The position numbers and the translations under genes were made by a program. Shown piece by piece: positions 1-62,641 of a DNA stretch of 62,641 nt. Each line of letters begins with the position of its first letter. Positions within the stretch are counted from its first letter, which is position 1. Origin of the DNA: Clostridia bacterium (GTDB lineage: Bacteria; Bacillota; Clostridia; Oscillospirales; Acutalibacteraceae); assembly GCA_017935325.1 (NCBI GenBank), contig JAGBHV010000096.1, positions 1-62,641 of the forward strand, read 5' to 3'. The notes beneath the pieces are model-generated. The model ran no database searches and was not told the origin of the DNA. It saw only the letters and a program-made list of their open reading frames with translations.

Positions 1-715
1 CCGTCTGTATGACCGAGTGCTTCGATTTCATATGTATCGCGTGAAAGTTCAACTGCGGGAGTACAGCAAGTACAGTAAACTACCATGTCATATGAACCGG
101 CTTCTGTACATGTTGCTTCAACTCTGTTTTCTTCCACTGCTTCGCCTGCTGTGTGACCGAGAGCTTCGATTACAAATGATTCTCTTGAAACTTCAGCACC
201 ACATACTGTACAGTAAACTACCATATCGTATGAGCCGTTTGCATCAGGAGTTGCTTCCACTCTGTTTTCTTCTACCGCTTCTGCTTCTGTATGGCCAAGT
301 GCTTCGATAACTGTTGTTTCGCGAGAAACTTCACCATCACATACTGTACAGTAAACTACTGTATCATATCCGCCGTCGTTTGTGCAATCTGCATCTTTCT
401 GATTTTCAACAACTTCTTCACCGGGTGTGTGGCCTGTTGCGGGAATTTTAGTTGTTACACGTGACATTGCCACGTTACAAACCGTACAATAAATATATGT
501 ATCGTATTTACCTTCTTTTGTACATGTGGGAGCTACCTGATTTTTAACAACAGGTTCGCCCTCTGTGTGACCGAGTGCATCAACAGTTACCATTTTACGT
601 GAAATCTCTTCGCCACACTTTGTACAATAGAATACGGAGTCATATGAACCGGCTCTTGTACAAGAAGCATTCTTCACGTTTTCTTTAACTTCTTCACCTG
701 CAACATGTTTGCATG
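1..715 (-). repeat. In-frame 138-bp (46-codon) tandem repeats encoding CxxC modules
   Basis: Five imperfect in-frame repeats are visible, continuing past the left edge. The period is exact where I measured it (the CTCTGTTTTC block recurs at 122 and 260, 138 bp apart). Each unit encodes YCTxC, SR, ALGHT and, in most units, C-T-x-x-G-x-YD. The unit read from about 220-350 has lost the third cysteine (EATPDANGSYD instead of a C-containing segment). Such repeats can change copy number by slippage or recombination. Confidence 0.85.
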
Positions 716-3116
716 TATCATCGTATGATGCCATCAACTGAGCATACTTTGTAGTAATCTCATTCGTTTTGATGTTGACTGCTGACTGATCGTTGATTGA
801 AAGAGTAGCATCGTTGTACATTTCTGTACCTTCTGCTACGAGAGCTTCGTATTCTGCGAGAAGTGTCTGGTCGTAATATTCACGGCTGCCGGTAACTTCT
901 GCATCAATAGCAGCTTTAAGAGCAGTTTTATCTGCCGGTTTTATTTTAAGATCTTTAATTGCATTTGCAAGAGCGTTTGTAAGAGCATTTACTTCTGTTT
1001 GTCTTGATTCGCTCCATGCAGCACTTGCGTGGCTTGAAATTGCTGCTTCTGCATTTAAAAGAGGTGTATCAAGAATTCCGGGATTCTGATAAATTGAACG
1101 GTCGATTGCTTTTGCTTCTGCAACCTTTGCTTTAAGTTCGCTGAAATCTGCAACTACTGAAACAAGATTGTCAAGAGCTTCTCTTATAGCCTGTGCCATA
1201 GCATCAACTTCAGCCTGTTCCACATATGTTTTGCCTTCTACTACATTTCCGATTGCAGTCTGAAGGTCTGCCCATGAATCAGCCGTAAAGTCTGTTGAAC
1301 GGAGTGATTCTGCTTCTTTAACAAGTGCAGTTACTTCTGAATAATCAGCACCGCGGATAGAAGCATTGTCAATGGCTGTTCTGATATTTTTAGCCATTGT
1401 GTCAACTGCGCCCTGATAGAGAATACTGTAGTTTTTCTCTACCATATCAAGAGCCTGCTCAATGAGAGCAATATCTTTTTCATTGTAATATTCACTATTG
1501 TCAAGAATAGCTTCTGCTTCCGCAACAACTGCATTCAACTGTGTATAGTCAGCATTTTTAAGTGTAAGACCATTGTACATAGTCTGAAGTGATTTTGCTG
1601 CCGCATCAATTTCAGACTGTGTTGCTTTGGGGTTGTTATAAACACGAAGAGCTGCTACATAAGACTCCTGGAACTTTGCAAAACCTGATTTGTAGAACCA
1701 TGCCTGAGGGTTATCACCCTTCTTTGTTGAACGCACGAGAGGTGTGTCGGGGTCACTGTTCATAACATAATCAAGAAGTTCTTCAAGAGCACCTTTATCA
1801 ACAACATGGAATACCATTTGTGTAGGAACAACGGGTGATGCAGTAACATAAGCATTACTGGGTCTGAAGAAAGAATAATATTTGTTCACGATTGTATAGC
1901 TTGAGCCGTCAGCAATACCTGAAACGTTACCTGTAAAACCATATGTATAGAGGTTTCCGAACTGACCTACGGCACCTGTTACAGTTGAACGAGCCTGTTC
2001 ACCGTTATCGCCTGCAAGCTTTTCTTTAACACCTTTATCTGATTTTTCTGCAGGGTAATATCCGAGAACGCCCTGTGCCGCTGCATCATTTACAAGATTA
2101 TCTGACGAAGCATTACCTGACATAACCCATACTGAATCAAGAGCTGTATAGGGATTGTCATTGTTTCTGTCTGAAAGATTTGCTACGTTACCATCAAGTC
2201 TGAGGTTAATATCAGCAAGAGTATTTGTGGCTGCTGAGTCAACATAAACATGAGCAACAGGAGTGCCTGTTATAAAGTTTTCATAAGCAACTTCAACTCG
2301 GGGAGCCATAGTCTCCTGATGGTTTTTATCATCAGTGAAAAGATGAGTGTTATAACCGCCTGCAACGTTTTCTATATAAGAACCTGTTGATACGTCATAA
2401 ACACCATATGTGTTGAAGGGATCTTCTGCTGATGCTGTGAAATCTGAAGGCTGTTCATAATAAACGCCCTGACCGAGAAGACGTGTTGAAGCACTTGCTG
2501 AGCCGATATACCATGAGCTCATACCCATATAAGGTTTATAAACAACTTCAATGTAAGAATATGCGCCACCTGTTGCGATATTTTCAACATATGAAACGCA
2601 CTTTTCCTGATATGAGTTACCGTCTGTCCAAGTGTAGTCGGCTGTGAAAGTAAGAGCTGAGCCTACTTCAGCAGTACCGCCTGTGATTTCGCAACAGTAT
2701 GCACCTGTTGCTGAGTCAATTTTTATGGGGGAGAATGTAACTGATTCATTGTCACATCTGATAGAAATACTTTCGGGAGTTATGCCTGCAGTTTTTGTAA
2801 GAAGATAAACCTTTGTGGCCGAAGGTTCTTCGCCTGCGTATGCCTGAGCTGCATAAGGACCTGAAAGTTCAGGAACACCTGAGGGTGTTGCCTTAACAAT
2901 CTGATTACCGGGTTCCATTGAGTTTGCACCTTTTGCAACTCTTGTAACCGTTGTACAGAAAAAGTCTACATCGGGACGCTTAATAGGTTCAAGAACGATT
3001 TCGTCAAGATAAACTCCGTTTGAGTCTACTGCATTTGCAGTAAATCCCACTGTAAGAACAGAGAAAACCATAACGAGAGCCATTAATGAACTCAGGATTC
3101 TTTTGGTCATTTTCAT
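1..3116 (-). CDS. Large secreted FIVAR / CxxC-repeat surface protein (C-terminus beyond window)
   Basis: Open reading frame running off the left edge, so about 1038 codons are visible and the C-terminus is missing. It starts at the ATG at 3116, 9 nt after AAGGAGG. Residues 1-30 form a signal peptide (basic MKMTKR, hydrophobic core, probable cut after ANA). Residues about 30-480 are beta-rich with no family I recognise. About 515-790 hold at least four helical FIVAR-type segments (pattern ADY..L...V..A). From about 800 on come 46-residue repeats, each with YCTxCGxExSR and ALGHTxGE. FIVAR domains are known from Gram-positive surface proteins; the Cys pairs of the repeats suggest metal or disulfide stabilisation (inference). 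Role is probably cell-surface binding or adhesion. A sortase or dockerin signal, if any, would lie outside the window. Confidence 0.8.
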   Translation of the reverse strand, partial: MKMTKRILSSLMALVMVFSVLTVGFTANAVDSNGVYLDEIVLEPIKRPDVDFFCTTVTRVAKGANSMEPGNQIVKATPSGVPELSGPYAAQAYAGEEPSATKVYLLTKTAGITPESISIRCDNESVTFSPIKIDSATGAYCCEITGGTAEVGSALTFTADYTWTDGNSYQEKCVSYVENIATGGAYSYIEVVYKPYMGMSSWYIGSASASTRLLGQGVYYEQPSDFTASAEDPFNTYGVYDVSTGSYIENVAGGYNTHLFTDDKNHQETMAPRVEVAYENFITGTPVAHVYVDSAATNTLADINLRLDGNVANLSDRNNDNPYTALDSVWVMSGNASSDNLVNDAAAQGVLGYYPAEKSDKGVKEKLAGDNGEQARSTVTGAVGQFGNLYTYGFTGNVSGIADGSSYTIVNKYYSFFRPSNAYVTASPVVPTQMVFHVVDKGALEELLDYVMNSDPDTPLVRSTKKGDNPQAWFYKSGFAKFQESYVAALRVYNNPKATQSEIDAAAKSLQTMYNGLTLKNADYTQLNAVVAEAEAILDNSEYYNEKDIALIEQALDMVEKNYSILYQGAVDTMAKNIRTAIDNASIRGADYSEVTALVKEAESLRSTDFTADSWADLQTAIGNVVEGKTYVEQAEVDAMAQAIREALDNLVSVVADFSELKAKVAEAKAIDRSIYQNPGILDTPLLNAEAAISSHASAAWSESRQTEVNALTNALANAIKDLKIKPADKTALKAAIDAEVTGSREYYDQTLLAEYEALVAEGTEMYNDATLSINDQSAVNIKTNEITTKYAQLMASYDDTCKHVAGEEVKENVKNASCTRAGSYDSVFYCTKCGEEISRKMVTVDALGHTEGEPVVKNQVAPTCTKEGKYDTYIYCTVCNVAMSRVTTKIPATGHTPGEEVVENQKDADCTNDGGYDTVVYCTVCDGEVSRETTVIEALGHTEAEAVEENRVEATPDANGSYDMVVYCTVCGAEVSRESFVIEALGHTAGEAVEENRVEATCTEAGSYDMVVYCTCCTPAVELSRDTYEIEALGHTD

Positions 3117-3149
3117 CAGAAAATACCTCCTTTTTTATAATTATTTTTC

Positions 3150-3178
3150 ATTGTACCATAAACATATATCATTTTCAA
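3150..3178 (-). promoter_or_regulatory. Promoter of the FIVAR/CxxC protein gene
   Basis: On the minus strand TTGAAA (3178-3173), 17 bp, TACAAT (3155-3150), about 34 bp upstream of the start codon. Typical SigA-type layout. Confidence 0.6.
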
Positions 3179-3228
3179 CAAATGTTTATTATTTTGTGCC
3201 ATTATTTTGAATTTATTTTTAACAAAAA

Positions 3229-4641
3229 TTACGTCTCACAAGATATTGTGCATGAGGGCAGATGATTACGCATATGTGCAACATCTTCTTCGGTAACAGA
3301 AGTCTTGTCTGCGTTCAGAAAAGACAGCTTCGTCATTTTTTCTGCAAAATGCAGGTCTTTGATGTTTTTATTATAACTTATATCAAGATTGACAAGGTCA
3401 GTCATATCTGCAAGAGGCGATACATCTTTGAACTTGTTGTTGCCGAGACCCAGCTGAACAAGGTGAGTTTTGCCCTTGAGAGGTGAAATATCTTCAATTG
3501 CATTATTCACAAGCTGCAGGTGAGTAAGCTTTTCAAGTTTCGCAAGAGATGATATATCACTGACGCCACAGTTATCCGCAAAAAACTTTTTCAGCAAAGT
3601 AAGATTTTTTACAGCCTGAAAAGATTTCACTTTATTATTGTTTATGTAAAGTTCCTCAAGCTTTTTAAAATTTTCCGCTACAGAGATATCTTCAACTGCA
3701 CAACCCTCAAGATGAAGCACTCTGAGCTTTGTAAGTTTGCCTAACGACGAAATATCTTTGAGTTTCGTATTGGATGACAAATTAAGTTCTTCAATTTCCG
3801 TAAGATTTCTCAGCGGTTCTGTCTTTTCTATACTATTGAAGGAAAGATCAATAATCTTAAGATTTGTAAGTCCGGAAATATTTGAAATATCTGTAATCTG
3901 ACATTCATTAAGTCTGAGTTCTTCAAGACCTTCCAGTTCCTTTATTATTTTCAGGTCAGAAAAAATACCGCTTCCCGTAAAAGAAAATGATTTAAGATTT
4001 TTAAGTTCTTTTAACGGTTCGGGATTTCTGATTCCCCTTGCTTTGAGTTCAAGCGAAGTAAGAAGATTAAGTTCTTTCAGAAAATCAATGTTAAATAAAC
4101 CTGAATCTGAAATCTTAAGTGTTTCAAGTTTTTCTGCTCCGGCAATTACCGAAAAATCAAGAATACGCGGAGAATTCACAATTTCAAGCGTTTTCAGATT
4201 TTTCATTTTGCCCGTTGCTGAAATATCAGTAATTCTTTCGTTATCGGAAATTATAAGTTTTTCCACCCGGCTTCCTGCAAGAGCGGAAATATCGCTGATT
4301 TCCGTCTGCATCATTGAAACTGATTTAAGTTTTTCCAGAGTTGAAAGCTCATCAATTCTCTTAACAGATGAACCGGCAAGAATTACTTCCTCAAGCAAGG
4401 GCAGATTTTCTATACCCTCAAGACTTTCTACCTGTGAACCTGCCATATCAAGCTTTTTCAGATTGGTAAGTTTTTTCAGTTTTTTAAGATTTGTAATTCC
4501 GCTGTTCAGCAAAGAAATACTCTCTGCATTTTTGTCTACCGTAAGGGTTCCTATTCTCACAGTATCTGCAGATGAGCATGATGTCATAACGGGTATCAAC
4601 ATAATCATACACAACAGAATCAGAAAGATTTTTCTAACCAT
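3229..4641 (-). CDS. Leucine-rich-repeat lipoprotein (internalin-type LRR)
   Basis: 470 residues. The N-terminus MVRKIFLILL...VMTSC is a lipoprotein signal peptide ending in Cys near residue 22, so the protein should be anchored to the outer face of the membrane. From about residue 35 to the end it is built of roughly 21-23-residue leucine-rich repeats of the bacterial internalin/SDS22 style, with L-x-x-L and N-x-x-x-D-I-S-x-L patterns (for example LTNLKIIDLSFNSIEK). No catalytic domain or C-terminal anchor is visible. Such proteins bind ligands by a curved solenoid; the partner here cannot be told. Start is ATG at 4641 with AAAGGCGG upstream. It is a single-gene unit divergent from the glycosylase gene. 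Confidence 0.85.
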   Translation of the reverse strand: MVRKIFLILLCMIMLIPVMTSCSSADTVRIGTLTVDKNAESISLLNSGITNLKKLKKLTNLKKLDMAGSQVESLEGIENLPLLEEVILAGSSVKRIDELSTLEKLKSVSMMQTEISDISALAGSRVEKLIISDNERITDISATGKMKNLKTLEIVNSPRILDFSVIAGAEKLETLKISDSGLFNIDFLKELNLLTSLELKARGIRNPEPLKELKNLKSFSFTGSGIFSDLKIIKELEGLEELRLNECQITDISNISGLTNLKIIDLSFNSIEKTEPLRNLTEIEELNLSSNTKLKDISSLGKLTKLRVLHLEGCAVEDISVAENFKKLEELYINNNKVKSFQAVKNLTLLKKFFADNCGVSDISSLAKLEKLTHLQLVNNAIEDISPLKGKTHLVQLGLGNNKFKDVSPLADMTDLVNLDISYNKNIKDLHFAEKMTKLSFLNADKTSVTEEDVAHMRNHLPSCTISCET

Positions 4642-4676
4642 TTTCCGACCGCCTTTCAGGTATTCTTTTCGATTTC

Positions 4677-4740
4677 ATTCTAACAAACCCAATAAAAAAA
4701 GTCAATTGATATTGCCTGCAAAAAAGCTTTATGATAAAAT
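4677..4740. promoter_or_regulatory. Divergent promoters for the LRR lipoprotein (-) and ogg (+)
   Basis: Minus strand: TTGACT (4705-4700), 17 bp, TAGAAT (4682-4677). Plus strand: TTGCCT (4712-4717), 17 bp, TAAAAT (4735-4740). The two sets lie back to back in about 65 bp. Confidence 0.6.
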
Positions 4741-4758
4741 AAAAGTCAGGTGATGAAA

Positions 4759-5577
4759 ATGAAGATTATGAAAGAGAATAACAACCTGTCCGTTTTCACT
4801 GACGGATGCGTAAATCTTGACTATACTCTCGACTGCGGTCAGTCTTTCAGATGGAAAAAAGAAAACGATGTCTGGCAGGCAGTTGTTTGCGGCAAAAAAA
4901 TTTCCGTCAGGCAGATTGATGAAAACAATCTTCTTTTTTACGATACAACTGAAGAAGATTTTGAAAATCTGTGGAAAAATTATTTTGACCTCGAAAGAAA
5001 TTACACAGAAATTTTAAACCGCTTTAAAAATGACCCTTATCTTACCGAAGCAACTGAAAAATATTACGGAATACGCGTGCTTAATCAGGAACCCTGGGAA
5101 GCACTTTGCTCCTTTATAATTTCGCAGAACAATAACATCCCCCGCATTAAAGGAATTATAGAAAGACTTTGCGAAAATTTCGGCGATGATTTGGGTGACG
5201 GATTTTTTTCTTTTCCTTCTGCTGAAAAAATTGCTTCTCTTACCATCGAAGATTTAGCACCCTTACGTTCAGGTTTCAGAGCAAAATACATTCTTGATGC
5301 AGCGAAAAAAGTGGCAGAAAAAGAGATTGATTTTGATGCAATTTATAACAGCGATATTTCTTTCGGAAGAAGCGAATTGATTAAGATAAAAGGTGTAGGC
5401 CCGAAGGTTGCGGAATGTTGCCTTTTATACGGCTTTAAAAAAGCAGAAGCTTTCCCCGTTGACGTGTGGGTAAAAAGGATTATGAGCGAGCTTTATCCCG
5501 ACGGAATTCCTGCCTGTGCCTACCCCGAAATCGGTATCGCTCAGCAGTACCTTTTCCATTGGCGGAGAAATGTTTGA
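4759..5577 (+). CDS. ogg: 8-oxoguanine DNA glycosylase (OGG1-type, HhH-GPD)
   Basis: Bifunctional base-excision repair enzyme removing 8-oxoguanine. 272 residues from the chosen start. The N-terminal domain opens with DYTLDCGQSFRW, typical of this family; the HhH-GPD domain follows, with the hairpin KGVGPKVAEC. K216 in GPKVAE matches the Schiff-base lysine and D235 in PVDVW the catalytic aspartate. The C-terminal GIAQQYLFHW is the usual family end. The frame opens at a GTG at 4750, but AGGTGAT (4748-4754) is best read as the ribosome site for the ATG at 4759. Monocistronic, divergent from the LRR gene. Confidence 0.93.
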   Translation: MKIMKENNNLSVFTDGCVNLDYTLDCGQSFRWKKENDVWQAVVCGKKISVRQIDENNLLFYDTTEEDFENLWKNYFDLERNYTEILNRFKNDPYLTEATEKYYGIRVLNQEPWEALCSFIISQNNNIPRIKGIIERLCENFGDDLGDGFFSFPSAEKIASLTIEDLAPLRSGFRAKYILDAAKKVAEKEIDFDAIYNSDISFGRSELIKIKGVGPKVAECCLLYGFKKAEAFPVDVWVKRIMSELYPDGIPACAYPEIGIAQQYLFHWRRNV

Positions 5578-5584
5578 TATTTAT

Positions 5585-5613
5585 TTGACAAACATATTTT
5601 TTTGGTGTACTAT
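5585..5613 (+). promoter_or_regulatory. Promoter of the aconitase X operon
   Basis: TTGACA (5585-5590), 17 bp, TACTAT (5608-5613); the ATG of the operon follows at 5651. Confidence 0.65.
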
Positions 5614-5650
5614 ATTATGGTAAAATATTAAAGCGAAAGGGAGATACGCT

Positions 5651-6937
5651 ATGAAATACAACATGACATTGACCCCTGAAGAAGAAGCCATACTCAATGG
5701 CTCACAGGGCGAAACAATGGCAAAAGTAATGAAAACTCTTGTGCTCTACGGCGATGCTTTCGGCGCAACAAAGATGGTTCCTGTCAACAGTGAAAAGGGA
5801 CATCTCGTTACAAGCTTCGGACTTAAAGTTATGAAGCCTGTTTACAGCCTCATGGATCAGCTTATTGAGGGCGGTGCTCTTTCAAAACAGAAGTTCTCTG
5901 TAGACCCCAAGCCCCTTGATCCTAATGTTCCTGCAAACTTCCTTCAGAAAGTTATTTTCAACAAGTTCATGTATTCAATGCAGGACAGTTACGACAAGCA
6001 GCTTGCTGAAATGGGACTTCTTGATGACAAATCTTACACATGTACATGCTACATGGACGAAGTAGGTAACATCCCCAATAAAAACGAAGTTCTTTCTTGG
6101 GCAGAATCATCAGCCGTTGTTTATGCAAACTCAGTCCTCGGTGCAAGATGTAACCGTAACTCAGGTATCATTGAACTCTTCGGTTCAATCGTAGGTAAGG
6201 TACCTTATTTCGGCCTCCTCACAGACGAAGGCAGAAAAGCTACATGGATTGTTGAAGTTAAAACAACAAAGAAACCCGAAGCACAGATTCTCGGCTCTGC
6301 AATCGGTATGAAGGTTATGGAAGATGTACCTTTCGTAAAAGGTCTTGATAAATGGATCGGCACAGAGCTTGACGGCGATACAAAAGCATACCTTAAAGAT
6401 TTCGGTGCAGCAACTGCATCAAACGGTGCTGTAGGTCTCTATCACATTGAAAACCTTACTCCCGAAGCAGTTGAAATGGGCGAAAACCTTATTGCTGAAA
6501 ATGCACAGGTTTACGTTATAGACGATGCTGAGCTTGAAAGAGTTCAGGCAAACTACCCCGTTATGTGGAAAGACAAAGAAGCAACACCTAAACTTTGCTT
6601 CGTTGGTTGCCCCCACCTTTCACACGCACAGCTCATCGAGTGGACTGACAATGTAGCTGAAGGTCTTAAAAAGAACGGTCTTAAAAAAGTTTCTATCCCC
6701 ACCGTATTCACTGCTGCTCCCGGTGTTATTGAAGAATTTGAAAAAACACCTTATGCAGCAAAACTCAAAGAAACAGGTGTTGTTCTCAGCTATATCTGTC
6801 CTTTGATGTATATGAATAATCCTCTTTGCAAGTCAATGCCCGTTATCACAAACTCAAACAAATTGAGAACATACACAACATCCCGCTATTACAGAAGCGA
6901 TGAAATTCTTGATATAATCACAAAGGAGGCAAAATAA
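5651..6937 (+). CDS. Aconitase X catalytic (large) subunit
   Basis: 428 residues, matching the AcnX large subunit (formerly DUF521), a family of iron-sulfur dehydratases related to aconitase. Visible family features are the N-terminal LTPEEEAILNGSQG, the GARCNRNSG segment near residue 164-172 and two further Cys sites (VGCPHLSH near 320 and YICPLMY near 380), plausible cluster ligands. Known AcnX enzymes act on hydroxyproline isomers or, in archaea, on phosphomevalonate; sequence alone does not tell which substrate is used here. The next gene is the matching small subunit, one base away. No proline or mevalonate gene lies nearby. Confidence 0.85.
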   Translation: MKYNMTLTPEEEAILNGSQGETMAKVMKTLVLYGDAFGATKMVPVNSEKGHLVTSFGLKVMKPVYSLMDQLIEGGALSKQKFSVDPKPLDPNVPANFLQKVIFNKFMYSMQDSYDKQLAEMGLLDDKSYTCTCYMDEVGNIPNKNEVLSWAESSAVVYANSVLGARCNRNSGIIELFGSIVGKVPYFGLLTDEGRKATWIVEVKTTKKPEAQILGSAIGMKVMEDVPFVKGLDKWIGTELDGDTKAYLKDFGAATASNGAVGLYHIENLTPEAVEMGENLIAENAQVYVIDDAELERVQANYPVMWKDKEATPKLCFVGCPHLSHAQLIEWTDNVAEGLKKNGLKKVSIPTVFTAAPGVIEEFEKTPYAAKLKETGVVLSYICPLMYMNNPLCKSMPVITNSNKLRTYTTSRYYRSDEILDIITKEAK

Positions 6938-6938
6938 A

Positions 6939-7403
6939 ATGAAACAGTTTAAAGGCAGACCTGTTGTAGCAGGCGAATGTACTGCAGAAGCTCTTGTTTC
7001 CCACGGCGGTTTCAACACACTTGCCTCATTCCAGAATGCTCTTCAGTTCGGCGATATGCCTCTGATCGGAGACAAGGATAAGGAAACAAAATGCGGCGAC
7101 CAGAATAACGCCGATCTTTACAATAAACCTATGGCACGCAAGGCACTTTGCCTTCCTCAGACAATCGGTTCAACTACAGGCGGTATGGTTCTTTACTGTG
7201 CAAAGGTTCTTGAGAGAAATCCCGCTTGTATGCTTTTCTCTGAACACATCGACTCTCTTGCAGCAGCAGGTGCAGTTCTCGGTGCAGTATGGACAGATTC
7301 TCCCATGCCCGTTGTTGACTGCCTCGGTGAAGAATTCCTTAACTACGTAAAAGACGGAATGAAAATCACAGTTGATGAGGACGGTACAGTTACAATAGAT
7401 TAA
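6939..7403 (+). CDS. Aconitase X swivelling (small) subunit
   Basis: 154 residues, the AcnX small subunit (formerly DUF126), which swings over the large subunit to close the active site. The loop LPQTIGSTTGGMVLY near residues 71-85 carries the conserved Ser/Thr-Gly stretch of the family, and EHIDSLAAAGAVLG lies further on. AAAGGAGG sits in the last codons of the large-subunit gene and the start codon follows that gene's stop by one base, so the two subunits should be made together. A strong terminator follows. Confidence 0.85.
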   Translation: MKQFKGRPVVAGECTAEALVSHGGFNTLASFQNALQFGDMPLIGDKDKETKCGDQNNADLYNKPMARKALCLPQTIGSTTGGMVLYCAKVLERNPACMLFSEHIDSLAAAGAVLGAVWTDSPMPVVDCLGEEFLNYVKDGMKITVDEDGTVTID

Positions 7404-7437
7404 TTCCATACCGCAACCTACAGACAAAATAATTAAT

Positions 7438-7468
7438 CTCCCGTGGAAATTCCACGGGAGATTTTTTT
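7438..7468 (+). terminator. Intrinsic terminator of the aconitase X operon
   Basis: CTCCCGTGGAA and TTCCACGGGAG (7438-7448 and 7450-7460) form a GC-rich stem followed by ATTTTTTT. The opposite strand is also AT-rich after the stem, so it may serve the convergent gene too. Confidence 0.85.
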
Positions 7469-7471
7469 GTG

Positions 7472-7963
7472 TTAATAACCTAACCGGCAATCCAGCGACT
7501 CGTCGTTTTCAATCCAGTCTTTAACTGAAATGACTCTGAAATCATTTTCGTTATCTCTTATGTAAACTTTTTCAATCCCTGCGTTTATAATAAGTCTTTT
7601 GCACATGGAACAGCTGTTTGCATTTTCAACATAATTTTCACCTGAAATATCTGTTCCCACCATGTACAGACTGCTGCCCAGCATTTTATCCCTGGGTGCA
7701 CTGATAATAGCATTTGCTTCCGCATGAACACTTCTGCAGAGTTCATATCTTTCGCCGCGGGGAATGTTGTTCTTTTCACGCACGCATACACCCATATCGG
7801 TGCAGTTTTTTCTGCCTCTCGGTGCACCAACATACCCTGTTGAAATTATCTCATCATTTTTAACAATAACAACACCGTAATGTCTTCTCAGGCATGTGCA
7901 GCGTTTTGCAACCGTTTCTGCAATATCAAGATAATAATTATTTTTATCGCGTCTTTTGTCCAT
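7472..7963 (-). CDS. dCMP deaminase (ComEB-like)
   Basis: Zinc-dependent deoxycytidylate deaminase, converting dCMP to dUMP for dTTP synthesis. 163 residues from the chosen start. The zinc site is complete: HAE in SVHAEANA (His ligand and catalytic Glu) and the two Cys in SCSMC. An extra Cys-rich segment (CTCLRRHYG..., NCTDMGVC) is typical of dCMP deaminases and may bind a second zinc. The frame opens with GTG at 7975, but AGGTGG just upstream places the start at the ATG at 7963. Single gene. Confidence 0.88.
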   Translation of the reverse strand: MDKRRDKNNYYLDIAETVAKRCTCLRRHYGVVIVKNDEIISTGYVGAPRGRKNCTDMGVCVREKNNIPRGERYELCRSVHAEANAIISAPRDKMLGSSLYMVGTDISGENYVENANSCSMCKRLIINAGIEKVYIRDNENDFRVISVKDWIENDESLDCRLGY

Positions 7964-8001
7964 AATTTTATCCACCTATCAAAATATAATCAGATATGTA
8001 T

Positions 8002-8030
8002 AACTCCCCTTGAAATTTGCAAGGGGAGTT
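8002..8030 (-). terminator. Terminator after cysS
   Basis: AACTCCCCTT (8002-8011) and AAGGGGAGTT (8021-8030) form a 10-bp stem with a 9-nt loop, 25 bp after the cysS stop on the minus strand. The following U-run is poor, so efficiency is uncertain. Confidence 0.65.
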
Positions 8031-8054
8031 GCCGAAAAGTAACGTAATTAATTA

Positions 8055-9452
8055 TTATGCCTTATGCCACTTAACACCCTGAGGTGTGTCTTCAAGAACA
8101 ATGTTCATGGCTTTGAGTGTATCGCGGATTTCATCAGCTCTTGCCCAATTTTTATTTTTTCTTGCTTCTGCACGTTCAGCAATCAGTGCTTCAACTTCTT
8201 CATCAAGACTTTCTTTCTTTCTGTTATAAACAAGACCGAGAACATCTGTAAGTTCATCGAAGAGTTTTGCTGCACCTTCGCAAAGTGCTTTTGAAGGATT
8301 CTTTTCAATTACGTTTGTGTTGATATCTCTTACCAAATCGAAAACTGCTGCAATTGCATCTGCTGTGTTGAAATCATCATCCATTGCATTAATAAACTGC
8401 TCACGGCGTTTTGCAAGAAGTTCAAGAACCTCATTATCTGTATCATTTGCATCAGCAGTTGCATTTTCAAGAGCAAAATCAAGGCTGTCGCGGCAGGTGT
8501 AAAGACGGTTGAGAGATGATTTGCACTGGTTGATGATATCGATGCTGTAGTTGATAGGACTTCTGTAAGATGAAGAAATCATAAGGAATCTGATAGGCTC
8601 ATATCCGTATTCGTTTGCCACATCACGTACTGTAAAGAAGTTGCCGAGAGATTTTGACATCTTCACGTTGTCAACATTGATATATCCGTTGTGCATCCAG
8701 TAGTTTGCAAAAGTTTTTCCGTTGCAGCATTCTGACTGTGCAATTTCATTTTCATGGTGGGGGAAAATAAGGTCCTGACCGCCGCAATGGATATCAATAG
8801 TATCACCGAGATACCTGTGTACCATTGCAGAACATTCAATATGCCAACCCGGTCTGCCGTTACCCCAGGGTGATTCCCAATAAGGCTCGCCCGGTTTTGC
8901 GTTTTTCCACAAAGCAAAGTCCATCGGCTCTTTTTTCAGTTCACCGATACTGATTCTTGCACCTGCTTCAAGGTCTTCAAGAGGCTGATGTGAAAGTTTA
9001 CCGTATTCGGAGAATTTCTTCGTGCTGAAATACACGTCTCCGTCAACTGCATAAGCAAAGCCTTTATCTTCAAGAGTTTTTATGATGTTTATAATTTCAT
9101 CAATATTTTCTGTAGCTTTCGGGTGAGTTGTAGCTTCTCTGATGTTCATTCCTTTTACATCAGTCCAGAATTCTTCAATATATTTTTCGCTGACTGTTTT
9201 ATAATCAGAGCTTTCTTCGTTGGCACGTTTGATAATTTTATCATCAATATCCGTAAAGTTCTGAACAAAGTTCACTTTATAGCCTCTGTATTCAAAATAT
9301 CTGCGCACTACATCAAAAACGCAAAGAGGTCTTGCATTACCGATGTGAATAAAGTTGTAAACCGTAGGTCCGCAGGCATACATTTTAACTTCGCCTTCTG
9401 TGATAGGCTTGAATTCATCTTTCTGTCTTGTAAGTGTGTTGAAAATTTTCAT
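8055..9452 (-). CDS. cysS: Cysteinyl-tRNA synthetase
   Basis: 465 residues, class I synthetase charging tRNA-Cys. The HIGH-type signature appears as FIHIGNARP near residues 34-42 and the second signature as KMSKS near 265. Zinc-binding residues fit C28 (YACGPTVYN), CSAMVHRY and [10 protein letters not shown]. The C-terminal DALR-type helical domain with the usual [17 protein letters not shown] ending is present. Second gene of the cysE-cysS operon, 15 bp after cysE, hence under the Cys T-box, which fits its role: low charged tRNA-Cys raises both cysteine synthesis and charging capacity. Confidence 0.97.
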
Positions 9453-9467
9453 ACTCGTTTCCTCTCA

Positions 9468-10094
9468 TTACTTTTCTTCTATTTGTTTTTTTAATTTTTT
9501 AATTTCTTCTTCAAGTCTGTTCAATTCCTGTGCAACGGGGTCAGGTATGTGAATCTGGTCAAGAGTGTCAACCCTGTTACCGTTTAATTTCACAACCCTT
9601 GCAGGCACGCCCACAGCCGTGCTGTTTTCAGGAATATCATCAAGCACAACTGCGCCGGAAGCAATGTTTGTATTGCTGCCTATTGTAAGCGGCCCTAAAA
9701 CTTTTGCACCTGAACCGATAAGCACGTGGTTTCCGATTGTAGGATGACGTTTACCTGTATCTTTACCTGTACCGCCAAGGGTTACTCCCTGATACACAAT
9801 AACATCATCGCCGATTTCCGTTGTTTCACCGATAACAACGCCTGTGCCGTGGTCTATGAAAAATCTTTTGCCGATTTTTGCAGCAGGATGGATTTCAATT
9901 CCCGTTTTCCTTGCTGCACGCTGTGAAACATATCTTGCAAGGAAATATAATTTTTTGTGGTATAACTTATATGCCAGTCTGTGTGCCCTTATTGCTTTTA
10001 AACCCGGATACAAAAGAAGTATTTCAACAGCTGAACGGGCTGCAGGGTCACGCTTTTTTACGCATTCAATATCTTCCCTTATCTGTTTAAACAT
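9468..10094 (-). CDS. cysE: Serine O-acetyltransferase
   Basis: 208 residues from the ATG at 10094; TAAGGAGG lies just upstream, and the frame's earlier codons fall inside the T-box RNA. Transfers acetyl from acetyl-CoA to serine, the first step of cysteine synthesis. The C-terminal half is a left-handed beta-helix of hexapeptide repeats with the family signature HPAAKIGKRFFIDHG and VIGETTEIGDDV. It is shorter at the N-terminus than the enterobacterial enzyme, as usual in Firmicutes. The last 30 residues form a charged coiled coil (LNRLEEEIKKLKKQ). First gene of the cysE-cysS operon. Confidence 0.95.
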   Translation of the reverse strand: MFKQIREDIECVKKRDPAARSAVEILLLYPGLKAIRAHRLAYKLYHKKLYFLARYVSQRAARKTGIEIHPAAKIGKRFFIDHGTGVVIGETTEIGDDVIVYQGVTLGGTGKDTGKRHPTIGNHVLIGSGAKVLGPLTIGSNTNIASGAVVLDDIPENSTAVGVPARVVKLNGNRVDTLDQIHIPDPVAQELNRLEEEIKKLKKQIEEK

Positions 10095-10106
10095 ACGTTT
10101 CGCCTC

Positions 10107-10350
10107 CTTATGTATAAGAAAACCTCCGTTGCCCGAAGACAACGGAGGCGAATAATCGCGGTTCCACTCCTGTTTATAACTCATAAACCGATAACGGGGT
10201 ATCCGCAGAACGATACTCGGTCTTCAGACCTTTCCCATTCCGTGCTGACGGGTGCATTTCGCTGAGGAAAACAAGGCATTTCCCACCAATGATGCCCTCT
10301 CTTTGTGTTCTCTTATCAGTTACTTCTCCCGATAAACGCATTTAAATTAA
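10107..10350 (-). promoter_or_regulatory. T-box leader, cysteine-specific, controlling cysE-cysS
   Basis: The minus-strand leader contains the conserved T-box sequence AGGAGTGGAACCGCGA (10171-10156), which pairs with the tRNA acceptor end, followed by an intrinsic terminator, CCTCCGTTGTC / GGCAACGGAGG plus U-run (10148-10123). In the stem I region the segment GAAATGCACCC places a UGC codon (10256-10254) as the likely specifier, matching cysteine and the genes downstream. Uncharged tRNA-Cys would stabilise the antiterminator and switch the operon on. Confidence 0.92.
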
Positions 10351-10362
10351 CTTATTAGTATT

Positions 10363-10391
10363 ATTATATCATATTCTTCTGAAAATTTCAC
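10363..10391 (-). promoter_or_regulatory. Promoter of the cysE-cysS T-box transcript
   Basis: TATAAT (10368-10363) with a weak -35 GTGAAA (10391-10386) at 17 bp, directly upstream of the T-box leader. Confidence 0.55.
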
Positions 10392-10394
10392 TAC

Positions 10395-10967
10395 TTATTT
10401 TGAAAAATCTATAACTTTTACTGCCTGAACAACATAAATTGCACCTGAAATAAATGTGAAAGCGGCAATTATCCACATTGCAATGTTGGAAGCGGTGATA
10501 AAATACTGGTAGGGCATAAAGTGAAAATCTGCAATAAGTTCTGCAATAAGCATAATAACAATTGAAAATGTCATCTGTGTTGCAGTTTTTATTTTACCCC
10601 AGATATTTGCAGGGATAACAACATTCTGCACAGTTGCAATCATTCTTATACCTGTAACTGTAAATTCACGTGTAAGCACAATCATCAGCACCCATATGTT
10701 GCAAAGACCGAATTTCATGAAACCTAAAAGTGCTGCTGTTGTAAGCATTTTATCTGCAAGAGGGTCAAGAAGTTTTCCCAGGTTAGTAACCTGATTGTTT
10801 TTTCTTGCAAGCTTGCCGTCCACAAAATCGGTGATGCTGGCAACGGAGAATATTATGAACGACCATAAAAAGTTATGGGGAAGCATTTCTGCCATAAGGA
10901 ATACCAGAAAAACAGGTGCCATAAATATTCTGATAACTGTAAGCAAATTCGGTAAATTAAATTTCAC
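10395..10967 (-). CDS. pgsA: CDP-diacylglycerol-glycerol-3-phosphate 3-phosphatidyltransferase
   Basis: 190 residues, integral membrane enzyme making phosphatidylglycerophosphate. The full CDP-alcohol phosphotransferase signature D-G-x2-A-R-x8-G-x3-D-x3-D is seen (DGKLARK...NLGKLLDPLADK). Several membrane helices follow. Last gene of recA-recX-rimO-pgsA, 12 bp after rimO. Confidence 0.94.
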   Translation of the reverse strand: MKFNLPNLLTVIRIFMAPVFLVFLMAEMLPHNFLWSFIIFSVASITDFVDGKLARKNNQVTNLGKLLDPLADKMLTTAALLGFMKFGLCNIWVLMIVLTREFTVTGIRMIATVQNVVIPANIWGKIKTATQMTFSIVIMLIAELIADFHFMPYQYFITASNIAMWIIAAFTFISGAIYVVQAVKVIDFSK

Positions 10968-10979
10968 AACTTCACCGCC

Positions 10980-12317
10980 TTAATCAATGTTTTCGCGTCC
11001 GATCAGGTCATAATCCCTGACGTCTGTCAGCAAAACCTCTGCGAAATCGCCTTCTTCAAAAGAATTTTCTGAAGTAAAGTAAATAAGTGTATCAATTTCA
11101 GGAGCATCCATGTAGCTTCTGCCGAAGTAACAGTCAAGATATCCGTCATAACCTTCTACAAACACTTTGACAACCTTACCCATAAGTTCTTCGTTTTTCT
11201 CATCAACAATACTTCTCTGAAGGTCCATTATATTTTCACCACGGTCAACTTTGGTCTGCTCATCAACCTGGTTTTCAAAGCTGTATGCAGGCGTTCCCTC
11301 CTGGGCAGAATAAGCAAAACATCCCAGCCTGTCAAATCTCATATCACGCACAAATTCTGCGAGAGTTTCAAATTCTTTTTCGCCTTCACCGGGAAAGCCT
11401 GTTATAAATGTTGTTCTGATAACAACGTCAGGCATGTAACTTCTGATTTTTTCAATCAGTCCGCGGAGTGACTTATCATCACCCGTACGGTTCATAAGTT
11501 TAAGCACCTTACCATCGGCATGCTGAAGCGGTAAATCGATATAATGCACGATTTTTTCATTATCACGCATCACTGCAAGCAGTTCATCAGTAATTCTGTC
11601 AGGATAACAATATAAAATTCTTATCCATTCCACACCGTCAATTTCCGCTAAGCCTTCAAGCAAATCAGCAAGCTTCGGCTCACCGTAAAGGTCCTCACCG
11701 TATCTTGTTGTGTCCTGCGCTACAACAATCAGTTCTTTCACTCCTGCATCGGCAAGCTCTTTCGCCTCAAGAAGAATATCTTCTTTTTTACGGCTTCTGA
11801 AATCGCCTCTGATATCGGGAATTGCGCAGTAAGTGCATCTGTTAGAGCACCCTTCCGCAATTTTAAGATACGCCCAATGGTCGGGGGACAAAACGTGTCT
11901 TGCTCCGTTAAGGGGCAGTTCGCATTTCGGCCTGAAATAGGCATCTCTTTTTCCTCTTACTGCATTTCTGCAGATTTCCGCAATATCGCCGTTTGAACCG
12001 ATACCTACAACCGCATCAACCTCGGGAAACTCCTTTAAAATTTCCTCTTTATAAACTTCACTTAAGCATCCGGTAACAACTATAGCCTCAGTTTCGCCGT
12101 TGTTTTTCATTTCCGCCGCATCAAGAATATTTTCAATTGCTTCTTTCTTGGCTTCATCAATAAAACCGCAAGTGTTAATAATTACAACATCCACACTTCC
12201 GTCAGTCATATCAGAAAATACAAATCCGTCATCTTCCAGACGTGCAATAAGCATTTCTGCATCAACCTGATTTTTCGGGCAACCCAGAGAAATCAGGGCT
12301 GCTTTGAGATTATCCAT
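10980..12317 (-). CDS. rimO: Ribosomal protein S12 methylthiotransferase
   Basis: 445 residues. Radical SAM methylthiotransferase modifying an aspartate of ribosomal protein S12. Order of domains: N-terminal UPF0004 domain starting ALISLGCPKNQVDAE with its cluster-binding Cys residues, the radical SAM domain with CSNRCTYCAIP near residue 156, and a C-terminal TRAM domain. The start sequence and the ...IPDIRGDFRSR stretch distinguish it from the tRNA-modifying MiaB. It lies 9 bp after recX in the recA operon. Confidence 0.93.
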   Translation of the reverse strand: MDNLKAALISLGCPKNQVDAEMLIARLEDDGFVFSDMTDGSVDVVIINTCGFIDEAKKEAIENILDAAEMKNNGETEAIVVTGCLSEVYKEEILKEFPEVDAVVGIGSNGDIAEICRNAVRGKRDAYFRPKCELPLNGARHVLSPDHWAYLKIAEGCSNRCTYCAIPDIRGDFRSRKKEDILLEAKELADAGVKELIVVAQDTTRYGEDLYGEPKLADLLEGLAEIDGVEWIRILYCYPDRITDELLAVMRDNEKIVHYIDLPLQHADGKVLKLMNRTGDDKSLRGLIEKIRSYMPDVVIRTTFITGFPGEGEKEFETLAEFVRDMRFDRLGCFAYSAQEGTPAYSFENQVDEQTKVDRGENIMDLQRSIVDEKNEELMGKVVKVFVEGYDGYLDCYFGRSYMDAPEIDTLIYFTSENSFEEGDFAEVLLTDVRDYDLIGRENID

Positions 12318-12326
12318 AGCGTTACC

Positions 12327-12947
12327 TCACCATTCTTCGTTTTCATCCAGTTCAGCAAACTGACGCAAAGCAGACACAATATCGGAATATGAATACCCCA
12401 TTCTCTGCAATGCCGCGATAACACTTCTCTTTCCTTTTTCGTCAGAAAGCTTACGTGCATATTTTCGCTCTATTAAGTTAATTATACTTTCTTTTGCGTC
12501 AATGTCAAGAGAAGAAATAACGCTTTCTGCGATTTGGGAGGAAATACCTTTGAGTCTTAATTCATTTTTTACACGCACCAGACCGTATTTTTTTCTTTCA
12601 ATAAGCTCTCTTGCATACATTTCAGCAAAAGCCATATCGTCAAGAAGGCCGAGTTCGACCGCCTTTCGGGCGGCAAGCTCGGCTGAAGATTGTGAATATT
12701 TGCGACGAAGTTTCATAATAAGCTCTTTTTCGGAATGGCTCCTGATTGAAAGCAGGTCAAGCGCACTATTCCATGCTCTGCGGTTTTCAATCTCTTCCTT
12801 AAGCTCTTCAAATTCGTCTTCGTCTATTTCTTTTTTTGCACACCACGCAGATGTGTACCAATACTCACTGTCAACTGTCAGTGAGTATTCATCATTTAAA
12901 AAAATATGTATTTTATTATTTCTGCCGTTTTTTACGCTCAGTTTCAT
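12327..12947 (-). CDS. recX: Regulatory protein RecX
   Basis: 206 residues, helical triple-repeat protein that modulates RecA filaments. The repeats show the RecX pattern AL..L..R..SE.EL..KL (ALDLLSIRSHSEKELIMKL) and GLLDD..FA..Y...... (LGLLDDMAFAEMYA). It starts 8 bp after recA, so the two are co-transcribed and RecX should rise with RecA after DNA damage. Family assignment is clear by context and pattern. Confidence 0.92.
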   Translation of the reverse strand: MKLSVKNGRNNKIHIFLNDEYSLTVDSEYWYTSAWCAKKEIDEDEFEELKEEIENRRAWNSALDLLSIRSHSEKELIMKLRRKYSQSSAELAARKAVELGLLDDMAFAEMYARELIERKKYGLVRVKNELRLKGISSQIAESVISSLDIDAKESIINLIERKYARKLSDEKGKRSVIAALQRMGYSYSDIVSALRQFAELDENEEW

Positions 12948-12955
12948 TTTGCACC

Positions 12956-14068
12956 TTAATCGTCATCTTCAACTATAATATCAATAGCGGCTCTTGCCTG
13001 CTGTTTTGTAATAGTTTTAGCTGCCGGTTCTTTTTTCTCGGTACCCTTTGAAAGTGTTGCAGGTTTGCTCTTTATTTCTGCTTCATTTCCTTTTTTCACC
13101 TTTATAAGGTCTTCTATTTCCTGTGCAAATTCAGGGGTTTTATCAATATAATCCTTCACGTTGTCACGGCCCTGGCCAAGACGGGTTTCGCCATAAGAGA
13201 ACCACGCACCGCTTTTCTTGATAATACCCATTTCAACTGCCATATCAAGAATTTCGCCGCATTTTGAAATACCTTTACCGTACATAATATCAAATTCAGC
13301 AGTTGTAAAGGGAGGAGCTACTTTATTTTTAACAATTTTAACTTTTGTGCGGTTACCGATAATTTCATTACCTGCAGCCTTGAGCTGTTCAACTTTACGA
13401 ACTTCCATACGGATTGAAGAATAGAATTTCAGCGCACGTCCGCCTGTTGTAACTTCAGGGTTGCCGTAAACTACGCCGACTTTTTCACGAAGCTGATTGA
13501 TAAATATAATAACTGTATTTGATTTTGCAACTGCAGGAGCAAGTTTTCTCAGCGCCTGTGACATAAGACGGGCATGAAGACCAACGTGTGAATCACCCAT
13601 TTCGCCTTCAATTTCTGCTCTGGGAACAAGTGCTGCAACAGAGTCAACAACAATAATATCAATTGCACCTGAACGCACAAGTGCTTCCGTAATTTCAAGT
13701 GCCTGTTCACCGTTGTCCGGCTGTGAAACAAGAAGAGAGTCAACATCTACGCCGAGATTTCCTGCATAAACAGCATCAAGTGCATGTTCAGCATCAATAA
13801 ATGCTGCTTCACCGCCTGCTTTCTGTGCTTCTGCGATAGCGTGAAGAGCAAGAGTTGTTTTACCTGAAGATTCAGGTCCGTAAATTTCAATAATTCTACC
13901 TTTCGGCAGACCGCCGATACCTGTTGCTGCGTCAAGGGCAATTGAGCCTGTTGAAATTGCTTCTATATTCAGACTCGAATTCTGACCGAGGCGCATAACT
14001 GCACCTTTACCATACTGCTTTTCAATCTGAAGTAAGGCTGTTTCGAGAGCTTTCTGTTTATCTGCCAT
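12956..14068 (-). CDS. recA: Recombinase RecA
   Basis: 370 residues. ATP-dependent strand exchange and SOS co-protease. Walker [10 protein letters not shown] at residues 64-72, Walker [11 protein letters not shown], the MAW-like QLREK(V)[14 protein letters not shown]2 region and the core [10 protein letters not shown] are all present. The C-terminal 45 residues are a variable Lys/Glu-rich tail ending in acidic VEDDD, common in RecA. Start ATG with TTGGAGGAA upstream. First gene of recA-recX-rimO-pgsA. Confidence 0.98.
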
Positions 14069-14086
14069 TTTTATTCCTCCAATTAC

Positions 14087-14138
14087 TGCACAAATGTTCG
14101 TTTGACATAATTATACATTACCTTTCAAAAAAAATCAA
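14087..14138 (-). promoter_or_regulatory. recA promoter with a LexA-type SOS box
   Basis: TTGATT (14138-14133), 17 bp, TATAAT (14115-14110) on the minus strand. About ten bases further, at the expected transcription start, lies CGAACATTTGTGCA (14100-14087), close to the Gram-positive LexA site CGAACATATGTTCG (11 of 14 positions by my count). LexA itself is not in the window. Confidence 0.7.
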
Positions 14139-14263
14139 CACTTATTTTAAAATAATCGCGGTAAGTCCCATTATTTGTACAGTTAAAGATATAACAATCG
14201 TTTCTCTGTAGATTTGCACAAAATAAAGAGTAAAAAATTTAAAAAACACTTATAAAAAAATTA

Positions 14264-14291
14264 TTGAAATTTTCATCCGATAGAGTATAAT
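14264..14291 (+). promoter_or_regulatory. Promoter of ddh
   Basis: TTGAAA (14264-14269), 16 bp, TATAAT (14286-14291), 32 bp before the ATG. Confidence 0.65.
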
Positions 14292-14322
14292 AAATACATA
14301 CTTTTTAAAAGGGGCATTTACT

Positions 14323-15300
14323 ATGAAAATAGCAATTTACGGCTACGGCAATTTAGGAAAAGGCGTTGAACTTGCAGTAAGACAGAATGACGACATGGAG
14401 CTTTTCGGCGTTTTCACAAGAAGAAATCCCGAAAGTCTTAAAACACTGACAGGCATTCCTGCTTACTCTTCTTCCGATATAGAGAAATACAAAAATGACA
14501 TAGATGTTCTTATCATCTGCGGCGGAAGTGCAACAGACCTGCCTGAAATGACACCGGCACTTGCAAAGCACTTCAACGTTATTGATTCTTTTGATACACA
14601 TGCAGACATTCCCGTACATTTTGCAAAAGTTGACAAAGTTGCGAAAGAAAACGGCACAACTGCCGCAATTTCAGTGGGCTGGGACCCGGGAATGTTCTCA
14701 CTTAACAGACTTTATGCAAATTCAATTTTACCCGACGGAAAAGATTATACTTTCTGGGGCAAGGGAGTAAGTCAGGGCCATTCAGATGCAATACGCAGAA
14801 TTGAAGGAGTTCTTGATGCAAGGCAGTATACATGCCCCGTTGAAGAAGCAATGGAAAAAGTAAGAAAGGGCGAAAATCCCGAACTTACAACAAGAGAAAA
14901 ACATACAAGACTCTGCTATGTTGTTGCAAGTGACGATGCAGATTTGGCACGCATTGAAAACGAAATCAAAACAATGCCCAAGTATTTTGCAGATTATGAT
15001 ACGACGGTAAACTTTATTTCCCAGGAAGAACTTGACCGCGACCATAAAGGAATTCCTCACGGCGGTTCAGTTATCCGCACAGGAAAAACAGGTCTGAACG
15101 GCGAAAACAATCATGTTATTGAGTACAGCCTGAAGCTTGATTCAAACCCTGAATTTACTGCAAGCGTTCTTGTGGCATACGCAAGAGCAGTTTACAAGCT
15201 GAACAAAAAAGGTGATACAGGTTGCAAAACAGTTTTTGATATTGCCCCTGCAGATTTATCGCCAATGTCACACGAAGAAATGATTTCACATCTTCTTTGA
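14323..15300 (+). CDS. ddh: meso-Diaminopimelate dehydrogenase
   Basis: 325 residues. NADPH-dependent enzyme that converts tetrahydrodipicolinate to meso-diaminopimelate in one step, feeding lysine and peptidoglycan. The Rossmann motif IYGYGNLGKGVE opens the protein; the substrate region shows SVGWDPGMFS near residue 121 and GKGVSQGHSDAIRRIEGV near 146, both hallmarks of the family. Length is normal. Its presence suggests the direct dehydrogenase branch of lysine synthesis. Monocistronic between its own promoter and a bidirectional terminator. Confidence 0.95.
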   Translation: MKIAIYGYGNLGKGVELAVRQNDDMELFGVFTRRNPESLKTLTGIPAYSSSDIEKYKNDIDVLIICGGSATDLPEMTPALAKHFNVIDSFDTHADIPVHFAKVDKVAKENGTTAAISVGWDPGMFSLNRLYANSILPDGKDYTFWGKGVSQGHSDAIRRIEGVLDARQYTCPVEEAMEKVRKGENPELTTREKHTRLCYVVASDDADLARIENEIKTMPKYFADYDTTVNFISQEELDRDHKGIPHGGSVIRTGKTGLNGENNHVIEYSLKLDSNPEFTASVLVAYARAVYKLNKKGDTGCKTVFDIAPADLSPMSHEEMISHLL

Positions 15301-15310
15301 TATAAAAAAA

Positions 15311-15340
15311 TCCTCCTGAAAATCAGGAGGATAATTTTTT
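15311..15340. terminator. Bidirectional terminator between ddh and fba
   Basis: TCCTCCTGA (15311-15319) and TCAGGAGGA (15323-15331) with T-runs on both sides; serves the two convergent genes. Confidence 0.85.
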
Positions 15341-15346
15341 TGTTTT

Positions 15347-16282
15347 TTATGCTTTGTCGCTGCAGCCGAGAACTGTTTCAATTTTGTGTGAAACAACGCC
15401 TTCGATAGCATCTCTTGCGGGTGTGAGGTACTGTCTGGGGTCAAAATGTTTCGGATTTTCGCTGTAGTGCTTACGGATAGCAGCTGTCATTGCAATACGG
15501 ATGTCTGAGTCAACATTGATTTTGCAAACTGCCATTGAAGCTGCTTCGCGGAGCATTTCTTCGGGAATACCGATAGCATCGGGCATTTCGCCACCGAATT
15601 CGTTAATTGTCTTAACGTCATCCTGGTTAACTGAAGATGCACCATGAAGAACGATGGGGAAGCCAGGAAGTTTTTCTTCAACTGCCTTGAGGATATCGAA
15701 ACGAAGCTGGGGCTTCTGACCGGGTTTGAATTTGTATGCACCGTGGCTTGTACCGATAGCAATAGCAAGTGAATCAACACCTGTTCTTGTTACGAAATCA
15801 TAAACCTGATCGGGGTCTGTGAAGTTTGCATCTTCTTCGCTTACGTTAACGTCATCTTCAATACCTGCAAGCTGACCGAGTTCGCCTTCAACAACACAGC
15901 CGTGTGCATGAGCATAGTCAACAACCTGTTTTGTAAGAGCAACATTTTCTTCATAAGGAAGGTGTGAGCCATCGATCATAACTGATGTAAAGCCGCCGTC
16001 GATGCAAGCTTTGCAAGTTTCAAAATCGGGGCCGTGGTCAAGGTGAAGAGCAATCGGAAGACCTGTTTCTTCTGCAGCAGCCTTAACCATTGCAACAAGG
16101 TAGCCGTGTGAAGCATATTTTCTTGCGCCTGCGGAAACCTGAAGAATAACGGGAGAGTTGTGCTTTTTAGCAGCTCTTGTGATACCCTGGATGATTTCCA
16201 TGTTGTTTACGTTGAAAGCGCCTACAGCGTAACCGCCTTTATAAGCGTCTTCGAACATTTTCTTTGTAGTAACTAATGGCAT
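15347..16282 (-). CDS. fba: Class II fructose-bisphosphate aldolase
   Basis: 311 residues from the ATG at 16282, chosen because AGGAGTGA lies just upstream; the frame is open 14 codons further but into the promoter. Zinc-dependent glycolytic and gluconeogenic aldolase. Family landmarks: GAFNVNNMEI, LHLDHGPDFETCKAC with the zinc His and catalytic Asp, GYAHAHG-type segment (DYAHAHGCVVEGELG), and LVLHGASSV (FPIVLHGASS). Single gene with a near-perfect promoter, in keeping with a highly expressed enzyme. Confidence 0.95.
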   Translation of the reverse strand: MPLVTTKKMFEDAYKGGYAVGAFNVNNMEIIQGITRAAKKHNSPVILQVSAGARKYASHGYLVAMVKAAAEETGLPIALHLDHGPDFETCKACIDGGFTSVMIDGSHLPYEENVALTKQVVDYAHAHGCVVEGELGQLAGIEDDVNVSEEDANFTDPDQVYDFVTRTGVDSLAIAIGTSHGAYKFKPGQKPQLRFDILKAVEEKLPGFPIVLHGASSVNQDDVKTINEFGGEMPDAIGIPEEMLREAASMAVCKINVDSDIRIAMTAAIRKHYSENPKHFDPRQYLTPARDAIEGVVSHKIETVLGCSDKA

Positions 16283-16315
16283 TATAATCACTCCTGATAA
16301 ATTTTTTCGTTTAGT

Positions 16316-16344
16316 ATTATACACTATATTATGTCCATTGTCAA
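16316..16344 (-). promoter_or_regulatory. Consensus promoter of fba
   Basis: TTGACA (16344-16339), exactly 17 bp, TATAAT (16321-16316): a perfect SigA consensus. Confidence 0.8.
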
Positions 16345-16392
16345 AGCAAAACAGAAAATATTTAAATTTTTATCAAAGTCTATAAAATATAC

Positions 16393-16421
16393 TTGATATT
16401 TTACAGATTTCGCGTTATAAT
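16393..16421 (+). promoter_or_regulatory. Promoter of the acidic lipoprotein gene
   Basis: TTGATA (16393-16398), 17 bp, TATAAT (16416-16421). Confidence 0.7.
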
Positions 16422-16477
16422 GTACGGGCAGAGTATATGTTTTACTCGAACAAAAAATTTTTGGAGGAAATTTTAAC

Positions 16478-17425
16478 ATGAAGAAATTTTTAGCAATGCT
16501 CATGGCAGGCGCAATGCTTCTTTCTTTCGCAGCATGCGGCGATAAAAAAGAAGAAGAAACAACAGCAGCTCCCGAAGCAACAACAGTTGCAGACGCAGCA
16601 GGTGAAGTAGCAGGCGAAGAAGAAACTGAGGAAGCTGAAACAGAAATCGTTACAAACGAAGACGGTGAAACAGAAGTCGTAACAAAAGAAGACGACAAAA
16701 AAGAAGACAAAAAAGAAGACGATAAAAAAGAAGACGGCAAGAAAGAAGACAACAAGAAAGAAGACGACAAGAAAGAAGAAGCAGGTTCAAAGAAACCTTC
16801 ATCAACAGCTGAAATTGTTGAATACTTCAACAAAGCAGTAAATAACGTTAAAACAAACGCAAAATCAGTTAAACAGCATTCAATCAAAAACTACCTTGCT
16901 TCCCCCACAACAATCGGTGATGGTCTTAAAGGTATTTATAGCATGCTCGGCGGCGACGGATGGCTTGATGAAATGCTCCAGACCAACAGCACAGGTGCTG
17001 CTACATACACAGGTTCAGATATAAAGAAAAACTTCCCTGTTGAAAACGAATCATGGGCAAGTAAACTTACAGCCAGTGACGTAACTTCTGCAAAATGTAC
17101 AGAATCAAACGGTGTTTACACAATCACAATCAAAACAAAGGCTGATGATAAAACAGCATCTGTTCAGCACGGTCAGGGTCACAACCCCAAAGTATTCAGC
17201 GTTGTTCTTCCCGCAACAATCAACGATAACATCCCCGGCATAGCTAAAGGTATCACAGGCGATGTTAAAATGAATTATCCCTCAGGTACAGTTGTTGTAA
17301 AAGTCGACGTAGCAACAGGTCACGTTCTCGAAGCAGAATACGATGCACACTGGACAATCAACTTCGATAAGATGAACACAGTTCTTCCCTTCGCAACAAA
17401 ATTCAAGTACACAATCAACTGGTAA
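16478..17425 (+). CDS. Lipoprotein with Lys/Glu/Asp repeat tract (paralogue A)
   Basis: 315 residues, function unknown. Lipoprotein signal peptide MKKFLAMLMAGAMLLSFAAC, so Cys20 should be lipidated. Then comes an acidic, Ala/Thr-rich linker (about 21-65), then a highly repetitive KKED-type tract (about 66-100, coded by near-identical 12-15-bp repeats), then a globular part of about 210 residues ending TINW. The globular part is not a family I recognise. The first ~75 residues are almost identical, even at DNA level, to the lipoprotein at 52064-52897, while the C-terminal parts have diverged but keep similar length and ending. Monocistronic, with its own promoter and terminator. Confidence 0.8.
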   Translation: MKKFLAMLMAGAMLLSFAACGDKKEEETTAAPEATTVADAAGEVAGEEETEEAETEIVTNEDGETEVVTKEDDKKEDKKEDDKKEDGKKEDNKKEDDKKEEAGSKKPSSTAEIVEYFNKAVNNVKTNAKSVKQHSIKNYLASPTTIGDGLKGIYSMLGGDGWLDEMLQTNSTGAATYTGSDIKKNFPVENESWASKLTASDVTSAKCTESNGVYTITIKTKADDKTASVQHGQGHNPKVFSVVLPATINDNIPGIAKGITGDVKMNYPSGTVVVKVDVATGHVLEAEYDAHWTINFDKMNTVLPFATKFKYTINW

Positions 17426-17443
17426 TTAAATCAGATAAAGTCT

Positions 17444-17476
17444 TACGGCAGTCCTTTACGGATTGCCGTATTTTTT
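17444..17476 (+). terminator. Terminator of lipoprotein A
   Basis: TACGGCAGTCC / GGATTGCCGTA (17444-17454 and 17460-17470; one G-U pair) followed by six T. Confidence 0.85.
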
Positions 17477-17529
17477 GAGGTCCCCATATGTCAAATTTTT
17501 GCACAAATTATAAATTTATTCAAAAAGAC

Positions 17530-17558
17530 TTGCATATATTTGATTTTCCGTTTATAAT
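17530..17558 (+). promoter_or_regulatory. Promoter of yajC
   Basis: TTGCAT (17530-17535), 17 bp, TATAAT (17553-17558). Confidence 0.65.
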
Positions 17559-17594
17559 ATCATAGTACACTTTGGAAAAGAAAGGAAATCAAAA

Positions 17595-18029
17595 ATGATT
17601 TATAACACACTTAACATGGCTCTTGACACAGCTGCTTCTAATGGTGGTGGCTCCGCAAACAGATTTATCCCGCTTCTTCTTATTGTAGGTATGTTTGTTA
17701 TCACATACTTCATCTCAATCAGACCCCAGAAGAAGAGACAGAAAGAAGAACAGCAGCTTCGTGAAAATCTTCAGATTGGTGATGAAATCACAACAATCGG
17801 CGGTATCATGGGCAGAATCGTAACAATCAAAGAAGATTCCATCATCATCGAAACAGGTGCTGACAGAGTTAAAATGAGAGTTATGCGCTGGGCTGTTCAG
17901 ACAAACAACACTGCTACAGAAAAGCTCAAAGCTGAAAGAGAAGCTGCAAAAGCTGCTCAGGAAGAAGCAAAGCAGGCAAGAATCGAAGAAGCAAAGAGCA
18001 AAAAAAGCAAGAAAAACGAAGACGAATAA
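17595..18029 (+). CDS. yajC: Preprotein translocase subunit YajC
   Basis: 144 residues. Single-span membrane protein that associates with the SecDF complex. A short Gly/Asn-rich N-terminus precedes one membrane helix (FIPLLLIVGMFVITYF, about 24-42) and the family signature SIRPQKKRQKE, then the soluble domain GDEITTIGGIMGRIVTIKEDSIIIETG. The last ~45 residues are a Lys/Glu/Ala helix, longer than in E. coli. SecDF genes are not next to it here; a membrane protein gene follows. Confidence 0.92.
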   Translation: MIYNTLNMALDTAASNGGGSANRFIPLLLIVGMFVITYFISIRPQKKRQKEEQQLRENLQIGDEITTIGGIMGRIVTIKEDSIIIETGADRVKMRVMRWAVQTNNTATEKLKAEREAAKAAQEEAKQARIEEAKSKKSKKNEDE

Positions 18030-18045
18030 GCATAAAATGCAAAAC

Positions 18046-18085
18046 ACCTCCATATCTATCTTATTGATAGATTGGAGGTATTTTT
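18046..18085 (+). terminator. Terminator-like hairpin that also holds the ribosome site of the next gene
   Basis: ACCTCCATATCTATC (18046-18060) pairs with GATAGATTGGAGGT (18066-18079) except for one bulged T; loop TTATT, then ATTTTT and at once the ATG at 18086. The GGAGG in the 3' arm is the only ribosome site for the following gene, so the structure can both end yajC transcripts and hide the site. Confidence 0.75.
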
Positions 18086-18493
18086 ATGCCAAAAAACAGA
18101 AAAAGAAGAACTTCATCAAAGGAAAATCAAAATCCGAACATATCTTTTGTAAAAAGAATTCTGCGCGGAGGTTTTATTTCTGCCGCAATTTTCTTTACGC
18201 TGATTTTTCTACTGAGCCTGCTTGTTGTGAAAACAGGTGTTTCTGATTCAATGCAGAATATCTTTGTTTTCTTTTTCGCACTTCTCTCCTCTTTCCTGGG
18301 TGCATTTATTTCATTGCGGAAAACCCATGAAAAAGGCTTGCTTTCAGGTATACTCACAGCATTGCCGACAATAATTCTTGCCTGCCTGGTTCTGCTTGTT
18401 GTTTTACATACATTAGGGCTTAAAACATTGCTTATGTCTGCTATGATGCTCCTTGGCGGTGCATTGGGCGGAATTGTTGCCGTAAATAAGTAA
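18086..18493 (+). CDS. Small four-helix membrane protein (TIGR04086-like)
   Basis: 135 residues. A basic, positively charged N-terminus (about 1-30) is followed by four predicted membrane helices near residues 32-56, 60-76, 85-107 and 113-133. This size, layout and position after yajC match the TIGR04086 / YrzE family of putative membrane proteins in Firmicutes; function unknown. Its ribosome site is inside the preceding hairpin (18046-18079), 6 nt before the ATG, so its translation may be restrained unless the hairpin is opened. Confidence 0.7.
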   Translation: MPKNRKRRTSSKENQNPNISFVKRILRGGFISAAIFFTLIFLLSLLVVKTGVSDSMQNIFVFFFALLSSFLGAFISLRKTHEKGLLSGILTALPTIILACLVLLVVLHTLGLKTLLMSAMMLLGGALGGIVAVNK

Positions 18494-18513
18494 GGGCGCA
18501 TAAAGCCCGTTTC

Positions 18514-19500
18514 TTATTTAACTTCAACTTCCCAATAAACAATACTTACTCTGTTATAAGTATATGTAATATGAAGCTTGCCGTCATGTACTGTAATTGC
18601 AGGATATGAATATTCAACCTTATCTTCTCTGCCGACTTCTGCTTCTTCCAGAGTAAGAATATCCTGCCATGTGTTGCCGTTATCATTTGAAACAGCAAGA
18701 AGTAAAGGTGTTCTGTCGCCCCAGTTTACTTTTGTGGGGTTGTAAACAAGATAAATCGATTCGCCGTCACGGACAAGGTCAATACCGCTGTTAGGGTTGA
18801 GCAAACCTGTATCATATGCCTTGCACCATGTTCTGCCCCCGTCAGTTGAATCGCTCTTGAAAATTTTCTCTTTGGCAGAGCGAAGAAGCATATGAACATC
18901 GCCTTTATCATCCTGCCAGAGAGTAGGCTGAATAAGAGGAATAAATTCTTCACCCTCTCCTGTAGAAATGTATGGTGACATTTCCCATGTTTTGCCGTTG
19001 TCTTGTGACAAATCGCAGAACGCTACCCATGATTCCTTTGTCGGCTCATGTGAAGCAGGTGCAAGCAATGTGCCGTCAGCAAGATAAATCGGTTTATTTT
19101 TAACGGGACCTCTGCCACCTGAAGTATCTCCCTCTACCAACTCTGCCGGCTCTGACCATGTATCACCATTATCAACAGAATATGCAACATATGTTTTCCA
19201 GACAATATTTATTGACTTTCCGTATTTGAAGTAAAGGGCTATTCTGCCGTCATTCAGTCTGAACAGAACAGGATTCCAATGGGGAGTTTCTTCATCAACG
19301 CTGATTTTTACAGGAGTGCTCCACACGCCGTCTTTTCTTTTTGAAACATAGATTCTTACGTCATCTTTTCCTTCTTTTGTTCCGCCGAACCATGAAGCAA
19401 GAATTTCGCCGTTTTCAAGTGGAAGTACTGTTGAAGAATGGCAGTTGTCTGTGGGAGTTCCCGCTTTATTTATAACTTCTTTTTTTGCTATAATTTTCAT
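18514..19500 (-). CDS. Cytoplasmic BNR-repeat sialidase-like protein
   Basis: 328 residues from the ATG at 19500, placed by AGAGGTGA; a GTG lies three codons earlier. Six-bladed propeller family of 'predicted neuraminidases' (BNR_2 type). Four Asp-box motifs S-x-D-x-G-x-T-W are visible (SVDNGDTW, SQDNGKTW, STDGGRTW, SNDNGNTW). The N-terminus CHSSTVLPLENGEILASWFGGT is typical. There is no signal peptide, so it should work inside the cell on imported oligosaccharides. True sialidase activity cannot be claimed from sequence alone, since relatives act on other sugars. It starts 12 bp after manA and is probably co-transcribed with it. Confidence 0.8.
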   Translation of the reverse strand: MKIIAKKEVINKAGTPTDNCHSSTVLPLENGEILASWFGGTKEGKDDVRIYVSKRKDGVWSTPVKISVDEETPHWNPVLFRLNDGRIALYFKYGKSINIVWKTYVAYSVDNGDTWSEPAELVEGDTSGGRGPVKNKPIYLADGTLLAPASHEPTKESWVAFCDLSQDNGKTWEMSPYISTGEGEEFIPLIQPTLWQDDKGDVHMLLRSAKEKIFKSDSTDGGRTWCKAYDTGLLNPNSGIDLVRDGESIYLVYNPTKVNWGDRTPLLLAVSNDNGNTWQDILTLEEAEVGREDKVEYSYPAITVHDGKLHITYTYNRVSIVYWEVEVK

Positions 19501-19512
19501 TTGTTTCACCTC

Positions 19513-20601
19513 TTATATTCTGGGAGGAAGGCATTCAATAAGAGATATGTCGCCTTCAACCGTAAAGCTGACTGTTTCTTTGGGAATAAAAATACAATCA
19601 CCTTTTACAACATCAATTTCACTGTTTTCCCATTTGATTTTACCCTTACCCTCTACTACTGAAAGAGATGAGGGTCTTTCTGCTTTTTCCCTTGTATAAG
19701 AAGTGAAAACATCAAGGCGCTTCAATGAGAAAATAGGTGTTCTTTCATATGAAATATGTGTTGTGATTCTATAGTCAGAATTTTCTTCATCAATCTCGGG
19801 TTCAAGCTTATAATTTTCAAGCACCTGTTCGGGTGTAAAATTATCATAATGGAAACACTCAAACATTTTATCGTAACCTATGCCCTGATGAATCAGATTT
19901 TCGGGGTTAGGCTCGCCCTGAGAATTATATTTTTCCATGCTGATTGTGTAATCTGTAGGCTCCTGAATTTCAAGGAGAAGACATCCTGAGCCGATAGCAT
20001 GGGGACAGCCGCCCTCAATAATATAAACATCGCCTTTTTTAACACGGATTTTGTGCATGCAGTCATCCATGCCTTTGATATCCTGTTTTTCAAAAAGCTC
20101 ACGCCATTTTTCTTTTGTAACGCCTTCTTTGAAGCCCATAAGGATATATGGTTCTTCACCGTCAATAGTTCTTCCGTCGAGAATAAACCACGCTTCTGTT
20201 TTGCCGTAATCTGATTTAAAGAAATCTTTAGCCGCTTTTTTATCGGGATGGCACTGAACGGGAAGCTTCTCTGCAGAATCAAGGAATTTTGCAAGCACAC
20301 CTAAATTTGTGCCGAACTTTTCAACGTGTTCGCGGCCTAAAAATCCTTCCGGGTCTGCCTCAATAAGGTCCTTAAGATATTTTTCTTCTCCGTTATCAAG
20401 AACTGCTATGCTCAATCCTTCAAATTCAGGCTTTCCCTCTCTGTCAGGGTTGACAGCCACAACTGTACTTGCAAGCCAGTCTTCAGGAAAATAACCGTCA
20501 GACGGATTTTCTTCTTCACGCATAACGTCAATAAGCTTACCGCCAAGATAGCATCTCCAGCAACGGTTAGGTTTGGTTTTAAGAGGATATAATTTGTTCA
20601 T
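19513..20601 (-). CDS. manA: Mannose-6-phosphate isomerase, class I
   Basis: 362 residues. Zinc enzyme interconverting mannose-6-P and fructose-6-P. Zinc and active-site landmarks seen: LPVQCHPDKKAA near residue 113, KTEAWFIL near 134, and GGCPHAIGSGCLLLEIQEPTDYT near 207-229. The C-terminal cupin half ends with a short extension, making it slightly longer than the usual ~320 residues. First gene of manA-BNR operon, divergent from nagA. Confidence 0.92.
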   Translation of the reverse strand: MNKLYPLKTKPNRCWRCYLGGKLIDVMREEENPSDGYFPEDWLASTVVAVNPDREGKPEFEGLSIAVLDNGEEKYLKDLIEADPEGFLGREHVEKFGTNLGVLAKFLDSAEKLPVQCHPDKKAAKDFFKSDYGKTEAWFILDGRTIDGEEPYILMGFKEGVTKEKWRELFEKQDIKGMDDCMHKIRVKKGDVYIIEGGCPHAIGSGCLLLEIQEPTDYTISMEKYNSQGEPNPENLIHQGIGYDKMFECFHYDNFTPEQVLENYKLEPEIDEENSDYRITTHISYERTPIFSLKRLDVFTSYTREKAERPSSLSVVEGKGKIKWENSEIDVVKGDCIFIPKETVSFTVEGDISLIECLPPRI

Positions 20602-20711
20602 ACTGCACCTCGCATTGTACTTTTTTTAATTTTCTCACAGAAAGAGATAAAAATCAATAGAAATCATTTAAAAAAATAAATAAATGTGCTACAATAGAAC
20701 GGGTGATGAAA

Positions 20712-21830
20712 ATGATATTTAAAAATGCTGAAATTTTAAATGAAAACTTTGAATTTGTAAAAGGAAACCTTACAGTTGAAAACCAAAAAATTGCAGGCAT
20801 AAACTGTGAAAAAGAAGACAGCGAAATTATCGACTGCACAGGCCTTAAAATTCTTCCCGGATTTATTGATATTCATATTCACGGCACAGCAGGTGCAGAT
20901 GTATGCGATGCTGAAACCGAATCAATACAGAAAATGTCACAGAATTTATGCTGTCACGGCGTTACTTCTTTCTGCCCTACAACAATGACTCTGCCCGCCG
21001 AAGAACTTACAAAAATATTCAGCGTTGTTGCAGATGTAAAAGGAAAAGAAAACGGCGCATACATCCACGGAATAAACATGGAAGGTCCGTACATCTCACT
21101 TGCCAAGAAAGGTGCACAGAAAGCAGAGTATGTAAGAAAGCCTGATATTGATGAATTCAGAAACCTTAACGCTATATGCCCTGTATCTTTAGTTGACATT
21201 GCGCCTGAAGAAGATGAAGACAATCTCTTTGCAAAAGAAGCTTCAGAAATATGTACAGTTTCCGCTGCACATACATCGGCTGACGGAGAAACCGCAAAAA
21301 GAGCTTTTGAAAACGGCATTACTCACGCAACACATCTTTTCAATGCAATGACAGGTATTTCCGCACGTGTCCCCGGAGTTGCAGGTGCAGTTTTTGATTC
21401 CGATTCTGTCAGAGCAGAAATTATCTGCGACGGATTCCATGTAAATCCCATTACGCTCAGAATGGCTTTTAAAATTCTCGGTGAGGACAGAACAATTGTA
21501 ATCAGCGATTCAATGAAAGCAGCAGACTGTCCTGACGGCGAATATATGCTCGGCGGTCAGACTGTTTACGTGCGTGACGGAAAGGCTCTTCTTGCTGACG
21601 GCACTATTGCAGCAAGCACATCAAATATTTTCGATGAATTCAAAAATCTTCTGTCGTTCGGAATTGATTTTAAGCACGCTGTTAAATCCTGCACAATTAA
21701 TCCTGCAAAGGCAATCGGTAAAGATAAAACAACAGGCTCAATTAAAAAAGATAAATTTGCAGATTTACTTATTATTGATGAAAACTACAACATAAAAAGT
21801 GTTTACGTAAGAGGCAAAAAAGTAATATAA
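20712..21830 (+). CDS. nagA: N-acetylglucosamine-6-phosphate deacetylase
   Basis: 372 residues. Amidohydrolase removing acetate from GlcNAc-6-P in amino-sugar breakdown and wall recycling. The metal motif DIHIHG near residue 57, the Glu of NMEGPYIS near 125, HLFNAM near 208 and the catalytic Asp in ISDSM near 265 are all present. GGTGAT (20702-20707) points to the ATG at 20712 as start, three codons after the GTG that opens the frame. No nagB is adjacent. Followed by the hairpin that merges with the sigG start. Confidence 0.93.
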   Translation: MIFKNAEILNENFEFVKGNLTVENQKIAGINCEKEDSEIIDCTGLKILPGFIDIHIHGTAGADVCDAETESIQKMSQNLCCHGVTSFCPTTMTLPAEELTKIFSVVADVKGKENGAYIHGINMEGPYISLAKKGAQKAEYVRKPDIDEFRNLNAICPVSLVDIAPEEDEDNLFAKEASEICTVSAAHTSADGETAKRAFENGITHATHLFNAMTGISARVPGVAGAVFDSDSVRAEIICDGFHVNPITLRMAFKILGEDRTIVISDSMKAADCPDGEYMLGGQTVYVRDGKALLADGTIAASTSNIFDEFKNLLSFGIDFKHAVKSCTINPAKAIGKDKTTGSIKKDKFADLLIIDENYNIKSVYVRGKKVI

Positions 21831-21852
21831 CATACTTTTAAAAACAGTATAA

Positions 21853-21910
21853 CCTCCGCAAAATCAGGCAATACTTTAAATGTATTGAGATGTTGCGGAG
21901 GGATTTTTTT
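21853..21910 (+). terminator. nagA terminator that contains the sigG ribosome site
   Basis: Outer stem CCTCCGCAA (21853-21861) with TTGCGGAGG (21893-21901), inner stem CAATAC / GTATTG (21869-21874 and 21882-21887), then GA and seven T. The 3' arm supplies GGAGG for sigG and the T-run overlaps the TTG start at 21909. A classic terminator form that should also mask the sigG start. Confidence 0.75.
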
Positions 21911-22676
21911 GCAGTTTAATAAAGTTGAAATCTGCGGTGTAAACACGGCAAACCTGAAGGTCTTAAAGGAAAAGGAAAAAATGGAACTGCTTGCCAGAAT
22001 AAAGCAGGGCGATAAAAAAGCAAGAGATGAATTAATCAACGGCAATCTGAGGCTTGTTTTATCTGTCATCCAGCGCTTTACAAACAGAGGAGAAAATCCT
22101 GACGACCTTTTTCAGGTAGGGTGCATCGGCCTCATCAAAGCAATAGATAACTTCAACATCGACATGGGCGTACGCTTTTCTACCTACTCTGTGCCGATGA
22201 TAATAGGCGAAATCAGGCGATATCTTCGCGATAATAATTCAGTGCGTGTTTCGCGCTCAATGCGAGACACAGCATACCACGCAATGCAGGTAAAAGAAAG
22301 GCTTCTTCTTGAAAATAAGCAGGAGCCGAGCGTTGAAGAAATAGCAAAAGAGCTGGGAATTAAAAAAGAGGAAGTAGTGCTGGCACTTGAATCAATAGTT
22401 GAACCGGTAAGTTTATTTGAACCTATTTACAATGACGGAGGTGACACAATTTACGTTATGGACCAGATTGGCGACCAGAATGACGACAGAAGCTGGCTTG
22501 ATGAAATCGAATTGAAAGAAGAAATTAAAAAACTATCTCCCCGTGAAAAGAGGATTCTCAACATGCGTTTCATGCAGGGAAAAACACAGATGGAAGTAGC
22601 ACGGGAAGTCGGCATTTCGCAAGCACAGGTATCCCGCCTTGAAAAAGGCGCACTCAGCAGAATAAAAGGACACTGA
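21909..22676 (+). CDS. sigG: Sporulation sigma factor G
   Basis: 255 residues. Late forespore-specific RNA polymerase sigma factor. The N-terminus FNKVEICGVNTANLKVL matches the SigG signature, where B. subtilis SigG starts with a near-identical block. Regions 2 (LFQVGCIGLIKAIDNF), 3 and 4 (GKTQMEVAREVGISQAQVSRLEKGAL) are complete. The start is taken as TTG at 21909, 7 nt after GGAGGG; an upstream TTG at 21885 lies inside the hairpin. A TTG start with a hidden ribosome site suggests low translation until needed (inference). It is not next to spoIIGA or sigE, its usual neighbours. Confidence 0.92.
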   Translation: MQFNKVEICGVNTANLKVLKEKEKMELLARIKQGDKKARDELINGNLRLVLSVIQRFTNRGENPDDLFQVGCIGLIKAIDNFNIDMGVRFSTYSVPMIIGEIRRYLRDNNSVRVSRSMRDTAYHAMQVKERLLLENKQEPSVEEIAKELGIKKEEVVLALESIVEPVSLFEPIYNDGGDTIYVMDQIGDQNDDRSWLDEIELKEEIKKLSPREKRILNMRFMQGKTQMEVAREVGISQAQVSRLEKGALSRIKGH

Positions 22677-22680
22677 TAAG

Positions 22681-22732
22681 CAAAAGACCACTCCCGAATG
22701 TAGTAAAAGGAGTGGTCTTTTGCGGTGTTTTT
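22681..22732 (+). terminator. Terminator of sigG
   Basis: CAAAAGACCACTCC (22681-22694) and GGAGTGGTCTTTTG (22709-22722): 14-bp stem, then GCGGTGTTTTT. Confidence 0.85.
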
Positions 22733-22880
22733 CAAAATGAGGGAACAGAAGAATGAGGAAATTTTATTGTTTGATAAAAAATGAGAAGGTTAATTTTTGG
22801 TGGTCAAAAAACTGCTTTGTCTATCTTCCGTTCCCCTTATAAACAAAATAAAGAAATATTAAACATTATGAAAATTATCA
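22733..22880. other. Gene-free stretch, nothing recognised
   Basis: AT-rich spacer between the sigG terminator and the TetR-gene promoter. I see no ORF, RNA family or repeat in it. Confidence 0.5.
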
Positions 22881-22916
22881 AACACGTGTTGCTTTTCTTT
22901 GTGAATTCAGTATAAT
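22881..22916 (+). promoter_or_regulatory. TetR-gene promoter overlapped by a perfect palindrome
   Basis: TTGCTT (22889-22894), 16 bp, TATAAT (22911-22916). The palindrome AACACGTGTT (22881-22890) overlaps the -35 box and is a candidate operator for autoregulation (inference). Confidence 0.55.
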
Positions 22917-23007
22917 ATTATTACAGTTAAAAATCAATAATCAGATTTTTAAAAGTTGTTTTCTATTAAACAAAAATTGCGAATTTGCTGCGAAAGGAAA
23001 CAAGAAA

Positions 23008-23562
23008 ATGAAAATTGATGCACGCACAAAGTATTCAATAAAAATCATTAAAGAAACTTTCATCAAAATGATAAATGAAAATCCCGTCAACAAGGTAACG
23101 GTGAAAAAGCTTTGCGAAGAAGCCGAAATAAACAGGGCAACTTTTTACAGATATTACGAAGATATTTATGACCTTTATGAAAAAGTAAAAGATGAAATCA
23201 TTGAAGTCTTTTTTGAAAATTTTGTCTTCGCTGATTTCCCCGGCACTGAGAAAGACCTTGAAAATCTTCTTACAGAAATCAAGAAAAATCCCGATGCAGT
23301 ATATGCAATAGCCAGACAAAGCGACGCACTTGAATTTATGAAAAAATTCGGAGAAAAAGTTTATTTCCGCTTCGGTGATGTTTTAAAAGATTTTTATTCA
23401 GACCTGAGCGAATCACAGCGTAAGACAATCTATTACTACATGTCCTTCGGCTGCACCGGAATCATCGGGGAATGGATTCAAAGCGGTATGGAAGCAGATG
23501 AAAAAGAAATCGCACACATTCTTACAATGCTCATCAATAATACATTGAGAAAAACAGATTAA
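23008..23562 (+). CDS. TetR/AcrR-family transcriptional regulator
   Basis: 184 residues. N-terminal helix-turn-helix of TetR type: IKETFIKMINENPVNKVTVKKLCEEAEINRATFYRYYEDIYDLYEKV (about 13-58 in length; conserved core is INRATFYRYY near residue 44). The ligand-binding half is helical and the ligand cannot be told. Start ATG with GAAAGGAAA upstream. It has its own promoter and is convergent with the 42-codon ORF; no obvious target gene (transporter or enzyme) is adjacent, so it may act on itself or elsewhere. Confidence 0.85.
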   Translation: MKIDARTKYSIKIIKETFIKMINENPVNKVTVKKLCEEAEINRATFYRYYEDIYDLYEKVKDEIIEVFFENFVFADFPGTEKDLENLLTEIKKNPDAVYAIARQSDALEFMKKFGEKVYFRFGDVLKDFYSDLSESQRKTIYYYMSFGCTGIIGEWIQSGMEADEKEIAHILTMLINNTLRKTD

Positions 23563-23587
23563 TCCGTAATATGCTTATAAAAAACAA

Positions 23588-23616
23588 AACCCACTCCTAT
23601 GAGTGGGTTCAGCTTT
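23588..23616. terminator. Shared terminator between tetR gene and the 42-codon ORF
   Basis: AACCCACTC / GAGTGGGTT (23588-23596 and 23601-23609) with loop CTAT; T-rich on both sides (CAGCTTTTTT on plus, TTGTTTTTT on minus). Confidence 0.8.
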
Positions 23617-23632
23617 TTTCCTTTTTAATCAA

Positions 23633-23761
23633 TTATGCAATAGATGCAATCCATTCTACAACTTTGATAAGTGCACTTTCGATTGTGTCGAAAAGTTTTG
23701 CATAGTCCTGACTACCAAGGAAATCACAAATTTTAGTGATGATACCTGTAACTGTTTCCAT
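23633..23761 (-). CDS. Small protein, 42 residues, probably amphipathic
   Basis: Too short for usual gene callers but well supported: ATG at 23761 follows AAGGAGGAAAATAATA, the frame ends with TAA at 23633, and a terminator lies 24 bp on. Starts METVTGIITKICDFLG, ends VVEWIASIA. About one third of residues are Ile, Val, Leu, Phe, Trp or Ala spaced as in an amphipathic helix, with two charged faces (DYAKLFDTIES). No signal peptide. It resembles in size and texture the small helical peptides common in Firmicutes (for example PSM-beta-like), but I do not claim homology. Lies between the tetR gene and spoVAE. Confidence 0.65.
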   Translation of the reverse strand: METVTGIITKICDFLGSQDYAKLFDTIESALIKVVEWIASIA

Positions 23762-23872
23762 TATTATTTTCCTCCTTCCTGATGATACTTTCCATTCTTG
23801 TGTCCTATTATACTACCTTTTCTTTCAAAAATCAATCATCATTTTTCAAAAAGGTGTTTATTTTATATTAAT

Positions 23873-24238
23873 TTATTTACTTTTCGGCTTTGCAATAAGA
23901 GAAACAACAAATCCGCTGATTATTGCCGCTGTAATTCCCGCGGCTCCGGAAGACAACGGACCGGTTAAAATACCAAGCCACCCGATTTCATTTATCTTTT
24001 CCTTCGTACCCTGTGCAAGCACATTTCCGAAACCTGTAAGAGGTACTGTTGCACCGCAGCCGGCCCACTCTGCAAACCGGTCGTAAATACCAACTGCAGA
24101 AAGCGCAACGCCGCACACAACAAACATAACCAGAATCCTTGCAGGAGTAAGCTTTGTCAGGTCAATCAAGAGCTGACCGATTACACAGATAATCCCGCCG
24201 ACAATAAATGATTTTAAAAATGGTACGAATATATCCAT
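23873..24238 (-). CDS. spoVAE: Stage V sporulation protein AE
   Basis: 121 residues, integral membrane component of the SpoVA channel that moves dipicolinic acid into the forespore and out at germination. Family features: FVVGGIICVIGQLLID, TPARILV, the AGCGATVPLTGFGN stretch near residue 59 and the C-terminal AAIISGFVVSLIAKPK. Normal length for SpoVAE(b). spoVAC and spoVAD, usually next to it, are absent here; it instead ends an operon after the pseudo-P-type ATPase gene. Its ribosome site lies in the 3' arm of an inverted repeat. Confidence 0.9.
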   Translation of the reverse strand: MDIFVPFLKSFIVGGIICVIGQLLIDLTKLTPARILVMFVVCGVALSAVGIYDRFAEWAGCGATVPLTGFGNVLAQGTKEKINEIGWLGILTGPLSSGAAGITAAIISGFVVSLIAKPKSK

Positions 24239-24243
24239 AACAA

Positions 24244-24296
24244 ACCTCTTTCTTAATACAAATATCTGTTAAAAATATTCTGTGCAAGAAAGAGGT
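24244..24296 (-). promoter_or_regulatory. Inverted repeat hiding the spoVAE ribosome site
   Basis: Minus-strand RNA reads ACCTCTTTCTT (24296-24286), a 31-nt loop, AAGAAAGAGGT (24254-24244), then TTGTT and the ATG. The AGAGG used by spoVAE is fully paired in the 3' arm. No U-run follows, so this looks like translational rather than terminating structure (inference). Confidence 0.6.
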
Positions 24297-24306
24297 AATT
24301 ATTAAA

Positions 24307-27300
24307 CTAAATTTTTGCTCTTATTGCAGATATTGCAGTTATAATTGCTGCAATAATTATCTGAACAAGAATAATCAGACCTGATGAAAAAGCGGACAGA
24401 TTTCCCGTAAACGCAAATACAGCCGTTACAATAAGTCCGAGCAGCATCATTACTACTTCTATAGCAAAAGTAAGCTTTACGCTGCCTGCATATGAAATTG
24501 CTGAAGCAAATGTTTCAAAGAAAGAAAGTGATGTTCCGTCATGAATAAGCTTTGCAGGAGAAGATTTACGCAGACGATGAATATAACCGTCAAGCAATCC
24601 GCCTTCAAAATCACCGATAACCTTAAAGCTTTCTCTCGGCATATTATACTCCAGCGACAGAAATTCTTCATCAATATTGCAGTCGTTTGTTGTAACTACA
24701 ATTGAAATTCCTTTTTTCTGCAATTTGCCGAGATGCTTTTTCATCTCTTCATTCTTTGCGTATTCTACAACAAGCATTGCTGCTACCTGACCGTCAATTG
24801 CAATATAAAGAACTTTTTTACCTTCCTTAAGGCAGGCAACCTCTGCGCCCTTGGGAGGTGCTTCCATGTTATGGTTGATAATAAGATTTCTGTTACCTAC
24901 AAAAACTTTTTCGCCTCTTATCCAGCCTGAAAGACCGAGTCTTTCCTCATAACACAAATCTTCAACTTCGGGAAGAAGCTCTTTCTTGTCGCCGATAATA
25001 GCCTTATCAAAAACATGAGCAAGGGGGCCTCTTGAATTTGTAAGCATAGCCGCAGCATAAAGGATTATATCGTCAACTCTTACAGTGCCGTAATCCTTCA
25101 TTCCATGGAAATTACATTTGTCAATATCAAATAAATCTATGGCATCAACAACAACTGCATCTGTTTTTTCAACATTTGCTGCTGCATTGTATCCCGTGAT
25201 GCATGCTCTTCTTTTCGCAAGCCTTTTATTGACTGATGAAAGAGAAAAGTTAAGTGCAAACAAAAGTGACATCGGGAAGCTTGCAAGAAGTGTTGCCATA
25301 AAAGTTGCAAAACCAAGCACGACATCTTCATTAATTATTCCCGCAATAATCGCAACAATTAAAGAAAGAATTGCAAAAACGGGGAAGAAAACCCTTGAAA
25401 ATCTGTCAGCAGGATTCGATACAAATGAATTGAAAATAAATCCGCTGGGGAACATTGTTTTGCATGAATATTTCAGGTCAGGTTTTTCGCCTGCAAAAAC
25501 TCTGCCTATATTCTGTGCTGTGTTCAAATCATCAATATTCTGAATTGTGTAAAGGTTGTCCTGCCTTTTTGTGGTAGCAGTTTTCAACGCATTTATTACT
25601 CTGCTTGTTTCAACAGTTCTTCCGATGCAGTTGAAAATAACACACATAATAATCGCTGATGTGTATACGGGGTAGTTTTCCGCAACACCGGATAAATCAA
25701 AGAACATTGCAATTGAAGTAAGGCATGATACAAGAACCATAACCGTAACCGCTGAATCAAAGGTAAATTTTCCTTTTGAAATTTCTCGTATGCCCGGCTG
25801 TGTTACGCAAGAGCCGAAAACAAAAGTAAGAAGCATGCTTACAAGCGACAGCCCGGCTACGCATGCAGACTGAACCTCTGTTGTCAGCAATTCAAAACTT
25901 CCCAGCAATGAGCTTATACTGACAAACAGCAAAGCCATAACAGCCATTGCGATAATTCCGAAAATTGAACGTCTGCGTCTGTCATAAAGCTCTTTGAAAA
26001 CCTGCGGTTTTTCGTTTGAAGTTGTATACTCCGTAAACTTTTTATCTCTTTCCTGAATAAATGATTTTTTGAACATTGTAAGGAACGATTTCGGGTCGTT
26101 TTCATCGCTTAAAACAAGATGTTCTTCTTCATCATATTTTCCTTTTTCAGGTGAAAAATAATTTGGGTCTATATCGTCATAATCATTGGGAAGACTTGTC
26201 ATTCTGAAAAGATTTTTCTTTTCTTCCCTGGCTTTGCGAAGATTTTCTTTGACCTCTTCATCGCTTACCTCATCAGGCAGAAATTCTTCATCTTCAGGGA
26301 AACCTTCAAATCTTAACTGGTCTTCATTTACTCTTCTGTGCTGAGGGGAAATGAAAATATTTCTGTAAGTCTGTGTATCTTCAGTGCTTTCATCAGTATT
26401 ATAGTCAGAATCGCTTGTTATAATTTTTGTCTGCTCTTCGTCCTCGGGAAGTTTTTTTGCACTCATTTTTGCAACTTCCTCAAAAGCTGAAAGGTCCCTG
26501 ACAAAAATTGTTTCATCAAGACCGTCGTCTTCTCTTACCTCTGCATTTTCTTCAGGAATAATTTCTTTTGTTTCAACTTCCGGAGTTGCTACATATTCCT
26601 GGCTCTCCAGGTCGAAACGTTTTTCTCCTCCCTGATTTTTCTGTTGCTGAAGCTCTTCCTGCTCTGCTGCACGCTGTCTGCGGAGAATATCATTGAAATC
26701 TCCTTCATTTCTCTTTGCTTCAAAAATCGCCTCGCCGTATTTTTCTTTTACGGTTTCCATGGCATTTTCTCTTACTTCGGCTCTTTCAACTTTTCTCTTA
26801 CTGAGAATCTGTGAGTTCTTGAAAATATCCTTTATTTTTAGATAGTCGCCTCTGTCAAAAGTACCGTCATAAACTACTTCGTTATCACCAAAACCGTCAT
26901 CATAAGTGCTTTCATCAATTTCGCGGAATTCACCGTCTGCCCTTGCATCATTGATGTTTCCCTCTAATGATGAAAACTCTTCATCCGCCGAATTATCAAA
27001 GAAGCTGTTTTCTTCCTCTTCTTCAGGAATAAAAGAAAAATCTTCCGTTGTTTCTTCAGCTTCATTCACTTCCGATGCTTCAGATTCATTTATTTCTTGG
27101 GTTTCAATTTCATTTTCTTCTTCAGGCTCATCTGCTTCCTGATAATCTTCAGAAACGGAGGAAATATCCTCAAACTCTGTAGGTATTTCGTTAATTTCCT
27201 TATCTTTTGCTGCAAGGTCCTGTTCATATTCTTTTGAAAAATAAACAGCCCCTTCATCGTAGCTTTCTTCTTTTTCTTCTTTAGCCTGCTCGCTGAATTC

Positions 27301-27558
27301 AGGTTTTTTGGGTTCGTGATATTCGTCATATCTGTCAATATCAAAATCCTCACCTGCCTGTTCAATATCGGGCAGATTATCAACATCTTCAATGAGTTTA
27401 TTTATATCCTCAATAGACCAGTTTTTTATCGGTGTTCCGTCGGAGGATTCAAACAACTCATCAACAAAATCACTGTCCTGCGATTTGTCTATGACCGATT
27501 CATATGTTTCTCTGTACTTTTCAATTTCTTCTTCGAACAAATCGATTTCATCTGACAT
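24307..27558 (-). CDS. Degenerate P-type ATPase (P1B-like) with 520-residue acidic N-terminal region
   Basis: 1083 residues. Residues 1-525 are cytoplasmic, very acidic and largely low-complexity, with one FEDISSVS motif at 129-136. Residues about 531-760 and 1028-1080 hold membrane helices in the order of heavy-metal P-type ATPases, and 785-1000 resemble the catalytic loop (VVVDAID for DKTGTLT, GLSGWIRGEKVFVGNRNL for the nucleotide domain). Key residues are lost: CPC is SFP (760-762), D805 is kept but KTGTLT is not, TGDN is TNDC (957-960), and GDGxNDxP is absent. So it should not pump; a sensor or scaffold role is inferred. It lies 13 bp after rlmB and before spoVAE. Not a frameshift artefact: one clean frame. 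Confidence 0.75.
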   Translation of the reverse strand: MSDEIDLFEEEIEKYRETYESVIDKSQDSDFVDELFESSDGTPIKNWSIEDINKLIEDVDNLPDIEQAGEDFDIDRYDEYHEPKKPEFSEQAKEEKEESYDEGAVYFSKEYEQDLAAKDKEINEIPTEFEDISSVSEDYQEADEPEEENEIETQEINESEASEVNEAEETTEDFSFIPEEEEENSFFDNSADEEFSSLEGNINDARADGEFREIDESTYDDGFGDNEVVYDGTFDRGDYLKIKDIFKNSQILSKRKVERAEVRENAMETVKEKYGEAIFEAKRNEGDFNDILRRQRAAEQEELQQQKNQGGEKRFDLESQEYVATPEVETKEIIPEENAEVREDDGLDETIFVRDLSAFEEVAKMSAKKLPEDEEQTKIITSDSDYNTDESTEDTQTYRNIFISPQHRRVNEDQLRFEGFPEDEEFLPDEVSDEEVKENLRKAREEKKNLFRMTSLPNDYDDIDPNYFSPEKGKYDEEEHLVLSDENDPKSFLTMFKKSFIQERDKKFTEYTTSNEKPQVFKELYDRRRRSIFGIIAMAVMALLFVSISSLLGSFELLTTEVQSACVAGLSLVSMLLTFVFGSCVTQPGIREISKGKFTFDSAVTVMVLVSCLTSIAMFFDLSGVAENYPVYTSAIIMCVIFNCIGRTVETSRVINALKTATTKRQDNLYTIQNIDDLNTAQNIGRVFAGEKPDLKYSCKTMFPSGFIFNSFVSNPADRFSRVFFPVFAILSLIVAIIAGIINEDVVLGFATFMATLLASFPMSLLFALNFSLSSVNKRLAKRRACITGYNAAANVEKTDAVVVDAIDLFDIDKCNFHGMKDYGTVRVDDIILYAAAMLTNSRGPLAHVFDKAIIGDKKELLPEVEDLCYEERLGLSGWIRGEKVFVGNRNLIINHNMEAPPKGAEVACLKEGKKVLYIAIDGQVAAMLVVEYAKNEEMKKHLGKLQKKGISIVVTTNDCNIDEEFLSLEYNMPRESFKVIGDFEGGLLDGYIHRLRKSSPAKLIHDGTSLSFFETFASAISYAGSVKLTFAIEVVMMLLGLIVTAVFAFTGNLSAFSSGLIILVQIIIAAIITAISAIRAKI

Positions 27559-27571
27559 GTTTTTTCCTCCT

Positions 27572-28348
27572 TTATTTTGCTTTTATATTACTTCTCTGAC
27601 GTGAAATTTCCATCATCAGCACACCTGCTGCAACTGACGCGTTAAGCGATGTGATTTTCCCTTTCATCGGGAGAGTTACCAAAAAATCACATTTTTCTTT
27701 AATTAGTCTGCCGATGCCTTTTCCTTCTGACCCTACAACTAATGCACACGGTCCGCTGTAGTCAACCGAGCACCAGTTTTCGCCATTCATATCTGCGCCG
27801 TAAATCCAAACTCCGCGCTCTTTCAGGTTTTCAATTTCAGCTGCAAGGTTTCCGACCCTTGCTACAGGTACATATTCTATTGCTCCTGCCGATGTTTTGC
27901 CGACTGCAAAAGATAATGAAACAGAACGTCTTTTCGGAATTATAACTCCGTGTGCACCTGCAACCTCCGCCGTTCTGATTATCGCACCTAAATTATGAGG
28001 GTCTTCAAGTTCATCACAGATTATTATAAAAGGTGCTTCCCCTCTTTCTTCAGCAAGAGCAAAGATATCGTCAACACTTGAATATTCTTTTACTGCACAT
28101 TTTGCCGCCACACCCTGATGGTTTGCATTAAAGCACATGAAATCAAGCTTCTTTATGTCAACTTCCTTTATCACAACGCCTTTATCCTTGCATGCGCGAA
28201 GAATAGAAGAAACAGAACCGCTTCTTTCGCCTTTTGCAACAAAAAGAGTGTCAATTGTTCTTCCGTTATTTATTGCCTCAAGAACAGCATTTCTGCCGAT
28301 AATGAGATCGTTGTTTTCCTGAACCTTATCTTTTTCATTATTCCTCAT
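27572..28348 (-). CDS. rlmB: TrmH-family 23S rRNA 2'-O-methyltransferase
   Basis: 258 residues. SPOUT-class enzyme, RlmB type, methylating a ribose in 23S rRNA. N-terminal substrate-binding domain IIGRNAVLEAINNGRTIDTLFVAKG (about 16-40; core IIGRNAVLEA), then the SAM knot with DELEDPHNLGAIIRTAEVAG, LVVGSEGKGI and LPMKGKITSLNASVAAG motifs. First gene of rlmB-pseudoATPase-spoVAE. Start ATG at 28348 with AAGGG upstream. Confidence 0.92.
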   Translation of the reverse strand: MRNNEKDKVQENNDLIIGRNAVLEAINNGRTIDTLFVAKGERSGSVSSILRACKDKGVVIKEVDIKKLDFMCFNANHQGVAAKCAVKEYSSVDDIFALAEERGEAPFIIICDELEDPHNLGAIIRTAEVAGAHGVIIPKRRSVSLSFAVGKTSAGAIEYVPVARVGNLAAEIENLKERGVWIYGADMNGENWCSVDYSGPCALVVGSEGKGIGRLIKEKCDFLVTLPMKGKITSLNASVAAGVLMMEISRQRSNIKAK

Positions 28349-28381
28349 CTTGCAAAACCCTTACTTAAAGTTATTCAGTTT

Positions 28382-28410
28382 ATTTTATCACAAATCATAT
28401 CTCATTGCAA
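28382..28410 (-). promoter_or_regulatory. Promoter of the rlmB operon
   Basis: TTGCAA (28410-28405), 17 bp, TAAAAT (28387-28382), about 35 bp before the rlmB start. Confidence 0.6.
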
Positions 28411-28551
28411 GAAAAACGCAGGATTTTCGTTTTTTGTGTAAATAAATATTTTTTTCGCTTTATACCTACAGCGCGTAGCGACGTTTTTTTCCATAAAACA
28501 GTAATATACTTTACGGTGTAAAAATATTTTTTCTGAAAGGAATGTTAAAAA

Positions 28552-30873
28552 ATGGAAAAACTACAGCGCACCGCCGCTCACCGCGAAATGAGGAAAATAC
28601 ATACAGGTGAAAAAATAAATGCGAAAACTGTGCTCGGTGCAATTATAACAGCCGTTATATCCGCATTGCTCGGACAAGGCAGTCTTTTCGGAGAACTTCA
28701 TCCTTTTGGCTTTGCGATGATAATTGCTTGCCCCGGGGTTTATTCTTTTTCTTCATTCATCGGGACAAGCATCGGACTTGTTTTTTCACAGACGGGAATC
28801 TACCTTTTCAGATACCTTGTCTGCGCCTGTGCTCTGTGGATTATAAGAAGCCGTCTGCTGACACCGCATTCACGGCTGGGCGATGTGTGGTTTGCTTCTT
28901 TTGCCGCATGCTTCGGCGTATGTGCTTTTACAGGCATTGCCGTAGCATTACCTACGGGCGGTTTTGCTGACGACATTCTTATGTTCATTGCAGAAGCTCT
29001 TATTGCATCATTTTCTTCTTTCTTCTACAAAAGATGCATTGTAAAATTCACCAAAAACGAAAGCATCATTTTTTCATCAAAGGAAATTGTCTGCCTCTAT
29101 ATCAGTTTTGCAACAATTATCGCTTCAGTTGCCGATATTAAAATTTCCGCCTTTTCTCCTGCGGAATTCCTGTCATTTTTTGCAGTAATCTTTTCGGCAT
29201 ACGTTCTTTCTGAAACGGGCGGTGCACTTTCTGCATGTGTATGCACTGCAGCACTTTCCACTTCAATTTATGATGAGTATAATATTTTTCCTCTGATTTT
29301 TGCAGGAATCGTATGTGCAGTTTTTTCTCCTCTGGGCAAAATTGCATCAGCCCTGTCATTTCTTTCAGCTTTTGCTGCAACAACATTCTTTGCAAGCGGA
29401 AATTTACCTTCAGTTCAAATTCTTTCAGCCGCAATCGCCGCACTTGTTTTTCTTTCTGTCCCGAACAAAACTTACAGAAAAATTACGGCTTTTTTCAGAA
29501 CAAAAGAATCCTCCGCACTTGAAAGCACTTACAGAAAAGATGTTTCGCAAAAACTTTCCGACTCCGCAAAAACGGTCAGCACAATCTGCACGGGCATGAA
29601 CAAGGTTTCCCGAAACCTGAAAAGAATTGATAATAATTACGACAGAAATATTTTCTGCCGCGTGCAGAAAGAAATATGTTCCGATTGCGAAAATCATGAA
29701 AAATGCTGGCAACACAGTTTTCAATACACACTAAAAGGCTTTGAAGAGCTTGCAAAAAATTACCGTAAATCCCATTCACTGTCGGACACATCTTTTTCAA
29801 GAGTTTTTTTGAGCAAATGTGTAAAAAAAAGCGACCTTGTTTCGTCTCTCATTGAAAATTTCAAAAGATATGATGAATCACTCCGCGAAGAAATCTGCCT
29901 TGATGAAAAGAGAAAACTCATAAGTGACCAGATGCAATGTATGAGCGATATTCTGAATGAATTTTCACTCTCTTTCAGCAAATGCTCCCTTGTTGATAAT
30001 GAACTGTCGCAGAAAATCAAGGAAATCTTCAATTCCTTTTCAGTCAGATGCACAAAAGCCGTCTGCATTATCAACACAGACGGCAATATGACAATCAAAG
30101 CTTTCTGCAAAAAAATCGACAGCGAGGTTGACAGAAAAAAATTAAAATCACAAATTGAACAGACTGCTTTGCGAAAATTCAGTAACGCTGAAATAGATTT
30201 TACCGAAAACGGCACTGTTGTAATTTACAGGCAAAAACCATGGATGAAGTTACGCACGGGAAAAATTCAGCTTGCCAGCGATGAATCACCAATCTGCGGA
30301 GATTGTCTGCGTGAATTTGACGATGAATACGGAAACAGAACAGTTATTCTTTCTGACGGAATGGGTACGGGCGGACGAGCCGCAGTAGATGCTGCAATGA
30401 CCGCAGAGTACTTTTCAGACCTGCTTGAAGGACACATCAGCCCCGATAATGCTTTGAGAATTATCAATTCAGTTCTTTCCGTAAAATCAACAAATGAGTC
30501 CCTTGCCACAATCGACGCGGCAAAATTCAATCTCTTTTCGGGAAAGGTTGAATTTTTCAAAGCAGGTGCTGCTGTTTCTTTTGTCAGAAAAAACGGAAAA
30601 TGCTTTGTAATTGAAGGTGCTTCCCTGCCTGCCGGAATACTTCATGACATTTCCTTTGCGAAAGAAAAAGTAACTCTCTCAAAAGGAGATATTGCAGTGA
30701 TGGTATCTGACGGAGTAACAAACAATTCAATTGAGTGGATAATAGAAGAAATAGAAAGGTTCAACCATTCTAACCCTGAAATTCTTGCACAGAAAATAGC
30801 AAGCGCTGTATGCGAAAAAAACCGCGCAGAACGACGTGATGATATTACAGTTTTTGCCGGAATACTTTTATAA
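28552..30873 (+). CDS. spoIIE: Stage II sporulation protein E (membrane PP2C phosphatase)
   Basis: 773 residues. At asymmetric division it dephosphorylates SpoIIAA and so frees SigF. About ten membrane helices in the first ~310 residues, a central regulatory region with a Cys cluster (EICSDCENHEKCWQ near 375), and a C-terminal PP2C domain from about 560. PP2C metal-site motifs are seen as ILSDGMGTGGRA near 600 and VSDGVTNN near 720. Start ATG follows GAAAGGAATG. Monocistronic; promoter not convincingly identified. Confidence 0.93.
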   Translation: MEKLQRTAAHREMRKIHTGEKINAKTVLGAIITAVISALLGQGSLFGELHPFGFAMIIACPGVYSFSSFIGTSIGLVFSQTGIYLFRYLVCACALWIIRSRLLTPHSRLGDVWFASFAACFGVCAFTGIAVALPTGGFADDILMFIAEALIASFSSFFYKRCIVKFTKNESIIFSSKEIVCLYISFATIIASVADIKISAFSPAEFLSFFAVIFSAYVLSETGGALSACVCTAALSTSIYDEYNIFPLIFAGIVCAVFSPLGKIASALSFLSAFAATTFFASGNLPSVQILSAAIAALVFLSVPNKTYRKITAFFRTKESSALESTYRKDVSQKLSDSAKTVSTICTGMNKVSRNLKRIDNNYDRNIFCRVQKEICSDCENHEKCWQHSFQYTLKGFEELAKNYRKSHSLSDTSFSRVFLSKCVKKSDLVSSLIENFKRYDESLREEICLDEKRKLISDQMQCMSDILNEFSLSFSKCSLVDNELSQKIKEIFNSFSVRCTKAVCIINTDGNMTIKAFCKKIDSEVDRKKLKSQIEQTALRKFSNAEIDFTENGTVVIYRQKPWMKLRTGKIQLASDESPICGDCLREFDDEYGNRTVILSDGMGTGGRAAVDAAMTAEYFSDLLEGHISPDNALRIINSVLSVKSTNESLATIDAAKFNLFSGKVEFFKAGAAVSFVRKNGKCFVIEGASLPAGILHDISFAKEKVTLSKGDIAVMVSDGVTNNSIEWIIEEIERFNHSNPEILAQKIASAVCEKNRAERRDDITVFAGILL

Positions 30874-30972
30874 AAATCATCTCTTTATTCTCTTTTTCAG
30901 ATATTTAAGCAACTTTAACAACTAAATTCGATAAAAAAGTAAATACATCGTCATTTTTTTTGAAAACTGATA

Positions 30973-31002
30973 TTGCAAAAATATACTCATAAATGGTATA
31001 AT
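30973..31002 (+). promoter_or_regulatory. Promoter of guaB
   Basis: TTGCAA (30973-30978), 18 bp, TATAAT (30997-31002). An 80-nt untranslated leader follows with no riboswitch that I recognise. Confidence 0.6.
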
Positions 31003-31041
31003 ATCATTTAATAGAAAACTCATACATCTGAAAAACAATAA

Positions 31042-32553
<1,512 letters not shown>

Positions 32554-32565
32554 ATTATAAATTAA

Positions 32566-32599
32566 TTGCCGCAGACAATATGTTCTGCGGCAAATTTTT
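32566..32599 (+). terminator. Terminator of guaB
   Basis: TTGCCGCAGA (32566-32575) / TCTGCGGCAA (32584-32593), then ATTTTT. Confidence 0.8.
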
Positions 32600-32662
32600 G
32601 TGAAAATATTTGCGAAAGGGGTTTTCAAAATAGAAGGTGCAAATAAACTTCAGGAAAACAAA

Positions 32663-33997
32663 ATGGGCATCATGCCCGTAAACAAACTTTTAATTTCAAT
32701 GTCACTGCCTATGATTATCTCAATGATAGTTCAGGCTCTTTACAATGTTATAGACAGCATTTTCGTATCTTACATTTCTGAAAATGCACTTACTGCAGTT
32801 TCCCTTGCATTCCCTGCTCAGAACTTAATGATTGCTTTTGCTTCAGGTACGGCTGTCGGCGTTAACGCATTGCTCTCCAAAAGCTTAGGCGAGAAAAATT
32901 TTGACAAAGCAAACAAAGCTGCAGAAAACGGACTTTTTCTTGTTTTTATTGAATATCTGATTTTTCTGATTTTCGGTATTTTCGGAGTCCGCTTTTTTTA
33001 TAATATGCAGACTGACGTTGCAGAAATAATTGAATATGGTTATTCATACATGACCGTCTGTTCAATTTTCTCTTTCGGCGTTTTCGGTCAGATTATGACA
33101 GAAAGACTTATGCAGTCTACGGGAAGAACCATTTACACAATGTTCACTCAGGGTGCCGGTGCAATAATCAATATTATCCTTGATCCCGTTCTTATTTTCG
33201 GTTTAGGTTTCTTCCCGAAAATGGGTATTGCAGGTGCAGCATGGGCAACTGTAATCGGTCAGATTTTTGCATTTATTCTTGCACTTATTCTCAATGCAAA
33301 ATACAACAAGGATATTAAACTTTCCGTTAAGCATTTCAGACCCGATAAAAAAATCATCGGCAGAATATTCTCCGTCGGCATCCCGTCAACAATTATGATG
33401 GCAATAGGCTCTGTGATGAACTTTATGTTCAACAAAATACTCATTTCATTCACAGAAACAGCTGCTGCAGTTTTCGGTGTTTATTTCAAACTCCAGAGCT
33501 TCATCTTCATGCCCGTTTTCGGCATGAACAACGGTATCATTCCCATTATTGCTTACAACTACGGCGCACAGAAACGCAAAAGAATGATGAAAGCGGTAAA
33601 GCTGGGAATCGTATATGCACTTATGTTTATGGTTGCAGGTCTTATTATTATGCAGCTTTTCCCCGAACAACTGCTTTCCATTTTCAACGCAACACCCGAT
33701 ATGGTAAAAATCGGCATCCCTGCATTGAGAACAATCAGCATATGTTTTGTTTTTGCAGGATTCTGTATTGTAATAGGTTCTGTTTTCCAGGCGTTGGGAA
33801 GAGGAACTTTCTCAATGATTGTTTCTGTTGCACGTCAGCTTGTTGTTCTTATCCCTGCAGCATATCTGCTCTCGCTCACAGGTGAGCTTAACAATGTTTG
33901 GTCGGCTTTCCCCATTGCTGAAATCGCATCTGTTATTGCAAGTGCAGCATGCTTTATCTACCTTTATAAAAAGGTTATCAGAAAAATTCCCGAATAA
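32663..33997 (+). CDS. MATE-family multidrug/Na+ efflux protein
   Basis: About 444 residues from the ATG at 32663; twelve predicted membrane helices in two MatE repeats. The family opening ENKMGIMPVNKLLISMSLPM, ALYNVIDSIFVSY and the repeat-two start GIPSTIMM are clear. Start is uncertain: family members usually begin some residues before ENKMG, and the frame is open upstream to GTG 32600, which lies in the guaB terminator tail with no ribosome site. A good site (GAAAGGGG, 32614-32621) instead precedes an ATA codon at 32630. The ATG at 32663 has AGGA 7 nt upstream. Substrate unknown. Confidence 0.88.
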   Translation: MGIMPVNKLLISMSLPMIISMIVQALYNVIDSIFVSYISENALTAVSLAFPAQNLMIAFASGTAVGVNALLSKSLGEKNFDKANKAAENGLFLVFIEYLIFLIFGIFGVRFFYNMQTDVAEIIEYGYSYMTVCSIFSFGVFGQIMTERLMQSTGRTIYTMFTQGAGAIINIILDPVLIFGLGFFPKMGIAGAAWATVIGQIFAFILALILNAKYNKDIKLSVKHFRPDKKIIGRIFSVGIPSTIMMAIGSVMNFMFNKILISFTETAAAVFGVYFKLQSFIFMPVFGMNNGIIPIIAYNYGAQKRKRMMKAVKLGIVYALMFMVAGLIIMQLFPEQLLSIFNATPDMVKIGIPALRTISICFVFAGFCIVIGSVFQALGRGTFSMIVSVARQLVVLIPAAYLLSLTGELNNVWSAFPIAEIASVIASAACFIYLYKKVIRKIPE

Positions 33998-34014
33998 AAA
34001 ATGTTCAATAGTAA

Positions 34015-34048
34015 ACCCCGTATCAGACATCAGGTGTTGATACGGGGT
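34015..34048. terminator. Hairpin between convergent MATE and phosphoesterase genes
   Basis: ACCCCGTATCA / TGATACGGGGT (34015-34025 and 34038-34048), 11-bp stem, AT-rich flanks. Confidence 0.7.
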
Positions 34049-34052
34049 ATTC

Positions 34053-34820
34053 TCATATTCTGATTTCAATGCACGGCTGTGTACCGTATCCGTCAACACG
34101 GATAAAATCCTTTTCCACAGTCACAACTGCGTGATTTTCTTCATCACCCGTGCAGATTGCGCGGAAAGTTATGTATTGAATACCGTTTCTCTCCGAAAAA
34201 TCACCATCATGGTAATGTCCGCAGAATACAGCTTTAACTTTGCCGCTTTTTTCAAAAAGTTCAATAACTTCTTTTCTGTTAATAATAACATGGTCATCTC
34301 TGTTTTCAATATCACCCATCAGAAACATCTCATGGCTGAAAACAAGGATATCACGGTCAGCTTCCTCAAGTTCCTTCTCAATCCATTTTATCTGCTCTGT
34401 GTCAAGATAACATTCAGACCACTTGATTTCATTTTGCGGGAAGGGAATACCGGCATCATTATTATTTGCATCAAGCACAATAATCTTATATCCGCCACAG
34501 AAAAAAGAATAATATCTTGAAGGCATTCCTGTGATTTTCACCCAGTCGTGTTTGCTCGTTGAGGTATCGTGATTTCCGATTAAGAGATAATAATCTTTAC
34601 CACTTTCTTTCATCGCATCAACAATTTCCTGCCAGAGGACTTTCTGCTCTTTTGCAGAAATCACTTCATCTGCAGTATCGCCGAGGTTTATTATGAAATC
34701 GCATCCGTCAGAATGTTCAGAGATTGCCTTTTTTATTTTACTGAGTGATTTCGGACGATAACGCACCTCGTGAGAATTATCATCCGTATAATGCAAATCG
34801 GTAAAAGCAAGAAATTTCAT
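34053..34820 (-). CDS. Calcineurin-like metallophosphoesterase
   Basis: 255 residues from the ATG at 34820, which follows GGGAGGTAG; the frame is open 15 codons earlier without a site. Metal-binding motifs of the family are complete: DLHY near residue 8, GDTADE, GNHDTS near 84, FSHEM and GHYHDGDF. No signal peptide or membrane helix, so cytoplasmic. Substrate unknown (cyclic nucleotides, nucleotides or phosphoproteins are known for the family). It lies 19 bp after the CinA-like membrane protein gene and probably ends the iscS-thiI-cinA-srtB operon. Confidence 0.88.
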   Translation of the reverse strand: MKFLAFTDLHYTDDNSHEVRYRPKSLSKIKKAISEHSDGCDFIINLGDTADEVISAKEQKVLWQEIVDAMKESGKDYYLLIGNHDTSTSKHDWVKITGMPSRYYSFFCGGYKIIVLDANNNDAGIPFPQNEIKWSECYLDTEQIKWIEKELEEADRDILVFSHEMFLMGDIENRDDHVIINRKEVIELFEKSGKVKAVFCGHYHDGDFSERNGIQYITFRAICTGDEENHAVVTVEKDFIRVDGYGTQPCIEIRI

Positions 34821-34839
34821 TTTTCTACCTCCCGGCAAG

Positions 34840-36276
34840 TCAGGGAAGCAGCAATCTGATATCATTCAGATTTTCAACAATTGCACTTGTTGAAGACATA
34901 ACAGAAGCATCCTTTGACAATACCATATCAAGAACAAGCGCTGTAAGCGTTCCTACTGCAATAATAATGAGAATCCAGATAACAATAAGTGTTGACGAAG
35001 GAATTTTTCTTTTCTGCTCAGCAGCTTCCTCCGACTGCTGGGCAATCGCAACAGAACGGGCATTTACAGAGCGTGTGCTTTCTTCAATTTTTTCAAGAAG
35101 ACTTTCAAGACCTGTTCTGTAAAGGTCTTTGTCTGTTTCATCATCTGCCGCAAAAATCTTATATACGCTTGATTTCTGCAAATCGGCAAGTGTTGCGTAA
35201 ATATATCCTGTGCCGTTTTCATCATAGAAAATTTCGCTCATTGCCACTGCATAAGCTGCATCTGTCTGCTTCAATGCTTTCCTTGCATTTGATGCAACAT
35301 TTTCTTTTCTTCTTATATCTTCCGTAAGATCTTTTTCTAATGGGAAATCAACAAAATCTGCTGCATCGGAATAAGAAACTTCCGCTAAAACATTTGTGTA
35401 AACTGCATTTTCAGTCTGTCTTACAAAAGCAATTTTAATTGACCTTGATGCAATTTTGTCCATATTGCTTTCTTCTTTTTCTTCCTTCTGAGGAGCTACT
35501 GATTCTTCGCTGTCTTCAGAAAGAGAAGAAGATGATATATCTTCATATTGGTCGTCTGCTTTTTCTTCTGCAACTTCCGCTGCTTCTTTGTTTTCAAATG
35601 AGGATGAATAAACATCAACATAATCAGACTCAGTGTTTTCTTCTTTTGCTTCTTCAGCTGTTTCTGCCTCGGCAATTTCCTCAGCAGATGTGACAACTTC
35701 CTCACGGATTACTTCTGTAATTTCTTCTGCAGCTTCCGCTTCTTTTTCTTCTTCGCATTTTTCAAAATCTTCTTTTGAATAACCTTCCGTAATGAAAGTA
35801 ATCATACCGTTTTCTATAACGGTTTCAATTCTCTTTTCATCAATGGGTATAAAGATAAGCTTCTGTTTGCCCGACTTGATACCAAAACCTGAAAACAGAC
35901 CGTCAGCAGATACAAACGCTTCACCGCCTACGGGAATTGCTGCATGTGCGTTTATCTGATTTTCATTAAGTGTTGCCATGCAAGCGTCACTATTAATGAG
36001 TTCATTTATTTTTGAATTGAGTCTGCATTTAAATCCCATTGCTCTGAAAAGTGCTGCTTTTGTTGAAATAAATTTGGAAATATCAACTGCCAGCACAATT
36101 ACATCTGCTTTTTCAATTCCATCTTTTACACCAAGGAACATTTCTTTCTGCGTTGCACAAAAAAGAAATTCTTCTTTGATTGATGTAGCCTGCCTGATTT
36201 TATTGACAATCACTTCATGAGCAACATTCATTGAAACGAGCTTGCTTTCGCTGAACGATATAAGTTTAATCTTCAC
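34840..36276 (-). CDS. Membrane-anchored degenerate CinA paralogue with acidic insert
   Basis: 478 residues; I know of no named family. Three parts read like CinA. Residues about 42-155 align with the MoCF domain of neighbouring CinA (KEMFLGVKDGIEKADVIVLA; AAIPVGGEAFVSADGLFSGF against VPKDGVVLKNNNGTAPGF), but TGGLGPTADD and LPGPPRE are lost. Residues about 165-275 are an acidic Glu/Ala insert carrying YVDVYSSS (219-226) and YEDISSSS (244-251). Residues about 278-395 align with the CinA C-terminal domain (SIKIAFV, AEVSYSDAAD), with ESCTGG replaced by VRQTEN. A membrane helix at 428-452 follows. Likely a pseudoenzyme held at the membrane. It lies 18 bp after srtB. Confidence 0.65.
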   Translation of the reverse strand: MKIKLISFSESKLVSMNVAHEVIVNKIRQATSIKEEFLFCATQKEMFLGVKDGIEKADVIVLAVDISKFISTKAALFRAMGFKCRLNSKINELINSDACMATLNENQINAHAAIPVGGEAFVSADGLFSGFGIKSGKQKLIFIPIDEKRIETVIENGMITFITEGYSKEDFEKCEEEKEAEAAEEITEVIREEVVTSAEEIAEAETAEEAKEENTESDYVDVYSSSFENKEAAEVAEEKADDQYEDISSSSLSEDSEESVAPQKEEKEESNMDKIASRSIKIAFVRQTENAVYTNVLAEVSYSDAADFVDFPLEKDLTEDIRRKENVASNARKALKQTDAAYAVAMSEIFYDENGTGYIYATLADLQKSSVYKIFAADDETDKDLYRTGLESLLEKIEESTRSVNARSVAIAQQSEEAAEQKRKIPSSTLIVIWILIIIAVGTLTALVLDMVLSKDASVMSSTSAIVENLNDIRLLLP

Positions 36277-36294
36277 TTTATTTCATCCTCTCTT

Positions 36295-37809
36295 TTATTG
36301 TGCATACCATCTTATAGCATTTTTATAGGGATTACTCTGTTTTTTTCTTGCATACCATGCATCAGGAAATTTCTGGTTGCTGTTACTTTTTGCAGCAGAA
36401 GTGTCTACTGCTTCATCCTCATCTTCTCTTACGAGCCTTGCAACGAGAACAAGTCTGCCGTTTTTAACGACATCCTTTTCGCAAGTTGAAAGAGTAATGA
36501 TTCTGTCACCTTCCTGATAATCAACACCGGTGTTAATATATGAACGGAGTCTTATTTCTTCCATGAATGCAGCAAAGTTTTCTTCTGATGAAAGATTTTT
36601 GAATGTGTAGTTGAAAATGTATCCGTCTGCGGAGGGATTTGCATCAGTGAGAAAAACAGAGAAAATTTTATAAACGTAGCTATTGTTTTCCGTGTACACA
36701 TATACATTCGGATTCGCCTTGAAAGTATTAACATTTTTATACTTTTTGATTGAGCCGAACATAGAGCCGTCTCTCATATGATGTCCGTAAATTATTGTAT
36801 TTCTGTCGTTAAAAGGAGAACTGTTGTTACAGTCAATAAAAACTGTACCGCCTACAGAATATTTTCCGCTGAAATTTTTTCTGAGATATTTACTGTTATT
36901 ACTTGTTTTAACTACAGGCAGGCTGATATCTGCTCCGGGAACAACAATCCATGCCTTGAAATCCGGATTAGCTTCTTTGAGCGCGTCAAATGTTACTGTT
37001 TTTTCTTCTTCGCTGATATTGTTGAGTTTTTCAACAATTTCTTCAGGTTTTGCATCAGGAGCTATAAATTCTGCAATTTCGCTGTTTTCTCTGGAAATCA
37101 GATACGGCTGAATAAAGTAGTCATTTACAAGCCATGCCACACTACCGATTAAAGCGATTATTGAAATAACAAAAATTATTTTTCTGATAATTTCTCCTGT
37201 ACTGCTTTTCTTCTTTTTCGGTTTTTCTTCTTCCTCTGCTTCATTTTCTGCAACAACCGGAATCTGTTCTTCTTTATGTTCCTCTGACGGAGCGCTTGTT
37301 TCTTCAACTGTTTTATTTTCAGACTCTGAAGGAATAATTGCAATAGCAGGCGGATCTGTTTCTTCTTTCACCGGCAATACTTCTTCAACAGAGGTATCTT
37401 CCTCTTCAACGGCTGCATCACTGCTGTTTGAATATATATCCTCATATTCCATTTCTTTATCACTCTGAGAATATATATCTTCATATTCCTGCTGTTCTTC
37501 AGTTTCTTCTTTTTTCTCTTCTTTTTTGAATTCAAGATTAAAAACTTCAGCTTCCTTTTGCAGAGCCTCATCGTCTACGCCTGACATCTTTGCATCAACT
37601 TCTTCATAGAGGGCAACGTAATCTTCTTCTCTTGACTTAAAGAAATCATCTATTTCACTGTCTTCCTGAGGATTGTAGAAAACCTTTTCTTCCTCCTGAG
37701 CAGGTTTTTCATCACTGCCGAAAGGCTCTAAATTATATTTTTCCCTCAGGCTTGAAAATATGTCTTCAAAACTTTCTTCCTGCGGAAGCTCCTTTTCTTT
37801 ATCGCTCAT
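36295..37809 (-). CDS. Class B sortase with long acidic cytoplasmic N-terminus
   Basis: 504 residues. Residues 1-200 are acidic and low-complexity, with FEDIFSSL (14-21), YEDIYSQS (109-116) and YEDIYSNS (122-129). A basic KPKKKK stop precedes one membrane helix (about 210-228). The extracellular catalytic domain is about 250-465: YGHHMRDGSMF with the His near 343/344, TLSTCEK with C443, and NGRLVLVARLV with R452, the sortase His-Cys-Arg triad, SrtB spacing. About 45 residues follow, basic and aromatic. Most SrtB have only a few cytoplasmic residues. Its ATG overlaps the cinA stop (TAATG), so the two are translationally coupled. No substrate with a sorting signal is visible in the window. Confidence 0.88.
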   Translation of the reverse strand: MSDKEKELPQEESFEDIFSSLREKYNLEPFGSDEKPAQEEEKVFYNPQEDSEIDDFFKSREEDYVALYEEVDAKMSGVDDEALQKEAEVFNLEFKKEEKKEETEEQQEYEDIYSQSDKEMEYEDIYSNSSDAAVEEEDTSVEEVLPVKEETDPPAIAIIPSESENKTVEETSAPSEEHKEEQIPVVAENEAEEEEKPKKKKSSTGEIIRKIIFVISIIALIGSVAWLVNDYFIQPYLISRENSEIAEFIAPDAKPEEIVEKLNNISEEEKTVTFDALKEANPDFKAWIVVPGADISLPVVKTSNNSKYLRKNFSGKYSVGGTVFIDCNNSSPFNDRNTIIYGHHMRDGSMFGSIKKYKNVNTFKANPNVYVYTENNSYVYKIFSVFLTDANPSADGYIFNYTFKNLSSEENFAAFMEEIRLRSYINTGVDYQEGDRIITLSTCEKDVVKNGRLVLVARLVREDEDEAVDTSAAKSNSNQKFPDAWYARKKQSNPYKNAIRWYAQ

Positions 37810-39065
37810 TATAATTCCTCCTGTTCCTCATATCTTCTGATTATTTTTCTTCTTACCGCATCAAAGGCTCTTGAGCCATTTACATATCTGTTATAGTCTC
37901 TGTCTTTTCTGCCGGTCATTATCTTAATACATTCTGTGGAAAATTCATCAGAAACTGCAACAAAGCTCAGACCAACTGGTTTTTCCGTGGCATCGCTCAA
38001 TGGTCCTGCAATTCCCGTAATTCCTACGCCGTAGTCAGCTTTGCCCAGGGTTCTTACTCCCTCTGCCATCTGTCTTGCAACTTCTTCGCTTACTGCGCCG
38101 TATGTTTCCAGGTCTTCTTTTCTGACACCTAAAACTCTGTTCTTTATTTCATTTGAATACGAAACAATTCCGCAATCAAAAACTTCTGATGCTCCTGAAA
38201 TATCTGTAATTCTTTTTGCAGCATATCCGCCCGTACAGGATTCTGCAAGAGCAATTTTCAAGCCATGTTTTTTCAGAAGCTTAACAAGAACTGTTTCGAT
38301 ATTTTCTTCATCAACTGCATAAACAAACTCTTTAAATCTGTTTACAACTTCGTCAACCACAGGCAGAGCTTTCTTTTCTGCATCTTCTTTTGTTTCGCCG
38401 CTTGACGTAATTCTCAGAAGGCATTCGCCATCTTTTGCATAAGGTGCTACCGTAGGATTTTCGCCCTCAAGCAAGTCTGCAGCATTTTCTGCCATTAACG
38501 ATTCGCCTATTCCAATCATTTTAACATTATGAGAAACAAAACATGCTGTAGAATATTTTTTCAATATTTCAACTGCCGATTCTTCAAACATAGGTTTCAT
38601 TTCTCTGGGAGGTCCGGGCAGAGCAATTATGCACTTTGAATTTTTTTCTATTGCAAAGCCGGGCGCCGTACCGTTGTTATTTTTCAGAACAACACCGTCC
38701 TTGGGCACATAAGCCTGACGGATGTTGCTTTCCGACATTTTTAAACCTTTACTGCTGAAATAGTTTTCTATTTCATTTTTTATATCTTCATCCAGCACAA
38801 GCTCTGTCTGCATAACTTCACAACATTTGTCCCTTGTTATATCGTCAGCTGTAGGTCCGAGCCCGCCTGTTGTAATTACAATGTCACTTCTTTCAAGTGC
38901 CTGCATAAGCATCTCCGTCAGACGGGAATTATTGTCTCCCACAACGCTCTGACGCAAAACACTGATTCCCATTTCTGCAAGCTTTTTTGAAAGGTATACT
39001 GCGTTTGTGTTAACAATGTCGCCAAGTAGAATTTCCGTGCCGACACAAACAATTTCACAAACCAA
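37809..39065 (-). CDS. cinA: CinA: NMN deamidase / competence-damage protein
   Basis: 418 residues from a TTG at 39065, picked because GGAG lies 8 nt before it and the protein then starts VCEIVCVGTEILLG as in family members; the frame opens three codons earlier with GTG. N-terminal MoCF-type domain with TGGLGPTADD near 69-78 and LPGPPREM near 152-159; C-terminal NMN amidohydrolase domain with AESCTGG near 277-283 and SYSNEIK. Both active sites look intact, in contrast to the paralogue at 34840-36276. Third gene of iscS-thiI-cinA-srtB. Confidence 0.93.
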   Translation of the reverse strand: MVCEIVCVGTEILLGDIVNTNAVYLSKKLAEMGISVLRQSVVGDNNSRLTEMLMQALERSDIVITTGGLGPTADDITRDKCCEVMQTELVLDEDIKNEIENYFSSKGLKMSESNIRQAYVPKDGVVLKNNNGTAPGFAIEKNSKCIIALPGPPREMKPMFEESAVEILKKYSTACFVSHNVKMIGIGESLMAENAADLLEGENPTVAPYAKDGECLLRITSSGETKEDAEKKALPVVDEVVNRFKEFVYAVDEENIETVLVKLLKKHGLKIALAESCTGGYAAKRITDISGASEVFDCGIVSYSNEIKNRVLGVRKEDLETYGAVSEEVARQMAEGVRTLGKADYGVGITGIAGPLSDATEKPVGLSFVAVSDEFSTECIKIMTGRKDRDYNRYVNGSRAFDAVRRKIIRRYEEQEEL

Positions 39066-39081
39066 AAATATCACTCCAGAA

Positions 39082-40251
39082 TTAATCGATTAAAATAAAT
39101 CTTGCACTTCTTACTGCTTCTTCAATCATTTCAGTAAAATCTACAGCACTTTCTGCTTTTTCAACTTCTTCAACACTCGGTCTTGTTTTCGGGTGCTTCG
39201 GAGTAAATACCGTACAGCAATCTTCATAAGGAAGAATTGAAGTTTCAAAAGAATCAATCTCTCTTGAAATTTTTACTATTTCGCCTTTATCCATGCCGAT
39301 GCACGGTCTGAAAACGGGCATATCCACTGCTCTGTCAGTGCAGGCTAAAGCTTTCATGGTCTGACTTGCAACCTGACCCAAGCTCTCGCCCGTGATAAGT
39401 GCTTCGCAGTCTTCTCTGCGTGCAATTTTTTCAGCGGTTTTCATCATTATTCTTCTCATAATAATGGTAAATAATTCTTCAGGACACTTGTCTTTTATAG
39501 TTTCCTGAATTTTTGTAAATTCAACAACATAAAGCTTGATTCTTCCGCTGTAAGCAGCAACTTTACGTGTAAGCTCATGTACCTTTTTCTCTGCAAGCTC
39601 ACTTGTATAAGGTGGTGCGGCAAAATGAATTCCCATAAGACGGAGTCCTCTTTTTGCCATCATCCAACCTGCAACAGGGCTGTCAATTCCGCCTGAAATA
39701 AGAAGTGCCGCTTTACCTGCAGAGCCAACGGGCATACCGCCGGCACCCTTGTGCTGATTGCCGTGAATGTAAACATGAGTATCTCTGACTTCAACTGTCA
39801 CAATAATATCAGGCTCATGCACATCAACAGTCAGATTCGGAAATTTCTCAAGCAGAAATCCGCCGACTTCCATGCATATTTCAGGAGATTTAAGGGGGAA
39901 ATTTTTATCGCTTCTTTTTGCATTTACTTTGAAAGTTTTTGCAAACATCAGTTCATCTGCAAGGTACTCTGCTGCAACTTCTTTTATTTTTTCAATATCT
40001 TTTTCAGTTGCTGCAGCACGTGAAAGACCTGCAATACCGAAAACTTTCTTTGCGGCTTCAAAAGCTGTGTCAAAATCGGCGTTTTCATCTTCGCTTTCAA
40101 CCATGATTGTTGACTGCGACGCTTTGAATGTAAATTTTCCTATATGTTCAAATCTGCGACGCATGTTTTTAATCATCATGTCTTCAAAAGTTCTTCTGTT
40201 AAGACCTTTGAGTGCAAGCTCACCGTTTTTTATAAGTATAATTTCTTTCAT
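39082..40251 (-). CDS. thiI: tRNA 4-thiouridine synthase ThiI
   Basis: 389 residues. Adds sulfur to tRNA U8 and can feed thiamine synthesis. N-terminal ferredoxin-like and THUMP domains (about 1-165), then a PP-loop ATPase domain with SGGIDSPVAGWMM near residue 185. There is no C-terminal rhodanese domain, as usual in Firmicutes, so the sulfur must come from a partner desulfurase, encoded 9 bp upstream. Confidence 0.94.
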   Translation of the reverse strand: MKEIILIKNGELALKGLNRRTFEDMMIKNMRRRFEHIGKFTFKASQSTIMVESEDENADFDTAFEAAKKVFGIAGLSRAAATEKDIEKIKEVAAEYLADELMFAKTFKVNAKRSDKNFPLKSPEICMEVGGFLLEKFPNLTVDVHEPDIIVTVEVRDTHVYIHGNQHKGAGGMPVGSAGKAALLISGGIDSPVAGWMMAKRGLRLMGIHFAAPPYTSELAEKKVHELTRKVAAYSGRIKLYVVEFTKIQETIKDKCPEELFTIIMRRIMMKTAEKIARREDCEALITGESLGQVASQTMKALACTDRAVDMPVFRPCIGMDKGEIVKISREIDSFETSILPYEDCCTVFTPKHPKTRPSVEEVEKAESAVDFTEMIEEAVRSARFILID

Positions 40252-40260
40252 AATTACCTC

Positions 40261-41397
40261 TTAAACTTTTCTCAGATTTTTCAATGCACAGCAGATATTT
40301 TCTCTCAAAATATCAAGCTCTTCTTTTGTGTTGAATCGTGACAGACTTACTCTTATTGCGCTGTCAATTCTCTCATTTGAAAGTCCTGCATTCAGCAGAG
40401 TAGTGCTTCTGTGTCCTTTTGCACATGCTGAACCGCCTGAAACATAAATCTCTCTTTCAGACAGATAATTTATCATCGGTTGAGACGGAATTCCCAAAAC
40501 GGAAAAATTAACAATATAAGGAAGTGCTTCTTTCCCTGAATTTATAACAACACCGTCAATCTTCTGCAGATTTTCCACAAATTCATTGCGCAACCAGGTA
40601 GTTCTTTCAAGATTTTTTTCAATCTCCGTTATCTCTTCTGCCGCTGCAGCAAAACCGCATATTGCGGGCATAGCCTCAGTACCTGAGCGCAGACCCTTTT
40701 CCTGACCGCCACCGTAAACGGGCGAATTTATCTGAACACCTTTTCTGACAAACAATGCACCGGCACCTTTGGGACCGTGAATTTTATGGGAGCTGATGCT
40801 CATTAAATCCACACCGAGCTTCTGCACCTTTATCGGCAGTTTTCCGAAACCCTGCACAGCATCGCAATGGATAAGTGCAGGCGACTTTTTCATCATTACT
40901 GCTTTTTTTATAAGCTCAACCGGATTTATTGAACCTAATTCATTATTGACCAACATAACGCTGATAAGTATTGTTTTTTCATCAATCTGTGCAATCAAAT
41001 CCTGAATATTGATGCTGCCGTTTTCACCGACAGGAAGCCTTATCACTTCGAAGCCCTTATTTTCAAGTGCCTTCATTGCGTTTTCAACACTGGGGTGTTC
41101 AGAGGATGAAGTAATAATTTTCTTGCCTCTTCTTGAAAGCTTTTCTGCAGCACCGAAAATAGCGATATTATTGCTTTCTGTTCCGCCTGATGTAAAGAAA
41201 ATTTCATCTTCACGGGCTGAAATCTTCTCCGCAATAATTTTTCTCGCTTTGTCAAGTTCATCTTTTGCAATAACACCAAGGTGATGTATGGAGGATGGGT
41301 TTGCCCAGCATTCATCAAGCATATATGCAATTTTTTTCTTTGCACTTTCGCACAAAGGTGTTGTTGCACTATTGTCAAGATAAATCGCCAAAGCCAT
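40261..41397 (-). CDS. Cysteine desulfurase (IscS/NifS-like, ThiI partner)
   Basis: 378 residues. PLP enzyme that takes sulfur from cysteine. N-terminus IYLDNSATTP; PLP lysine in SSHKIHGPKGAG near 204; active Cys in GGSACAKGHRS near 328, on a short loop as in group II NifZ/ThiI partner types. No scaffold gene (iscU) is adjacent, so it most likely serves ThiI (inference from the operon). First gene of the six-gene operon ending at 34053. Confidence 0.92.
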   Translation of the reverse strand: MALAIYLDNSATTPLCESAKKKIAYMLDECWANPSSIHHLGVIAKDELDKARKIIAEKISAREDEIFFTSGGTESNNIAIFGAAEKLSRRGKKIITSSSEHPSVENAMKALENKGFEVIRLPVGENGSINIQDLIAQIDEKTILISVMLVNNELGSINPVELIKKAVMMKKSPALIHCDAVQGFGKLPIKVQKLGVDLMSISSHKIHGPKGAGALFVRKGVQINSPVYGGGQEKGLRSGTEAMPAICGFAAAAEEITEIEKNLERTTWLRNEFVENLQKIDGVVINSGKEALPYIVNFSVLGIPSQPMINYLSEREIYVSGGSACAKGHRSTTLLNAGLSNERIDSAIRVSLSRFNTKEELDILRENICCALKNLRKV

Positions 41398-41426
41398 TCT
41401 CCTCCTATTTTAAGATATATAGATAT

Positions 41427-41455
41427 ATTATATTACAAATCTGAAAAAGTTTCAA
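41427..41455 (-). promoter_or_regulatory. Promoter of the iscS-thiI-cinA-srtB operon
   Basis: TTGAAA (41455-41450), 17 bp, TATAAT (41432-41427), 30 bp before the desulfurase start. Confidence 0.65.
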
Positions 41456-41482
41456 TATAAATACAAGTTTTTTCAAAAGAAA

Positions 41483-41511
41483 AACAGAGATTGAATTTAA
41501 CAATCTCTGTT
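41483..41511 (-). terminator. Terminator of the O-antigen-ligase-like gene
   Basis: AACAGAGATTG / CAATCTCTGTT (41483-41493 and 41501-41511), with TTTCTTTT after it on the minus strand. Confidence 0.8.
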
Positions 41512-41518
41512 CATTATG

Positions 41519-42940
41519 CTATTTGTTTTTTCTGCGTAACAAGTTGATTCTGAACGTTTCCTCCGGCTCTTTTTCGATTTTTGAATATTGATTATTTTTA
41601 TCGCAAAGAACAAAGAACAAAGTTGCTATCATACCGTAAGGAATAGGAGAAAATTCTCCCGGATTTACAAGCGACATCAAGAACAACCCGGCATAAGATA
41701 CAAACAGAGTCATGTTAAAATAGGTGATTCTTGTAAACAGAACTTTCATACGGTTATAAAGCTGATATGAAAAAGCAAGAATTCCGAGAATACCGAAGCT
41801 GCCTATAACCTGAAACGGTGCAGAATGATACCAACACAAAGCAAATTTTGCAGGGTTATGCACATCGGTATTGCCCATATATCCGAGACCTCTGCCGAAA
41901 AGAAGATTGGACCTGAAATCCTCAACCGCTCTTGAAAACAGACCGATTCTCACGCTGGTTTCCGTTGCAAATCTTTTTATCATAGGAAGAATAAATTTTA
42001 TTATCGGATATGAAAAAGCCAACGCTGCTACCGCAACGGAACATATAACAATCAGATTATTTTTTCTGTGCTTTTTATCAATAAGAAGCATTACCAGCAG
42101 GCAGATTCCCATTTCGATTGTTCCGAAAAGCGCACCGCCTCTTGAACCCGTAAACATAATTCCCGCATACTGCAAAAAACCCGCAATAATAAACGGATAT
42201 TTTTTTGAAGAAAGGAAAAACGCAAACGGGAAAGTAAGCATGAGTATAGTTGAAACATTGTTTCGCCATTGGAAAGTAAGCAAGCTTCCGCTTTTTACAA
42301 GGACTGCCCAGTTTACAATATAAAAATGCGCAATCATATAAACGCAGAAAAGGCCAACCAACGTCATTATCCATGAAAATTTCTGACGCATATCATACTT
42401 ATCGGTAAATCTGTATTGCGAATTCATCACAATATACAGCACAAACATACCGATACCGAGACCTATTGTATAAAAAAGTGCCGTACCGCTGAAATACTCA
42501 GGTGCAGTAATTTTGCCGACACCGCCCATTGTTACCGCTACTGCTACAAACAAAACACCTTTCCAGGTTGCTCCGAGTTCATATTTTTTGTGGTAAACAA
42601 TAAAATGGAACAGTATTGCAGCAGCAAGCACCGGAGCAAATCCGATAAATTTTATGAAAACATCAAATGAATCATAGCATTTTATCGACATACTTGCAAT
42701 CAGCAAAAACGGCATAAGGGTGGCCGCAATATCATCACATATTACAAGTGCAAAACTGCAGATGGCTGCAAACAACATATCTGCATAAACAATAGAAGTA
42801 AAATCACTTTTGCTGCTGAATGAAACAAAGACAGCCGCAATTGCACATTGAATAAGCATAAATGTTTTTGATAACATGAAATTACGTATATTTTCAATTG
42901 TCCGGGAGTTTTCCATTTTGTTGTTGAGCTTTTTTATCAT
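41519..42940 (-). CDS. O-antigen ligase / polymerase-like membrane protein
   Basis: 473 residues, about twelve membrane helices. The region about 265-400 has the Wzy/WaaL pattern: FTGSRGGALFG near 265, then RSNLLFGRGLGYMGN near 345 and the His-bearing CWYHSAPFQVIGSFGILG loop. Members polymerise or transfer lipid-linked glycans on the outer face of the membrane. In this Gram-positive setting it could act on a capsule, teichoic-type polymer or glycoprotein glycan. No glycosyltransferase or flippase gene is nearby, so the substrate is open. Monocistronic. Confidence 0.78.
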   Translation of the reverse strand: MIKKLNNKMENSRTIENIRNFMLSKTFMLIQCAIAAVFVSFSSKSDFTSIVYADMLFAAICSFALVICDDIAATLMPFLLIASMSIKCYDSFDVFIKFIGFAPVLAAAILFHFIVYHKKYELGATWKGVLFVAVAVTMGGVGKITAPEYFSGTALFYTIGLGIGMFVLYIVMNSQYRFTDKYDMRQKFSWIMTLVGLFCVYMIAHFYIVNWAVLVKSGSLLTFQWRNNVSTILMLTFPFAFFLSSKKYPFIIAGFLQYAGIMFTGSRGGALFGTIEMGICLLVMLLIDKKHRKNNLIVICSVAVAALAFSYPIIKFILPMIKRFATETSVRIGLFSRAVEDFRSNLLFGRGLGYMGNTDVHNPAKFALCWYHSAPFQVIGSFGILGILAFSYQLYNRMKVLFTRITYFNMTLFVSYAGLFLMSLVNPGEFSPIPYGMIATLFFVLCDKNNQYSKIEKEPEETFRINLLRRKNK

Positions 42941-42989
42941 ACAAAAATCCCCACGACCATAATATTTTTATTACCCCATACTGCGGATA

Positions 42990-43018
42990 ATTATATCATC
43001 TATATGCAAAAAAGTCAA
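42990..43018 (-). promoter_or_regulatory. Promoter of the O-antigen-ligase-like gene
   Basis: TTGACT (43018-43013), 17 bp, TATAAT (42995-42990). Confidence 0.7.
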
Positions 43019-43027
43019 CAAAAAGAA

Positions 43028-43061
43028 GCTCCGCAAAACTCATCAGAAGAGCGTGCGGAGC
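43028..43061 (-). terminator. Terminator of the oxaloacetate decarboxylase operon
   Basis: GCTCCGCA / TGCGGAGC (43028-43035 and 43054-43061), followed on the minus strand by TTCTTTTTG. Confidence 0.7.
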
Positions 43062-43079
43062 ATAACATTTAAAAATATT

Positions 43080-44243
43080 TTATTTGCCGAACATCATCAG
43101 CAGGAAGCCTGCTGCAACTGCTGAGCCGATAACACCTGCAACGTTCGGTCCCATAGCATGCATGAGAAGGAAGTTTGTGGGGTTATATTTTCTGCCTTCA
43201 ACCTGTGCAACACGTGCTGCCATAGGAACTGCAGACACACCGGCCGCACCGATAAGCGGATTGATTTTGCCGCCTGTAACGATATAAAGCAGCTTTCCGA
43301 AAAGAACACCGCCTGCTGTTGAGCAGGAGAAAGCAATAAGTCCCAGAACAATAATAAGAATTGTGTCGGGGCTTAAGAAAGCATCACCGTTTGCAGTTGC
43401 ACCAACAGTAAGACCGAGAAGAATTGTTACGATATTAGTCAGTGCATTCTGTGCTGTATCGCTGAGTCTGTCAGTAACTCCGCATTCCTTGAAGAGATTA
43501 CCGAGCATGAGCATACCGATAAGAGATGCACATGAGGGAATAAGCAATGCACAGATAACAAGAACAATAATCGGGAAAATAATTTTCTCTGTTTTACTTA
43601 CACTTCTCAACTGCTTCATTTCAACTTTTCTTTCCTTATCAGTTGTAAGAAGCTTCATGATTTTAGGCTGAATAATCGGAATAAGTGCCATATATGAATA
43701 TGCTGCAACGGCAATGGGAGCCAACAGATGGTCAGCCAACTGACCTGTAAGAAGGATAGCTGTCGGGCCGTCTGCACCGCCGATAATACCGATTGATGCT
43801 GCTTCTTCGGGAGTGAAACCGAGGAAGAGAGCAATAATAAATGCAACATAAATACCAAGCTGTGCCGCTGCACCGAGAAGAAGACTTACAGGGTTTGCAA
43901 GAAGAGGACCGAAATCGGTCATCGCACCAATGCCGAGGAATATCAGACATGGGAAAATTGAACTTTTAACGCCTGCATAAATCAGCCTTAAAACACCCGT
44001 ATCGTACCAATGAGCACCTTCCTGAGCAACACCGCCGAAGAGACCTGCAGGGTCAGCCATAAGGTCAGCTCCGGGTAAGTTAGCAAGAAGAATACCAAAA
44101 GCAATAGGAACAAGAAGAAGAGGTTCGAATTTTTTAGATATGGCAAGATAGAAAAGAACAAAAGAGACGAGAATCATCACTAATTCTTTCCAGCCAAGCA
44201 GAGCAAAGCCGGAACTTTGCCATAACTGCTGAATTATTTCCAT
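43080..44243 (-). CDS. oadB: Na+-transporting decarboxylase beta subunit
   Basis: 387 residues, about eleven membrane helices. Removes CO2 from carboxybiotin and exports Na+. Family signatures: LFGGVAQEGAHWYD... near 69, GADGPTAI near 157 and the conserved polar motif GNLFKECGVTDRLS near 255. Last gene of the operon oadA-oadG-bccp-oadB. By alpha subunit the complex is an oxaloacetate decarboxylase rather than methylmalonyl-CoA or glutaconyl-CoA type. Confidence 0.93.
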   Translation of the reverse strand: MEIIQQLWQSSGFALLGWKELVMILVSFVLFYLAISKKFEPLLLVPIAFGILLANLPGADLMADPAGLFGGVAQEGAHWYDTGVLRLIYAGVKSSIFPCLIFLGIGAMTDFGPLLANPVSLLLGAAAQLGIYVAFIIALFLGFTPEEAASIGIIGGADGPTAILLTGQLADHLLAPIAVAAYSYMALIPIIQPKIMKLLTTDKERKVEMKQLRSVSKTEKIIFPIIVLVICALLIPSCASLIGMLMLGNLFKECGVTDRLSDTAQNALTNIVTILLGLTVGATANGDAFLSPDTILIIVLGLIAFSCSTAGGVLFGKLLYIVTGGKINPLIGAAGVSAVPMAARVAQVEGRKYNPTNFLLMHAMGPNVAGVIGSAVAAGFLLMMFGK

Positions 44244-44255
44244 CTATTAACCTCC

Positions 44256-44642
44256 TCAGCCGATAACAGCAAGGACTGCATCTGTTTCAACTGTGGAACC
44301 CTTCTGTACGGTAATCTGCTTGATTGTACCTGCACAAGGAGCAACGATATCATTTTCCATTTTCATAGCTTCGAGAACAACGATAACGTCGCCTGCGTTT
44401 ACGCTGTCGCCTACGTTTTTAACGATTGAAAGAATAGCACCGGGCATGGGAGCAGTAACGTTTGTACCGCCTGCTGTGGGAGCAACAGGTGCTGCAGGAG
44501 CAGCAGGAGCAGCGGGTGCAGCAGGAGCAGCAACGGGAGCTGCAACAGGTGCTGTAGCTTCAGAAATATTTGTTATTACTGCATCTGATTTTTCAACTTC
44601 AACTTCGTAATTTTTTCCGTTAAGTGTTACAATGTATTTCAT
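44256..44642 (-). CDS. Biotin carboxyl carrier protein of the decarboxylase
   Basis: 128 residues from the ATG at 44642 (GGAGGATAAATAAA upstream); the frame is open 25 codons earlier but into oadG. An N-terminal MKYIVTLNGKNYEVEV beta segment, a flexible Ala/Pro linker (about 35-60), then the biotinyl domain with the biotin-accepting Lys in EAMKMEN near residue 95. Here the carrier is a separate protein, unlike enteric OadA, in which it is fused to the alpha subunit. Confidence 0.93.
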   Translation of the reverse strand: MKYIVTLNGKNYEVEVEKSDAVITNISEATAPVAAPVAAPAAPAAPAAPAAPVAPTAGGTNVTAPMPGAILSIVKNVGDSVNAGDVIVVLEAMKMENDIVAPCAGTIKQITVQKGSTVETDAVLAVIG

Positions 44643-44643
44643 T

Positions 44644-45075
44644 TTATTTATCCTCCACTTTTTTGATTGATTTAAAGTTAAGTCTGTTGAGAGGAATGCC
44701 GCTCTGGTCGCTGACAATAGCCATAATTACCGCTGCAGTAGATTCATCAACATCTACAAGGTCAAGTTTACCTGCTGAATTTCCGTCAGCAAGGGGTGTG
44801 CCTGAAACTGTTGCACCGGCAACATTGTTTGCACTTGTTTCAACCACAGTTTCTTTTTCTCCTTTCTTTTTAGAAAAAGAATACATAACCTTTGAGAAAA
44901 CAAGAATAGCAATTGCAATAATTGCAAGCATTGAAAGAACAACAATAAATCCTGTAAGTGCAGTCGGAAGCTGCTCTAAAACTGCAGGAAGTCTTGCAGG
45001 AATATTTACAAATTTGTCTTTGAACTCTGCTCCGATTGAAACAATATCTGTCATAAACTCTTCAAAAAATCTCAT
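44644..45075 (-). CDS. oadG: Na+-pump decarboxylase gamma subunit (OadG family)
   Basis: 143 residues. One membrane helix (GFIVVLSMLAIIAIAILVFS, about 42-61), then a polar linker and a C-terminal segment ESTAAVIMAIVSDQSGIPLNRLNFKSIKK-like in length, whose core AAVIMAIV is often found after the gamma helix in Clostridial versions. Holds alpha and beta together in known complexes. The stop is one base before the bccp start codon, so the genes are tightly coupled. Confidence 0.88.
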   Translation of the reverse strand: MRFFEEFMTDIVSIGAEFKDKFVNIPARLPAVLEQLPTALTGFIVVLSMLAIIAIAILVFSKVMYSFSKKKGEKETVVETSANNVAGATVSGTPLADGNSAGKLDLVDVDESTAAVIMAIVSDQSGIPLNRLNFKSIKKVEDK

Positions 45076-45086
45076 GTTGTACCTCC

Positions 45087-46466
45087 TTAATCAATCTGCT
45101 TGATGGAGTATGTGAATGTTCTCTTCTTCATTTCTTCACGTTTGTCAAAGAAAGCTTCTGCCTGTGCAGGGAAAGCAATATAAGAAAGAACATCTTCATC
45201 ACTGTGTGCTTTTTCACCAATTTCAGCTTTTGCCTTTTCAAAGCCGGGTTCAAGTGTATCTGCAAAACGAACTTCAAGGGGTTTTTCATCACCGAGGATA
45301 AGCTTCTGAACATCCTCGTTGATTTTGCCGGGAGCTTTACCGTATTCACCCTTGACATAGTTCTTGATTTCTTTTGAAACGTTCTTATATCTTTCGCCTG
45401 CAAGAACGTTTGCAGTTGCCTGAACACCTACCATCTGGCTCATAGGAGTTACGAGAGGCGGATAACCGAGGTCTTCACGAACTCTGGGAGTTTCGGCAAG
45501 AACTTCTTCAAGCTTATCAAGCTTCTTCTGTGCAGTAAGCTGTGCTACAAGGTTTGAAAGCATGCCGCCGGGAATCTGATAATTAAGAGCATCTGTGCTT
45601 GTTGCAAGAACAACAGGATTAAGAAGTCCTGATTTGAGAGTTTCTTCTCTGTAAGGCTTGAAGAAATCGTTGATTTTCTTAAGCACGTCCATATCAAGGT
45701 CTACTTCATAGCCCTGCTGTCTGAGAGCATAAGCCATAGTTTCTGTTGCAGGCTGAGCAGTACCGCCTGAGAAGCATGAAATTGCAGTATCGATTACGTC
45801 CGCACCTGCTTCAACAACTTTCTGAAGTGTAATCGGGCCTAAGCCTGTTGTGCTGTGAGTATGAACAATAACAGGAACTTTAACATTTTCTTTAAGAGCT
45901 TTAACAAGGTCATATCCGTCCTGCGGACCCATAATACCTGCCATGTCTTTTACGCAGATTGACTGCACGCCCATCTTTTCCATTTTCTTTGCAAGATTTA
46001 CATATGACTCAAGGTCATGAATGGGGCTTAAGGTATAGCAGATTGTACCTGATGCAATTGCACCGTTTTTAAGTGTTTCATCAACTGCAACTTCAATATT
46101 TCTGATATCGTTAAGTGCGTCGAAAATTCTGATAATGTCGATGCCGTTTTCAATGCTTTTCTTTACAAACATTCTGACAACATCATCAGGATAATGCTTA
46201 TAGCCGAGAAGGTTCTGACCTCTCAGAAGCATCTGAAGCTTTGTGTTCGGACAAGCTGCTTTGATTTTTCTGAGTCTTTCCCACGGGTCTTCGTTAAGGT
46301 ATCTCAGACAAGAGTCAAATGTTGCACCGCCCCAGCATTCAAGTGAATAATAGCCTGCTTTATCAAGTTCGGGCAGAATCTGCTCAAACTCTGAGAAAGG
46401 CATTCTTGTTGCGATGAGAGACTGGTTAGCGTCTCTTAAAATTGTTTCTGTAAACTGTACTTTCAT
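45087..46466 (-). CDS. oadA: Oxaloacetate decarboxylase alpha subunit (carboxyltransferase)
   Basis: 459 residues from the ATG at 46466 (AAGGAGG upstream); the open frame before it is promoter DNA. Transfers the carboxyl of oxaloacetate to biotin. N-terminal HMGL-like barrel opens with FTETILRDANQSLIATRM; metal and substrate residues seen in LRDANQS, KDMAG near 205 and the HTHSTTG motif near 235. C-terminal PYC_OADA domain present. No fused biotin domain; the carrier is encoded two genes on. Pyruvate carboxylase subunit B is the main alternative, but the neighbours decide against it. Confidence 0.93.
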   Translation of the reverse strand: MKVQFTETILRDANQSLIATRMPFSEFEQILPELDKAGYYSLECWGGATFDSCLRYLNEDPWERLRKIKAACPNTKLQMLLRGQNLLGYKHYPDDVVRMFVKKSIENGIDIIRIFDALNDIRNIEVAVDETLKNGAIASGTICYTLSPIHDLESYVNLAKKMEKMGVQSICVKDMAGIMGPQDGYDLVKALKENVKVPVIVHTHSTTGLGPITLQKVVEAGADVIDTAISCFSGGTAQPATETMAYALRQQGYEVDLDMDVLKKINDFFKPYREETLKSGLLNPVVLATSTDALNYQIPGGMLSNLVAQLTAQKKLDKLEEVLAETPRVREDLGYPPLVTPMSQMVGVQATANVLAGERYKNVSKEIKNYVKGEYGKAPGKINEDVQKLILGDEKPLEVRFADTLEPGFEKAKAEIGEKAHSDEDVLSYIAFPAQAEAFFDKREEMKKRTFTYSIKQID

Positions 46467-46549
46467 CGTAAAAATCCTCCTTGGATTCATGTAAATTTGA
46501 AACGGAATTTTTTTGCAAAAAACCTTTTTCCCCATTTTACATTGTATAT

Positions 46550-46578
46550 ATGATATTCTATTTTTTGCCAAAAATCAA
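46550..46578 (-). promoter_or_regulatory. Promoter of the oad operon
   Basis: TTGATT (46578-46573), 17 bp, TATCAT (46555-46550), 84 bp before oadA. Confidence 0.5.
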
Positions 46579-46656
46579 TAGTTATTTTTATTTTCTCCCG
46601 AATAGTATAAAAAATGAAAATTTTTTATTCTTTTTTGTTTATTTTTTAACGAGCAC

Positions 46657-46686
46657 TTGACTGTACCGATTTTATTATTGTAATAT
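46657..46686 (+). promoter_or_regulatory. Promoter of the fucosidase operon
   Basis: TTGACT (46657-46662), 18 bp, TAATAT (46681-46686), 25 bp before the start codon. Confidence 0.6.
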
Positions 46687-46711
46687 TGTATTATAAAGGA
46701 GTGTATTATAT

Positions 46712-48076
46712 ATGGATTTTAAAACTTTTTTAAACAACGCTGCAAACGTTGTACCGTCCGAAAGACAGATTAATTGGTTCAATACTGAATTCTATGGTTT
46801 CATACATTTCGGCGTGAACACTTTCACAAACAAAGAATGGGGCGACGGAACAGAAGACCCTGCCATTTTCAACCCCGAAAAATTTGATGCTGAAAAAATT
46901 GTTGAAATTTTTAAAGATGCAGGCATGAAAGGGCTTGTTATTACCGCAAAACATCATGATGGTTTTTGCCTGTGGCCCAGTAAATATACTGAACATTCAA
47001 TTAAAAACAGTCCTTACAGAAACGGAAAAGGTGACATCGTAAAAGAGCTTGCCGATGCCTGCCGTAAACATAATTTCAAATTCGGTTTTTATCTTTCCCC
47101 ATGGGACAGGAACTCCGCATATTACGGCACAGATGAATATAACACATACTATAAAAATCAACTTACAGAACTCCTTACAAACTACGGGAAGGTTTTCCAC
47201 GTCTGGTTTGACGGCGCTTGCGGAGAAGGCCCCAACGGCAAAAAACAGGAATATGATTTCCCCGGATACATTGAACTTATCAGAAAATATCAGCCTGAAG
47301 CTACAATTTTCAATGACCACGGCCCTGATGTGCGTTGGTGCGGTAACGAATCAGGCAAATCACGTCACAGTGAATGGGCAGTTGTACCCCACGAGCTTGT
47401 TTTCAGAGCAGAAAAACAGACTGAAGGTTCACTTATTCCCGGTAAAACAAAATACATATACAACACCGACAAAGAGTTAGGAACGCTTTCAAATATAATG
47501 TTTTCAGACGGTCTTTCTTTCTGCCCCGGAGAAGTTGATATGTCCATAAGACCGGGTTGGTTCTATCACGAAAACGAGGAACCCCATTCTCTTGAAAGAT
47601 TGTGGAAAACTTATCTAAACACAGTAGGCGGCAACTGTTGCTTCCATCTTAATGTACCGCCCACAAAAGAAGGTCTTATTGACCCGCGTGATGAAAATCG
47701 ACTTCACGAGCTGGGCGAAAAAATCCGAAACACATTCAGCTGTGATATCGCAGAAAATGCCGGATTTACACAGAATAATGAAAACAGTGATTACCAGACA
47801 AGTTTCGACCTGAAATTCGATAAAGAAGAAGAATTCAACTGCATCATTCTTGAAGAAGAAATTGAAAAAGGTCAGAGAATTGAAAACTTTTCACTCTATA
47901 CCAAAGATGACTTCGGCAATTATAAAATACAGTTTTTCGAGGGCACTTGTATCGGTCACAAAAAAATCTGTGTTTTCGACACAGAAAAAAGTGACCACGT
48001 GAGAATCGATATTGCTTGTGCAAGAGGGAAAGTATATCTCAAAAAACCAAAGGTGTATAAAACAGATGAAAACTAA
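46712..48076 (+). CDS. Alpha-L-fucosidase, GH29 family
   Basis: 454 residues, no signal peptide, so intracellular. Barrel landmarks: WFNTEFYGFIHFGVNTF near residue 21, TAKHHDGFCLWPSKYT near 77, LSPWDRN and the nucleophile Asp in FHVWFDGACG near 168. The C-terminal 100 residues form a beta-sandwich. This looks like the short GH29 subfamily B, whose members act on branched fucosyl linkages (inference). It overlaps by 11 bp the next gene, which is unrelated in function. Confidence 0.9.
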   Translation: MDFKTFLNNAANVVPSERQINWFNTEFYGFIHFGVNTFTNKEWGDGTEDPAIFNPEKFDAEKIVEIFKDAGMKGLVITAKHHDGFCLWPSKYTEHSIKNSPYRNGKGDIVKELADACRKHNFKFGFYLSPWDRNSAYYGTDEYNTYYKNQLTELLTNYGKVFHVWFDGACGEGPNGKKQEYDFPGYIELIRKYQPEATIFNDHGPDVRWCGNESGKSRHSEWAVVPHELVFRAEKQTEGSLIPGKTKYIYNTDKELGTLSNIMFSDGLSFCPGEVDMSIRPGWFYHENEEPHSLERLWKTYLNTVGGNCCFHLNVPPTKEGLIDPRDENRLHELGEKIRNTFSCDIAENAGFTQNNENSDYQTSFDLKFDKEEEFNCIILEEEIEKGQRIENFSLYTKDDFGNYKIQFFEGTCIGHKKICVFDTEKSDHVRIDIACARGKVYLKKPKVYKTDEN

Positions 48077-49700
48077 TCCGAATGTGTTGCTTTGCGCATT
48101 AAACTCTAAATTTATTCATTCATGCCTTGCTGTTTATTCGCTGAAAAAATATGCAACGGCCAACGGATACCCGAAAGAAAAAATAACAATAAAAGAATTC
48201 ACTATAAACGATACTCTTGATTTTATTTTAAACGGAATTTATTCCCGGCAATATGATGCAATTGCTTTTTCTGTTTACATCTGGAATTGTGAATACGTTG
48301 CGAAGCTCTGCAGAATTATAAAAAAAATAAGCCCCGGAAAAACTATTATTCTCGGCGGGCCTGAAGTGTCTTATATTGAAAATCATCCTTTGTTCAGAAA
48401 TGATGATATTGATTTTATTTTACGCGGCGAAGGTGAAAAAAACTTCCTGACACTTTTAACTACAGGAGAAATAAAAAAAGAAAAACTTCTTGCCCTTGAA
48501 GATATTCCTTTTCCGTATGATGAAGAAAACATTTCCCTTTTTGAGAACAGAATCGTTTATTATGAAACCTCAAGAGGTTGTCCTTTTTCGTGTGCATATT
48601 GTTTATCTTCAGCCGAAAAAGGTGTGCGTTATCTGAATCTCGACAGAGTGAAAAAAGAACTCACTTTTTTTGCAGAGCATAATGTCAGACAAGTAAAATT
48701 TGTTGACAGAACTTTTAACGCTGACAAAAAACGGGCATATTTTATATGGGAATTTATCATTGAAAACTTCAGCGACAAGGATATGAATTTTCATTTTGAA
48801 ATAGCCGCTGATTTGTTGGACGATGAGTCCGTTGAGCTTCTTTCAACTGCACCTGACGGGTTAATCCAATTGGAAATCGGCATACAATCCACAAATGAAA
48901 ACACTCTTAACATCAACTGCAGAAAAACGGATACTGAGAAAGTTTTATCAAATATCAGCAAGCTCACGGCAAACAAAAACATAAACATTCATACCGACCT
49001 TATTGCAGGTTTACCCGGTGAATGCTTAAATGATTTCAGAAAATCATTTAACGATGTTTATTCATTAAAATCTCATCAGCTTCAGCTGGGATTTTTAAAG
49101 CTTCTTCACGGAACAGAGATGGTGCATCTTTCAAAAAAATATGATTTTGTTTTTTCACCCTTTTCGCCTTATGAGGTTTTATCAAACAGAGACTTAACGC
49201 ATGACGATATTTTATTCCTGAAAAAATTTGAAGATGTTTTTGAAAAAATTTATAATTCAGAGCGTTTCATTCTGTCATTGAACGAGCTTGAAAAATATTT
49301 TGAAAATGCCTTTGAAATGTTTGAAAAAATCACTGCTTTTTTTGATAAAAAAAATCTCTCTTTCGTTTCCGTTTCAACTAAAGAAATTTATAATCTTCTT
49401 CACACCTTTTTCAAAGAAACAATATCTGATGAAACAAAAGAATTCGATCTGATTCTGCTTGAAGATTTTTATTTGTCCGAAAAGTCTGAGCTTGTACCCG
49501 TTGAACTTCGTTATCTCCTGCCTCAGAATAAATTTATCAGTGAAAAATCTTCTGCAATTCTGCACTCGCTGTCTTTACAGAAGCAGCGCGGTCTTACAGT
49601 CAGATTTATCGGCAACAGAATTCTTATAGTAAACTATGCATGCAGAAATAAAATTACGGGAAGATTCGGCTTTTCGGTTTATTCCTCTGAAATTGATTGA
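48066..49700 (+). CDS. B12-binding-domain radical SAM protein
   Basis: 544 residues from the ATG at 48066 inside the fucosidase 3' end; AAAGGTG lies 10 nt before it. N-terminal cobalamin-binding-like domain (LLCALNSKFIHSCLAVYSLK; ILGGPEVSY), then a radical SAM core with the cluster motif C-x3-C-x2-C in TSRGCPFSCAYC near residue 173, and a C-terminal DUF4080-like part. Relatives with this N-terminal KFIHS pattern are widespread in Clostridia and uncharacterised. Substrate unknown. It overlaps 22 bp with the convergent gene at 49679. Confidence 0.85.
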   Translation: MKTNPNVLLCALNSKFIHSCLAVYSLKKYATANGYPKEKITIKEFTINDTLDFILNGIYSRQYDAIAFSVYIWNCEYVAKLCRIIKKISPGKTIILGGPEVSYIENHPLFRNDDIDFILRGEGEKNFLTLLTTGEIKKEKLLALEDIPFPYDEENISLFENRIVYYETSRGCPFSCAYCLSSAEKGVRYLNLDRVKKELTFFAEHNVRQVKFVDRTFNADKKRAYFIWEFIIENFSDKDMNFHFEIAADLLDDESVELLSTAPDGLIQLEIGIQSTNENTLNINCRKTDTEKVLSNISKLTANKNINIHTDLIAGLPGECLNDFRKSFNDVYSLKSHQLQLGFLKLLHGTEMVHLSKKYDFVFSPFSPYEVLSNRDLTHDDILFLKKFEDVFEKIYNSERFILSLNELEKYFENAFEMFEKITAFFDKKNLSFVSVSTKEIYNLLHTFFKETISDETKEFDLILLEDFYLSEKSELVPVELRYLLPQNKFISEKSSAILHSLSLQKQRGLTVRFIGNRILIVNYACRNKITGRFGFSVYSSEID

Positions 49701-50401
49701 ATAAAGTATCCGTTTTTACCCTTTTGTAAAATTATAATTATTCTTTTTTCAGCTTCGGGAGCAACTGTGTTTCCGGAGCTGTCTTGTTTGTACGAATCGC
49801 TTTTCAGGCAACCTACCGTCAGAATTGTTTTCGAATTTTTTGCAGCAACACTTTCAAGTGACGGTGTGTATTCAGGCGAAAAGGCTATTGTGGGAATAAT
49901 AAAACAATCTGTTTTATTATCATATCCGATTGAATAAGTTGCTTCCTTGATACTTTGTTTCTTCATACGGATTTCACCGGAAAAAAGTTTAATTATTCTT
50001 TCTTCAACTTTTTCAGCGGGAATATGTATTTTCCCGTTAAAAGAAGCATATTCATTTGCCTCTCCCGTGCAGAGAAGCGACCATATACCCAGCTTTATCA
50101 ACATTGAATTTTCAATTTCTTCTCCTTTTTCATAGGATGTGAAATTATTCATCACAACCGGCATATAATATTCGGAATAATCGTTTATTTCCTTAAAAAC
50201 ATTGATGTTTGCGGTTGTTATTTCTTCAGTGGTGCTATCATCTTCTTTTTCTGTAAAAAATGAAGCGCCGATTGCAAAAACAACAAGAAAAACAAGGGGC
50301 AGAAAATAATATTTTTTTATCTTCATTTTTTTCTTCCTGTTTCCGAATGAACGAGCTCTTGCCTTTTTTCTTTTTCTCAGAACTATCGTAAATCCTATCA
50401 T
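49679..50401 (-). CDS. Unknown single-span membrane protein in the spmAB operon
   Basis: 240 residues if started at the ATG at 50401 (GGGAG 7 nt upstream); an in-frame ATG at 50326 (MKIKKYYFLPLV) with AGGAAG before it gives a more usual signal anchor. One membrane helix (about 31-48), then an acidic Thr-rich stretch and a globular extracytoplasmic part of about 170 residues with no motif I recognise. It starts 3 bp after spmB stops, so it should be made with SpmA and SpmB in sporulating cells (inference). The gene's 3' end overlaps the radical SAM gene. Confidence 0.7.
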   Translation of the reverse strand: MIGFTIVLRKRKKARARSFGNRKKKMKIKKYYFLPLVFLVVFAIGASFFTEKEDDSTTEEITTANINVFKEINDYSEYYMPVVMNNFTSYEKGEEIENSMLIKLGIWSLLCTGEANEYASFNGKIHIPAEKVEERIIKLFSGEIRMKKQSIKEATYSIGYDNKTDCFIIPTIAFSPEYTPSLESVAAKNSKTILTVGCLKSDSYKQDSSGNTVAPEAEKRIIIILQKGKNGYFIQSISEE

Positions 50402-50404
50402 AAT

Positions 50405-50929
50405 TTAACTCCCGAAAAATAATCTTACTGTCCATGCAGATGCCACAAAACTTGTAAAATCTGCTATTAATGCCGCCAGGGTTGTGTGACGTGTTTTTTT
50501 AATTCCTACCGAGCCGTAATAAACGGTTATTGCATAAAAGGTTGTTTCTGTAGCACCCATCATAACAGAAGCTACTCTGCCCAGATATGAATCCGCGCCA
50601 TAGTCTTTCAGTATCAGCTCATACATAGAAAGTGCACCGCCACCTGAAATGGGATTGAGAACTGCAAGCGGCATAATTTCTTCAGGTATACCTGTAATAC
50701 CGGACAATGGCGACAAAAATTTTACTATTATATCAAGTCCTCCCGAAGCTTTCAGCATTCCGACTGCTACAACAAGGCCGACAATTGAAGGTAATATATT
50801 TTTTACTGTTATAAGTCCTTCTTTTGCACCTTCAAGAAAGCAGTCAAAAATTTTTACACCTCTTAAAAGTCCTGCACCGATTATGAGAACTATAACAACC
50901 GGCAGAACAACAGCACCGAGCACTTTCAT
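50405..50929 (-). CDS. spmB: Spore maturation protein B
   Basis: 174 residues from the ATG at 50929, placed by AAAGAGG inside spmA. Nucleoside-recognition (Gate) domain membrane protein needed with SpmA for spore core dehydration in Bacillus. Family motifs: GLITVKNILPSIVGLVVAVGML and PISGGGALSMYE, then MMGATETTFYAITVYYGSVG. About four to five membrane helices. Start overlaps the spmA stop (ATGA), so translation is coupled. Confidence 0.92.
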   Translation of the reverse strand: MKVLGAVVLPVVIVLIIGAGLLRGVKIFDCFLEGAKEGLITVKNILPSIVGLVVAVGMLKASGGLDIIVKFLSPLSGITGIPEEIMPLAVLNPISGGGALSMYELILKDYGADSYLGRVASVMMGATETTFYAITVYYGSVGIKKTRHTTLAALIADFTSFVASAWTVRLFFGS

Positions 50930-51549
50930 TTTGAAAAGCCTCTTTTCAGCGCTATTACACGGCGCGGTTTGTTGTTGAGAAGTTTCGAAAATATCTTTGC
51001 CGTTATAACTCCTGCCAAAAGTGACATAGCCGTGCTTAACCACGTTGCAGGCATTATTTCCATAGGACTTGCACTTCCGAATTGTGTCCGCAGAGTTGCA
51101 ACGGTTGTAGGAATCAGCCTCATTGCCGCAGAATTCATCACAACAAAAACAATCATATCCTCTGTAGCCGTTGTTTTATCAGGATTTTCTTCCTGCATTC
51201 TTCGCATTGCTTCGAGACCCAACGGTGTGGCAGCATTACCAAGACCTAACAGATTTGCCGTTATGTTCATAGACATTGCTTCTGCGGTTTTTGACCCTCT
51301 GCCGACATTTTTATAAAGTTTTGAAAACAGCGGACTCAGAAAACGACTGATTACACGCGTCAATCCTGATTTTTCCGCGATTTTCATTATTCCGCCCCAT
51401 AAGCACATCATACCTGTAAGTTTTATTACAAGACTGATAGCATCCTGACCTGAATTTACCACAGAATCGGAAAGCGACTGCATATTGCCTGAAAAAATTG
51501 CAGCAATAAAAGAAAACACTATCATTCCGCCCCAGATATAATTCATCAT
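50926..51549 (-). CDS. spmA: Spore maturation protein A
   Basis: 207 residues from the ATG at 51549 (AGAGGTGAG upstream); the frame opens three codons earlier with GTG. Gate-domain membrane protein, partner of SpmB. Family features: MMNYIWGGMIVFSFIAA, the GMMCLWGGIMKIAEKSGL loop and NLLGLGNAATPLGLEAM. The SpmA/SpmB pair is otherwise often seen next to dacB; here an unknown gene follows instead. Confidence 0.92.
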   Translation of the reverse strand: MMNYIWGGMIVFSFIAAIFSGNMQSLSDSVVNSGQDAISLVIKLTGMMCLWGGIMKIAEKSGLTRVISRFLSPLFSKLYKNVGRGSKTAEAMSMNITANLLGLGNAATPLGLEAMRRMQEENPDKTTATEDMIVFVVMNSAAMRLIPTTVATLRTQFGSASPMEIMPATWLSTAMSLLAGVITAKIFSKLLNNKPRRVIALKRGFSK

Positions 51550-51631
51550 CTTTCTCACCTCTTACTGCAGACAAACGGTGTTTTTCCCGCTGCCTTAAGA
51601 AAAGTATATTTACAAGATGAAAAATTAATTA

Positions 51632-51701
51632 CGACAAAAAGATGTCAAATGGTTACAATTTTTCCCGCTTTATTGACAAAAATGTCAATTTATGGTATTA
51701 T
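51632..51701 (+). promoter_or_regulatory. abrB-like gene promoter with a doubled GACAAAAA-TGTCAA element
   Basis: TTGACA (51673-51678), 17 bp, TATTAT (51696-51701). The -35 box is part of the palindrome TTGACA-AAAA-TGTCAA (51673-51688); a related copy, GACAAAAAGATGTCAA, lies at 51633-51648, about 40 bp upstream. A pair like this is a good candidate operator for autoregulation. Confidence 0.6.
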
Positions 51702-51726
51702 TTACAAAAATAAAGGAGTTGAAAAT

Positions 51727-51996
51727 ATGAAAAAGAATGACACATATTATGACAGCAGACATGTTGACGAAGCAGGAAGAATAGTTATTCCGAAACCTAT
51801 GAGAGACAGAATCGGCATTGTTTCAGATAAAACTCCTCTTGAAATATATTCTGAATCTGATAAAATCGTAATCAAGGTTCACACTCCCGGTTGTGTCATT
51901 TGCGGAAATATTGAAAACACTGTTGAACTCAAAGGAAAAAGAGTTTGTTTTGAATGCATTGAAAAATTAAATAAAATCAGAGAAATCAATTCCTGA
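51727..51996 (+). CDS. AbrB/SpoVT-type regulator with C-terminal zinc ribbon
   Basis: 89 residues from the ATG at 51727 (AAAGGAGTT upstream). N-terminal SpoVT-AbrB swapped-hairpin DNA-binding domain: RHVDEAGRIVIPKPMRDRIGI near residues 10-30 in length (core GRIVIPKPMRD). C-terminal CVICGN...VCFEC gives two Cys pairs 15 apart, a compact zinc ribbon also seen in AbrB homologues of Clostridia. Likely a transition-state regulator; its own promoter carries repeated palindromic half-sites. Confidence 0.85.
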   Translation: MKKNDTYYDSRHVDEAGRIVIPKPMRDRIGIVSDKTPLEIYSESDKIVIKVHTPGCVICGNIENTVELKGKRVCFECIEKLNKIREINS

Positions 51997-52001
51997 TAAT
52001 A

Positions 52002-52040
52002 AAAATCCCGATACTTCGTTTTCTGAAGTATCGGGATTTT
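52002..52040. terminator. Bidirectional terminator after the abrB-like gene
   Basis: AAAATCCCGATACTTC (52002-52017) / GAAGTATCGGGATTTT (52025-52040), 16-bp stem, loop GTTTTCT. Confidence 0.9.
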
Positions 52041-52063
52041 TATTTTTCAGACGTTCGCAAAAA

Positions 52064-52897
52064 TTACCATGCAAATTTTGTGTAGTATTCTGTACTCTTG
52101 ATGTCTTTTGCCTGAACATCGCCAATAACTGCAACTGATGCTTTTGCATCTGCAGTAGCTGAAATTTCTGCTTCAATCATATTGCCTGTTCTTGAATCAA
52201 CTTTAAGCTTAAGGTAACCGTCATGATATGTCATATCAACTGATTTGAGTCCGGGTACCATACCGGATGCTTCTGCAGCGTCAATAACTGAAACTGCTCT
52301 GCCATAGCTGCTTGAAGTACCTTTACCGGGGTTCTTTTCTGTGGGAAGGTCAATCCGGATTTCGTAAACTGATCCGTTGGCTCTGATTGTAGCATTTTTA
52401 ACATCCTGTTCACGGAGTTTGCTTGACCATGAATAACCTGCTGCAGGGAAATCGTTAGTGTTATCTGAACCCTTTGACATAGTTGTTGTGTTATCTTTCT
52501 GGAAAATGCTTGTAAGCCATGAGGGTAAGCCTGAAACGTCACCGTTTATCTGCATAACACCGCGCTTTGTATAACCTGCTTTTGCAGATTTTACTTTATT
52601 CAATGCAGTATTTGCATATTCAATAATTTCTGCTTTTGACCACTGAGAAACAGGTTTTTCCCCGTCGTCTTCTTTTTTGTTGTCTTCTTTTGTTACGACT
52701 TCTGTTTCCCCGTCTTCGTTTGTAACGATTTCTGTTTCTGCTTCTGCTGTTTCGTCTTCGCCGGCTGCTTCACCTGCTGCGTCTGCAACTGTCGTTGCTT
52801 CAGGAGCTGCTGTTGTTTCTGCTTCTTTATTGCCGCCGCATGCTGCAAATGAAAGAAGCATTGCGCCTGCCATAAGTAAAGCCAATAATTTTTTCAT
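52064..52897 (-). CDS. Lipoprotein with acidic linker (paralogue B)
   Basis: 277 residues, function unknown. Signal peptide MKKLLALLMAGAMLLSFAAC with lipid-accepting Cys20. The acidic linker (about 21-75) is nearly the same as in paralogue A at 16478-17425, but the KKED repeat tract is cut to one or two units. The remaining ~200 residues are only loosely similar, ending YTKFAW where A ends YTINW. No domain recognised. It lies 16 bp after the PASTA/cohesin-like gene and should be co-transcribed with it, which suggests a wall-linked job. Confidence 0.8.
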   Translation of the reverse strand: MKKLLALLMAGAMLLSFAACGGNKEAETTAAPEATTVADAAGEAAGEDETAEAETEIVTNEDGETEVVTKEDNKKEDDGEKPVSQWSKAEIIEYANTALNKVKSAKAGYTKRGVMQINGDVSGLPSWLTSIFQKDNTTTMSKGSDNTNDFPAAGYSWSSKLREQDVKNATIRANGSVYEIRIDLPTEKNPGKGTSSSYGRAVSVIDAAEASGMVPGLKSVDMTYHDGYLKLKVDSRTGNMIEAEISATADAKASVAVIGDVQAKDIKSTEYYTKFAW

Positions 52898-52913
52898 TTT
52901 TAAAAATCCTCTC

Positions 52914-54617
52914 TTATTTTATTGTTACCATTGCCGTAGCTTCTCTGAGATTGATTGTCTGACCTGTTGCAACAATTGAATCTGCCGTAATTTTGTCAGA
53001 AGTTGCACGTCCTACAGACAAAAGACCCTGAGGTGCACTTGCAGTTTTTATGAAATCCTGGCTGAGGAAAATTCTGCCGCTTGTATCACTGACATCAGAC
53101 TTGACTTTCAGTTTGAAGGTTACAATTGTTTCCTGGCTGTTAAGGGCTGTCATAACAGTTCCCTCAGAAGGAATTGCAGCCCATGATGCAAGAATAATTT
53201 TGTAATTTGCCATTGTGGTTTTATCAAGCCATTTGTCAGGGTTTGACGTTCTTGTATACATTGATTCGGGAGATTTCCAGTTACCGTTTGTTTTGTAAGC
53301 GTTTTCTGTAAGGGTTCCTGTAAAATTAAGGAAAGATGAAACATTATTTGCATCTGTTCCCACTATTTCAAAAACTCTCGCATCATAAATTACAGGAAGT
53401 GAAACTGCACCTATCCTGTAATTTGTCTTCAGCTTGACACTTACTGTAATAACATCGCCTGCAGAAGCATTTGCTTTATCAGTTGTCACTTTAAAATCGG
53501 CTATGTATTTACTTTCGTCTGTGTTATCAGCCGGAACCGTTGTAACCTCAGAAGGTCTGGCAGTAGTTGCAGCCTGTGTTGTTACATTCTGGGACGGATT
53601 TTTCCTTGTTGTTGTTTCCTGCCTGCTTGTTGTAAGAGTGGTAAGATCAGAAATATTTGCAGTAGTTTTACTTTCCTCCGGCTGTTTACCCTTACTTACT
53701 ACAATGGTAACTTCCGTATTTGCACTTACAACTTTTCCTTTGGGAATACTCTGTGAAATTACAACGCCTGATGCAATACTGTCGCTGAATTTTTCTTTCA
53801 CCTTAACCTTCAGTCCGAGATTCTCAAGAGTTGTTATTGCCTGAGCTCTTGTTGCAAGAGTAACAGACGGCACTACAATTTTTGCATCGCTTGCCTTACC
53901 CTTACTGATAACAACTTTTATAACAGAGTTAATTTTTACCTCTGAATTTGCTGTTGGCAACTGAGAAATAATTGCGCCTTTTTTGACCGTTTCGCTATAT
54001 TCCTCACCAGAAATCATAACATAAAAATTACCTTTCAGAAGATCCTTTGCCTGCATAAGCGTTTTGCCGACAATTGACGGAACTTTTACCATTTTATCAG
54101 ATTCTTTTTCGTTATTCTTTGCAACTGTAATTATAATTACGGAACCTGTGTTTGCTTTGCCTGTTTTATTCTGCGAAAGAACAGAGCCGTCAGCAAATTC
54201 ATCAGTTTCCTTTTCAACTATTTCAACCTTGAATCCCATATTCTGCAAGGTTTCAACAGCAAGATCTTTCTGGAAATTCACAACATCGGGAATTTCCACC
54301 TCAATAGGTTTTTCACTTACCGTAACATTTATAACAGAATCTTTTTCTATTTTCTCTCCGCTGATAGGGGACTGCTCTAAAACCGTATTTTCGTCAACCT
54401 TGTCATTGATTTCTTTCTGCGTAATGCACATTTCAAGTCCGGCTTTTTCAAGAACCTCCTGCGCTTCTTTCGCATTCATATTAAGGATATCGGGAACCTC
54501 CACATTTTTTGTGCCGATTACACCCGTCAGAAACAGAACAGTTACAGTAATTGCTGCAACTAATGCTACTATTACGGGTATTGCCCATTTGGGGAACATA
54601 GTTTTACCTTCGTTCAT
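52914..54617 (-). CDS. PASTA-domain membrane protein with C-terminal cohesin-like domain
   Basis: 567 residues. One membrane helix (about 9-32) with a tiny cytoplasmic end; no kinase domain. Four PASTA repeats follow at about 38-105, 106-170, 176-243 and 246-313, each opening with VPD/VPSI-like and ending in VTVSK-like strands. A Thr-rich linker (about 314-370) leads to a beta-sandwich at about 371-545 that resembles cohesin modules of cellulosome proteins (ASAGDVITVSVKL, then LPVIYDARVFEIVG). PASTA domains bind muropeptides; the last domain could recruit a dockerin or similar protein. ATG at 54617 with AAAGGAGATG. Confidence 0.82.
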   Translation of the reverse strand: MNEGKTMFPKWAIPVIVALVAAITVTVLFLTGVIGTKNVEVPDILNMNAKEAQEVLEKAGLEMCITQKEINDKVDENTVLEQSPISGEKIEKDSVINVTVSEKPIEVEIPDVVNFQKDLAVETLQNMGFKVEIVEKETDEFADGSVLSQNKTGKANTGSVIIITVAKNNEKESDKMVKVPSIVGKTLMQAKDLLKGNFYVMISGEEYSETVKKGAIISQLPTANSEVKINSVIKVVISKGKASDAKIVVPSVTLATRAQAITTLENLGLKVKVKEKFSDSIASGVVISQSIPKGKVVSANTEVTIVVSKGKQPEESKTTANISDLTTLTTSRQETTTRKNPSQNVTTQAATTARPSEVTTVPADNTDESKYIADFKVTTDKANASAGDVITVSVKLKTNYRIGAVSLPVIYDARVFEIVGTDANNVSSFLNFTGTLTENAYKTNGNWKSPESMYTRTSNPDKWLDKTTMANYKIILASWAAIPSEGTVMTALNSQETIVTFKLKVKSDVSDTSGRIFLSQDFIKTASAPQGLLSVGRATSDKITADSIVATGQTINLREATAMVTIK

Positions 54618-54639
54618 AAAAACATCTCCTTTCCAGAAA

Positions 54640-54668
54640 ATTATATCAGAAATGATAAAAAATTACAA
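54640..54668 (-). promoter_or_regulatory. Promoter of the PASTA-lipoprotein operon
   Basis: TTGTAA (54668-54663), 17 bp, TATAAT (54645-54640). Confidence 0.6.
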
Positions 54669-54688
54669 CAAACACTTTTTACCTGTTT

Positions 54689-56752
54689 TTATATTACGCC
54701 TCTGTTATATAAACCACGCGTAAATTTGCCGTCATATTTTTCGTGCGACAGATACTTTCTTAAAATTTCAGCACATTCTTCCTTGCTCTCCGTTGTGAAT
54801 TTCAGAACAAAGAAATCCGCATTTCCGAATTTTTCAAGTTCATCACACATATAAACAGGTACACTGTTTAAAATTTCACTGCAACCTGTTGAACAGTCAA
54901 TTGAAAAACTGAAACCTTTTCTGTCAACAAGGCTTCCGTTTTTCTGACATTTTTCGCACGAAGAAGTATTGTTCATCGGGCAGTTTCTTGTCAGCATCAG
55001 CGGAATTTTTCCGTAACATATAACTCCTGTTTTTATATCACCTTTAATTTTATTTATCTGCGTCGTTGTCATTTCAGCAGACAAAATTGCTTCTGATGCA
55101 AAATGTTTTTTCCACATTTCAAGAGAAATACTATTAAAAATATTTGAGCCGAAAGAAGCTGTGATTTCCGCACCGGTTTTTTGGGCAATTACCGCCGCAT
55201 CGATTGTCGGGCAGAAAAATCTTTTAACGCCCAGTGAATATAATCTTTTTGCTTTGCTTGCGATTTTTTCTGCATTGCCGAAAATACCTCTCGGCATTTC
55301 CGCCGCAACATTTCTTTCTTCATTTATTAATTTTTCAAAAGTTTTTTCAGAAAGATTTAACGGCAGAACTATTGAAAATTCACGTGGCAGATTTTCGGGA
55401 ATCTGCTTTTCATTTTTAAAAATCACGTATGTATTTTTGTTTTTTACTTTTGATTTTTCATTCAGAAAAATATCCGTTTTTTCTATCGGAATTTTTTCAG
55501 ATAACGGTGTATTTTTCCTGAGAATTTCCCGGGAAACTTTTTCTGTTGCTTCTCTGCGCAATTTGTTTATTGCAGATATGGGAACAGACAAACCGTCTGC
55601 AATATCTGTTGAGATTTTACCCATATAAAACTGCGTGCCGCCGAGTTTAGAAAGCTGACCCGAAATATCCTCTTCCGTTATTGCTCTTCTGATTGCTTTT
55701 TCTGCAACACAATCTGAAACAACATTTACTTCAATTCCGTCGCATCTTGCCTTCAAAGAAATATTTTCATTTTCTCTCATGTGAAAACAAAAATCGATTT
55801 TAAAGCGAGGATTTTCTTTTTCATACAAGCGTGCAAGATTTCCCAACACATCTTTTGCGGCAACAACATCATCTTTCACACGTGTGCCGAACATATTTTT
55901 ATTTCTCTCATTCAGATAATATCCGTCAGTAAATCCCGAACGCGAAAAAACTGCTTTCAGAGCATTCTGTATCTCTTCATCACTTTTATTTTCAAGTTTG
56001 TTTCTGCACGCAGTCACCGCCGCTGCAACATATTCAGGGCGTTTCATTCTGCCCTCTATTTTAAAAGATGACACACCCATTTCTTTCAGCTCGTTCAGAT
56101 AGGGGATAAGCGAATTATCCTTAAGACTTAAATCACATCTTCCTGTGTTATCAGAACTGAAAGGTAGTCTGCATGGTTGTGCGCATAAACCACGGTTACC
56201 GCTTCTTGAACCAAGCATTGCGCTCATATAACATTGTCCTGAAACTGACATACATAACGCGCCGTGAACAAAAACCTCAAGCTCAATATTTGTATTTTCA
56301 CATAAGTCTTTTATTTCTTCGCGAGTCAGTTCTCTCGGCACAACTGCTCTTGAAAAGCCGAGTTTCTCAAGGAAATTTATTCCCTCTGCAGTCTGAACAG
56401 ACATCTGCGTGGACGCATGAATATGTGCTGCCGGCGCGAGCCTTTTTATTTTTTCTGCAAGTGACAAATCCTGAATTATAAAAGCATCTATACCAATTTT
56501 ACCGCAATAAGAAATAAGATCCTCAACCTTTTCCTGCTCTTCATCAGAAATAATAGTGTTAAGAGTCAGGTAAACCTTGACATTTCTTTCGTGGCAGTAT
56601 TTTACTGCTTCTTTCAGAGCTTCTCTGCCAAAATTTTTAGCGTTTCCTCTTGCATTAAAACTGTCAGCACCGAGATAAACCGCATCTGCCGAACATCTTA
56701 CAGCCGCAACAAGCGATTCAAAAGAACCTGCCGGAGCTAAAATTTCACACAT
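54689..56752 (-). CDS. U32-family protein (RlhA/TrhP-like hydroxylation protein)
   Basis: 687 residues. Opens CEILAPAGSFESLVAAVRCSADAVYLG, the peptidase U32 family start. The signature EVFVHGALCMSVSGQCYMS near 160 and Cys-rich SGNRGLCAQPCRLPF near 185 match cluster-binding positions; two more Cys pairs (CPMNNTSSCEKC) lie near 605. A DUF3656-type middle domain is present. Members are now linked to rRNA or tRNA hydroxylation (RlhA, TrhP) rather than proteolysis; which target applies here is not clear. It starts 8 bp inside zapA, so the two are coupled. Confidence 0.88.
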   Translation of the reverse strand: MCEILAPAGSFESLVAAVRCSADAVYLGADSFNARGNAKNFGREALKEAVKYCHERNVKVYLTLNTIISDEEQEKVEDLISYCGKIGIDAFIIQDLSLAEKIKRLAPAAHIHASTQMSVQTAEGINFLEKLGFSRAVVPRELTREEIKDLCENTNIELEVFVHGALCMSVSGQCYMSAMLGSRSGNRGLCAQPCRLPFSSDNTGRCDLSLKDNSLIPYLNELKEMGVSSFKIEGRMKRPEYVAAAVTACRNKLENKSDEEIQNALKAVFSRSGFTDGYYLNERNKNMFGTRVKDDVVAAKDVLGNLARLYEKENPRFKIDFCFHMRENENISLKARCDGIEVNVVSDCVAEKAIRRAITEEDISGQLSKLGGTQFYMGKISTDIADGLSVPISAINKLRREATEKVSREILRKNTPLSEKIPIEKTDIFLNEKSKVKNKNTYVIFKNEKQIPENLPREFSIVLPLNLSEKTFEKLINEERNVAAEMPRGIFGNAEKIASKAKRLYSLGVKRFFCPTIDAAVIAQKTGAEITASFGSNIFNSISLEMWKKHFASEAILSAEMTTTQINKIKGDIKTGVICYGKIPLMLTRNCPMNNTSSCEKCQKNGSLVDRKGFSFSIDCSTGCSEILNSVPVYMCDELEKFGNADFFVLKFTTESKEECAEILRKYLSHEKYDGKFTRGLYNRGVI

Positions 56753-57110
56753 CTCTTTTTCCCGCTTTTAGTTTCAGTTTTTCTATTTCTGCTTTTAATT
56801 TTTCGTTTTCTTTTTTAACAAGCTCAAAATTCAGCTTTGAATCTTCCGCATCAGAAAGGTATCCTGAAAGCTGCGAACGCAAAGCTTCCATGCTCTGTTC
56901 GGCTTTTTTTGCATTGTCTGCATATTCCAAAGCCGTAAGAATTGCTGCCTGAGCAAATGTCAATCTTTTGCTTGATGAAAGCAAAGTACGCATTTTCGAA
57001 TCAATTTCTTCGCCAAGCTGTTTTACATGCGCAATTGAGTTGTCAGTAGCAATAGGAAAATCCTGGTCACAAATGTGAAGCACCACTCTGTTTCTTACCA
57101 TATCATTCAT
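56745..57110 (-). CDS. zapA: Cell division protein ZapA
   Basis: 121 residues. FtsZ-bundling protein. N-terminal beta-hairpin RNRVVLHICDQDFPIATD, then the ZapA helix region AHVKQLGEEIDSKMRTLLS and LTFAQAAILTALEYAD, and a long C-terminal coiled coil (ELVKKENEKLKAEIEKLKLK). Length and layout match Firmicute ZapA. Overlaps the U32 gene by 8 bp, a pairing often seen in Firmicutes. Confidence 0.9.
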   Translation of the reverse strand: MNDMVRNRVVLHICDQDFPIATDNSIAHVKQLGEEIDSKMRTLLSSSKRLTFAQAAILTALEYADNAKKAEQSMEALRSQLSGYLSDAEDSKLNFELVKKENEKLKAEIEKLKLKAGKRDV

Positions 57111-57246
57111 CTCTTTCCTTTAAAAATAATATCCTTTAGTATTATACTATATATTTTGCGCAGAATAAAGAGGTAAAATATATTTTTAATAATTATCGGT
57201 ATTTTTTAATTTTTTAATTTCTTTCTTATTAATATTGCTCTTACTA

Positions 57247-57275
57247 TTGAATTTTCCGCTATTTTAGTGTAAAAT
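57247..57275 (+). promoter_or_regulatory. Promoter of glgP
   Basis: TTGAAT (57247-57252), 17 bp, TAAAAT (57270-57275), 56 bp before the ATG. Confidence 0.6.
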
Positions 57276-57330
57276 ATACAATAGACACGTTAAAATTAGC
57301 GTTTTTTAAATAAATTTTTGGAGGAATAGT

Positions 57331-59742
57331 ATGAAATACGCGCTTACAAAGAAGCAAGCACAGGAATTAATCACTAAGAATCTTTCTCTTTACTTCGGTG
57401 TAACTCCTGAAGATGCAACTTATGAACAGTTTTACAAAGCTGTCGCTATGATTACGAGAGAAATGATGCGTGACGGCAGAAGAGAGTTTGAAGCTGTTGC
57501 AGATAACGCAAATGCAAAAAGAGTTTACTATCTCTCAATGGAATTTCTCATGGGTCGTTCACTTAAAAATACCCTTTATAACCTTAATCTTACAAAAACC
57601 TTCACATCAGCATTAAAGGATTTCGGCATTGTTATCGATAAGCTTTACGATTGCGAACCTGATGCCGGTCTCGGTAACGGCGGTCTCGGCAGACTTGCTG
57701 CTTGCTACCTTGACGGACTTGCAACACAGGGTTATCCTGCAATGGGTTATTCTATTCTCTATGAATTCGGTATTTTCAAACAGCTTATCGTTGACGGCTG
57801 GCAGAATGAGCTTCCCGACAACTGGCTTCCCGGAGGAGAAGTATGGCTCGTTCAGAGAGACTCATCATCAGTAAATGTTAATTTCGGCGGAGATGTTATT
57901 GATTCATGGGATAATCAGTATCATCACGTTGAAATCGTAAATTCAACAAAAATCAAAGCTGTTCCCTATGATATGTACGTTGCAGGTAAAGACGGCAAGG
58001 GTATCAGCATTCTTCGCTTGTGGTCTGCAAAAGCTCCCGGAATCAATATGAAGGAATTCAATAACGGTAACTATCTTCAGGCTGTTGAAGAAAACGCAAT
58101 GGCTGAAGTTATCAGCAAGGTTCTCTATCCCGAAGATAAACATCCGGAAGGAAAGAGCTTAAGACTCAAACAGCAGTATTTCTTTGTTTCTGCATCTGTT
58201 CAGGATATTATCAGACGTCATCTTAGAAAATTCGGTTCGCTTGATAATCTCCCCGAAAAAGTTGCAGTTCATATCAACGATACACATCCCACACTTGCTA
58301 TTCCCGAAATCATGCGTATTCTTCTTGACGAATGCGGTTACGGTTGGGACGATGCATGGAATATTGTTACAAAAACTGTAGCATACACAAACCACACAGT
58401 AATGAAAGAAGCTCTCGAATGCTGGCCCGTAGGTCTTTTCAGAATGCTTCTTCCGAGAATTTATCAGATTGTAAAAGAAATCGACAACAGATACCGTTCA
58501 TTCATCTGGAATTCAACAGGTGATGCAAACAAGGTTGAAGAAATGGCAGTTGTTTCAGGCGATGAAGCTGTAATCCGTATGGCAAACCTCTGTGTTGCAG
58601 CAAGCCACAGCGTAAACGGTGTTTCTTCACTTCACAGCCAGATTCTTAAAGACACTGTTTTCAACAGCTTCTACAATATCACACCCGACAAATTCAAGAA
58701 CGTTACAAACGGTATTGCTCACAGACGTTGGCTTTGTCAGTCAAACCCGAGGCTCTGCTCTCTTCTTGACGACCTCATCGGCAACGGCTATGTTTATAAC
58801 GGTGAAGAGCTTGAAAAGTTGAGAAAATATTCGGACGATTCTGCAGTTCTTGAAGAACTTTCAAAAATCAAAACACAGAATAAAGCTGATTTTGCAAAGC
58901 TTATCAAACAGACAAACGGAATTATCGTAGACCCCAATTCTGTTTTCGACGTTCAGGTAAAGCGTCTGCACGAATATAAACGTCAGCATCTGAATGCTTT
59001 CAACATTCTCGCAAGATACCTTGCTATCAAAGCAAACCCCGATGCAAATTGGGTGCCGAGAACTTATATTTTCGGTGCAAAAGCTGCTCCCGGTTATGAT
59101 ATGGCAAAGAAAATTATTAATTTCATTCACGCTCTTGCAGATATGATTAATAACGATGCTTCAATAAAAGGTCTTCTTAAAGTTGTTTATATGCAGGAAT
59201 ATAACGTAACAATGGCAGAAAGACTTATGCCTGCTGCTGATATCAGCGAACAGATTTCTCTCTGCGGTACAGAAGCCAGCGGTACAGGCAATATGAAGCT
59301 TATGATAAACGGCGCGATTACAATGGGCACACTCGACGGTGCAAACGTTGAAATCAATCAGGCTGTAGGCGATGAAAATATGTTCCTCTTCGGTATGAGA
59401 ACTGAAGAAGTAAGAAAACTTCAGAGAGAAGGCTATGTTCCGATGAATTATTATCAGAACAACGCTGAACTTCATGCAGTTATCGACTATATCCTCGGCG
59501 GAATAAACGGAAAGAAATTCCCCGAAATTGCCGCAACAATTCTTCATCACGACCCTTATATGGTGCTTGCAGATTTTGCTGACTATTCAAAAGCACAGAA
59601 ACTGTCTGATGCTGTATGGCAGGATAAAGAAAAATGGAACAAAATGTCACTCGAAAATATCGCAGGTGCAGGTGTATTCGCTGCAGACAGAGCAATCAAC
59701 GAATACGCTAAAAATATCTGGAACGCACACAGCGCATTTTAA
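57331..59742 (+). CDS. glgP: Glycogen/maltodextrin phosphorylase
   Basis: 803 residues, standard length. Splits alpha-1,4-glucan with phosphate to glucose-1-P. Landmarks: YYLSMEFLMGRSL near residue 70, DAGLGNGGLGRLAACYLDG near 112, KRLHEYKRQHLN near 546 and the PLP-Lys in EASGTGNMK near 650. Start ATG with TTGGAGGAA upstream. Monocistronic; the other glycogen genes are not in the window. Confidence 0.96.
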   Translation: MKYALTKKQAQELITKNLSLYFGVTPEDATYEQFYKAVAMITREMMRDGRREFEAVADNANAKRVYYLSMEFLMGRSLKNTLYNLNLTKTFTSALKDFGIVIDKLYDCEPDAGLGNGGLGRLAACYLDGLATQGYPAMGYSILYEFGIFKQLIVDGWQNELPDNWLPGGEVWLVQRDSSSVNVNFGGDVIDSWDNQYHHVEIVNSTKIKAVPYDMYVAGKDGKGISILRLWSAKAPGINMKEFNNGNYLQAVEENAMAEVISKVLYPEDKHPEGKSLRLKQQYFFVSASVQDIIRRHLRKFGSLDNLPEKVAVHINDTHPTLAIPEIMRILLDECGYGWDDAWNIVTKTVAYTNHTVMKEALECWPVGLFRMLLPRIYQIVKEIDNRYRSFIWNSTGDANKVEEMAVVSGDEAVIRMANLCVAASHSVNGVSSLHSQILKDTVFNSFYNITPDKFKNVTNGIAHRRWLCQSNPRLCSLLDDLIGNGYVYNGEELEKLRKYSDDSAVLEELSKIKTQNKADFAKLIKQTNGIIVDPNSVFDVQVKRLHEYKRQHLNAFNILARYLAIKANPDANWVPRTYIFGAKAAPGYDMAKKIINFIHALADMINNDASIKGLLKVVYMQEYNVTMAERLMPAADISEQISLCGTEASGTGNMKLMINGAITMGTLDGANVEINQAVGDENMFLFGMRTEEVRKLQREGYVPMNYYQNNAELHAVIDYILGGINGKKFPEIAATILHHDPYMVLADFADYSKAQKLSDAVWQDKEKWNKMSLENIAGAGVFAADRAINEYAKNIWNAHSAF

Positions 59743-59746
59743 TAAA

Positions 59747-59771
59747 AAATCCCCTCAGACTGAGGGGATTT
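59747..59771. terminator. Bidirectional terminator after glgP
   Basis: AAATCCCCTCA / TGAGGGGATTT (59747-59757 and 59761-59771), then T-run on plus and A/T-rich on minus. Confidence 0.85.
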
Positions 59772-59783
59772 TTTTACGCCAAA

Positions 59784-60422
59784 CTATTTGTTATTCCTTT
59801 TATAATGCAAATATGAATAAACTGTAGGCAGAATCACCATCAGCAAAACTACCGAAAAGAAAACAATAATTGATTCCAGAATTGCTGTTGCGAGTATGAC
59901 AACTCCGCCGATTACCCACAAAACACCTGAAAAACGGTGAGTTTTATTCCAGTTATCTTCGCTTTTAAGCGTCCACGGAAGTTTTATGCCCATTGTATAA
60001 CTTTGTCTGCATTTAGGAAGATAATTGCCGATTATAATAAACATTATACCCATAAAGACAGTGACTATAAAAACTACTCTGATTTCTTTTCCTAATGCAA
60101 CAAGATAGGTTACTGTACTCATAACAAGTGAAATTGCAGGTATAATCCATAAAACAAGAGACATCATTTTTTTGCTTATATCTTTTGATTTCGGGTCAAG
60201 CTTTGTTGTGACGATAATGCAAAGCCAATGAAAAGCAAGCAAAATCAAGGGAAACCCGAAAACTGCAAATGCTTTTGAACTGAAGCTGTCTGCCTCACCG
60301 CTTGTTCCCCAGTGAGTTGCTATTTCGGCCGGCAATTCATCCCAAATAATAAGTCCGATAACAACAGGCAAAAGTATAGCAACTGACGTAATAATAAGCT
60401 GAACTTTATTCTTTTTAATCAT
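59784..60422 (-). CDS. SdpI-family immunity/transport membrane protein
   Basis: 212 residues, about six membrane helices. N-terminal DUF1648 signature LPAEIATHWGTSGEADSF near residue 30 and C-terminal SdpI signature GNYLPKCRQSYTMGIKLPWTL near 135. In B. subtilis SdpI protects cells from the SdpC killing peptide and passes a signal to SdpR. No toxin gene (sdpC) is visible here, so it may be an orphan immunity or stress protein. The ATG overlaps the end of the regulator gene by 8 bp. Confidence 0.88.
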   Translation of the reverse strand: MIKKNKVQLIITSVAILLPVVIGLIIWDELPAEIATHWGTSGEADSFSSKAFAVFGFPLILLAFHWLCIIVTTKLDPKSKDISKKMMSLVLWIIPAISLVMSTVTYLVALGKEIRVVFIVTVFMGIMFIIIGNYLPKCRQSYTMGIKLPWTLKSEDNWNKTHRFSGVLWVIGGVVILATAILESIIVFFSVVLLMVILPTVYSYLHYKRNNK

Positions 60423-60690
60423 CTTCTTTTTCTCCTTTCAGTTCAGTAATCCACAACATAACATCTTCCAGAACAGATGTGTTGATTTCATATATTATAT
60501 ATTTCCCATCACGGGTGTCTCTGATTAAATCCGCATCTTTCAGTACAGAAAGGTGGCGTGACACAGAAGCCATCGTAACATCAAAGCGGTCTGCGATTTC
60601 ACCGGCCGTCATTTTTCCGTTTTTAAGCATATTCAGTATTTCTCTTCTTATAGGGTCAGCAAGTGCTTTCAATGTGTTCTGCAAACTCAA
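60415..60690 (-). CDS. ArsR-family autorepressor (SdpR-like)
   Basis: 92 residues from a TTG at 60690, chosen because AAAAGGACGGTGAT lies just before it and the protein then begins SLQNTLKALADPIRREIL as in SdpR; a longer open frame starts at ATG 60738 in the operator region. Winged helix-turn-helix with AGEIADRFDVTMASVSRHLSVL near residue 30 and no Cys metal site. By the SdpR precedent it represses its own operon until the membrane partner sequesters it. Promoter and palindromic operator upstream fit this. Confidence 0.88.
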   Translation of the reverse strand: MSLQNTLKALADPIRREILNMLKNGKMTAGEIADRFDVTMASVSRHLSVLKDADLIRDTRDGKYIIYEINTSVLEDVMLWITELKGEKEDD

Positions 60691-60735
60691 ATCAATCACC
60701 GTCCTTTTATTTTTACCTGTTCGGAACTCCCTATT

Positions 60736-60794
60736 CATTTAACAATTAGGTTAAATGTTAATTATAGTATAGCACCGCTTTATTTCTTTGTCAA
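60736..60794 (-). promoter_or_regulatory. sdpRI-like promoter and palindromic operator
   Basis: TTGACA (60794-60789), 17 bp, TATACT (60771-60766). Immediately downstream, over the expected start of transcription, lies the palindrome CATTTAAC-AATTAG-GTTAAATG (60736-60757), perfect over 8-bp arms: a likely repressor site. Confidence 0.75.
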
Positions 60795-60798
60795 GAGG

Positions 60799-60827
60799 TA
60801 GACACAAATAAAATTTTGTGGTATTAT
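60799..60827 (+). promoter_or_regulatory. Promoter of the lipoprotein/MraY-like unit
   Basis: TAGACA (60799-60804), 17 bp, TATTAT (60822-60827), divergent from the sdpRI-like promoter with only 4 bp between the -35 boxes. A possible leader hairpin ATTTCTGAAC / GTTTCAGAAAT follows at about 60838-60880. Confidence 0.6.
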
Positions 60828-60900
60828 ATTGTAAACGATTTCTGAACAAATTCCTGCATGGTGAGTTTCAGAAATTTCTATTATAAAAGGAGAGAAAACT

Positions 60901-61377
60901 GTGAAATACAAAAGCCCTTACACAAAAACCCTGGCTTTGCTTCTTTCTGTGATTTCAATGATATTTATATTCACTTCATGCACCAATAAAGCTGAACCAC
61001 CTGAAGACAAAGCATTTTCTCTTGTTATGGATTTTTCTCCCACAACAGTTCAGGTCGGTAAAAAAATCACCTTTAAAGCTATTCTGAAAAATTCGGAGCA
61101 CGAAAGTTTCACACTTGAGCATCCTGCAGAACTTATTCATATTTCCGTTGTTAAAGCAGAGGATTATAAGCAGGCAGATATTCCGCTTCTTACAGATACT
61201 GTTCTTTCTGAAAGTAACATCGCACCTCACGGGCAGATTGAAGAATTTTACGATTTCAAGCCGACCGAAAAAGGGGAATATATACTTAAAGCATATACTG
61301 TCTTTTCTATAGAAGGGAAGGAAACAACTAAAGATTATTTTTACGAATGTGATGAAATTACTATCACCGTTAAATAA
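60901..61377 (+). CDS. Small lipoprotein with an Ig-like/BsuPI-type fold
   Basis: 158 residues from a GTG start with AAAGGAGAG upstream. Signal peptide ends IFTSC, lipid Cys near residue 27. The mature part is one beta-sandwich: FSLVMDFSPTTVQVGKKITFKAIL... then GEYILKAYTVF. This pattern resembles intracellular proteinase inhibitor (BsuPI)-like lipoproteins, but I cannot be sure. It lies 23 bp before the MraY-like gene. Confidence 0.75.
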   Translation: MKYKSPYTKTLALLLSVISMIFIFTSCTNKAEPPEDKAFSLVMDFSPTTVQVGKKITFKAILKNSEHESFTLEHPAELIHISVVKAEDYKQADIPLLTDTVLSESNIAPHGQIEEFYDFKPTEKGEYILKAYTVFSIEGKETTKDYFYECDEITITVK

Positions 61378-61400
61378 AAAAATGAAAGAGGGATGTAAAA

Positions 61401-62369
61401 ATGATTTACAAATTAGGTTCATTCATTCCGAATGAAAAATTAGTTTACGCATTGCTTATAATTTTTTCATTCGCAAGCGTAATAGCATTGCTGAAAATTT
61501 TCAAAAACAAACTCCCGGCAGATTTAGGCAGAGAATTTGCCTTCAACGGTAGTCTCTCACGCGGTAAAGCACGAGGCGCAGGTATTGTTTTTATCATCTG
61601 CTTTATTGCGGCCTCTGCATTGTTTATTTCAGTAGCACCCGAATATCTTGCATATTACGCTTTGATTTTTGCCGGCATGATGTCAGGTTATCTGGATGAC
61701 AGAGCCGAGACCCCATGGGGCGAATATAAAAAAGGTATTATAGATTTAGCAATTTCTTTCTTACTTGCGCTTACTTTTGCAAACTTCAATCCCGAACTTC
61801 TCAACATCAATCTTTTCTTTGTTGAGTTCAAAGTAATGAAGTGGATTTTCATTGCAATTGCTACAATCTTCTTCTGGCTGATGATTAATGCTACAAACTG
61901 CACAGACGGCATTGACGGTTTCTGCGGTTCACTTTCAATAAACTCTTTAATTTCATTGATTGTTATCGGAGCGTTGGGCAACATGGATGCAGTTTACACA
62001 AAATCTATTGTTGCAATGATTTTTGTAATCGTAGCTTATCTCTGGTTCAACGCTGAACCGAGCACAATGCTTATGGGTGACGCAGGTTCACGTGCAATAG
62101 GACTTTTCATTGGTCTTTCAGTTCTTAAAACGGGAAATATTGTTCTTGCGCTTCCGATTTGCTTTATGATTCTTCTTGACGGACTTATCGGAATTGTTAA
62201 AATTATTCTTATCAGATTCCTTAAAATCAAAGCCCTTCAGAAAATCAGAACTCCATTACATGACCACTTCAGAAAAAACAAAGGCTGGTCAAATACACAG
62301 GTTATTTTCAGATTCAACACTATTCAGGCACTTATTTCAGTTCTGACAATTGTTTTGCTTGTAAAATAA
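61401..62369 (+). CDS. Divergent MraY-family glycosyl-1-phosphate transferase
   Basis: 322 residues, about ten membrane helices. Members link sugar-1-P or MurNAc-pentapeptide-P to undecaprenyl-P. Active-site motifs are kept: DDRAETP near residue 98, NATNCTDGIDG near 165, and FNAEPSTMLMGDAGSRAIG near 215. The C-terminal loop HDHFRKNKGWSNTQ resembles the MraY HHHF..KGW motif, with HHH changed to HDH. The N-terminal PTMGG motif of MraY is missing (here RGAGIVF). It lies outside any mur cluster. Could be a second MraY or a related transferase for another polymer. Confidence 0.8.
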   Translation: MIYKLGSFIPNEKLVYALLIIFSFASVIALLKIFKNKLPADLGREFAFNGSLSRGKARGAGIVFIICFIAASALFISVAPEYLAYYALIFAGMMSGYLDDRAETPWGEYKKGIIDLAISFLLALTFANFNPELLNINLFFVEFKVMKWIFIAIATIFFWLMINATNCTDGIDGFCGSLSINSLISLIVIGALGNMDAVYTKSIVAMIFVIVAYLWFNAEPSTMLMGDAGSRAIGLFIGLSVLKTGNIVLALPICFMILLDGLIGIVKIILIRFLKIKALQKIRTPLHDHFRKNKGWSNTQVIFRFNTIQALISVLTIVLLVK

Positions 62370-62377
62370 AAATTTCA

Positions 62378-62409
62378 GCGGTTGAACAAATCCGTTCAAC
62401 CGCATTTTT
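62378..62409 (+). terminator. Terminator of the MraY-like gene
   Basis: GCGGTTGAAC (62378-62387) / GTTCAACCGC (62394-62403), then ATTTTTTATT. Confidence 0.9.
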
Positions 62410-62511
62410 TATTAAGCTTTCATGCACTGCATGACTGCCGATAAATCTGCAGAATGACATTTTTAACCCCGAAGATATACAAAGTTACTTCGATAGGATA
62501 AATAAATATCA

Positions 62512-62634
62512 CACCGGCTGAGCCGGTGGTTTTATAACAGCCCTAAAAGGGCAAAATACTGGCTTACCCCTAAAGGGGTACGCAAGAAGCTAAAGCTACC
62601 AACCGCAAAGGGGTGCGTTAATCCTTAAATGGAT
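62512..62634. repeat. Array of six tiny hairpins at the right edge
   Basis: Six inverted repeats in about 123 bp: CACCGGC/GCCGGTG (62512-62528), GCCCT/AGGGC (62540-62552), TACCCC/GGGGTA (62565-62580), AGCT/AGCT (62588-62597), CGC/GCG (62604-62617) and ATCC/GGAT (62621-62634). Four of the six loops are built of A or TAAA. No ORF is present. It looks like an intergenic repeat element; it continues to or past the window edge. Confidence 0.6.
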
Positions 62635-62641
62635 CAACGTA

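What the first reader, a model, noticed from the sequence alone, without database searches (positions are those of the whole stretch)
34840..36276. A membrane-anchored, catalytically dead copy of CinA next to cinA and sortase B
The 478-residue protein aligns by eye with both domains of the CinA encoded two genes upstream. MoCF part: KEMFLGVKDGIEKADVIVLA matches TEMLMQALERSDIVITTGG, and AAIPVGGEAFVSADGLFSGF matches AYVPKDGVVLKNNNGTAPGF. C-terminal part: SIKIAFV and EVSYSDAAD match LKIALAE and IVSYSNEIK. The active motifs TGGLGPTADD, LPGPPRE and ESCTGG are gone, about 110 acidic residues are inserted between the domains, and a membrane helix is added at 428-452. A duplicated, disarmed and membrane-tethered CinA in a sortase operon suggests a new regulatory or scaffold role. 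I know of no description.
Basis: partly seen in the sequence, partly recalled or inferred. Interest (0 to 1): 0.78.

Follow-up and report, generated by a model that had tools for sequence, protein, structure and literature searches.

The report
Membrane-anchored dead CinA beside sortase B
A gut bacterium carries an apparently inactive, membrane-bound relative of the NAD-recycling enzyme CinA beside a cell-wall sortase, and some relatives fuse such domains to sortases and wall-cutting enzymes, pointing to an undescribed link between a cytoplasmic enzyme fold and wall assembly.

Summary
Profile-profile comparison ties residues 1-166 to CinA's MoCF domain (E=1.2e-16) and 272-405 to its PncC domain (E=8.7e-15); cross-comparisons are null. 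The KH domain is absent. Published catalytic residues of both domains are not conserved in the family, while another set is. The N domain is under clear constraint, the C domain less. One transmembrane helix follows, predicted N-inside.

It is no recent copy: 77 pseudo-MoCF domains lie on one side of a branch (98% SH-aLRT) from 54 CinA rows. 67 of 250 family genomes carry it. In 67 distinct loci a sortase gene lies upstream in 66, cinA or pncC in 59.

The larger finding lies outside the window. About half of the homologues (34 of 70) continue outside the membrane as a SpoIID-like peptidoglycan-cleaving domain. Divergent relatives fuse CinA-TM-SortaseB, CinA-TM-SortaseB-SpoIID or pseudoMoCF-TM-SortaseB-SpoIID in one chain. 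I read the window protein as the cytoplasmic scaffold or sensor arm of a CinA/sortase/SpoIID wall machine, in a version without SpoIID. Homology and linkage are shown; topology is predicted; interaction and function are inferred. No structure model was obtained.

The parts
34840..36276 (-). 478-aa membrane-anchored pseudo-CinA (whole ORF, GTG start, stop included)
   Evidence: homologues
35779..36276 (-). residues 1-166: degenerate MoCF (COG1058-like) domain; K73, P115, DGLFSGF 125-131, D146 and R149 are conserved in the family to differing degrees
35464..35778 (-). residues 167-271: acidic, fast-evolving linker (41 of 105 residues D or E)
35062..35463 (-). residues 272-405: degenerate PncC (NMN deamidase-like) domain
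34933..34989 (-). residues 430-448: single transmembrane helix by hydropathy, predicted N-in C-out
34843..34932 (-). residues 449-478: short C-terminal tail, in the place where about half of the homologues carry a SpoIID-like domain
36295..37809 (-). class B sortase with a roughly 210-residue acidic cytoplasmic tail; catalytic H, C, R present
37809..39074 (-). canonical CinA (MoCF-KH-PncC) with the active-site residues present
39082..41397 (-). thiI-like and nifS-like genes that precede cinA here and in many homologous loci (gene names are recalled, not scanned)

Best explanation
It is a single-pass membrane protein whose cytoplasmic part is an old, catalytically disarmed relative of CinA: MoCF-like domain, acidic linker, PncC-like domain, no KH. 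It most likely serves as the cytoplasmic sensor or scaffold arm of a wall machine built around sortase B. The pseudo-CinA module holds or senses something on the inside: CinA or PncC itself, the sortase's disordered acidic tail, or a nucleotide in the reworked pocket. Through the helix it positions or gates the extracytoplasmic enzyme. In about half of the homologues that enzyme, SpoIID, is on the same chain; in the window's genus there is no SpoIID end, and sortase B in the same gene cluster is the candidate partner. Shown: homology to both CinA domains, loss of catalytic residues, conserved linkage, and fusions of CinA and pseudo-CinA modules with sortase B and SpoIID in relatives. Predicted: topology. 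Inferred: physical association, sensing or scaffolding, effect on wall enzymes.
For: Domain homology: hhalign, MoCF E=1.2e-16, PncC E=8.7e-15, cross-controls null. The pseudo-PncC profile finds only itself and the PncC region of CinA in the whole own genome at E<=10 (0.0038 for CinA). The pseudo-MoCF profile finds itself and CinA (E=2.3e-10) in the own genome, and the CinA structure 6mr3 is its best of 177,635 PDB sequences (E=3.1e-4, next 0.49). Disarmed: CinA E14, D47, G70, D78 (20 of 20) and S279, K311, R392 (37 of 37) correspond to S, A, V, I and Q, D, D in the window protein; the old residue is kept in 6, 8, 0, 0 and 4, 3, 0 of 43 sequences. Another set is kept: K73 in 43 of 43, D146 in 34, R149 in 31. 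Constraint: window against L071, dN and dS 0.114 and 0.95 for N, 0.167 and 1.12 for C, 0.534 and 1.39 for the linker. Topology: more K/R before the helix in 75 of 79. Linkage: sortase upstream in 66 of 67 distinct loci, within 153 bases in 64; cinA in 32 and pncC alone in 27. Fusions: 14 CinA-TM-Srt, 2 CinA-TM-Srt-SpoIID and 4 pMoCF-TM-Srt-SpoIID ORFs.
Against: No interaction, localisation or structural data; adjacency and fusion do not prove contact in this species. Pfam recognises the N domain in 0 of 41 members and the C domain in 7 of 40. The pseudo-PncC profile against PDB returns designed repeat proteins, not PncC. The C domain is less constrained in other pairs: dN and dS 0.492 and 1.1 against L072, 0.31 and 0.86 against L073. 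In a wider set K73 is conserved in 90% or more, not in every row. In 14 family genomes chosen because no homologue had been found, sortase matched in 14 and CinA in 13, so the protein as such is not obligatory. The sensing idea rests only on conserved positions.
Confidence: 0.58

Rival explanations
1. Cytoskeletal scaffold like actinobacterial Glp or gephyrin: the pseudo-enzyme binds FtsZ or another cytoplasmic polymer and recruits sortase B (and SpoIID where present) to the septum; no small ligand is involved.
For: MoeA, which has a domain superposable on COG1058 (PMC3680494, passages), was repurposed as Glp, which binds FtsZ and a membrane receptor, GlpR (PMC10522489, passages). A SpoIID homologue acts at the chlamydial division septum (PMC6635528, passages). 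The sortase tails are long, acidic and in part carry a recurring motif.
Against: No FtsZ-binding feature was tested. Conserved positions in the reworked N domain hint at something beyond a passive scaffold, though a binding surface could explain them.
Confidence: 0.25
2. Regulatory partner of CinA/PncC: the pseudo-PncC domain forms mixed dimers with active CinA or the PncC-only enzyme and holds NMN deamidase at the membrane; the sortase link is incidental.
For: PncC is a dimer in which one substrate-binding residue comes from the other subunit (PMC5384747, passages). cinA or pncC is upstream in 59 of 67 loci.
Against: Fusions with SpoIID and sortase are unexplained. Several relatives keep only the pseudo-MoCF part (pMoCF-TM, pMoCF-TM-Srt-SpoIID).
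Confidence: 0.1
3. An enzyme with new chemistry: the old catalytic residues were replaced by a new set (K73, D125, D146, R149).
For: These positions are strongly conserved.
Against: The acidic triad and the Ser/Lys pair needed by the known reactions are not kept, and no new catalytic set is evident.
Confidence: 0.05
4. Chance: an ordinary acidic membrane protein whose resemblance to CinA is accidental.
For: Single-sequence searches are negative.
Against: Two independent domain matches in order with null controls, genome-wide recovery of CinA and PDB recovery of CinA by the N profile.
Confidence: 0.02

Closest known systems
CinA (COG1058-KH-PncC; NF001813, PF00994, PF18146, PF02464)
   Same: Both outer domains are homologous by profile, in the same order.
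   Different: No KH domain, catalytic residues not kept, acidic linker, predicted transmembrane helix, often a SpoIID-like domain.
Glp/GlpR and gephyrin (repurposed MoeA)
   Same: A cofactor-pathway enzyme fold with a MoCF-type domain reused at the membrane, its gene next to that of a membrane partner (PMC10522489, passages read).
   Different: Derived from CinA, not MoeA; carries its own membrane helix and is linked to sortase and SpoIID; partner binding unknown.
SpoIID (PF08486)
   Same: About half of the homologues end in a SpoIID-like domain (34 of 70 by signature; Pfam 13 of 43).
   Different: The window protein has none; I know of no described SpoIID protein with a pseudo-CinA part (recall).
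Class B sortase (TIGR03064)
   Same: Neighbour in the cluster and fusion partner in relatives.
   Different: Described SrtB proteins, as I recall them, lack a CinA module; here CinA or pseudo-MoCF is fused in front of the helix in some relatives.

Membership tests
CinA (NMN deamidase / ADP-ribose pyrophosphatase) | Match to PF00994 and PF02464 above cut-off | tested here: not met
   neither reported for the window protein; PF00994 in 0 of 41 N domains at E<=1; PF02464 in 7 of 40 C domains at E<=1, best 4.8e-4
CinA (NMN deamidase / ADP-ribose pyrophosphatase) | Homology of both outer domains | tested here: met
   (E=1.2e-16 and 8.7e-15, null controls); (C profile against PDB) does not add support
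CinA (NMN deamidase / ADP-ribose pyrophosphatase) | Central KH domain | tested here: not met
   no KH match; an acidic linker stands in its place
CinA (NMN deamidase / ADP-ribose pyrophosphatase) | COG1058 acidic triad and GG motif (PMC3680494) | tested here: not met
   E14, D47, D78, G70 correspond to S, A, I, V; E14, D47, D78, G70 kept in 6, 8, 0, 0 of 43
CinA (NMN deamidase / ADP-ribose pyrophosphatase) | PncC Ser/Lys pair and phosphate-binding Arg (PMC5384747) | tested here: not met
   S279, K311, R392 correspond to Q, D, D; kept in 4, 3, 0 of 43. The alignment around K311 is gapped and less sure
CinA (NMN deamidase / ADP-ribose pyrophosphatase) | Enzyme activity | not testable with these tools
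   needs an assay
Glp / gephyrin-like scaffold | MoeA-type architecture | tested here: not met
   no MoeA model reported for this protein; homology is to CinA
Glp / gephyrin-like scaffold | Binding to FtsZ and to a membrane receptor | not testable with these tools
   needs pull-down or localisation
SpoIID | SpoIID domain (PF08486) | tested here: not met
   absent in the window protein; 13 of 43 members match at E<=0.01
Class B sortase (neighbour) | TIGR03064 above cut-off and catalytic H, C, R | tested here: met
   180.8 bits against 153.75; HCR

The most novel reading that the evidence does not exclude
Oscillospirales, above all the window's family, possess an undescribed transmembrane wall machine in which a CinA-type nucleotide-handling module, active or disarmed, sits in the cytoplasm and controls class B sortase and SpoIID glycan cleavage outside. 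The same modules occur as separate genes or as single chains (CinA-TM-SortaseB-SpoIID), and the window protein is its pseudo-enzyme subunit. This would couple NAD by-product status, or a cytoplasmic scaffold, directly to wall anchoring and cleavage.
Probability: 0.4. Interest if true: 0.9.

Novelty: new variant of a known kind. Interest (0 to 1): 0.75.

Why it matters
CinA is known as an NAD-recycling enzyme associated with natural competence (PMC4246079, abstract) and, in one pathogen, with drug tolerance (PMC9033802, search listing only). A family in which its fold is disarmed, apparently anchored in the membrane and linked, in relatives even fused, to sortase B and a peptidoglycan-cleaving domain gives a concrete reason to look for CinA at the cell envelope, and the natural fusions make a direct test possible. 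For sortases it would be, as far as I know, a first sign of a cytoplasmic control arm in class B enzymes of gut Clostridia.

Tried and rejected
Single-sequence searches: Pfam, NCBIfam and PDB gave nothing useful for the window protein. The weak AA_permease match covers the membrane helix and was rejected. Pseudo-PncC against PDB: best hits are designed repeat proteins over about 34 residues; I reject them as composition, and PDB therefore does not confirm the C domain. One further profile comparison, pseudo-PncC against the own CinA's MoCF stretch, was a negative control and came out null. Sortase inactivity as a rule of these clusters: rejected, 97 of 113 sortase ORFs keep H, C and R (the 113 include near-identical copies of shared contigs and truncated ORFs). 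Recent duplication of the window's own cinA: not supported by the tree. A co-occurrence statistic was not attempted, because divergent pseudo-MoCF proteins blur presence and absence. Literature: searches (CinA, sortase, SpoIID in combinations) returned no paper; one returned 140 of which 8 were listed, none on this by title; one returned 7, none on this by title. Of these I read one passage of PMC4877998, which names a SpoIID-like protein among four potential sortase substrates of Clostridium acetobutylicum. Subscription journals and preprints are not held.

Caveats on counts: L031-L070 are 40 places out of the 71 genomes matched; L071-L108 are the 38 loci. Of the 8 loci without cinA or pncC, six are at or near a contig end (L034, L059, L065, L073, L085, L099); in L067 and L108 it was not found in what was fetched. 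L122-L152 were chosen because they looked divergent or had no match, so fusion counts there are not frequencies.

Full report
The gene. The ORF at 34840-36276 (minus strand, GTG start, 478 aa) follows cinA and srtB on the same strand, with thiI-like and nifS-like genes (names recalled) before cinA. cinA and srtB overlap by one base, and 18 bases separate srtB from this gene. The protein has one strongly hydrophobic stretch, residues 430-448, and an acidic linker at 167-271 with 41 D or E in 105 residues.

Is the resemblance to CinA real? On the single sequence one cannot say: Pfam, NCBIfam and PDB find nothing above cut-off, and BLASTP with the neighbouring CinA gives E=0.037 over 45 residues. 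Homologues changed that. A search of 250 genomes of the family found matches in 71 at E<=0.01, some of them weak and partly in the acidic linker. A profile of the N domain found 67 of 250 at E<=1e-13. From 43 sequences I built profiles of the two cytoplasmic domains and compared them with profiles of MoCF (20 sequences), KH (20) and PncC (37) from CinA genes in the same loci. N against MoCF: probability 98.8, E=1.2e-16. C against PncC: probability 98.4, E=8.7e-15. N against PncC or KH, C against MoCF or KH, and both against ThiI and NifS gave probabilities of 3.1 or less. Other checks agree in part. Searched against the whole own genome, the C-domain profile returns two places at E<=10, itself and the PncC part of CinA (E=0.0038); the N-domain profile returns itself and CinA (E=2.3e-10). 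Outside the family, the seven N-profile hits whose coordinates I compared lie inside CinA genes (G259, G265, G266, G287, G304, G307, G332). Against 177,635 PDB sequences the N profile's best hit is the CinA structure 6mr3 (E=3.1e-4; next 0.49). The C profile does not find PncC in PDB. Pfam sees CinA in 7 of 40 C domains and MoCF in 0 of 41 N domains. So the assignments rest on profile comparison.

Disarmed. COG1058 activity needs an acidic triad, beside a GG motif (PMC3680494, passages read); PncC needs Ser, Lys and a phosphate-binding Arg (PMC5384747, passages read; PMC4246079, abstract and passages read, gives a differing mechanism). At the aligned positions CinA keeps E14, D47, G70, D78 in 20 of 20 and S279, K311, R392 in 37 of 37. 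The window protein has S, A, V, I and Q, D, D. Among the 43, the old residue is kept in 6, 8, 0, 0 and 4, 3, 0; at the S279 position 29 have T. Alignment near K311 is gapped and less sure. Another set is conserved in the N domain: K73 in 43 of 43, an aromatic residue at 69 in 43 of 43, D146 in 34 and R149 in 31. In a wider set of 49, K73, P115, G130 and P144 are at 90% or more, none invariant.

Maintained. Window against its nearest relative found (L071): dN and dS 0.114 and 0.95 (N), 0.167 and 1.12 (C), 0.534 and 1.39 (linker), against 0.125 and 1.5 for CinA. Other pairs are less favourable for the C domain: 0.492 and 1.1 against L072, 0.31 and 0.86 against L073, while N gives 0.169 and 1.82, 0.239 and 1.65. 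The N domain is clearly constrained; the C domain less, and in some pairs about as fast as the linker. dS near or above 1 makes all these ratios rough.

Topology. In 79 sequences with a detected helix (from the 43 and those, some from shared contigs; those without a helix dropped), lysine and arginine average 4.4 in the 15 residues before it and 1.0 after it, and the N side is richer in 75. Hydropathy shows no other hydrophobic stretch in the window protein; no signal-peptide program was run. The pseudo-CinA part should thus be cytoplasmic.

Neighbourhood. In 67 distinct homologous loci a sortase ORF lies upstream on the same strand in 66 (the exception starts at a contig end), within 153 bases in 64 of these. 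A full cinA is upstream in 32 and a PncC-only gene in 27, so 59 of 67; of the other eight, six are at or near a contig end. Ninety-seven of 113 sortase ORFs keep the catalytic H, C and R.

What lies outside the membrane. Of 70 proteins (69 homologues in these loci and the window's), 34 have a SpoIID signature after the helix; Pfam recognises SpoIID in 13 of 43 at E<=0.01. Among 38 distinct SpoIID-like regions in the fetched ORFs of 500 aa or more, 34 have a glutamate of the catalytic type and 35 the GxGxGVGMSQ block (which glutamate is catalytic is recalled). SpoIID degrades peptidoglycan in engulfment with a catalytic glutamate (PMC6221140, passages read), and a homologue is septal in a Chlamydia relative (PMC6635528, abstract and passages read). 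The window protein and its closest relatives (L031, L032, L071, L073, L074) lack the domain; whether it was lost or never gained there is open. The genome holds three other SpoIID ORFs.

Fusions. Relatives in L122-L152, chosen as divergent or unmatched and so not a frequency sample, show single chains: CinA-TM-SortaseB in 14 ORFs, CinA-TM-SortaseB-SpoIID in 2 (L135, L147) and pseudoMoCF-TM-SortaseB-SpoIID in 4 (L127, L128, L130, L133). In L132 and L134 the CinA part is itself degenerate (PncC E=9e-4 and 4e-4). Four further sortases (L148-L150, L152) begin with a MoCF-like stretch that as a group matches CinA MoCF (E=1.5e-7, controls null, no match to the pseudo-MoCF profile). Downstream of sortase in several genomes without the full protein there is a short MoCF-like ORF (profile support in L148, L151, L152; by eye in L143, L145, L150; none seen in L144 among ORFs of 150 aa or more). 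In the printed rows of the order-wide CinA search, three matches lie in frames over 600 aa (G050, G285, G299), and none in the printed rows of the class-wide search; both lists are cut. The fusion thus looks confined to a few lineages.

Origin. A quick maximum-likelihood tree of 131 MoCF-type domains puts the 77 that score better with the pseudo model on one side of a branch (SH-aLRT 98) from the 54 that score better with the CinA model. The two labels were given by profile score, so this is not an independent test, and the program warns of long branches meeting at this very split. CinA-sortase fusion takes 5 changes on the tree (at least 3 forced), SpoIID presence 12.

How it probably works. 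The recurring theme is a CinA-type module inside and a sortase or SpoIID outside, joined by one helix, on one chain or in neighbouring genes. The economical reading is one complex, with the pseudo-CinA subunit as holder or sensor. A possible contact on the sortase side is its long acidic tail (mean D+E 21%) with a motif like FEELLKKY, found in 26 of 64 distinct tails against a shuffled mean of 0.2 and maximum of 2; the pattern was tuned on these tails. The nearest functional precedent is Glp, a repurposed MoeA that binds FtsZ and a membrane receptor (PMC10522489, passages read). That is 'works like', not membership.

Known or new. Five open-access searches around CinA, sortase and SpoIID showed no description in what was listed; one listed 8 of 140. 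One paper notes a SpoIID-like protein among potential sortase substrates of Clostridium acetobutylicum (PMC4877998, one passage read). A contig-length match links the family with Candidatus Limimonas, which NCBI files under Acutalibacteraceae; that the window's family is Acutalibacteraceae is an inference. I file the protein as a CinA-derived pseudo-enzyme, not as a CinA, and the system as a new variant with a fair chance of being a new kind of wall machine.

Noticed in passing
36298-37809 (sortase B) and homologous sortases: Long acidic cytoplasmic tails carry a recurring motif (window: FEDIFSSLREKYNLE); 26 of 64 distinct tails match a pattern that shuffled tails match 0.2 times on average. 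The pattern was tuned on the same data.
   Followed up: partly
36298-37809 and 35464-35778: The sortase tail (EYEDIYSQSD, EYEDIYSNSS) and the linker of the pseudo-CinA (YVDVYSSSF, QYEDISSSSL) share a short motif; the pattern used was found only in the window's genus loci among those scanned.
   Followed up: no
L041, L042, L049, L055, L066, L081, L099, L104: A few sortases in the same cluster lack catalytic His and/or Cys, so pseudo-sortases occur beside pseudo-CinA (L104 and L055 are the same contig by length).
   Followed up: partly
27 of 67 homologous loci, e.g. L039-L043: The cinA gene is reduced to its PncC domain while the pseudo-CinA with its MoCF-like part is kept.
   Followed up: partly
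L048 and L053: Two pseudo-CinA genes in tandem, only the second with a SpoIID signature.
   Followed up: no
L148-L150: Sortases with a MoCF-like N-terminus and Ig-like (BIG2-like, recalled) repeats at the C-terminus.
   Followed up: partly
28552-30870: ORF that looks like SpoIIE (recalled from its sequence, not scanned), suggesting sporulation genes in this genome.
   Followed up: no
G000:C44:2925-3272 (L121): A second, shorter sortase elsewhere in the genome.
   Followed up: no
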